Source of the DNA: a virus
DNA length: 26,838 nucleotides
Strand: one strand, 5' to 3'
IMG/VR virus record: IMGVR_UViG_3300030406_003470
Span: 1 to 26,838 of that record
Part shown: positions 1 through 26,838 of the stretch, piece by piece
How positions within the stretch are numbered: position 1 is the stretch's first letter
How the letters are laid out: each line of letters opens with the position of its first letter
The notes under the pieces: generated by a model
Database searches by the model: none
Told to the model about the DNA's origin: nothing
What the model saw: the letters and a program-made list of their open reading frames with translations, nothing else
Position numbers and translations under genes: made by a program

Positions 1-2
1 TG

Positions 3-401
3 GCCCCATCTCACAAAGATGGCACTCACGGGTGGAATATCGGAGCCGCAGTTCAGGACTCACTGAGCGACAACCCAATCAGACTTTGGCCGACTCCAAC
101 AGTGAATGGCAACCACAATCGAAAAGGTTTAAGCAAGACAAGCGGGGACGGTCTATCAACAGCCGTAAAGAAGAAAGCGAAACAGTGGCCCACCCCAACA
201 AGTCGGGAGTACAAGGGCGCTCGAAGCAAGGAGTCGATGGAGAAGTCAGGGCGCAACCCAATGACCAACACACTGAGCGACTCAGTCGAAGCCGAGTCAG
301 GTTATCAAACCCCAGAAGGAAAGCTGAGTGGAAGCCTGAACCCGATGTGGGTCGAGTGGCTCATGGGATACCCAATCGGGTGGACAGACTCAAAGGATTA
401 G
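3..401 (+). CDS. Cytosine-C5 DNA methyltransferase, C-terminal part (5' end cut by window)
   Basis: The frame is open from the left edge to a TAG at 399-401, so the N-terminal catalytic part lies outside the window. The visible part has two 'WPTPT' segments (the second followed by SREYKGAR) and ends in LNPMWVEWLMGYPIGWTD, the pattern I recall from phage Dcm-type enzymes that methylate cytosine C5 with S-adenosylmethionine. In phages such enzymes usually protect DNA from host restriction. The stop comes before motif X (typically RVDRLKxLGNAVVPQ), which helps build the SAM pocket; that motif is present but in the -1 frame (next entry). So the gene is frameshifted, ends early, or makes two C-termini. 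Family is fairly certain; activity is not. Confidence 0.8.
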   Translation, partial: APSHKDGTHGWNIGAAVQDSLSDNPIRLWPTPTVNGNHNRKGLSKTSGDGLSTAVKKKAKQWPTPTSREYKGARSKESMEKSGRNPMTNTLSDSVEAESGYQTPEGKLSGSLNPMWVEWLMGYPIGWTDSKD

Positions 402-514
402 GCAACGCTGTGCTACCCCAGATCATACAGGAACTGGGCGAAGTGATACTGGATGTTGAGGCCGAGGCTTTGGTTGATAGTAGAAAATATACCTTCAATC
501 TGAAGGACGAGTAA
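326..514 (+). CDS. Methyltransferase motif X segment in the -1 frame
   Basis: In the frame one base back from the preceding entry the DNA reads EWKPEPDVGRVAHGIPNR and then VDRLKGLGNAVLPQIIQELG, ending at TAA 512-514. This matches the C-terminal motif X region of C5-methyltransferases. The frame is open upstream to the window edge, but its translation before about 326 is low-complexity and unlike the family. No ribosome-binding site or start codon suggests an independent gene here. Functionally it should be the real C-terminus of the enzyme, reached by a -1 frameshift or restored if an indel is present. I saw no canonical X-XXY-YYZ slippery heptamer in register. Confidence 0.6.
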   Translation, partial: EWKPEPDVGRVAHGIPNRVDRLKGLGNAVLPQIIQELGEVILDVEAEALVDSRKYTFNLKDE

Positions 515-570
515 AAACACTTAGGAGGGAAAGTTAAAGTAAATTCTAGATCGGCATAGACTGACTCTGG

Positions 571-749
571 TAGGGTCAAAGGGGTGGGTCAAAAAAACGG
601 AGTCGATTGACCCTACCTAGCTGAAAGCCCTACTGTGGCGCGGTTTAGTGTAGGGTCAGGTAGGGTCAGACTGACCCACCGTGACCCTTGACCCTACGGT
701 ATGCTAAGTTATTGATTTATAAGGGTGGGTCATAGGGTCAGTAGGGTCA
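571..749. repeat. Iteron-like array of GGGTCA / TGACCC
   Basis: Eleven copies of GGGTCA in either orientation lie within 179 bases: forward at 573, 586, 653, 663, 727, 735 and 744; reverse at 608, 672, 682 and 689. Most extend to TAGGGTCA or TGACCCTA. Spacing is irregular, with the copies at 653-694 and 727-749 nearly back to back. No coding frame explains the repeats. Arrays like this are typical of replication initiator sites, multi-site repressor regions, or terminase recognition sites; the terminase small-subunit gene begins about 380 bases to the right. Which role applies cannot be told from sequence. Confidence 0.75.
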
Positions 750-788
750 CTCTCTAAAGAGAGGTATATAGCTATATAAATATACCCT
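750..788. promoter_or_regulatory. AT-rich palindromes beside the repeat array
   Basis: Directly after the last GGGTCA copy are CTCTCT-AA-AGAGAG (750-763) and TATATAGCTATATA (765-778); the outer GGTATAT (763-769) also pairs with ATATACC (780-786). The AT-rich stretch continues to the next gene at 860 without a coding frame. Such a segment could be a DNA-unwinding element beside an iteron array, or a promoter/operator for 860-1765. I see no confident -35/-10 pair. Confidence 0.4.
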
Positions 789-859
789 CTACTTTTACCT
801 CTTTGAGTAGGGAGATTGAGGTTGGGAAAAAATGAAAAAAAATTTAAAAGGAGAATCAT

Positions 860-1117
860 ATGAGTAAAACAAAAGCAGAGTTGAGTCAGAAGTTGAGCGA
901 GATGGTGGATAAGTTTGTTGAAGGTGGTGGTGAGATTGTACAAGTACCGATTGGAGTTGGGGCTCATCAGGTTAAGTTTCATGGGCTGGTTGTGAAATCA
1001 GGTAAGCTTGAACACTCAGGTAAGTCAAAACATTTTGGTTCGTTTACTCATTCGCAGAGTAGACCTGGGTTTCATCGAGAAAAAATATTGTTGATGAAGG
1101 AAAAAGATTTCGATTAG
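860..1117 (+). CDS. Unknown small protein, 85 aa
   Basis: The start has a strong Shine-Dalgarno (AAGGAG, six bases before ATG). The protein begins with a charged helix (MSKTKAELSQKLSEMVDKFV), followed by GGGEIVQVPIGVGAHQ and a basic, His/Ser-rich second half (SGKSKHFGSFTHSQSRPG). No transmembrane segment or known domain is recognised. It sits between the GGGTCA array and the terminase small-subunit gene, which follows after nine bases, so the two are probably cotranscribed. It could be a small DNA-binding or packaging accessory protein, but that rests only on position and charge. Confidence 0.7.
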   Translation: MSKTKAELSQKLSEMVDKFVEGGGEIVQVPIGVGAHQVKFHGLVVKSGKLEHSGKSKHFGSFTHSQSRPGFHREKILLMKEKDFD

Positions 1118-1126
1118 AATCTCGTT

Positions 1127-1765
1127 ATGAGTGAAGTTGTTTTAAATTCCACTGTTGATATTGATCCTGAAGATGACATCGCATCTGATGCTAATAAATA
1201 TCTTATCAAGCAGAAGAAACAAACACTCACCAAGAAACAACAAAAGTTTGTGCAGCTTTATGTGTATCAGGATCTGACTAATACTGATTGCGCTCATCGT
1301 GCTGGCTATCGGTTTCCAGAGGTGGTCGCCCCTCGATTACTTCACAGTCCAGAGTACAGGCATATACAGGAAAAGATTCGAGAACTTCAAGAGGGTGAGC
1401 AGAAAAAGTATGAGATTACTTTTGACAAGGTGGCTAGAGACCTGAAGGTGATCAGGGATGCTGCGCTTGAGGATGGAAGCTATGGCGCAGCAGTGAGCGC
1501 AGAGTTGGGAAGAGCAAAGCTTGCTGGCCTCATGGTTGAGAGGAAAGAGATTAAGCATGGCAGTATTGATCAGATGGATCGTGCAGAGGTGGAGTCCAGG
1601 TTGAGACAGTTGATTGATTCTAATCAACTTGCGCCTGTTCTTGAGGCAAGGATTGAGAACTCTTCACCTGATGTTGAGTCAGATGAAGAGTTGGTTGAAG
1701 AGTTTGAGGACATCGATGAGATCGAGGACATCGATGATGAGGTTGATGAGGAGATTGAGGACTAG
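1127..1765 (+). CDS. Terminase small subunit-like protein
   Basis: The N-terminal half has the helix-turn-helix layout of phage small terminases: LTKKQQKFVQLYVYQDLTNTD, then CAHRAGYRFPEVVAPRLLHSPEY. A helical middle follows (YGAAVSAELGRAKLAGLMVERKEIKHG), a segment common in TerS proteins. The last 35 residues or so are almost all acidic (EDIDEIEDIDDEVDEE). TerS recognises viral DNA and hands it to the ATPase TerL; here TerL is about 7.8 kb to the right instead of adjacent. No clear Shine-Dalgarno is visible. Its TAG stop shares the palindrome CTAG with the stop of the convergent gene to its right. The family call rests on motif memory without a search. Confidence 0.75.
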   Translation: MSEVVLNSTVDIDPEDDIASDANKYLIKQKKQTLTKKQQKFVQLYVYQDLTNTDCAHRAGYRFPEVVAPRLLHSPEYRHIQEKIRELQEGEQKKYEITFDKVARDLKVIRDAALEDGSYGAAVSAELGRAKLAGLMVERKEIKHGSIDQMDRAEVESRLRQLIDSNQLAPVLEARIENSSPDVESDEELVEEFEDIDEIEDIDDEVDEEIED

Positions 1766-2247
1766 CTACCTAGTGCTAGGCGAATGAGCTTGGATCTATC
1801 AAGCAGCCCAACATCAAAGTCAACTTTCCAGAGTGCCTCGATAAACTCACCCCAGTATCCACATCGATTGAGCAATTCAGCAGTCGCTTTCTTGACTGAA
1901 TCAATATCAACTAATCCATCCTTGATGGTCACTCTGTTGGTGGATATGTAGTACACATGCTCCATTTTTTTACACGCCACTCTGCCATCTTTTGAAATGG
2001 TTTCTACTTCTTGGTAGTGACTTAGCATTAATCCGTACTCACCATCTTCAAAGTCATCTATGACTTTGAGCGGTCTTCCGTCAGGTCTTCTTTCTATACT
2101 GTGTCCCACGTTGTTGGCTTCAACCCAGTCAGCAACGTCTTCTGGCATTGTGTATGAATAGATTGACCACCAAATGTCATCAGGTTCGTAAGCTTCTTTG
2201 CCTGTTAAGACTGGTTCTCCGTCAAGATCTATAGTTATTTCGTTCAT
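1762..2247 (-). CDS. Unknown protein, 161 aa; last gene of the leftward block
   Basis: Read leftwards from ATG at 2247 with AGAAGGGG upstream. The protein is acidic and soluble (MNEITIDLDGEPVLTGKEAYE at the N-terminus) with many aromatic residues (DDIWWSIYSY, CGYWGEFIEALWKVDFDVG). I recognise no domain, signal peptide or membrane segment. It lies three bases downstream of the next gene in the block, so it should share its transcript. Its stop overlaps the TerS stop in a CTAG, leaving no room for a separate terminator between the convergent units. Confidence 0.75.
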   Translation of the reverse strand: MNEITIDLDGEPVLTGKEAYEPDDIWWSIYSYTMPEDVADWVEANNVGHSIERRPDGRPLKVIDDFEDGEYGLMLSHYQEVETISKDGRVACKKMEHVYYISTNRVTIKDGLVDIDSVKKATAELLNRCGYWGEFIEALWKVDFDVGLLDRSKLIRLALGS

Positions 2248-2250
2248 GAA

Positions 2251-2583
2251 TTATTCCCCTTCTGTTATGTCTTTGAATTCGATATCCATTAAAATGTCAC
2301 CGTGTTTATTGAAGACAGCTAAAACACTCTTAGCCATCTGTGCAGTCTTGTCCTCCGCTTCAGCATCATCCTTGGCAAAGATCTCTGTCCAAAGCGTAAC
2401 CCTGTATTGCTTGGTCTTGATCGCACCGGATATTTCTTCCAAGCGTATGCAGTCTTCAGCACTGATTCGTTTCTTCAGGTTCTCAATCCCCATACCCAGC
2501 GCATCGATCTGGTATGTCTCAGAGAACTCTTTACATAATTCATATAAGGAGTTTTTGGTCTTAGGCCATGAGTTTGTTTTCAT
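2251..2583 (-). CDS. Unknown protein, 110 aa
   Basis: The frame runs upstream of this ATG, but the ATG at 2583 is preferred: AAGGAG lies eight bases upstream and the ATGA overlaps the stop of the preceding gene, the usual sign of translational coupling. The protein starts MKTNSWPKTKNSLYELCKEF and has a C-terminal part (YRVTLWTEIFAKDDAEAEDK) that could be an alpha/beta unit. It is acidic, soluble and without cysteine motifs. Function unknown; membership of the leftward block suggests a non-virion role. Confidence 0.75.
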   Translation of the reverse strand: MKTNSWPKTKNSLYELCKEFSETYQIDALGMGIENLKKRISAEDCIRLEEISGAIKTKQYRVTLWTEIFAKDDAEAEDKTAQMAKSVLAVFNKHGDILMDIEFKDITEGE

Positions 2584-3068
2584 GATTGCAACTCCTTGAG
2601 TCTGACTTTGGCTTTTTCCCAGAGGGCATTCTTTTTCCATTCAAGATATTCCTCCAATGGTTTTTTGTTAGGTGGCTCACTGATGTCAGAAATAAACATA
2701 TCTTTTACGCTAATCATCCCTGGTTCTGGTCGCTCAAGAGGTAGCTCTTCTTCATCCAGTCTATTGAATCTAGGAGGATTGTCGGAAGAAAACTCCAACT
2801 CTCCCTCTTCGATCAATGAGGTGTATAAATGCCCTCGATCAACTGTCAATGCCGCGACTAGATCAGTTGGTTGATAATCAAAAATAACTTTGCTTGATCG
2901 GTAAGCTTTGATCGGAATGGTTTTATTTACTTCATAGAACCACTCGAATATGGCAGCAGAATAAACATCACCATCCTCCATCACCCACTCCATCTTGCTC
3001 AAGTATTGTTTTAAATCGTCAATGTCTTGTTCGGTTCTTAACCGATATATGTATGCTTTGTAACTCAT
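2580..3068 (-). CDS. Unknown protein, 162 aa
   Basis: The N-terminus (MSYKAYIYRLRTEQDIDDL) looks like a beta strand followed by a helix. The middle carries hydrophobic strands (VYSAAIFEWFYEV, SKVIFDYQPTDLVAAL). The last third is rich in Pro, Glu and Lys (EEELPLERPEPGM, then PNKKPLEEYLEWKKNALWEK) and should be partly disordered and then helical. No known family is recognised. Its start overlaps the preceding stop by one base (TAATG) and its stop overlaps the following start by four (ATGA), so it is firmly part of the leftward operon. Confidence 0.75.
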   Translation of the reverse strand: MSYKAYIYRLRTEQDIDDLKQYLSKMEWVMEDGDVYSAAIFEWFYEVNKTIPIKAYRSSKVIFDYQPTDLVAALTVDRGHLYTSLIEEGELEFSSDNPPRFNRLDEEELPLERPEPGMISVKDMFISDISEPPNKKPLEEYLEWKKNALWEKAKVRLKELQS

Positions 3069-3244
3069 TAAAACCCCTCGCTTTCAGTGAAATATTCAAA
3101 CCTTTGTTCGATTCTTATTGGTCTGTCACCAAACAAACCATGCTCTTTAGCTTGCAGCTTGCAGTCGTGAAAGCTTATTGCTTGAAAAACATATTCTGTT
3201 TTGTAGTTTTTGTCTGTCTCGCATATAACAGTGTAATCGTTCAT
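3068..3244 (-). CDS. Unknown small protein, 58 aa
   Basis: Two in-frame starts exist in ATGATAATGAAC. I prefer the second (3244): GAGGA sits directly against the first ATG but at a good distance from the second. The peptide (MNDYTVICETDKNYKTEYVF, then a charged C-terminus ending FEYFTESEGF) has no recognised motif. A short beta-hairpin plus helix fold similar to many phage early proteins is possible. Its start region is part of a 19-bp repeat shared with the next gene upstream. Confidence 0.6.
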   Translation of the reverse strand: MNDYTVICETDKNYKTEYVFQAISFHDCKLQAKEHGLFGDRPIRIEQRFEYFTESEGF

Positions 3245-3553
3245 TATCATTCCTCTTCTTCTGGTTGGTTGATTTTGATCAGACTCATTGGCCTTACATG
3301 AGGACCAAGCCTGTCTCTGTCCATCAGCCTGCGCCTTTTCTTTACCGCTCGATCTATTCGATTGGCCAAGACTCTGTGCTCAGTACAACAAAACCTCGCA
3401 TTGGCTTGCATGCTGGTGAATTCCTTAGAGCACCAGTGACAGGTAAACTGTCGGTGCTTCTTGAATAGATGAAGGTTAGGAGAGTTATCCCTCATGCCTC
3501 CTCTATTTTCTATTTCACTAGGGTAGTTCTGCTCATCGTTCATTATCATTCCT
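3236..3553. repeat. Two copies of a 19-bp translation-start repeat (3236-3254, 3535-3553)
   Basis: ATCGTTCATTATCATTCCT occurs identically at both positions. On the minus strand each copy holds the GGA of the ribosome-binding site, the stop of the upstream gene, two ATG codons and the first codons (Met-Asn-Asp) of the next gene. The rest of the two genes is unrelated. Confidence 0.85.
3247..3543 (-). CDS. Small zinc-finger-like protein, 98 aa
   Basis: The central part carries a likely metal site: C35-x2-C38 (FTCHWCSKEF), 13 residues, then C52-C53 and H56 (RFCCTEHR), followed by a strongly basic helix (IDRAVKKRRRLMDRDRLG). This resembles short treble-clef or FCS-type zinc fingers that bind nucleic acid or protein. 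The tail is acidic (EEEE). As with the next gene downstream, the second of two ATGs (3543) fits the ribosome-binding site better. A nucleic-acid-binding role in the early block is an inference from fold and charge. Confidence 0.7.
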   Translation of the reverse strand: MNDEQNYPSEIENRGGMRDNSPNLHLFKKHRQFTCHWCSKEFTSMQANARFCCTEHRVLANRIDRAVKKRRRLMDRDRLGPHVRPMSLIKINQPEEEE

Positions 3554-4085
3554 TGTCTGTTGATGTACGCCAGTGGTTAGACTTCTCCAACTCAGTCATG
3601 GTGTTCATGATTGTGAGCTCACTGTAAGTCTCGTTCTCCACTTGCTTGTTTATGAATGCCAAAGTCTTATCCAATGGCCTCATCTTGATGGTGAATATGC
3701 GGCCTTCCGAATCCAGTAGGCAGATCTTGCTCTTCATGATCTTGTTCATGTTCTTGAGAATGAATGAATCATTGAGCAGCTTGTTGATCTGATACTCCAC
3801 GCATAAGTTTCCATAGCCTGCCTGGTTTACGATCTCCTCGAAGAAGGCTGGGTTGGTTTCTGTTACATGCTCGATGCAGTGATCAGCAACTGTCTTGAAT
3901 AAGGATTCAAATGCTTGCTCGCTATGATCTTTGCATGAATGGTATTCTGTATGCGCCCCACTCCCATCATTGGATGCCTTGAAGGCGCGTTCACCCTCCC
4001 AGTACACCGTTAGCCTGTAGCAGTGGGTCGCCTTGGAATAACTCTTGTTCCATTCCACGTTTTTTAGTTCAAGTTTATCAATCAC
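3546..4085 (-). CDS. Conserved-type phage protein of unknown function, 179 aa
   Basis: The N-terminal part (LTVYWEGERAFKASNDGSGA followed by HTEYHSC) recalls a widespread phage family in which a short strand pair is followed by 'SNDGxGG'; the C-terminal part (GRIFTIKMRPLDKTLAFINKQ and then an IMN motif) also fits that family's ending. The family has no assigned function that I know of. The protein is soluble, 179 residues, with no signal peptide. It overlaps the preceding gene by four bases (ATGA) and ends in an ATGA overlapping the next start. Family resemblance is from recall and moderate. Confidence 0.7.
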   Translation of the reverse strand: MIDKLELKNVEWNKSYSKATHCYRLTVYWEGERAFKASNDGSGAHTEYHSCKDHSEQAFESLFKTVADHCIEHVTETNPAFFEEIVNQAGYGNLCVEYQINKLLNDSFILKNMNKIMKSKICLLDSEGRIFTIKMRPLDKTLAFINKQVENETYSELTIMNTMTELEKSNHWRTSTDKE

Positions 4086-4414
4086 AACCAGTTCTCCTCA
4101 GTAATGATTGAATTACCATCATCAAGATCTCTTGTGAATGCATTGCAGATCTTTTCAAATTTATCGATCTTCCCATTGATGGTGAACAATTCTTTGTCAT
4201 GCATGGGATGACCCTCGTAGATGCCTATGAATATATCCCCTTGTATCTCTTCATGAGAGAAGTCTGTGCCACCTTGACTGTCAGTGATCATGATCCAGAT
4301 GTCCCAAGCATTAGACTTCTTTGGTAAAAGAATTCCCATGAGGGCGGTACAACCACCCCCAGTTTCTTCAAGCTCAAAGCCTGAGTTGATTAACAGTTCA
4401 GTGAATTTATCCAT
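4082..4414 (-). CDS. Unknown protein, 110 aa
   Basis: The ATG at 4414 is chosen over an upstream start because GAGGAGG lies ten bases before it and the preceding stop overlaps it by one base (TAATG). The protein begins MDKFTELLINSGFELEETGG and continues with a Gly/Ile-rich, probably alpha/beta core (WDIWIMITDSQGG, GDIFIGIYEGHP). No family recognised, no membrane segment. The strict overlap with both neighbours supports it as a real coupled gene. Confidence 0.75.
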   Translation of the reverse strand: MDKFTELLINSGFELEETGGGCTALMGILLPKKSNAWDIWIMITDSQGGTDFSHEEIQGDIFIGIYEGHPMHDKELFTINGKIDKFEKICNAFTRDLDDGNSIITEENWL

Positions 4415-5025
4415 TAGATTATTACCTCCTCTCTTGCGTCTTGTTCTATCTCCCATTTCTCGCATAGCGTTGATGCTAAGGTCGTAATGCTGTAGCCAAT
4501 ACCTTGAGAAAATCCCTTGTCCCAGTAATGGAATGCCTTGAGGTCATTGAACAGTAAAGACGCTCCCTCTTGGAATGCTCTGTTCAAGTCCCTCGCAGAT
4601 CCATCAAATGACCCAGTGAAGTTAAGCTCTTCACTACAATGGAGAACGTCCCACAAACTCTCATCGTCCCAAGGGGCTTGGTACAAATAATTCTGGACCT
4701 CTTCGATGTTGGCCTTGTACCCCGCTGGTATCCAATATTCTTGCTCTTCTTTGTCTACGACTACATACACATACCCAACTTGTCCACCATGACCGCCAAT
4801 GAGTCTCTTTTTATTTGACCAACCCAGCTTTGATAGAAGCATCCCAGCCGCTAGATCATGGTTCTCTGAATGAGAGATTTCATAATCGTAATGAGTGGTC
4901 ACGGTTTCTTTGTTACCAGAGCCAGATGCACTTGCTTTTATTCTTGCACCTTTTGTATCAGTAGGATTTAGATCTTTTGTTTTGATGGTTTGCCTACCAG
5001 TGTTCGTTACATGTCTGTGAATCAT
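4414..5025 (-). CDS. Widespread uncharacterised phage protein, 203 aa
   Basis: The N-terminal half (QTIKTKDLNPTDTKGARIKA, then HYDYEISHSENHDLAAGMLL and SKLGW) matches a phage protein pattern I recall as 'T-K-x-L-G-P-T-N-T-R-G-S-R-I-K-A ... NH..AA..L..KLGW'. That family is common in environmental phages and has no established function. The second half (WIPAGYKANIEEVQNYLYQA onward) is not recognised. It overlaps the upstream gene by four bases and the downstream start by one. No catalytic motif is visible. Confidence 0.75.
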   Translation of the reverse strand: MIHRHVTNTGRQTIKTKDLNPTDTKGARIKASASGSGNKETVTTHYDYEISHSENHDLAAGMLLSKLGWSNKKRLIGGHGGQVGYVYVVVDKEEQEYWIPAGYKANIEEVQNYLYQAPWDDESLWDVLHCSEELNFTGSFDGSARDLNRAFQEGASLLFNDLKAFHYWDKGFSQGIGYSITTLASTLCEKWEIEQDAREEVII

Positions 5026-5555
5026 TTGGACTCCTCCGATTTAAGTTGTTCATAAGCTTTGAATACATCAAGCATTCCGCTTTCTATATTCCATTGTTGG
5101 CCACCGTCCATGCAGATCGAATCGCTTGGCTCATCTTTAGGAAAATCTTCATCACGCCCCATCAGGGTTTCAACGTACCAAGAACCACCAGTGCTACCCC
5201 ACTCGCCACTGTCATATGGCTGTTCAATCGCAATGAGGTCTGGGTTTCCATTGGGGGCGTATTCATCCTTATCAGATCTACCGCCAATCAATACGACCGC
5301 ACGATAATATCTGTCGATTAACTTCCCTCCGATAGACGCGATTAGTTTGTCATTAAGAACAATTCTTTTATTTTCTTTTGGCTCAGAAATCCTGTCTTCG
5401 ATTTCTTCTGCCTCGATTTTTGTTCCGCTGAACTCTTCAAAGTCTGGAGAGTCTTCAGTGACTGAAACCATTTCTTCAGCATCCTCCCAGCTTTCTGCTT
5501 CAACGTAATAAATCTTTTTGTATCCGCTCGTAACCGTGACTTTAAATTCTTTCAT
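5022..5555 (-). CDS. Unknown acidic protein, 177 aa
   Basis: The first 45 residues look like a small beta-alpha-beta unit (KEFKVTVTSGYKKIYYVEAE followed by SWEDAEEMV), a pattern common in phage host-interaction proteins. A charged linker follows, then a Gly/Asp-rich part (GGRSDKDEYAPNGNPDLIAI, GEWGSTGGSWYVETLMGRDE). It is very acidic overall. Both borders are four-base ATGA overlaps. No function recognised. Confidence 0.75.
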   Translation of the reverse strand: MKEFKVTVTSGYKKIYYVEAESWEDAEEMVSVTEDSPDFEEFSGTKIEAEEIEDRISEPKENKRIVLNDKLIASIGGKLIDRYYRAVVLIGGRSDKDEYAPNGNPDLIAIEQPYDSGEWGSTGGSWYVETLMGRDEDFPKDEPSDSICMDGGQQWNIESGMLDVFKAYEQLKSEESK

Positions 5556-6475
5556 TCTGATTCCTTAATTAGATATTCGTTGTTGTGATCGTTGGTCTGT
5601 ACCCAATCAAGAATCGCTTCGCTTATCGCAGATTCAATACGACCTTGATGCCAAGGATTAACATGGCCTTCAGTGATCTTAGGTAAACGCTTGGCCAACT
5701 CATCGTACATTGCGTGGACACAATCATGAGTTAGATCGTGAAGCTTGATGGTTTCTTTCCTGATGTCTCTTTTGAATACCAAGAAGTTATCCAGCAAGCC
5801 TTGCTTGATTGACCATTCAAATAAACAGTGTTCGAGATAATCCATGTCGTTACTTTTTATCTGGTCATTCCCCAGCGTGAGACACATTTGATATTCTGAT
5901 TCATGCCAGAAATTATTTTCAATGTAAGGAGGGAAAGTAGATTCATCATCTGGATCAATTCGGCTTAGGTTTCCATCAAACAGATATAAGTAATGGGATA
6001 CCTCAGTGTTTGTCTGAGTGCCACCGAAGTGAGGTTTGAAAACTTTAACTTTCCAATCGTCAATCACTGTGTCTGTATCTTCGACAAAGACTGGTTGCTT
6101 TGAATTGATGAAGTGTTTCCACGCCCTCGCTCTTGGTGTGGGTTGACTCGCAATCTGTGCAAGCATCTCAAAGTCATCAGACTCGTAGACTTGTGCAAGG
6201 TCACCCTCTTCTGGTTCGCAGTGATAAACATTGAACGCAACAAGATAACCTCTTGGAGAATCTTCATGATGACCACCCCATCTAACCAATGGGTTTGGAT
6301 CTCCCATTCGCAGTTGCCATCCATTCTCTTCGTTAGTGAACGAGGCGAACTCATCATTACCCCAACTCACATCTGTCCAGACACCATCTTGAGCCAACAA
6401 ACTTTTCTTGATAGCCGAAGGCATCTTATGTTTGCAGTCTTCATGGACTCCATTTGTGAACTTTAGTTCTTTCAT
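5552..6475 (-). CDS. Unknown protein, 307 aa; first gene of the leftward block
   Basis: This is the longest gene in the block and the one nearest the promoter; its ATG (6475) follows TTAGGAG by seven bases. The protein is soluble, rich in Trp and His (GVWTDVSWGNDEF, RWGGHHEDSPRG), with a central segment (DDWKVKVFKPHFGGTQTNTE) and a helical C-terminus (ESAISEAILDWVQTNDHNNE). I do not recognise a catalytic motif or family. As the promoter-proximal gene of ten coupled genes it should be the most strongly expressed. A host-takeover role is only a guess from position. Confidence 0.75.
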   Translation of the reverse strand: MKELKFTNGVHEDCKHKMPSAIKKSLLAQDGVWTDVSWGNDEFASFTNEENGWQLRMGDPNPLVRWGGHHEDSPRGYLVAFNVYHCEPEEGDLAQVYESDDFEMLAQIASQPTPRARAWKHFINSKQPVFVEDTDTVIDDWKVKVFKPHFGGTQTNTEVSHYLYLFDGNLSRIDPDDESTFPPYIENNFWHESEYQMCLTLGNDQIKSNDMDYLEHCLFEWSIKQGLLDNFLVFKRDIRKETIKLHDLTHDCVHAMYDELAKRLPKITEGHVNPWHQGRIESAISEAILDWVQTNDHNNEYLIKESE

Positions 6476-6528
6476 TTTTAGACTCCTAATTGTGACGCTA
6501 CCCAGCCCCTTGCTGAATAACTCCCCTG

Positions 6529-6556
6529 ATTATACGCCAATGATGACGTATCGCAA
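6529..6556 (-). promoter_or_regulatory. Sigma70-like promoter for the ten-gene leftward block
   Basis: On the minus strand the -35 box TTGCGA (6556-6551) and a perfect -10 box TATAAT (6534-6529) are 16 bases apart, about 55 bases upstream of the ATG at 6475. A palindrome, ACGTAT-CGCA-ATACGT (6546-6561), covers the -35 box and would suit a repressor dimer. No other promoter in the window is as close to consensus. Confidence 0.75.
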
Positions 6557-6621
6557 TACGTTATTTTCTTGAGCTTTTTGGAAAGATTCTCATCTTTGCT
6601 GTATTGAGGGTTTGAGTCGCA

Positions 6622-6696
6622 CCCACCCCCTCTTTCACCCCCTTGTATAGAATATTTGGGAGGGGGGTTGGGGGTGAGGGTGAGCGGGGAGGGGGG
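6622..6696 (+). other. C-run/G-run segment with G-quadruplex potential
   Basis: Six G-tracts of three or more lie within 39 bases on the plus strand (6658-6660, 6662-6667, 6670-6674, 6678-6680, 6686-6689, 6691-6696) with loops of one to five bases, which fits the G-quadruplex rule. C-tracts at 6622-6642 precede them, and CACCCCC (6636-6642) can pair with GGGGGTG (6670-6676). The segment sits 100 bases upstream of the leftward promoter and contains no credible gene. Confidence 0.7.
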
Positions 6697-6718
6697 CGGC
6701 AGGATTTACACCCTCTCT

Positions 6719-6892
6719 GCTTGCGGCCTCCAGAAATTTTTATGTGCGTGGGTGCGTGTGCTTGCGGCCTCGCGCAATATTATATGCTTGCGGCCTACTG
6801 GTGTTGTTATCTGCTTGCGGCCTTCAGCATGCGGCCTCTGTTTATTTTTTTTTTTTTGAAGACAGGATCCCGTGAGCTCCTACTTGCGGCCT
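6719..6892 (+). repeat. Dispersed repeats of GCTTGCGGCCT
   Basis: Four exact copies of GCTTGCGGCCT (6719, 6760, 6786, 6813) and two near copies (GCATGCGGCCT at 6827, ACTTGCGGCCT at 6882) lie in 174 bases, 14 to 55 bases apart, separated by unrelated AT-rich sequence. A T-tract (13 or more) lies at about 6845-6857. Open frames across this part are made of repeated Cys-Leu-Arg-Pro or Leu-Ala-Ala and are not credible genes. The repeats look like protein-binding sites or copies of a small mobile repeat. Confidence 0.75.
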
Positions 6893-6920
6893 CGAGGTTT
6901 TGTGTTGTGTTGTTTGAGGG

Positions 6921-6938
6921 GAGGGGCTTGCGCCCCTC
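6921..6938 (-). terminator. GC-rich hairpin after the small leftward operon
   Basis: GAGGGGC (6921-6927) pairs perfectly with GCCCCTC (6932-6938). On the transcribed minus strand the loop is GCAA, a stable GNRA tetraloop. It begins ten bases after the stop of the gene at 6949-7158. There is no U-run after it, so it may stabilise the 3' end or need a protein factor rather than be a classical intrinsic terminator. Confidence 0.45.
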
Positions 6939-6948
6939 GAGGTTGGAC

Positions 6949-7158
6949 TCACTTGGCTGGGCCCAGGTCGGCATTCTTTTCGAGCTCATTGGTGTGCAGG
7001 TACTCTCTAATCCTCAAGATTATATCTCTTGCGTTCACGTTAGTATTAGCCTGGAATTTGTCGGACTCGACATATCGCTTCAGCTCTTCGATAAAAGTTT
7101 TCCGAGAGCTGGCGAGCTCTCGGTAATGGTCGCGTTGTTCGTGCAATTTCATTTTCAT
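6949..7158 (-). CDS. Unknown helical protein, 69 aa
   Basis: TAGGAG precedes the ATG at 7158, with a second ATG two codons on. The protein is almost entirely charged helix (HEQRDHYRELASSRKTFIEE, then LKRYVESDKF and ILRIREYLHTNELEKNADLG), with no Cys or membrane segment. It is the last gene of a four-gene leftward unit (8218 to 6949) and shares the leader AGGAGAAAATGAAAATGAA with the gene at 7418-7579. Function unknown; small all-helical proteins of this type are often regulators or anti-host proteins. Confidence 0.65.
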   Translation of the reverse strand: MKMKLHEQRDHYRELASSRKTFIEELKRYVESDKFQANTNVNARDIILRIREYLHTNELEKNADLGPAK

Positions 7159-7176
7159 TTTCTCCTATTCTTATTT

Positions 7177-7407
7177 TTAAACCGGAGCAACCTCATTTTT
7201 TTCTCGCTCTTCTTCGGTCATGTTTTGCCACTCTTCATGGTTTTCCCAATTATGAATTTCGGCGTCCAAATCACCGTAGCCCAGTGAGCAAATTTTCCAG
7301 CTAACAAAGTCACGCCAAGAAGCGTAGCCCTTTTCTTCCGCCATTTTTTTTAAAACTTGAACCTCGTGTTTGCGAAACTCTATGGTTTGTTGAATTCTTA
7401 CTTTCAT
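7177..7407 (-). CDS. Possible ribbon-helix-helix protein, 76 aa
   Basis: The start MKVRIQQTIEF has the alternating pattern of the DNA-contacting beta strand of ribbon-helix-helix (Arc/CopG-type) repressors, followed by two helices (KHEVQVLKKMAEEKG and SWRDFVSWKICSLG). The tail (EEWQNMTEEEREKNEVAPV) is acidic and probably extended. Such proteins bind DNA as dimers and often autoregulate; a palindrome overlaps the leftward promoter at 6546-6561. Only a weak ribosome-binding site is visible. Fold is inferred from pattern; target is unknown. Confidence 0.6.
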   Translation of the reverse strand: MKVRIQQTIEFRKHEVQVLKKMAEEKGYASWRDFVSWKICSLGYGDLDAEIHNWENHEEWQNMTEEEREKNEVAPV

Positions 7408-7417
7408 TTTTTTATCT

Positions 7418-7579
7418 CTATTTATTTTTGGATAGAATTAATTGAGCGGCAGCTAACCGCTCGTTTTCTTCTGGTGTATTCAACCAAGCATGCATGCTTA
7501 AAGCCTTGACCATGTTCTTTAATGCCCAAGTTGGCTGGTTACCAGTTATTTTTTTTGCTTCTGATAGATTCATTTTCAT
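7418..7579 (-). CDS. Unknown small protein, 53 aa
   Basis: A short gene read leftwards from ATG 7579 to TAG 7418. It translates to [20 protein letters not shown] followed by [20 protein letters not shown] and [13 protein letters not shown]. Support: AGGAG directly upstream, tight fit between neighbours (6 bases after the 7586 stop, 10 before the 7407 start), and soluble amphipathic composition. The repeated Leu/Ala spacing suggests two or three helices. The leader is almost identical to that of the gene at 6949-7158. No family recognised. Confidence 0.65.
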
Positions 7580-7585
7580 TTTCTC

Positions 7586-8218
7586 CTAGTGGTATTTGTA
7601 GCTAATGTTTTTAATTGATGGATTCCAACATGCGCGGCAATCCATACACTTATTATCTTGATTGTGTGCGTTGCACTCATGGTCAATTGGCGCTTCGTTT
7701 TTATGTACTGTACTGGTTAGTTCAAATCGCTTTGGTGGCCGTCCGTCTATCATGGGAGCAGATACCCGCACGATTAGATTGTTTGGAAACGCGCCATGCT
7801 CTTTTAGGTATGACGCGACCATCTTATTTTCTTTTGTCGGCAACCAAAACGTGGTAGTCGGTACAGCGATCGCGATTTTAACGATGTTCTTTAACATACG
7901 CATACTTTGAATGTCTCCACTATCAAACCAGCGAAAGAATGGTTTGCGCTTGGCTAATGCAATCATGCTCGGAACCCATTCGGGAGAGTAAATCTTTTGG
8001 ATTCTTTTATTGTGTGCCTTAGTGGTGGAATCCATTATATAAAACCCACCTAGTGCGTAGCATTCCTCGCAGATTGAACCTGAAATTTTTGCCAGCCGTG
8101 AGCCAGTCTTGCAATCCCTTGCAGATATCCCGAATGATTGACAATCATCGGGCATTTTAGAGGGGTTAGATAAACCGCCTACATTTTCGGTCGCTTGTTT
8201 AATTGATATTAATTCCAT
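7586..8218 (-). CDS. GP88-like cysteine-rich phage protein, 210 aa
   Basis: The layout matches the phage family I recall as GP88 (after a mycobacteriophage gene product): GGLSNPSKMP at the start, paired cysteines C50-x2-C53 (SICEECYALGG), then FFRWFDSGDIQS, TTFWLPTKE, NLIVRVSAPMIDG and a C-terminal C182, C191-x2-C194-x2-C197 cluster (CMDCRACW). The cysteines could hold an iron-sulfur cluster or zinc. I know of no established reaction. ATAGGAG precedes the ATG by eight bases. It is the first gene of a four-gene leftward unit with a TATAAT box upstream. Family confident, function open. Confidence 0.85.
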   Translation of the reverse strand: MELISIKQATENVGGLSNPSKMPDDCQSFGISARDCKTGSRLAKISGSICEECYALGGFYIMDSTTKAHNKRIQKIYSPEWVPSMIALAKRKPFFRWFDSGDIQSMRMLKNIVKIAIAVPTTTFWLPTKENKMVASYLKEHGAFPNNLIVRVSAPMIDGRPPKRFELTSTVHKNEAPIDHECNAHNQDNKCMDCRACWNPSIKNISYKYH

Positions 8219-8244
8219 GGGTTAGACTCCTATTGGTTTAGTTA

Positions 8245-8273
8245 ATTATACTTTGCATTGCCGTATAAAAAAA
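8245..8273 (-). promoter_or_regulatory. Probable promoter for the GP88-like operon
   Basis: TATAAT lies on the minus strand at 8250-8245, about 27 bases before the ATG at 8218. The -35 region is a T-run, far from consensus, so an activator may be needed. The spacer contains TACGGCAATGCAAA, half of an inverted 14-bp repeat shared with 9189-9202. The terminator of the preceding gene abuts it. Confidence 0.5.
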
Positions 8274-8294
8274 GGCCAGGGATGCTGGCCTTTT
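8270..8294 (-). terminator. Intrinsic terminator of the leftward gene 8311-8721
   Basis: AAAAGGCCAG (8270-8279) pairs with CTGGCCTTTT (8285-8294) around a five-base loop, giving a ten-bp stem. On the minus strand the stem is followed by a run of seven or more T. It starts 17 bases after the stop of 8311-8721. The A/T flanks would also let it work weakly in the other direction. Confidence 0.9.
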
Positions 8295-8310
8295 GTTTGG
8301 TGGGGCTGGT

Positions 8311-8721
8311 TTATTTTTTGTGCAGCGTAAACTCTTCGAGTTTCTTGTATTCTCTCACACCAGACAATTTACCAGATATATAAAACCCCTCATGGTTTTG
8401 AACTGGCATGATAAAAGACATTTCATCTTCTTTTTTCTTGTATACTGTTGCTTTGATTCTTTTCGCATTGTTTACATTAAAAACTAAAGTTTTTCCGTTT
8501 TGATTTACTACAGTTTTTAATAGGGTTTTTGCTGGTTTTCTGTTTTTTTCTAATTTGTACTCATTACTGTTTATCTCTGTTTCTAATTTTGAAAATGTTT
8601 CTTTTTCTTCATTAGATAAAGACTCTAGCGCCTTGTTTAGAATCGCTGTTCTTTTTTTCTTTTGAGTATTCAGTTTTCTTGAAAGACTGATTTCTAGTTT
8701 CGGATCAAATTGTTTAGTCAT
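8311..8721 (-). CDS. Unknown lysine-rich protein, 136 aa
   Basis: The first half is a charged helix (FDPKLEISLSRKLNTQKKKR, ILNKALESLSNEEKETFSKL) that could form a coiled coil. The second half looks beta-rich (TLLKTVVNQNGKTLVFNVNN, KATVYKKKEDEMSFIMPV) and ends basic. The DNA is clearly more AT-rich than the virion genes. The ribosome-binding site is weak (GGAA). It has its own strong terminator and probably its own promoter, so it forms a separate transcription unit. Its role is not recognisable. Confidence 0.7.
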   Translation of the reverse strand: MTKQFDPKLEISLSRKLNTQKKKRTAILNKALESLSNEEKETFSKLETEINSNEYKLEKNRKPAKTLLKTVVNQNGKTLVFNVNNAKRIKATVYKKKEDEMSFIMPVQNHEGFYISGKLSGVREYKKLEEFTLHKK

Positions 8722-8764
8722 AGTTTATTCCAAGTTATTAATGAATTGATAGATAACCTATCAT

Positions 8765-8790
8765 CTAGCACACTCGTTAGAGTGTGCTAG
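8765..8790. promoter_or_regulatory. Perfect 11-bp inverted repeat between two leftward genes
   Basis: CTAGCACACTC (8765-8775) and GAGTGTGCTAG (8780-8790) flank GTTA. It begins 12 bases downstream of the stop of 8802-9128 and 44 bases upstream of the start of 8311-8721. There is no T-run on either side, so an intrinsic terminator is unlikely; an operator or a structured RNA leader fits better. Confidence 0.6.
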
Positions 8791-8801
8791 TGTTAGATTA
8801 A

Positions 8802-9128
8802 CTAAACTTCAAAATGTCCAGTCTCTTTTATGTCGTTTACATATTCCCATTCTGAAGCTTTGGGTTTTCTCCCAAATGAAGTAATCACTTCTTTGATTTC
8901 TTTAGCTCTACCAATATTTTCTAATCTACCAGTAGCAACAGCCAAGTTAACCAGTTCGGGACAAGCTTCGTTTAAAAAGTGAATTGATGGTTGATCAAGT
9001 AATGCGACTATTTCAAATATTTCCGACGCTCTAGCTTGTAATCTAAAAGCATGTTCTTCTAAATCTTTAGCGGCAGGATTTTCTTTCGAGATTGTTTCTA
9101 TCTTTTCTTTTAGTTTGTTCAATTTCAT
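8802..9128 (-). CDS. Unknown helical protein, 108 aa
   Basis: ATG at 9128 is preferred (AGGA just upstream) over an in-frame TTG at 9167 that has no ribosome-binding site. The protein starts MKLNKLKEKIETISKENPAA and is helical through EHAFRLQARASEIFEIVALL, then has a Leu/Ala-rich middle and a short C-terminus (EWEYVNDIKETGHFEV). No motif recognised. It is the first leftward gene next to the rightward TerL promoter region, so the two diverge from a shared control region. Confidence 0.7.
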   Translation of the reverse strand: MKLNKLKEKIETISKENPAAKDLEEHAFRLQARASEIFEIVALLDQPSIHFLNEACPELVNLAVATGRLENIGRAKEIKEVITSFGRKPKASEWEYVNDIKETGHFEV

Positions 9129-9171
9129 ATTCCTATTTAGTTGTTTATGTTTGTCTTTAAAAGACAAGGTA

Positions 9172-9201
9172 ATTTTAACATTAGATGCTACGGCAATGCA
9201 A
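9172..9201 (-). promoter_or_regulatory. Possible promoter for leftward gene 8802-9128
   Basis: Minus-strand TTGCAT (9201-9196) and TAAAAT (9177-9172) are 18 bases apart, with the start codon about 44 bases beyond. TTGTCTT-TAA-AAGACAA (9151-9167), a short inverted repeat, lies at the expected transcription start and could be an operator. Confidence 0.5.
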
Positions 9202-9311
9202 ACATTTATTTACTTGTTCATTTGTACAGTGAAATTTTTTTTCTGTTTGGGTCGCGATTTTTTTTGAGAGGTCGATTTTTTCTAGCGTGATTGTGTGAGC
9301 CCTTGTGTTAG

Positions 9312-9455
9312 AAGATCGTCTATTACAACAAGCAGGTCCACGCCACCCCGACTAACAAGAACGTCAACGCCCAGGCGGCTGTCTGCCAGGATGAGCGCGA
9401 GAAAAAAATGTGGGACTCTATCGAGATCGAGTGCAGAATTAGAGGGCAGGATTTA
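9312..9455 (+). other. Stretch of G/C-ending codons fused in frame ahead of TerL
   Basis: The frame that becomes TerL is open from just after TAG 9309-9311. From 9312 to about 9435 it reads KIVYYNKQVHATPTNKNVNA followed by QAAVCQDEREKKMWDSIEIE, using mostly C- or G-ending codons (ATC, GTC, AAC, AAG, CAG, GCC), unlike the A/T-ending codons around it. It then runs through the 30-nt palindrome, which is not protein-like. The complementary frame is also open over this part. I think this is a fragment of a foreign gene or an unusual leader, not part of TerL. The gene-free stretch 9203-9311 before it shows T-runs and nothing else I recognise. Confidence 0.4.
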
Positions 9456-9476
9456 AAAAATCCGACCCCCCCTAAA

Positions 9477-9506
9477 ATGTATACAGTATATGTATACTGT
9501 ATACAT
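9477..9506. promoter_or_regulatory. 30-nt palindrome upstream of TerL (probable operator)
   Basis: ATGTATACAGTATA (9477-9490) and TATACTGTATACAT (9493-9506) are perfect reverse complements around TG. The length and symmetry suit a dimeric or tetrameric repressor, and the site lies 37 bases before the proposed TerL start. It also contains TATACT/TATACA hexamers that could act as -10 boxes. A smaller hairpin GGATTT-AAA-AAATCC lies at about 9449-9463. Confidence 0.7.
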
Positions 9507-9542
9507 AGTCATTCACCACAAATAATTATTTGGAAAAAAGAA

Positions 9543-11006
9543 TTGGTTAACCTCTCCCATCTTAAAGAATCTGAGATTAAAGAAATCCTCCAACTTCAGG
9601 AGCGATTAAGCCTTATCGATGCACAGGAAAAGAGTAGAGACTCCTTTATGGAGTACATCCGATTTATCTGGCCTAACTTTATTGAGGGTGACCACCATCG
9701 TGTTGTAGCTGACAAGCTTACGGCGGTAGCCAAAGGGGATATAAAAAGATTAATTGTTAATATGCCCCCTCGACATACCAAGTCTGAGTTCGCTTCAGTG
9801 TACTTTCCATCATGGATTATGGGTATCAAGCCTGATATGAAGATCATGCAGACCACCCACACGGCTGATTTATCGGTTAGGTTCGGAAGAAAAGTAAGGA
9901 ACCTTATGGATTCCGATGAATATGCCAGCATTTTTCCAAATGTGACTCTATCAGCAGATTCCAAAAGTGCGGGTCGATGGGAGACCTCACAGGGTGGGGA
10001 ATATTTTGCAGCAGGTGTTGGTGGAGCCATCACGGGGCGGGGTGCAGATTTATTGATTATTGATGATCCTCACTCAGAACAGGACGCATTGAGTCCTAAT
10101 CTGCTGGAATCGTGTTATGAATGGTATACCTCTGGTCCGAGACAGCGTCTTCAGCCTGGTGGAACCATTGTAATTGTCATGACTCGGTGGAGTACGTTGG
10201 ATCTAACAGCCAAGTTGTTGAATCGTCAGACTGAGGTTCATGCAGATCAATGGGATGTAGTGGAATTACCAGCCATATTTGAGGATTCGGGTAATGTCTT
10301 GTGGCCTGAGTTCTGGAAGAAAGAGGAGTTGGAGAGTGTTAAAGCTTCGATTCCTGTATCTAAATGGAACGCACAATATCAGCAGAACCCCACATCTGAG
10401 GAAGGCGCTATTGTAAAGCGCGAATGGTGGAACATCTGGGAAGATGACTCACCTCCCCCATGTAGCTATGTGATTCAGAGTTATGATACGGCATTCAGTA
10501 AAAAACAGAGCGCGGATTACAGTGCGATTACCACATGGGGTATTTTTAGTCCCGCAGAGGATAAAGGTGATGCAATTATTCTATTGAACGCTGAGAGAGG
10601 TCGCTGGGACTTCCCAGAGCTTAAAGCGGTGGCAATGGAGCAATATGATGAATACAAGCCTGATTCCGTTCTAATCGAAGCACAGGCCAGTGGAACACCT
10701 CTCACGCATGAGTTAAGAGCTATGGGTGTGCCAGTAACTAACTATCGCCCATCAAGGGGTAATGATAAGGTGACTCGCGTTCATGCAGTCAGTCCTGTAT
10801 TTGAGGCTGGAATGGTGTGGGCTCCTGACCGTATATTTGCAGATGAAGTGATTGAGGAGTGTGCGTCTTTCCCTTTCGGTGAGCACGATGATTATGTAGA
10901 CTCGATGACTCAGGCTGTATTAAGATTCAGACAGGGCAATTTCGTATCTCTTTATTCTGACGAGGCTGAAGAGGAAATGTACCGACAGAAGCGCGTTTAT
11001 TATTAG
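9543..11006 (+). CDS. terL: Terminase large subunit (DNA-packaging ATPase/nuclease)
   Basis: Start: the frame stays open further upstream, but that part holds the palindrome and non-TerL-like sequence; TTG at 9543, with GGA eight bases before, gives MVNLSHLKESEIKEI, a normal N-terminus. Numbered from there, the ATPase has a deviant Walker A PPRHTKSE (about 75-82), Walker B LLIIDD (about 170-175) and a coupling motif VMTRWS (about 212-217). The RNase H-like nuclease has YDTAFSK (D315), IEAQASG (E379) and HDDYVDS (D450/D453). TerL docks on the portal, pumps DNA into the prohead and cuts it. It opens the rightward virion operon. Identity is certain; the start is not. Confidence 0.93.
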   Translation: MVNLSHLKESEIKEILQLQERLSLIDAQEKSRDSFMEYIRFIWPNFIEGDHHRVVADKLTAVAKGDIKRLIVNMPPRHTKSEFASVYFPSWIMGIKPDMKIMQTTHTADLSVRFGRKVRNLMDSDEYASIFPNVTLSADSKSAGRWETSQGGEYFAAGVGGAITGRGADLLIIDDPHSEQDALSPNLLESCYEWYTSGPRQRLQPGGTIVIVMTRWSTLDLTAKLLNRQTEVHADQWDVVELPAIFEDSGNVLWPEFWKKEELESVKASIPVSKWNAQYQQNPTSEEGAIVKREWWNIWEDDSPPPCSYVIQSYDTAFSKKQSADYSAITTWGIFSPAEDKGDAIILLNAERGRWDFPELKAVAMEQYDEYKPDSVLIEAQASGTPLTHELRAMGVPVTNYRPSRGNDKVTRVHAVSPVFEAGMVWAPDRIFADEVIEECASFPFGEHDDYVDSMTQAVLRFRQGNFVSLYSDEAEEEMYRQKRVYY

Positions 11007-11016
11007 GAGACTATAA

Positions 11017-12042
11017 ATGTCAAATTTGCTAAAAACTGTTTCAACAAAAGCTGGAAAAGAAATAGGCAAACAACTGGGTAAAGCTGGCAAAGCTATTGAT
11101 GATTTTTTAACCCCCAAGTCATTAACAGAAAAACAAAAATCACAAACCAGAAGAACAAGGCGAAAATTAAAAGAAAAGGAAGATCCTTTAAAGTCTTTTG
11201 CTGGTAGTAAAGATCCAGCAATTAAAAAAGCTAGGCAAGAAGCTATTGACAAAGCAAGGGCGCAAGCTAAAAAAACCAGAGGCGCTCAAAAGAGAAGGCA
11301 GCAAAAAGAGAAAGATGCTGCTGTAAGCAAAAGGAAAAAACAAATAGGCGGTGCTGGTGCGGGAACAGCGGCTGTTATTGGGCTGACCACATTAGGCTCT
11401 AATGACAAGCCAAAGCCAAAGTCAAAAACATTAAAAACTACTGATCAGATGAAGAAAGACAGGCAAGCGGTAAGTGACATTGCTAAGTTTTCTGCCAAGA
11501 AAAATCAAGAGAAGTTAGATAAGGAAAAAAGAAGAAAAGAGGACGCTGCAAAAGATTTAACCTGGAAAGATTTTTCTGGAAGAGGCGCACTTAAACGAGC
11601 TAAAGAATATGGATTGAAGCATTACATGGGTGCTGATGGTAAGAAAAAAGCAACCATTGATAAGTCTGAAATCAGGGAAGGCGAAACAATGACTCAGGCG
11701 TTTAATCGAATCCTTGGTAAAACACCTCGCAAGAAAAACATGGGCGGCATGATGAAGTCCAAGATGGCCTCCAAGGGTGGCATGATGAAGTCCAAGGGCA
11801 TGGCTAAAGGCGGCGCGATGAAGAAGAAGGGTTACGCCATAGGCGGTGTTGCTAAAAAGCCAGTGCCTCCAGAAAATAAAGGTTTGAAAAAACTGCCTAA
11901 AGATGTTCGCAACAAGATGGGCTATATGAAAAATGGCGGCATGGCTAAGAAAGGCTATTCCAAAGGCGGTGCAGTTAAGTCAGCCAAGAAGAAGCGCAGC
12001 ACAGGTGCAGCTCTAAGAGGGTTTGGAGCAGAAATAAGATGA
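11017..12042 (+). CDS. Lysine-rich virion-module protein with KGG repeats, 341 aa
   Basis: AGGAG precedes the ATG. The protein is extremely basic: helical KAGKEIGKQLGKAGKAIDDF at the N-terminus, a short hydrophobic stretch (IGGAGAGTAAVIGLTTLG, about 109-126), then charged helices, and from about residue 245 a repeat-rich tail with units such as MMKSKGMAKGGAMKKKGYAIGG-type Met-Lys-Gly-Gly motifs, ending GAALRGFGAEIR. I recall such tails from marine phage contigs, with no known function. A DNA-binding virion or internal protein is plausible. It overlaps the next gene, a partial paralogue, by four bases. Confidence 0.8.
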   Translation: MSNLLKTVSTKAGKEIGKQLGKAGKAIDDFLTPKSLTEKQKSQTRRTRRKLKEKEDPLKSFAGSKDPAIKKARQEAIDKARAQAKKTRGAQKRRQQKEKDAAVSKRKKQIGGAGAGTAAVIGLTTLGSNDKPKPKSKTLKTTDQMKKDRQAVSDIAKFSAKKNQEKLDKEKRRKEDAAKDLTWKDFSGRGALKRAKEYGLKHYMGADGKKKATIDKSEIREGETMTQAFNRILGKTPRKKNMGGMMKSKMASKGGMMKSKGMAKGGAMKKKGYAIGGVAKKPVPPENKGLKKLPKDVRNKMGYMKNGGMAKKGYSKGGAVKSAKKKRSTGAALRGFGAEIR

Positions 12043-12527
12043 GTAAAATCTTAAAAGAGATAATAAAATCTGGCGGCAAAGAGCTAGGAAAATCTCTTGG
12101 AAATTTAAAAAAGTTATTAAAGTCATCTTCAGATGATATTGAGAGTTTTGAAGTAAATGTTCTGCTTCCTAAAGACAAACGATCTATTAATGAAATACTT
12201 AAAGAAGATGGTGCTGCTGGCGCTAAGAGACTAGAAAGTTTGTTAAAAGAAAAAAAGCCTAAGTTATCTAAAATAGATAAGTTAGGTTCTAAGGGAGAAG
12301 GCAACACTAGAAAAAGTAGTAAAAAATTTAACCAAGAGATATCAAAAGAAATTGGTAAAAAGCTTAAAAAAAGAGAAAACAAAATTAAAAGAGATAGTTT
12401 GTCTCCAGAAGAAAGAGGTGATTTCTCTGGTCCAGAATTTTTTCCGCCATCAGGAAAAATGGCTAAAGGTGGAATAGTTAAAAAGAAAAAATCCATGGGA
12501 ACCAAATGGGAGAACAAGTGGGGATAA
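12039..12527 (+). CDS. Lysine-rich protein related to its upstream neighbour, 162 aa
   Basis: The start ATGA overlaps the preceding stop. The N-terminus (MSKILKEIIKSGGKELGKSL) aligns with that of the preceding protein (LLKTVSTKAGKEIGKQLGK), and the C-terminus again has KMAKGGIVKKKKS, so the two look like diverged duplicates, this one lacking the long repeat tail. The middle is charged and Lys/Ser-rich with no known domain. The DNA here is very A-rich. Probably virion-associated, because it sits between TerL and portal; the precise role is unknown. Confidence 0.75.
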   Translation: MSKILKEIIKSGGKELGKSLGNLKKLLKSSSDDIESFEVNVLLPKDKRSINEILKEDGAAGAKRLESLLKEKKPKLSKIDKLGSKGEGNTRKSSKKFNQEISKEIGKKLKKRENKIKRDSLSPEERGDFSGPEFFPPSGKMAKGGIVKKKKSMGTKWENKWG

Positions 12528-12532
12528 AATAA

Positions 12533-13210
12533 TTGCCTTACCTCCAAAGCAACATCCCGCATTTCAAGGCGTGGGTGAGAAGGGAATACACAGTCAATCA
12601 CGAAAGATACCATGGCGAGTTTTTACACGCGATGGTGATTGCTGTGACCACAATGCCTACTCGCTGTTTAAGCTTTCAGGTAATCTTTACTGGCTGTGAA
12701 GCTGATGGTGAAGATGATCCGAATGTGCATGGCGGTGCGATGTGGGCGCGTATGCCCATCACCGCATTAGTTGGTGATACCCCTTTTGAAGAATGGCCTA
12801 TCCCTATGGCCGTGCATGATGCTCAACCATGGGATTGTTCTTCACATACACATGCAGTATATGTTCTTGATCGAGCCACACCGTGTCCTTGGCTGGCCAA
12901 GATAGATGGCGAAATGTACCCCGCGAAATATTTGTTTACGGTAGATTATGCTGAGAATGAGATCGCAGATGACCCCGCTCAACACAAACAATCGCATGTA
13001 ATGGAGTTGTTGGACGCAGGGCCGTGGACTGGAAATATTGTGGCATTACCAAATAATCGTGTTAGAGTCACTCATCCAGCTTGGTTTGAGACTGGGAAAG
13101 GTGCGCCTGATTTTAAACCCTCCCAACATATTCATTACAGCAAATCGGACTTGGATTATACTTTGGATGTCAATAGAATATTTGACAACCTATACGCAGA
13201 CAAAGAGTAA
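12533..13210 (+). CDS. Conserved marine-phage protein of unknown function, 225 aa
   Basis: TTG start at 12533, preceded by GTGGGGA nine bases upstream. The sequence MPYLQSNIPHFKAWVRREYT matches the beginning of a protein I associate with uncultured marine phages, in which 'LPNNRVR' (VALPNNRVRVTHPAWF) and 'PDFKPSQ' near the C-terminus are also conserved. Between them are Trp/His/Asp-rich segments (GGAMWARMPITALVG, HDAQPWDCSSHTHAVYVLDR). Likely a compact beta-rich globular protein. Position between TerL and portal suggests a packaging or virion role, but no activity is known to me. Confidence 0.8.
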   Translation: MPYLQSNIPHFKAWVRREYTVNHERYHGEFLHAMVIAVTTMPTRCLSFQVIFTGCEADGEDDPNVHGGAMWARMPITALVGDTPFEEWPIPMAVHDAQPWDCSSHTHAVYVLDRATPCPWLAKIDGEMYPAKYLFTVDYAENEIADDPAQHKQSHVMELLDAGPWTGNIVALPNNRVRVTHPAWFETGKGAPDFKPSQHIHYSKSDLDYTLDVNRIFDNLYADKE

Positions 13211-13213
13211 GCC

Positions 13214-15778
13214 ATGGCAATTGAACGCGGTGTAGATGACATTGATAAAGAAGTCCTTGATATTGAGGACAACTCCAAGGAAATAGAGATTGGCGTGGAG
13301 GAAGAACCTGTTGCCTCTATGTTTGATGGGTTGGGTGACGAAGACGTAGAAACCCTGGAAGATGGCACAATGCTGATCGGCGCTCCTCCTATGGAGCAGA
13401 TGGATCAAGGCGAAGACTTCTATGCCAATCTGGCAGAAACCATTGATGAGTTTGAATTAGGCCGTATTTACAGTAATGCCATAGCTGATTTCCAAGCAGA
13501 TAAATCTTCTCGAAAGGAGTGGGAACAGCAATACAAGGAAGGTCTTGAATATCTTGGTATGAAGTTCGAGGACCGCACTGAGCCTTTCGAGGGCGCATCA
13601 GGTGTTATCCACCCTCTACTGGCTGAATCAGTTACTCAGTTTCAGGCACAGGCTTACAAAGAGATGTTACCCGCTGGCGGCCCAGTCAGGGCTCAGACTG
13701 TTGGCTTCGCCACCCCCGGACTAGATTTACAGGCAGCGCGTGTACAAGAGTACATGAACTATCAACTCACTCAGGTGATGAAAGAGTACGATCCTGAGAC
13801 AGATCAGTTGCTGTTTTATTTACCGCTATCAGGTAGTGCGTTTAGAAAGGTTCACTTTGACCAGACTTTAAACAGAGCAGTTTCCCGATTTATTCCTTCT
13901 GAGAAGCTGGTTGTGTCTTATGGCGCAACCAGTCTGGAAAGTGCAAATAGAATTACTCATGTCATTGATATGTCGATCAATGATGTTAAGAAAATGCAGC
14001 AATCAGGGTTTTATCGTAAAACCTCATTATCAAACATCACTGGAAACTCCAATGATCAGGATAGTATTCAGGAAGAGCTGGATGAATTGCAAGGTGTAAA
14101 ACCCTCATATGCGAACAGTGATGATTGTGAAATCTACGAAATGCATGTTGAGTTGGATATTCCAGGCTACGAAGATGTTGACCAGAATGGTGAACTGACC
14201 GGAATCAAACTTCCCTACATTGTCACACTATCACCTAAAGACTCATCGATTCTTTCGATTCGTAGAAATTACGAGCCCAATGATCCCATGCGTAAGCGTG
14301 TCGATTATTTCGTTCATTACAAGTTTTTACCAGGTGTCGGTTTTTATGGCTTTGGCCTGACTCATATGATTGGTGGATTGTCGCGTGGCGCGACCTCCAT
14401 ATTAAGACAGTTAATTGATGCGGGTACTTTAGCCAATTTACCCGGAGGATTTAAAGCTAGAGGCATTCGTATCAGGGATAGTGATACGCCAATCCAACCC
14501 GGAGAATTCAGGGATATGGATGCCCCCGGAGGGTCATTGCGTGATGCACTGATGCCGCTTCCGTTTAAAGAACCAAGTGGTACGTTATTAAATTTATTAG
14601 GAATGCTGGTTGAATCAGGCCAGCGTTTCGCTTCGATTGGTGACATGCAGATAGGAGATGGCAATCAGGCCGCTCCTGTAGGTACGACTGTTGCGTTACT
14701 GGAGCGCGGTAGCCGTGTCATGAGCGCGATTCATAAACGATTGCATTATTCACAGCGTGTTGAGTTTGGATTACTGGCGCAGGTCTTTAAGACTTACATG
14801 CCGCCATTTTATCCGTACATGACAGCCAATGGTAATCAGGCAGTTAAAGAAACTGACTTTGATGATCGTATAGACATTATTCCAGTATCTGATCCAAACA
14901 TATTCTCGATGAGCCAGCGCGTGATGATGGCTCAAGAAATGTTACAAATGGTTCAGGCCGCGCCAGAGATTCATGGCCCCATGGGAATTTATGAAGCATA
15001 CAAACGTATGTATGAAGCCATGGGAATACAACAGGTTGAGCAAATATTGCCGCCTCCCCCGCCCCCACCAGCCCCACTCGGCTCTGCGGAGGAGAACGGC
15101 ATGTTTGTCAGCGGTCAGCCTTATCAGCCTTTTCCTGAGCAGAATCATGACGCACACATTGCATCTCATTTATACCTTTATGGGACTGCTCTTGTGCAAA
15201 TGAATCCTCAGATTCAGTCTATTATCCAAGGTCATATTTATGCTCATATTGGATTAAAGGCTCAACAACTAGCGATGCAGGATCCAGAAGTCATGCAGAT
15301 GCAACAACAAATGCAGCAAGTTCAACAGTTGCCTATGGGAGGGATGCCTATGCAACCTGGTATGGCTCCTCCTATGAATCCTCAGTTAGAACAAATGCAA
15401 ATGCAGATGCAGAACTTAATTGAGAGTAAGGTGTCTGAAATTACTTCTAACTTGATGGAACAAATCGCACCAAGCTTTGGCCCTCAACAACCTGATGATC
15501 CTTTAGTTGAATTAAGAAGGCAGGAACTGGCAATCAAAGCTGAAGATGTAGAACGTAAGGCAGAAGATGCAGATCAACGTATTGCTCTGGACAGAGAGCG
15601 ATTAAGAGAGCAAAGTCGCCTTACTGAAGAAAAGATTAATTCATCTGAAGAAATTGCTGGCATGAAAGATGAGCGAACCAAAGAAAGGCTTGATCAACAG
15701 CGAGAATTCAAGATGGCAGACATGGCAAATAAGTCAATGAAAGACATGACCGATACTTTTTTTGGGAGAAACAAATGA
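13214..15778 (+). CDS. Portal protein with long C-terminal extension, 854 aa
   Basis: Portal proteins form the dodecameric vertex through which DNA enters and leaves. Supporting features: length, position after TerL, the N-terminal acid-rich part, then a portal-like core (EWEQQYKEGLEYLGMKFEDR, PFEGASGVIHPLLAESVTQF, HYKFLPGVGFYGFGLTHMIG, and the Gly/Ala-rich NQAAPVGTTVALLERGSRVM). After about residue 612 comes a run of eight prolines, a Gln/Met-rich segment (about 690-745) and an acidic-basic coiled coil ending FFGRNK. Such tails are long for the family. The stop overlaps the next start (ATGA). Family assignment is strong; the exact portal subfamily is not resolved. Confidence 0.88.
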   Translation: MAIERGVDDIDKEVLDIEDNSKEIEIGVEEEPVASMFDGLGDEDVETLEDGTMLIGAPPMEQMDQGEDFYANLAETIDEFELGRIYSNAIADFQADKSSRKEWEQQYKEGLEYLGMKFEDRTEPFEGASGVIHPLLAESVTQFQAQAYKEMLPAGGPVRAQTVGFATPGLDLQAARVQEYMNYQLTQVMKEYDPETDQLLFYLPLSGSAFRKVHFDQTLNRAVSRFIPSEKLVVSYGATSLESANRITHVIDMSINDVKKMQQSGFYRKTSLSNITGNSNDQDSIQEELDELQGVKPSYANSDDCEIYEMHVELDIPGYEDVDQNGELTGIKLPYIVTLSPKDSSILSIRRNYEPNDPMRKRVDYFVHYKFLPGVGFYGFGLTHMIGGLSRGATSILRQLIDAGTLANLPGGFKARGIRIRDSDTPIQPGEFRDMDAPGGSLRDALMPLPFKEPSGTLLNLLGMLVESGQRFASIGDMQIGDGNQAAPVGTTVALLERGSRVMSAIHKRLHYSQRVEFGLLAQVFKTYMPPFYPYMTANGNQAVKETDFDDRIDIIPVSDPNIFSMSQRVMMAQEMLQMVQAAPEIHGPMGIYEAYKRMYEAMGIQQVEQILPPPPPPPAPLGSAEENGMFVSGQPYQPFPEQNHDAHIASHLYLYGTALVQMNPQIQSIIQGHIYAHIGLKAQQLAMQDPEVMQMQQQMQQVQQLPMGGMPMQPGMAPPMNPQLEQMQMQMQNLIESKVSEITSNLMEQIAPSFGPQQPDDPLVELRRQELAIKAEDVERKAEDADQRIALDRERLREQSRLTEEKINSSEEIAGMKDERTKERLDQQREFKMADMANKSMKDMTDTFFGRNK

Positions 15779-16002
15779 GTAGCGTAAGACAAAAACGTGC
15801 AGAAGTTCATAAAGCTGAAGCGAGAGAAGCTGAAAGATTACGAGTCCAAGGTGGCGACATTGTTGAAAAGATTGAAAAACTGGTTGAGGAGGTTGAAGCA
15901 ACCCCGATTCCAGAAAAAAGCGTAGAGGCCAAAGCGCCAGTTAAAAAGAAAGCTAAGAAAAAGGCTGCTCCAAAAGCCAAGGCTCCAAAGAAATCCACAT
16001 AG
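15775..16002 (+). CDS. Small basic protein with histone-like tail, 75 aa
   Basis: Translationally coupled to the portal (ATGA). The first half is a charged helix (RQKRAEVHKAEAREAERLRV); the second half is a Lys/Ala/Pro tail (KKKAKKKAAPKAKAPKKST) very like the C-terminal tails of histone H1-type or bacterial nucleoid proteins. This suggests DNA binding or charge neutralisation in the capsid, by composition only. No family recognised. Confidence 0.75.
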   Translation: MSSVRQKRAEVHKAEAREAERLRVQGGDIVEKIEKLVEEVEATPIPEKSVEAKAPVKKKAKKKAAPKAKAPKKST

Positions 16003-16011
16003 GAGGATCGA

Positions 16012-16212
16012 ATGAATCCAATTAAACGTCAGACTTCGTTTCCACAGCCTACAGTTTCTGATAGCAAGGTCAGTATAAAAGACCAAGGCACGGTTGATTT
16101 TGCCAAGACAGAAGATGTTGCTAACCCAGGCCCACCTAAGCCTTTTGGCGCGGGTAAGATGCGTGGTGGCGGTGCAGCGATACGAGGCACTAAATTTGAA
16201 GGAATATTCTAA
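16012..16212 (+). CDS. Small virion-module protein ending in an RGGG/RG motif, 66 aa
   Basis: AGGAGG lies before the ATG. The protein is short and polar (MNPIKRQTSFPQPTVSDSKV) and ends MRGGGAAIRGTKFEGIF. The GGAAIRG ending resembles the GAALRGFGAEIR ending of the 341-aa lysine-rich protein at 11017-12042. The next gene starts directly after the stop. Likely a disordered virion or assembly peptide; function unknown. Confidence 0.75.
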   Translation: MNPIKRQTSFPQPTVSDSKVSIKDQGTVDFAKTEDVANPGPPKPFGAGKMRGGGAAIRGTKFEGIF

Positions 16213-17280
16213 ATGATTAGGTCAAGGGGTTTTCGTATTCCAAACATTGGAGAAATGGAAGATACAGGTATTGATGAAATTATTCGTAGGTATAAACCTG
16301 CTTCATCTACCAAGACAAAGACTCCTAAAAAAGCAAAGCCCGTTTCTAAAGCTAAAACTAAAAATCCTAAAGTTAAAACTAAAAGAAGATCTCCCGTAGG
16401 CAGAAGAATAAATATGAGAGGTGGTCCTTTAGGTTTAGAAGATTTAATAAACGATGAACAAACTATAAGGGAGAGATTTAAGCCTTCTGCTTCTATTGCT
16501 CCTGCTTCTATTAATCGATCTAAGACTATAGAAGGATATAAGAAAGCGTCTGAACAAAACGAATTACAAAGAAAATTTTCTTTGCCAGAAGGAGTTCGTT
16601 CTGGAGGAGAATATTATTATGATCCTATCACTGGAGATCCAATGTATAGGCCACCAATGCCAGTGGGCAAACCAGGAGTGCCTCAAGCACAAGTATTACC
16701 ACCTCCTATTAATTTAATTACGCAACGTCCTCAGATGATGCAGTTGAAGCCAGAAGAAAGCGAAGGGATTACGAGTGCGCCAGTAGCTTTAACTGATTAT
16801 TTTCCTACTGGAGGAGGAGGGGGATTATTTGGTGGGGGAAGAAATCTTGCTCCAGAACTAATACAAAGAATTAAAGAAGCTCAAGAAGCTAGAAGAGCTA
16901 CAGGTGGGGGAGGATTATTTGGTTTAATTGGTGGAGGCCAAAGAACATCAGTACCTAGTTTTCAAAATCCTTTCTTGGGTCAAATGCAAATGCAACAACC
17001 AATTAATCCTATAGTTGGTTTTCAAGATGAATCTCAACCTAAATTTCCAGACATTCCTCAATTTATGCAAAAAGCTGCTGGAGAAACCTTTGGTGGTTAT
17101 GGTGGTCTTCCATCAATCAAGCCTATTATGCAATACGCTGGGATGGGAGATTCGCCTTCTGCCCCACCAACCATGAATAAACAGAGGCCATTGCCAAGAC
17201 CTACTTATAATCCTGATGCACAGCCTGGTGGGCCATCAAGACCTAGAGTAGATATTTTAAGACGTTTATTTAAAACGTAA
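16213..17280 (+). CDS. Basic, Gly/Pro-rich protein, 355 aa
   Basis: ATG follows the preceding TAA with no gap; GAAGGA lies upstream. Residues about 30-70 are very basic (TKTKTPKKAKPVSKAKTK, KTKRRSPVGRR). The rest is low-complexity: Pro/Gln-rich stretches, FPTGGGGGLFGGGRN and GGGGLFGLIGGG (about 200-240), and a C-terminus ending RVDILRRLFKT. Little folded structure is expected. Codons are A/T-ending. It lies in the portal-to-scaffold interval, so it is probably a virion component or assembly factor, but no family was recognised. Confidence 0.75.
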   Translation: MIRSRGFRIPNIGEMEDTGIDEIIRRYKPASSTKTKTPKKAKPVSKAKTKNPKVKTKRRSPVGRRINMRGGPLGLEDLINDEQTIRERFKPSASIAPASINRSKTIEGYKKASEQNELQRKFSLPEGVRSGGEYYYDPITGDPMYRPPMPVGKPGVPQAQVLPPPINLITQRPQMMQLKPEESEGITSAPVALTDYFPTGGGGGLFGGGRNLAPELIQRIKEAQEARRATGGGGLFGLIGGGQRTSVPSFQNPFLGQMQMQQPINPIVGFQDESQPKFPDIPQFMQKAAGETFGGYGGLPSIKPIMQYAGMGDSPSAPPTMNKQRPLPRPTYNPDAQPGGPSRPRVDILRRLFKT

Positions 17281-17281
17281 A

Positions 17282-17479
17282 ATGGATTCACTAGCGTTAG
17301 CAGATTATATTTTAAAGAAGTTCAATGATTATGAAGAACGCGCCAAAGACTATTTGTCTGGTGGCGCAATCAAAGATATGGAGGATTACAAATTCGTAAT
17401 GGGTGAGTTATCAATGCTTCGCACCCTTCGCGAAGATTTAAAAGAAGCATTGCACGTTGAAGGAGACATCGATGAGTGA
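17282..17479 (+). CDS. Small conserved-type helical protein, 65 aa
   Basis: Starts one base after the preceding stop and overlaps the GroES-like gene by eight bases. The sequence is helical (ADYILKKFNDYEERAKDYL, then KFVMGELSMLRTLREDLKEA) and ends HVEGDIDE. Short helical proteins with an 'LR..L' core are frequent at this site in phages with similar gene order, without a known role that I can name. No clear ribosome-binding site, so expression may be coupled to upstream translation. Confidence 0.7.
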   Translation: MDSLALADYILKKFNDYEERAKDYLSGGAIKDMEDYKFVMGELSMLRTLREDLKEALHVEGDIDE

Positions 17480-17912
17480 ACCCCAAGTGGACACTATCGC
17501 ACAAACGTCTATTGCAGACGCATATATTGAACCAGAAAAAAGGGTCTTAGATCCTGAATTACTGGACAAATCGCTCTTAGAGCGCATGCCTAATCCAGCA
17601 GGTTATCGATTATTAGTTATGCCTTACAAAGGTAAAGGAATGACTGATGGTGGTATTATGCTGACTCAATCAACCGTAGATAGAGAAAATTTATCAACGA
17701 TTGTTGCTTATGTTTTAAAAGCTGGCCCCTTAGCTTATCAAGATGAAAGTAAGTTTGGAAATACTCCTTGGTGTAAGGAAGGTGATTGGGTTCTTATTGG
17801 TCGTTATGCAGGTGCTCGTTTTGCATTTGAAGATGGCGAAGAAGTAAAAATCATTAACGATGATGAAGTAATTGGGACCATAGCAGATCCCGATGACATC
17901 AAATCACTATAG
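17472..17912 (+). CDS. GroES-like co-chaperonin, 146 aa
   Basis: ATG at 17472 with AAGGAG six bases before; an in-frame TTG at 17457 lies too close to the same site. After a 40-residue extension, the Cpn10 (GroES) fold is suggested by PAGYRLLVMPY (43-52), a probable mobile loop KGKGMTDGGIMLTQST (53-68) with the hydrophobic IML that would contact GroEL, and KEGDWVLIGRYAGARFAF (102-119). Cellular GroES is about 97 residues. T4 gp31 and RB49 CocO are precedents of phage co-chaperonins needed for capsid folding. It lies just before scaffold and capsid, as expected. I infer it works with the host GroEL. Confidence 0.8.
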   Translation: MSEPQVDTIAQTSIADAYIEPEKRVLDPELLDKSLLERMPNPAGYRLLVMPYKGKGMTDGGIMLTQSTVDRENLSTIVAYVLKAGPLAYQDESKFGNTPWCKEGDWVLIGRYAGARFAFEDGEEVKIINDDEVIGTIADPDDIKSL

Positions 17913-17921
17913 GAGTAAATC

Positions 17922-18980
17922 ATGGCTGAAGAAACCTTAACCGAGGCTCTAGCTAATCTCAATGATGAAAACATTGATAAAGCTGCACTTCCTGAACAAA
18001 GGCGTGTTGAAGAGGATACCTCTGAAGAATCAACATTCATTGAACTAAGTGAAGAAGATGTTAACAGCATTGACCCAATTACCGATGATGTAGTTCAAGA
18101 AGACTTTGAATCAAAGCCTTTACCTAACGAAGAAGAATTAAACGAAGTAGAGCGAAGAAACAAAACTGCTCAAGATCGAATTAATAAGTCAGTTGCACAA
18201 GCTAAAGAATTTCAACGTAGAGAATTGCAAGCATTGCAATATGCCAAAACTCTTCTTGAAAAAAACCAAGAGCTTGAAGGTAAATTAAATACAACTCAAA
18301 GTGCAGCGGCTGAAGAAAACTTAAAAGTTCAAAAAAGTTATGGTGTTGAGTTTGAAAACCGTATTGATGCTCAAGCGGAAGGAGCGAAGAATGCTCTGAA
18401 AGCAGCAATGGATGCTGGAGATCAAGATGGTTTGATCGAAGCACAACAATTGTTAGCTAGAGCAGAAGCGGATCGAACTGCATTAAATCAATACAATCAG
18501 GAAATCGAAGAGTACGAACAAAAACTTCAAGATTACAATAATCGACAAGCTGAAGCGCAAACAGAAAGCCCCGCTCAATTACAGCAAGTTCCTCAACAAC
18601 CTCAATATCAAGAGCCATCTGACAAAGCAAAACAATGGGCAAATGATAATGAATGGTTTGGAAGCGACCGAATTATGACTAATGTGGCAATGGCAATCCA
18701 CGAAGACCTTGCCCGTACTGGCATTGACTTAGAATCTGACGAGTATTATTCTGAGTTGAATAACCGTATGCGACAAGAATTGCCGCATAAGTTTGATAAC
18801 GCTACAAACGACAGAAAAAACGTCCAGACTGTCGTTTCAACTACGCGCACAACTGGAAACGGACGCAATCAAAATGATCGTAGGATTGAACTAAGTCCAA
18901 GCGAACAGCAATTAGCTAAAAAACTTGGAGTACCGTTCAAAGAATACGCAAAACAAAAGATGAGGTTACAGAATTCATGA
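17922..18980 (+). CDS. Capsid scaffolding/assembly protein, 352 aa
   Basis: An acidic, coiled-coil-rich protein with Gln-rich linkers directly upstream of the capsid genes, the usual position and composition of scaffolds. Features: acidic N-terminus (EEDTSEESTFIELSEEDV), long helices (QRRELQALQYAKTLLEKNQ), a Gln/Pro linker (about 215-230), a Trp-containing helical unit (AKQWANDNEWFGSDRIMTNV), and the C-terminal capsid-binding type end LSPSEQQLAKKLGVPFKEYA. Scaffolds line the procapsid interior and leave before packaging is complete. It overlaps the next gene by four bases. Family call is strong by recall. Confidence 0.85.
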   Translation: MAEETLTEALANLNDENIDKAALPEQRRVEEDTSEESTFIELSEEDVNSIDPITDDVVQEDFESKPLPNEEELNEVERRNKTAQDRINKSVAQAKEFQRRELQALQYAKTLLEKNQELEGKLNTTQSAAAEENLKVQKSYGVEFENRIDAQAEGAKNALKAAMDAGDQDGLIEAQQLLARAEADRTALNQYNQEIEEYEQKLQDYNNRQAEAQTESPAQLQQVPQQPQYQEPSDKAKQWANDNEWFGSDRIMTNVAMAIHEDLARTGIDLESDEYYSELNNRMRQELPHKFDNATNDRKNVQTVVSTTRTTGNGRNQNDRRIELSPSEQQLAKKLGVPFKEYAKQKMRLQNS

Positions 18981-19447
18981 GCGAAGAAACAGCAAAAGGA
19001 TCTAATAGAACCCCAAGGAATGCTTCTTCTCGGTCTACACAGACTGCAAGAAAACCATGGACACCACCTCAAGTCTTAGAGACTCCTCCTCCACCCCCTG
19101 GCATGAAGTATAGATGGATACGAACTGCTATAAGAGGTGAAGATGATAAAACCAATGTTCACATGAGATTCCGCGAGGGATACGAACCTGTTAAACCAGA
19201 AGAAGTTTTAGGGTACGAATTACCTACAATTGAAGACGGTAAACATGCAGGTACTGTTGGCGTTGGCGGCTTGATTCTTTGCAAAATCCCAGAGGAAACA
19301 GTGGAAGAAAGGAATGCTCACTTCGAGCGTCAAACAGAAAACCAAATGAAAGCGGTTGATAATGATTTGATGCGAGAAGAGAACCCTGCAATGCCTATCT
19401 CTAGGGATAGAAAAACGCAGGTTTCATTTGGGAGTCCTAAAGCGTAG
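18977..19447 (+). CDS. Conserved-type virion-module protein, 156 aa
   Basis: Coupled to the scaffold by ATGA overlap. The N-terminus is basic and Ser/Thr-rich, followed by TPPPPPGMKYRWIRTAIRGE and DKTNVHMRFREGYEPVKPEE, then GKHAGTVGVGGLILCKIPEE. This pattern recurs next to scaffold genes in marine phages as I recall it. It is soluble and probably beta-rich in the middle with a charged helix at the end. A capsid-assembly or minor head role is likely from position; no activity is known. Confidence 0.8.
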   Translation: MSEETAKGSNRTPRNASSRSTQTARKPWTPPQVLETPPPPPGMKYRWIRTAIRGEDDKTNVHMRFREGYEPVKPEEVLGYELPTIEDGKHAGTVGVGGLILCKIPEETVEERNAHFERQTENQMKAVDNDLMREENPAMPISRDRKTQVSFGSPKA

Positions 19448-19488
19448 CTTTGGACATTATTTTGATTATGTTTTACGGAGAATAAAAG

Positions 19489-20073
19489 ATGGCTAATAAT
19501 GATGCCGCTTTTGGGATGCGTCCAACTAGGATGATAGGCGGTGCGCCTTACACTGGTGGACAAAGCCGTTACAGAATCGCTGCAAACTATGGAACAAGTA
19601 TATTTCAGGGCGACATGGTTGCCCAAGTTACCGGAGGTGGTGTAGAAGTACACGCTGATGGTGGTACTGTACCTATAGTTGGTGTATTCAACGGGTGTTC
19701 CTACACAGATCCCACAACTAGTGAGCAGGTTTTTAGTAATTACTATCCTGCTAGTACAAACGCTTCTGACATCATTGCATTTGTGATTGATGATCCGAAT
19801 GTCGTTTATGAAATTCAAGCAGACGCAGCGTTTCCAGTTGCCGACTTGTTCGGTAATTTTGACATCGTCTACACCAGTGCAGGTAGCACCGTAACTGGTA
19901 TTTCTGGAGCAGAGCTTGAAGTCTCAACAGGTGCAACTACAGCATCCTTGCCTATAAAAGCGATTGATATCTCAACTGACCCTGAGAATTCAGACGTTGC
20001 TTCGGCAAATACAAATGTTTTAGTTGTTATTCAAAACTCAATATTCGGCCAAAAAGGCGCTGGATTAGCATAG
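19489..20073 (+). CDS. Probable capsid decoration/head protein, 194 aa
   Basis: ACGGAG lies upstream of the ATG. The protein is beta-rich and Thr/Ala/Gly-rich, with low Lys: MANNDAAFGMRPTRMIGG, then IFQGDMVAQVTGGGVEVHAD and VFNGCSYTDPTTSEQVFSNY, PVADLFGNFDIVYTSAG. I recall the 'MANNDAAFG ... VGVFxGCxY' family beside the capsid gene in marine phages. A shell decoration or stabilising role is the likely one, by fold class and place. The 41-base gap upstream of it has no clear promoter. Confidence 0.75.
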   Translation: MANNDAAFGMRPTRMIGGAPYTGGQSRYRIAANYGTSIFQGDMVAQVTGGGVEVHADGGTVPIVGVFNGCSYTDPTTSEQVFSNYYPASTNASDIIAFVIDDPNVVYEIQADAAFPVADLFGNFDIVYTSAGSTVTGISGAELEVSTGATTASLPIKAIDISTDPENSDVASANTNVLVVIQNSIFGQKGAGLA

Positions 20074-20084
20074 GAGGCTAAATA

Positions 20085-20993
20085 ATGGCTATTTCAAGAG
20101 CACAATTAGCCAAAGAGCTAGAGCCAGGACTCAACGCTTTATTTGGCATGGAGTATGCGCGTTATGAAAACGAGCATGCAGAGATTTTTGAAACTGAATC
20201 TTCAGACAGAGCGTTTGAAGAGGAAGTACTAATCGTTGGTTTCGGTAATGCTGAAGTCAAAACTGAAGGGCAGGGCGTGAACTACGACCAAGCTTCTGAA
20301 GGTTTTACTGCCAGATACACCCATGAAACCGTATCACTTGCATTTGCGCTTACAGAAGAGGCTGTAGAGGACAACCTTTATGACCGACTTGGCGCACGTT
20401 ATACCAAGGCTTTGGCTAGAAGTATGGCGCACAGCAAGCAGGTTAAAGCTGCTAACGTATTGAACAATGCGTTTAGCTCAAGCTTTACTGGCGGTGACGG
20501 GGTTTCCCTGATCAACACAAGCCACCCATTAGCTGGTGGAGGCACGCTTGCTAATCGAGCATCTACAATGAGTGACCTTAATGAGACCTCATTAGAAAAT
20601 GCTTTGATCAGCATTAGTACTTTTGTTGATGACAGAAACATGATCTTGGCTCTTCAGGGAACCAAGCTGATTGTTCCTCCTCAACTTCAGTTTGTTGCTG
20701 ATCGATTGCTTGAAAGCCCTGGAAGGGTTGGTACAGCAGATAACGACATCAACGCTGTAAGGAACATGGGTCTGTTGCCGCAAGGTTATGCAGTCAACCA
20801 TTTCTTGACAGACACAGATGCGTTTTTCATTCTGACTGACTGTCCTGATGGGTTTAAGCACTTTGAGCGTTCTCCAATAGCCACCTCAATGGAAGGTGAC
20901 TTTGATACTGGTAACGTGAGATACAAGGCGCGTGAGCGATATAGTTTTGGATTTTCTAATCCACGCTGCGTGTTTGGTTCTCAAGGAGCTTAA
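20085..20993 (+). CDS. Major capsid protein, HK97 fold (Mu gpT-like), 302 aa
   Basis: AGGAGG precedes the ATG. The sequence matches the gpT-like major head family: N-arm MAISRAQLAKELEPGLNALF, EIFETESSDRAFEEEVLIVG (E-loop region, about 32-51), ETVSLAFALTEEAVEDNLYD, DGVSLINTSHPLAGGGTLAN, and C-terminal YKARERYSFGFSNPRCVFGS. Hundreds of copies build the shell around the portal. It follows the scaffold and putative decoration genes and ends in a strong terminator, consistent with very high expression. No cleavage site is evident. Identity is confident; the closest relatives are not determined. Confidence 0.9.
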   Translation: MAISRAQLAKELEPGLNALFGMEYARYENEHAEIFETESSDRAFEEEVLIVGFGNAEVKTEGQGVNYDQASEGFTARYTHETVSLAFALTEEAVEDNLYDRLGARYTKALARSMAHSKQVKAANVLNNAFSSSFTGGDGVSLINTSHPLAGGGTLANRASTMSDLNETSLENALISISTFVDDRNMILALQGTKLIVPPQLQFVADRLLESPGRVGTADNDINAVRNMGLLPQGYAVNHFLTDTDAFFILTDCPDGFKHFERSPIATSMEGDFDTGNVRYKARERYSFGFSNPRCVFGSQGA

Positions 20994-21000
20994 AGCAGAT

Positions 21001-21024
21001 AGGGGGCTTTATGCCCCCTTTATT
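21001..21024 (+). terminator. Terminator after the major capsid gene
   Basis: AGGGGGC (21001-21007) pairs with GCCCCCT (21013-21019) around TTTAT, followed by TTATT. It starts eight bases after the capsid stop. The T-run is short, so some read-through into the downstream neck and tail genes is likely. Confidence 0.85.
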
Positions 21025-21025
21025 A

Positions 21026-21101
21026 CTGGGATACACTAGCCCTAGCGACTGGCCCAGCAGACGCTTACGAAGACTCTAGGGCGAAACCTTTCGTAAGGAG
21101 G
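21026..21101 (+). ncRNA. Possible kissing-loop leader RNA before the 21109 gene
   Basis: Two hairpins are readable: CTGGG (21026-21030) with CCCAG (21053-21057), and CTTACGAA (21064-21071) with TTCGTAAG (21090-21097). The first loop contains GCCCTAG (21039-21045) and the second loop contains CTAGGGC (21076-21082), which are perfectly complementary over seven bases, so a loop-loop contact can form. The second stem covers the first half of the Shine-Dalgarno AAGGAGG (21095-21101), seven bases from the ATG. This fits a leader that controls translation. It does not match a riboswitch class that I can name. Confidence 0.45.
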
Positions 21102-21108
21102 AAACCTG

Positions 21109-21615
21109 ATGGCTCAGACAACCTTTTCTGGTCCAATTCGATCCCTGTCTGGCGTTATTAGCGCAGGATACAACGGAGTTGTTAGTTTAACGGCTGATAC
21201 TACTCTTACTGTTGCTGCTCATGCTGGAAGACCGTTACTTTGTAATGACGCAGATGGTAAGTTTACTCTTCCAAGCATTGTTGTAACGGAACCCACTGAC
21301 AAGGGAGACCCCAACCAAACAGCAAATCTAGGAGCTCAGTTCACTTTTATAGTTGTAACTGCTGCAACTGATATGGATATTTTAACTGATGGCACTGACA
21401 AGTTTGTTGGTGGCATTTACACTGGTGTTGATGACGCAACAGGCAAGACCTTTATATCGGGTGCATCTAACGATGTAATTACCCAGAATGGTTCTACAAA
21501 AGGCGGTTTGGCAGGAAGCATCATACGAGTGACTGCAATAGCGAGTGCTAAATATGCAGTAGAAGGTTTGATACTAGGTTCTGGTACTTTAGTTACTCCT
21601 TTTGCTGACGCTTAA
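21109..21615 (+). CDS. Beta-rich probable head decoration protein, 168 aa
   Basis: Begins MAQTTFSGPIRSLSGVISAG after AAGGAGG. The composition (Thr, Val, Gly, Asp; little Lys) and strand pattern (VVSLTADTTLTVAAHAG, AQFTFIVVTAATDMDILTDG) suit a beta-sandwich or jelly-roll virion protein. 'TTFSGP' openings recur in marine phage proteins next to the capsid. A decoration or head-fibre role is inferred. Translation may be controlled by the leader RNA just before it. No catalytic motif seen. Confidence 0.75.
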   Translation: MAQTTFSGPIRSLSGVISAGYNGVVSLTADTTLTVAAHAGRPLLCNDADGKFTLPSIVVTEPTDKGDPNQTANLGAQFTFIVVTAATDMDILTDGTDKFVGGIYTGVDDATGKTFISGASNDVITQNGSTKGGLAGSIIRVTAIASAKYAVEGLILGSGTLVTPFADA

Positions 21616-21632
21616 TATAGGAGCAAATTGAT

Positions 21633-21926
21633 ATGGCTACTCGTATCACGGGCAACGATGTAAAAACTGCAACAGTTACGGCTGATGGAGCATTAGTAGA
21701 TCACCCTTGCAGATTGCGAGGGTTGATCGTTGCTGGTGGCAGTTCTGATGGTTCTGTTATCTTTTATGATAACGCTAGTGCAGCCAGCGGAACTGCGTTA
21801 TTAACTCTTGGAGTTAACGCCAACACCAACGAAACATTGAACATACCAGACCAGGGGGTCTTTGCTTCTAATGGTGTATTCGCAGATATTACTAATGTGG
21901 ATCGTGTAACTATCTTTTTTTCATAG
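21633..21926 (+). CDS. Small beta-rich virion protein, 97 aa
   Basis: AGGAG lies upstream. The protein (MATRITGNDVKTATVTADGA, DGSVIFYDNASAASGTALLT, IPDQGVFASNGVFADITNVD) is a run of short strands and ends VTIFFS. This recalls small phage proteins with 'GxxLYVxD..SG..LL.I....G.....I...GI.F..GI...L.N', often beside capsid genes. It may be a decoration or head-tail joining factor; neither is proven by the sequence. Confidence 0.75.
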   Translation: MATRITGNDVKTATVTADGALVDHPCRLRGLIVAGGSSDGSVIFYDNASAASGTALLTLGVNANTNETLNIPDQGVFASNGVFADITNVDRVTIFFS

Positions 21927-21935
21927 GAAAAAATT

Positions 21936-22616
21936 ATGGCGACATCAGGGTCTAGAGACTTTGAACCAGACGTTGCGGAGTACATAGAAGAAGCGTTTGA
22001 GCGGTGCGGTCTTGAGTATCGAACAGGATACGATGGCATCACCGCTAGACGTTCTTTGAATCTGTTGTTTGCTGACTGGGCCAATAGAGGTTTGAATCAG
22101 TGGACGATTACAAACACAGCTACTACGTTATCCAAGTCTGATCAATTTATTGATTTAACATCAACGACAATTGATGTGTTAGATGTTGTTTTGCGTAGAA
22201 CTGAAAACAACTCAACAACTGATATTCAAATGAATCAAGTTGGTAGATCCGAGTATTGGAACATTCCAAGCAAAGATACAGAAGCGAGACCTAACCAATG
22301 GTTTTTGGACAAACAAATAACCCCAAGACTTTACATATGGCCAGCTTCTGAAAACAGTACTGATCAATTGATTATAAACCGATTGGTTAGGATTGAAGAT
22401 GCAGATGCTGGTGTTAATACAGTGGATATGCCTTTTAGGTTTTATCCCTGTTTAGCTGCTGGGTTGTCTTATTACATAGCACTAAAGAAAGCGCCTGATC
22501 GAGTAAACATGCTTAAAGGATTTTATGAAGAAGAGTTTGCTAGAGCGGCAGATCAAGACAGTAGCAGAGCTTCTTTAAGAATAGCACCAAGCTTGCGATT
22601 TGATAGGCAAGCCTAA
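21936..22616 (+). CDS. Head-tail adaptor-like protein, 226 aa
   Basis: Begins after AGGA. The helical N-terminal core (DVAEYIEEAFERCGLEYRTG, RSLNLLFADWANRGLNQWTI), followed by a beta part (RPNQWFLDKQITPRLYIWPA) and a helical end (PFRFYPCLAAGLSYYIALKK), fits the neck adaptor class (T7 gp11/P22 gp4-type connectors) that bridges portal and tail. It lies after the capsid genes, where adaptors are usual. The resemblance is in layout and recall, not alignment. The stop overlaps the next start by one base (TAATG). Confidence 0.7.
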   Translation: MATSGSRDFEPDVAEYIEEAFERCGLEYRTGYDGITARRSLNLLFADWANRGLNQWTITNTATTLSKSDQFIDLTSTTIDVLDVVLRRTENNSTTDIQMNQVGRSEYWNIPSKDTEARPNQWFLDKQITPRLYIWPASENSTDQLIINRLVRIEDADAGVNTVDMPFRFYPCLAAGLSYYIALKKAPDRVNMLKGFYEEEFARAADQDSSRASLRIAPSLRFDRQA

Positions 22617-22957
22617 TGACTTACGCATCAGGCAAACACTCACTTGCCATATGCGACAGATGTGGGTTCAGATATAAATACACTCAGTTAAAAAAAGAAT
22701 GGACTGGATTCTTTGTTTGCTCTGAATGTTATGAACCTAAAGAACCTCAACTTGATCCAGTTCCTCATGTTGCTGATCCAGAAGCAATAAGAAATCCAAG
22801 ACCTCAAGTTTCATCATCTCTTGTGGCTGGAGAAGGCGTTGTTAGAACGATAGATGCAAATTCAATGATGACCACAACTGGCGACAGTATTGGTTTTGCA
22901 TTTAGCATGGATGCATCTACAGGAGAAATAGGCACAGTAACGGTGGTAATAACATGA
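22616..22957 (+). CDS. Zinc-ribbon virion-module protein, 113 aa
   Basis: C13-x2-C16 (ICDRCGFRY) and C35-x2-C38 (VCSECY) form a four-cysteine zinc ribbon with 18 residues between the knuckles. The remaining part is a Pro-rich linker (QLDPVPHVADPEAIRNPRPQ) and a beta-rich tail (TGDSIGFAFSMDASTGEIGT). It overlaps the genes on both sides, so it is coupled to the adaptor genes. Zinc-ribbon proteins recur in this place in marine phages as I recall; a structural role in the neck or tail is likely. Confidence 0.8.
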   Translation: MTYASGKHSLAICDRCGFRYKYTQLKKEWTGFFVCSECYEPKEPQLDPVPHVADPEAIRNPRPQVSSSLVAGEGVVRTIDANSMMTTTGDSIGFAFSMDASTGEIGTVTVVIT

Positions 22958-23586
22958 GTTTTACATTAGCTACTTTAAAAACGGCTGTAAAAGATTACTG
23001 CGAAACATCAGAAAGCACTTTTGATACACAGCTAACTACATTCATACAGGAAGCAGAAGAACGCATATTAAAGAATGTTGAGCTTCCTGATTTTAGAAAA
23101 AATGTTACGGGCACTTCAACAGCAAGCAGTACTTATCTATCTGCTCCAAGTGACTTTTTGTCTCCTTACAGTCTGTCTGTGATATCCAGTAATGTTTACC
23201 ATTATCTGTTGTTTAAGCACGTTTCATTTATTAGAGATTACACAACCAATCCTTCAACCACTGGCCTACCAAAATACTATGCAGTGTTTGATGAAAATAC
23301 TTTTATCCTAGCCCCAACCCCAGATAGCAACTACACCTTTGAATTACATTACAAACACAGACCTGCATCACTAACCGCAGGTGCTGACAGCGGAACAACC
23401 TGGTTATCTACTAATGCGCCAGATGCGTTGTTGTATGGAACTTTAGCTGAAGCTGCTACTTTCTTAAAAGTGCCAGAAGAAGTTGTTCAATACGAACAAA
23501 GATTTGTTGCCGCAATTACTTCATTAAAACGACTTGGAGAAGGTTACGGTGCTAGAGATGAATTCAGATATGACATTGCGAGATAA
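22954..23586 (+). CDS. Second head-tail adaptor/tail tube-associated protein, 210 aa
   Basis: The N-terminus (MSFTLATLKTAVKDYCETSE, LTTFIQEAEERILKNVELPD) has the alpha-helical opening of phage adaptor (gp11-like) proteins, with the 'IxxAExRI' helix typical of that class, followed by beta segments (FLSPYSLSVISSNVYHYLLF, LPKYYAVFDENTFILAPTPD) and a helical end. It should attach the tail to the portal/first adaptor. It overlaps the preceding gene by four bases. No tape-measure gene is visible, which would suit a short-tailed phage, but the window is incomplete. Confidence 0.75.
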   Translation: MSFTLATLKTAVKDYCETSESTFDTQLTTFIQEAEERILKNVELPDFRKNVTGTSTASSTYLSAPSDFLSPYSLSVISSNVYHYLLFKHVSFIRDYTTNPSTTGLPKYYAVFDENTFILAPTPDSNYTFELHYKHRPASLTAGADSGTTWLSTNAPDALLYGTLAEAATFLKVPEEVVQYEQRFVAAITSLKRLGEGYGARDEFRYDIAR

Positions 23587-23594
23587 AATTAATT

Positions 23595-23885
23595 ATGTTT
23601 GAGATAGCAGTTGAATCAAGAGCAGGAGATGTTGTGGTTAAGACAACACATAATCGAGGACTATCTCCTGAAGAACTCGCAGAAAGAGCGGTAGAACAAA
23701 TAGTTGGTATATCTGATTCTGTTGATCCCATTGTTAGGCAGCAAGCAGAAGCTTTTAAGAGTCGCATTTATCATGTAATTTTAGGTATCATAAAACAAGC
23801 TATTAAGAGTGATAGAACTACTCTTATGAATGAATTTATTCAGCAAGGTCACCCAGACATTGCAGATATATTAAGGAGACTGTAA
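23595..23885 (+). CDS. Small conserved-type phage protein, 96 aa
   Basis: A short mixed protein: N-terminal strands (MFEIAVESRAGDVVVKTTHN), then helices (ELAERAVEQIVGISDSVDPI, VILGIIKQAIKSDRTTLMNE) ending IADILRRL. I recall this 'KQA..SDRTTL.N.....G....A.ILRRL' ending from marine phage contigs next to adaptor genes. Function unknown; a tail-assembly helper is possible. Its stop overlaps the next start by one base. Confidence 0.75.
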   Translation: MFEIAVESRAGDVVVKTTHNRGLSPEELAERAVEQIVGISDSVDPIVRQQAEAFKSRIYHVILGIIKQAIKSDRTTLMNEFIQQGHPDIADILRRL

Positions 23886-24355
23886 TGGCGATTACGACAG
23901 CAATGTGTACTTCTTTTAAGTCTGAGTTACTTCAGGGAATACATAACTTTCACAATGGATCGGGTGGTGGAACAACAACCACTACAGGTACAGGCAATAC
24001 ATTTAAGATTGCTTTGTTTACCAGCAGCGCAACTTTGTCAGCTTCTACCACAGCTTTTTCAACGACCAACGAGGTCTCTGGAACGGGGTATACTTCTGGG
24101 GGTAACACCTTAACTAATGTAGACCCAACCACTTCTGGCACTACAGCACTTACAGATTTTGCTGATACAACATTTTCCAGTAGTTCGATTACTGCAAGAG
24201 GAGCGTTAATTTATAACTCTTCTACAACCGCAGGAACAGCTAACAGAGCTGTGTGTGCGTTAGACTTTGGCGCAGACAAGACATCTACAAGTGGTGACTT
24301 TACTATTCAGTTCCCAGCGGCAGATGCCAGTAACGCGATCATTAGGATTGCATAG
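23885..24355 (+). CDS. Ser/Thr-rich virion protein, 156 aa
   Basis: AAGGAG lies upstream; start overlaps the preceding TAA. The protein begins MAITTAMCTSFKSELLQGIH, then has a Gly/Thr tract (SGGGTTTTTGTGNTFKIALF) and a beta-rich body with TARGALIYNSSTTAGTANRA and ALDFGADKTSTSGDFTIQFP. The pattern matches a phage protein I recall from marine samples near tail genes, probably an outer tail or head fibre-like component. The composition fits extracellular, protease-resistant virion surface proteins. Confidence 0.75.
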   Translation: MAITTAMCTSFKSELLQGIHNFHNGSGGGTTTTTGTGNTFKIALFTSSATLSASTTAFSTTNEVSGTGYTSGGNTLTNVDPTTSGTTALTDFADTTFSSSSITARGALIYNSSTTAGTANRAVCALDFGADKTSTSGDFTIQFPAADASNAIIRIA

Positions 24356-24365
24356 GATATAGTGT

Positions 24366-25070
24366 GTGGCTGATGTCAAGGTTGCCTTTGATGGATGGAA
24401 TTCTTCCTCTCATGGATGGGGCGAAGGAACGTGGGGTAATGGCGAAGCAGTACCTGGAGCAACAGGCGCTGTTGGCACGGTCTCGGTTGCGGCAGATGCG
24501 AACGTCAGCGTTACAGGCGTTGCAGGGACAGGGACTCTTGGCTCGATTTCTGTATCCGCTGATGCGAGTGTTAGTGTATCTGGGGTATCAGGCACTGGTA
24601 CTCTTGGTTCAGTTACGGTCACAGGTGAAGCAAATGTTAGTCCCACGGGTGTTGCTGGTACGGGAACGCTTGGTTCAGTTACGGTCTCGGCTGACGCAAG
24701 CACTTCGGTCACTGGTGTGGAAGGCACAGGAACACTGGGATCGGTTTCGGTCACGGGTACAGCGACAGTCTCTGTCACAGGCGTGGCAGGAACAACAGGG
24801 CTTGGAAGCGTCACCGCGATCACAAGTAACACGATTGAGGTCCAAGCTCCGTCAGAAATGGTCGGAGGTATTGGATCGGTTACGTTTGAGGGAGATGCGA
24901 ATGTATTCCCAACAGGCGTGGAAGCAGCCTGTACAACGAGTGGCGTTAATGTTTGGGGGCTTATCGATGACAGCCAAACAGCGAATTGGGCAAGTATTGA
25001 TGACAGCCAAACGCCAGGTTGGTCAGAAATTAATGACAGCCAAACACCTAATTGGAAAGAGGTAGCCTGA
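24366..25070 (+). CDS. Repeat-rich fibre-like protein (22-aa and 11-aa repeats), 234 aa
   Basis: GTG start with ATAGGA upstream. After MADVKVAFDGWNSSSHGWGE, six tandem units of about 22 residues follow (consensus VSVTGVAGTGTLGSVTVSAD, about residues 35-165), then a less repetitive section and three 11-residue units (DDSQTANWASI, DDSQTPGWSEI, NDSQTPNWKEV) at the end. The beta-strand period suggests an elongated fibre or brush. The 66-nt DNA repeats keep other frames open too. Probably part of the tail or head surface; partner unknown. Confidence 0.8.
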   Translation: MADVKVAFDGWNSSSHGWGEGTWGNGEAVPGATGAVGTVSVAADANVSVTGVAGTGTLGSISVSADASVSVSGVSGTGTLGSVTVTGEANVSPTGVAGTGTLGSVTVSADASTSVTGVEGTGTLGSVSVTGTATVSVTGVAGTTGLGSVTAITSNTIEVQAPSEMVGGIGSVTFEGDANVFPTGVEAACTTSGVNVWGLIDDSQTANWASIDDSQTPGWSEINDSQTPNWKEVA

Positions 25071-25201
25071 TGGTTCGTAAGGTAAAGAAAGTAATTAAGG
25101 GTTTAGAAAAGGCATCTAAGACCCACAAGAAACAAGCAGATATTTTAAAAAAGCATCTGTCTTCTGTGAAAAAACCCAAAGTTAAAACTAAGAAAAGGTA
25201 G
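25070..25201 (+). CDS. Tiny lysine-rich protein, 43 aa
   Basis: ATG overlaps the preceding TGA by one base, with GAGG eight bases upstream; it ends at TAG 25199-25201, three bases before the fibre gene. The translation is MVRKVKKVIKGLEKASKTHK followed by KQADILKKHLSSVKKPKVKT and KKR: about 40 per cent Lys/Arg and probably one amphipathic helix. The exact fit between two tail genes argues for a real gene. It might bind DNA or the fibre; unknown. Confidence 0.7.
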   Translation: MVRKVKKVIKGLEKASKTHKKQADILKKHLSSVKKPKVKTKKR

Positions 25202-25204
25202 CTT

Positions 25205-26838
25205 ATGGCAACTTACGTTAATGATTTAAGATTAAAAGAGATCGCCACTGGCGATGAATCTGGAACTTGGGGAACAAGCACAAATACGAATTTGGAGCTA
25301 ATTGCTGAAAAATTTGGGACAGGAAGCGAGGCTCTTTCGGACGCTAGTACAGCAACCATTACGATGGCTGACGGTGCTAGTGATGCATTTCGCTCTTTGG
25401 CTCTTACTCTGACAGGATCTCTTTCCCAGGCTTGTACAGTTACCCTGGCTCCAAATACTCTTTCTAACGTATGGATAATTCAAAACTCTGCTGGTGATAC
25501 AGTCACATTAACCGCAGGAACAGGCGCAAATGTGGTCATACCAAACGGCGGTATCCGCATGGTGGCTACGGATGGTGCAGGATCAGGTGCAGCGGTTACA
25601 GATGTACTCGACGTATTAGGCGGTACAGGCAACGTAGGTCTCGGTAGCGGTGCTTTTGGTACAGGTCTGACAACAGGTACAGATAACGTGGCTATTGGTG
25701 AGAACGCTGGTGATGCGTTGACTACTGGGTCTGACAATACGTTTGTTGGTGACAATGCGGGTGGGGCGACAAGTACAGGAGGATCAAACACAGCTCTTGG
25801 TTCTGAAGCTGGAGCTTCAATGTCTACGGCAGACCACAATACTTTTTTGGGACAATCTGCTGGGTATAGTATTACTGGAGGTTCCAATACTATTGGGGGC
25901 TCAAATGCAGGTTACTATTTAACTACTGGAACAAACAATGTAGCTTTTGGAAAAGATGCCCTACAAGGGCCATCTACAGGATCGACTTGCTCAAGCAATG
26001 CCGCAATCGGATGGTCATCGCTCAAATCTGTAACGACAGGCGCAGAAAACGCCGCAGTCGGGGCAGAATCCCTAGAACAAGTGACCACGGGGAGTTACAA
26101 CAGTGTTTCTGGCTACAGAGCGGGAGACTCGATAACCACCGGAAGCTATAATGTGGCCATGGGCCGAAGAGCTTTAGATTCTGTAACAACAAGCTCTTAT
26201 AGCGTTGCAGTCGGAGCGAGTGCTTTAGAAAACAGTACAGCGGCGGGAGCAACAGCCATTGGACACGCAGCTTTGGCCGCGAATACTTCTGGCCTTTATC
26301 CAACGGCTCTCGGCTTTGAAGCATTAAAGGCAAATACTACGGGCGAAGGCAACACGGCCCTCGGATACGAAGCTGGTCACGACCTGACTACAGGAAGCAG
26401 CAGCGTTGCAATCGGGTTTCGCGCTCTTGATGGAAATAGTACAGGTAGCTCTAACATAGCAATCGGAAACAACGCTTTAGGGAGCGCGAATAATTTTAAT
26501 CACAACATGGGAATTGGACTCAGTGCGGGTCTTTCCATGGCAACTGGGACACAGAACATCTTCATCGGAAATTACGCAGGTGATGGAGCGACTGCTGGAA
26601 ATAACTCAGTCGCCATCGGATACGAAGCTCTTACTGGAGCATCTACTACGGGCGGCGAACACGTTGCGATTGGGGTAGGGGCATCTTCAGCCATAACCAC
26701 GGCTACTCAAACAGTGGTCATAGGAAAATCTGCGGGTGACGCAATAACTACATCAAGTTCTTGTACAATTGTTGGCGCACTTGCTGGAAGCTCTCACGCA
26801 ACTGGCGGGGGTGTAACTGCAATTGGTTTCGAGGCTGG
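25205..26838 (+). CDS. Tail fibre/spike with beta-roll repeats (3' end cut by window)
   Basis: ATG at 25205 with AAGG upstream; no stop before the right edge, so at least 544 codons. The N-terminus MATYVNDLRLKEIATGDESG followed by TWGTSTNTNLELIAEKFG is the tail-attachment type start common in phage fibres. After a beta-rich domain (about 50-145) come many units of the form 'TTGxxNVAIGxxALxx' (for example TTGSYNVAMGRRALDS, TTGSSSVAIGFRALDG). Such units are seen in left-handed beta-roll, YadA-head-like trimeric proteins. It should bind the host surface and set host range. The receptor-binding tip is probably beyond the window. Confidence 0.85.
   Translation, partial: MATYVNDLRLKEIATGDESGTWGTSTNTNLELIAEKFGTGSEALSDASTATITMADGASDAFRSLALTLTGSLSQACTVTLAPNTLSNVWIIQNSAGDTVTLTAGTGANVVIPNGGIRMVATDGAGSGAAVTDVLDVLGGTGNVGLGSGAFGTGLTTGTDNVAIGENAGDALTTGSDNTFVGDNAGGATSTGGSNTALGSEAGASMSTADHNTFLGQSAGYSITGGSNTIGGSNAGYYLTTGTNNVAFGKDALQGPSTGSTCSSNAAIGWSSLKSVTTGAENAAVGAESLEQVTTGSYNSVSGYRAGDSITTGSYNVAMGRRALDSVTTSSYSVAVGASALENSTAAGATAIGHAALAANTSGLYPTALGFEALKANTTGEGNTALGYEAGHDLTTGSSSVAIGFRALDGNSTGSSNIAIGNNALGSANNFNHNMGIGLSAGLSMATGTQNIFIGNYAGDGATAGNNSVAIGYEALTGASTTGGEHVAIGVGASSAITTATQTVVIGKSAGDAITTSSSCTIVGALAGSSHATGGGVTAIGFEA

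What the first reader, a model, noticed from the sequence alone, without database searches (positions are those of the whole stretch)
326..401. One DNA stretch reads as two different conserved methyltransferase C-terminal motifs in two frames
Frame 3 gives LNPMWVEWLMGYPIGWTD, a family-typical end, then a stop. The -1 frame over the same bases gives EPDVGRVAHGIPNRVDRLKG and continues LGNAVLPQIIQELG, the family's motif X. Both look conserved, so a random indel alone does not explain it. Options: programmed -1 frameshift giving two C-termini, an ancient frameshift that produced one motif from the other, or an assembly error near here.
Basis: partly seen in the sequence, partly recalled or inferred. 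Interest (0 to 1): 0.75.

Follow-up and report, generated by a model that had tools for sequence, protein, structure and literature searches.

The report
Two overlapping genes, one split methyltransferase
A phage DNA-methylating enzyme appears to be written twice on the same stretch of DNA: one reading frame encodes the chemical engine and the other encodes a shuffling set of parts that probably choose where DNA is methylated, and this arrangement recurs in phages and prophages across many bacterial phyla.

Summary
Window 1-514 is the 3' end of two overlapping genes on the + strand. Frame B (2-514) is a C5-cytosine methyltransferase. Frame A (3-401, +1 relative to B) is a nested ORF. [quoted passage not shown] In 83 non-redundant homologues A has 4 stops where B-synonymous shuffles predict about 360; the third frame matches expectation. 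B-synonymous divergence falls from 0.39 before A to 0.10-0.24 inside it and recovers to 0.29 after it. Between motifs VIII and IX, A is an array of 'WPTP' modules, shuffled among phages and conserved in A but not in B. When motif X moves into A's frame, B stops right after motif VIII. One MTase carries the same modules in its catalytic chain, between VIII and IX. Best reading: a split C5-methyltransferase, with catalytic chain B and target-recognition chain A. Frameshifting, indel and assembly error are not supported. The architecture resembles M.EcoHK31I. Its breadth and the modular nested chain seem undescribed in the literature I could search. Chain pairing and activity remain inferred.

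The parts
2..514 (+). Frame B: 3' end of the C5-cytosine methyltransferase gene (catalytic chain). Cut by the window start; motifs I-VIII lie upstream (L009:1091-2509 in the near-identical contig). TAA at 512-514.
   Evidence: PF00145 E=2.5e-46 and TIGR00675 E=1.7e-36 on the full-length L009 copy; phrog_363 on the window part
3..401 (+). Frame A (+1 relative to B): 3' end of the nested gene, proposed target-recognition chain. TAG at 399-401. In L009 it starts at ATG 1260 (739 bases upstream of window base 1), preceded by AAGGAG.
   Evidence: phrog_1008 and other PHROG hits; codon-shuffle, divergence and start-site tests
3..86 (+). Rest of A module 4 (TAMKGGEGV-APSHKDGTHGWNIGAAVQDSLSDNPIRL)
   Evidence: module cluster 6, 18 loci
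87..185 (+). A module 5, WPTPTVNGNHNRKGLSKTSGDGLSTAVKKKAKQ
   Evidence: module cluster 0, 78 loci, array positions 0-4
186..335 (+). A module 6, WPTPTSREYKGARSKESMEKSGRNPMTNTLSDSVEAESG plus linker YQTPEGKLSGS
   Evidence: module cluster 1, 66 loci
336..398 (+). Motif IX in frame A (LNPMWVEWLMGYPIGWTDSKD), proposed equivalent of M.HhaI LHPRECARVMGYPDSY
   Evidence: invariant columns in 78 A proteins; collinear but weak profile alignment of the related VEWMMG enzymes to M.HhaI 272-307
335..397 (+). Frame B reading of the same bases (PEPDVGRVAHGIPNRVDRLKG), conserved linker before motif X
398..421 (+). Motif X in frame B (LGNAVLPQ); its LG codons TTA-GGC contain A's TAG stop
422..514 (+). B-only C-terminal tail

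Best explanation
The stretch belongs to two genuine genes overlapping in the same direction. SHOWN: Frame B encodes a C5-cytosine methyltransferase chain with motifs I-VIII and X. Frame A (+1), nested in it, is a second protein-coding gene with its own start: either at B's start codon or 10-24 codons before motif IV, as in this phage. Between motifs VIII and IX the amino-acid sequence under selection is A's, as an array of exchangeable WPTP modules followed by motif IX; there B is only kept free of stops so that it can reach motif X. INFERRED: A is the target-recognition chain (tandem TRD-like modules plus motif IX) that assembles with catalytic chain B into one active enzyme, and the number of modules (six in this phage) sets how many target sequences it methylates. 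A's N-terminal part, overlapping IV-VIII, may be its docking surface on B.
For: (1) A is open: 3 stops vs 222.6 expected (IV-VIII) and 1 vs 137 (VIII-IX) in 83 loci, while the third frame matches expectation, 364 vs 352.5 and 608 vs 646.5. This holds for loci recruited by B's C-terminus. For 37 loci recruited only by B's catalytic N-terminus it is 0 vs 185.8, and 36 of 39 such loci have the nested layout. (2) Fraction of same-residue B codons that differ, in 35 independent pairs: 0.39 before A, 0.24/0.20/0.14/0.10 within, 0.29 after. (3) Start: in 60 class-2 loci, 55 ATGs vs 25.9 expected and 35 with a Shine-Dalgarno match vs 6.5 expected; in class 1, A's ATG typically lies 4 nt after B's. (4) Modules: in 19 of the 20 largest clusters A-frame identity exceeds B's (mean over all 20: 0.68 vs 0.38, C 0.38), with differences at A codon positions 1/2/3 of 0.26/0.22/0.53. 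Modules occur at any array position, and 6, 3 and 2 of them are present in relatives whose B chains are 91-93% identical. (5) In L182 and L228 A carries IX and X and B stops just after VIII; the same in L253, L257, L287, L290, L305. (6) In L263/L270 a single methyltransferase chain carries in frame, between VIII and IX, modules matching the A frame of 23 other loci (best E=7.7e-23). (7) A similarity in IV-VIII exceeds B-synonymous shuffles, 0.745 vs 0.141 BLOSUM per site; C 0.315 vs 0.00.
Against: No expression data. AlphaFold2 of A alone is poor (pLDDT 56, pTM 0.24, no significant PDB match), and in the L263 model the module region is unresolved (pLDDT 30-50). No profile recognises A as part of a methyltransferase. 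The motif IX match to M.HhaI is collinear but only 2.5 bits. Module clusters were built from A-frame similarity, which inflates A identity. Single-frame VEWMMG enzymes keep IX in B, so A need not always carry IX.
Confidence: 0.78

Rival explanations
1. Programmed frameshifting: ribosomes shift between A and B near motif IX (or B to A after motif VIII) and make a fused chain.
For: A and B are +1/-1 related. In split relatives such as L257 one +1 shift after VIII would give a canonical I-VIII, modules, IX, X chain.
Against: No slippery heptamers in window 1-401 and no excess in 83 homologues. A has its own ATG with Shine-Dalgarno enrichment and is open far upstream of any needed shift. In the window layout a single shift gives a chain lacking X. 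Non-canonical +1 stimulators were not tested.
Confidence: 0.07
2. A is a real overlapping gene with a job unrelated to target recognition, for example a regulator or anti-restriction protein overprinted on the methyltransferase.
For: No database family other than PHROG clusters, poor fold prediction, and a conserved N-terminal part over IV-VIII.
Against: Modules lie exactly where C5-methyltransferases carry their variable region. IX and X move between the frames. One enzyme carries the modules in its catalytic chain. B is truncated when A carries X.
Confidence: 0.12
3. A is an unexpressed shadow ORF kept open by codon bias or by B's conserved residues.
For: B's conserved motifs do constrain A. 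A comparable +1 depletion is seen in the control enzymes (54 vs 130), although inspection showed a nested ORF there too.
Against: Codon-usage-preserving shuffles, third-frame control, local drop in synonymous divergence, start-site enrichment and A-type codon periodicity in the modules.
Confidence: 0.02
4. Indel or assembly error near 326-401.
For: The window starts inside the gene, so it cannot show the full ORFs.
Against: A separately assembled contig is identical over the first 821 bases (4 differences in 2,572 bp), and relatives with diverged DNA keep both frames.
Confidence: 0.01

Closest known systems
M.EcoHK31I (two-polypeptide C5-methyltransferase, YGGCCR; PMC3404938 and references there)
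   Same: Large chain with motifs I-VIII and X, small chain with motif IX (PMC3404938). From memory, not verified here: the small chain's ORF lies within the large chain's gene in another frame.
   Different: PMC3404938 places the predicted TRD of M.EcoHK31I in the large chain. Here the region between VIII and IX is under selection in the small chain's frame, as an array of up to about seven exchangeable modules. Sequence homology to M.EcoHK31I was not tested.
M.AquI (split C5-methyltransferase)
   Same: Catalytic motifs I-VIII on one chain, motifs IX-X on the other (PMC3404938); like L182, L228, L253 and L257 here.
   Different: In M.AquI the variable region is divided between the chains. Here the chains overlap in different frames by 200 nt or more, and in the window X stays on the catalytic chain.
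Multispecific phage C5-methyltransferases (SPbeta, phi3T, rho11s type; from general knowledge)
   Same: Tandem exchangeable modules of about 30-50 residues between motifs VIII and IX.
   Different: Those are single polypeptides in one frame; here the module array sits on a second chain in the overlapping +1 frame.
PHROG families phrog_363 and phrog_1008
   Same: B matches phrog_363 (1.6e-78) and A matches phrog_1008 (3.4e-37).
   Different: Both are labelled 'DNA methyltransferase' as if separate families. They are the two frames of one locus.

Membership tests
C5-cytosine DNA methyltransferase (PF00145), chain B | Motifs I, IV (PCQ), VI (ENV), VIII and X in one chain | tested here: met
   L009 B and 38 relatives, PF00145 2.5e-46
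C5-cytosine DNA methyltransferase (PF00145), chain B | Recognisable TRD and motif IX in the same chain | tested here: not met
   PF00145 match ends at residue 197; between VIII and IX, B identity equals the third frame; IX lies in frame A
Two-polypeptide C5-methyltransferase of the M.EcoHK31I kind | Large chain has I-VIII and X, small chain has IX | tested here: met
   definition from PMC3404938
Two-polypeptide C5-methyltransferase of the M.EcoHK31I kind | Both chains needed for activity | not testable with these tools
   needs expression of A and B
Two-polypeptide C5-methyltransferase of the M.EcoHK31I kind | TRD in the large chain | tested here: not met
   the modules between VIII and IX are conserved in A's frame, not in B's
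Multispecific C5-methyltransferase | Tandem, exchangeable modules between VIII and IX | tested here: met
   897 modules; the largest clusters occur at several array positions; gain or loss between close relatives
Multispecific C5-methyltransferase | TRDs in the catalytic polypeptide | tested here: not met
   only L263/L270 have modules in the catalytic chain
Multispecific C5-methyltransferase | Methylates several different sequences | not testable with these tools
   needs methylome data
Programmed -1 frameshift gene | Conserved X XXY YYZ heptamer near the frame change | tested here: not met

The most novel reading that the evidence does not exclude
A large family of phage C5-methyltransferases, spread through phages and prophages of more than ten bacterial phyla, is encoded in two frames of the same DNA: the catalytic chain in one, and a recombining cassette array of target-recognition modules in the other. 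Cassettes must be exchanged while both frames are preserved, so phages diversify methylation specificity through an overprinted subunit gene.
Probability: 0.65. Interest if true: 0.85.

Novelty: new variant of a known kind. Interest (0 to 1): 0.72.

Why it matters
Long, ancient, conserved overlapping genes are rare in bacterial and phage genomes, and most claims rest on single genomes. Here the overlap recurs over hundreds of codons in over a hundred non-redundant loci, and the same functional motifs switch between frames in different lineages, which allows clean comparative tests. It would also explain why databases hold two 'DNA methyltransferase' families for one locus (phrog_363, phrog_1008), why some annotators record an 'internal gene' (Paenibacillus phage Diva g49, Escherichia phage K1G ORF30), and why phage methyltransferases may be inactive when only the annotated frame is cloned. 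If the modules are recognition cassettes, counting them should predict how many motifs a phage methylates.

Tried and rejected
Reading the VEWMMG enzymes as ordinary single-chain controls was wrong: they too contain a nested +1 module ORF that ends before IX, so they are a third arrangement, not a negative control. Only L263/L270 carry modules in the catalytic chain. AlphaFold2 of A alone gave an unusable model, and its Foldseek hits are meaningless. L205, L209 and L216 (bacterial copies with IV in frame with IX, or short A) look frame-scrambled and were not taken as functional fusions. L242's A found no phage match. Plasmid hits are few. Literature searches found no description of the nested phage arrangement. 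The primary M.EcoHK31I paper is not held.

Full report
WHAT IS IN THE WINDOW. Both readings described in the finding are present. Frame A (3-401) ends LNPMWVEWLMGYPIGWTDSKD-TAG; frame B (2-514) reads EPDVGRVAHGIPNRVDRLKGLGNAVLPQ over the same bases and runs on to TAA at 512-514. Each A codon starts one base after a B codon. The window is a linear virus record of 26,838 bases whose left end cuts the gene. A near-identical contig, IMGVR_UViG_3300030117_003756 (4 differences over 2,572 bp, none in the first 821 bases), contains the whole gene (L009). There B is a complete C5-cytosine methyltransferase (PF00145 2.5e-46, TIGR00675 1.7e-36). A is a nested ORF of 379 codons starting ATG at L009:1260 after TATTAAGGAGTTAG. 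No B-synonymous shuffle out of 5,000 kept A open.

A IS A REAL GENE. Tested by codon shuffling within B, which keeps the protein and the codon usage, A is almost free of stops in 83 non-redundant viral and phage loci: 3 vs 222.6 expected between motifs IV and VIII, and 1 vs 137 between VIII and IX. The third frame behaves as expected: 364 vs 352.5 and 608 vs 646.5. Loci recruited through A or through B's C-terminus give the same result. A third set recruited only with B's catalytic N-terminus, outside the TRD and motif IX, gives 0 vs 185.8 in 37 loci, and 36 of 39 have the nested layout. In 35 independent pairs the fraction of same-residue B codons that differ is 0.392 before A, 0.244, 0.202, 0.140 and 0.103 inside it, and 0.288 after A's stop. 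A's first ATG falls in two places: at B's own start (20 loci; usually 4 nt downstream, as in ATGAATGAG) or, in class 2, mostly 10-24 codons before motif IV. In class 2, 55 of 60 loci have such an ATG (25.9 expected) and 35 have a Shine-Dalgarno match before it (6.5 expected). In the IV-VIII region A's similarity between distant loci exceeds B-synonymous shuffles (0.745 vs 0.141 BLOSUM per site), about twice the excess of the third frame (0.315 vs 0.00).

WHICH FRAME DOES WHAT. Between motifs VIII and IX, A consists of modules of about 25-50 residues starting with W/L/F-P-T-P. I extracted 897 modules. The largest clusters occur in many loci and at several array positions: TVNGNHNRKGLSKTSGDGLATAVK in 78 loci, TSREYKGARS in 66, NTMDHLPQRS in 34. 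Relatives whose B chains are 91-93% identical carry six (L009), three (L011) and two (L012) modules. Within clusters A identity averages 0.68, B 0.38 and the third frame 0.38, with differences at A codon positions 1, 2, 3 of 0.26, 0.22, 0.53. So in this region selection on residues acts through A, and B looks like any unselected frame, except that it is never allowed a stop: 0 vs 333 expected under A-synonymous shuffles. Clustering on A-frame similarity inflates the A value, but it does not by itself create the codon-position pattern.

NATURAL EXPERIMENTS. In L182 (Bacillota) and L228 (Spirochaetia), motif X sits in A's frame after motif IX, and there B ends directly after motif VIII. Five further loci (L253, L257, L287, L290, L305) show the same split, with about 206-230 nt of overlap. 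This is what is expected if B crosses the module region only to reach X. In L263/L270 one chain carries I-VIII, then three modules, then IX and X; those modules match the A frame of 23 other loci (best E=7.7e-23). In another large group (VEWMMG enzymes) IX and X are both in B, and the nested A carries the N-terminal part and modules and ends near IX. I first took that group as single-chain controls and had to correct this. The constant element is therefore the +1-frame module protein; IX and X change sides. Motif IX was identified by its place between the modules and X and by a collinear but statistically weak profile alignment to M.HhaI 272-307.

MECHANISM. The variable region and motif IX form the DNA-recognising small domain of C5-methyltransferases, and naturally split or artificially split enzymes reassemble from fragments (M.EcoHK31I, M.AquI, M.SssI fragments; PMC3404938). 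The best-supported reading is that A is the target-recognition chain and B the catalytic chain of one enzyme, with as many recognition units as modules. The two-gene structure, A's own start, and A as the selected frame of the module region are shown at sequence level. Assembly of A with B, activity, and one target per module are inferred. A's part over IV-VIII may be a docking domain; that is a guess.

ALTERNATIVES. Programmed -1 frameshifting lacks slippery sites (none in window 1-401; 2 sites vs 4.8 expected within 120 nt upstream of IX in A's frame) and does not explain A's start or its long upstream opening. An assembly error is excluded by the second contig and by relatives. An unrelated function for A cannot be excluded, because A has no recognised fold, but it fits the natural experiments poorly.

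BREADTH AND NOVELTY. Of 73 non-redundant bacterial-genome loci, 62 show the full nested layout. They come from Bacillota, Pseudomonadota, Spirochaetota, Bacteroidota, Acidobacteriota, Planctomycetota, Verrucomicrobiota, Actinomycetota, Patescibacteria and other groups. Public annotation records parts of it as 'internal gene' or overlapping 'DNA methyltransferase' CDS. PHROGs lists both frames as 'DNA methyltransferase'. The closest described enzyme is M.EcoHK31I. I recall, but could not verify, that its small subunit is encoded within the large subunit's gene in another frame. I found no description of the phage family or of a cassette array in the overlapping frame, in a library limited to openly licensed papers. 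I file it as a new variant of a known kind.

Noticed in passing
window 566-750: Intergenic stretch after the methyltransferase gene with about ten copies of GTAGGGTCA/TGACCCTAC in both orientations, including an 18-nt inverted repeat at 652-688; iteron-like or operator-like.
   Followed up: partly
window 24364-25070: Two long same-strand ORFs in different frames over a repetitive glycine/threonine/valine-rich protein; probably an effect of in-frame repeats, not tested.
   Followed up: no
window 25205-26836: Long ORF with repeats of the 'TTGSDNVAIGENAG' type, likely a tail-fibre or adhesin-like protein, running off the window end.
   Followed up: no
L263:472-1590 and L270:472-1590: A methyltransferase with recognition modules in the same chain as the catalytic motifs, found in two separate contigs; a natural fusion of the two frames.
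   Followed up: partly
L205, L209, L216: Bacterial copies in which frames A and B are scrambled by indels; they look like decayed prophage genes.
   Followed up: partly
L249-L328 (VEWMMG loci): A second large group in which the nested +1 ORF carries modules but not motif IX, which is in the catalytic chain.
   Followed up: partly
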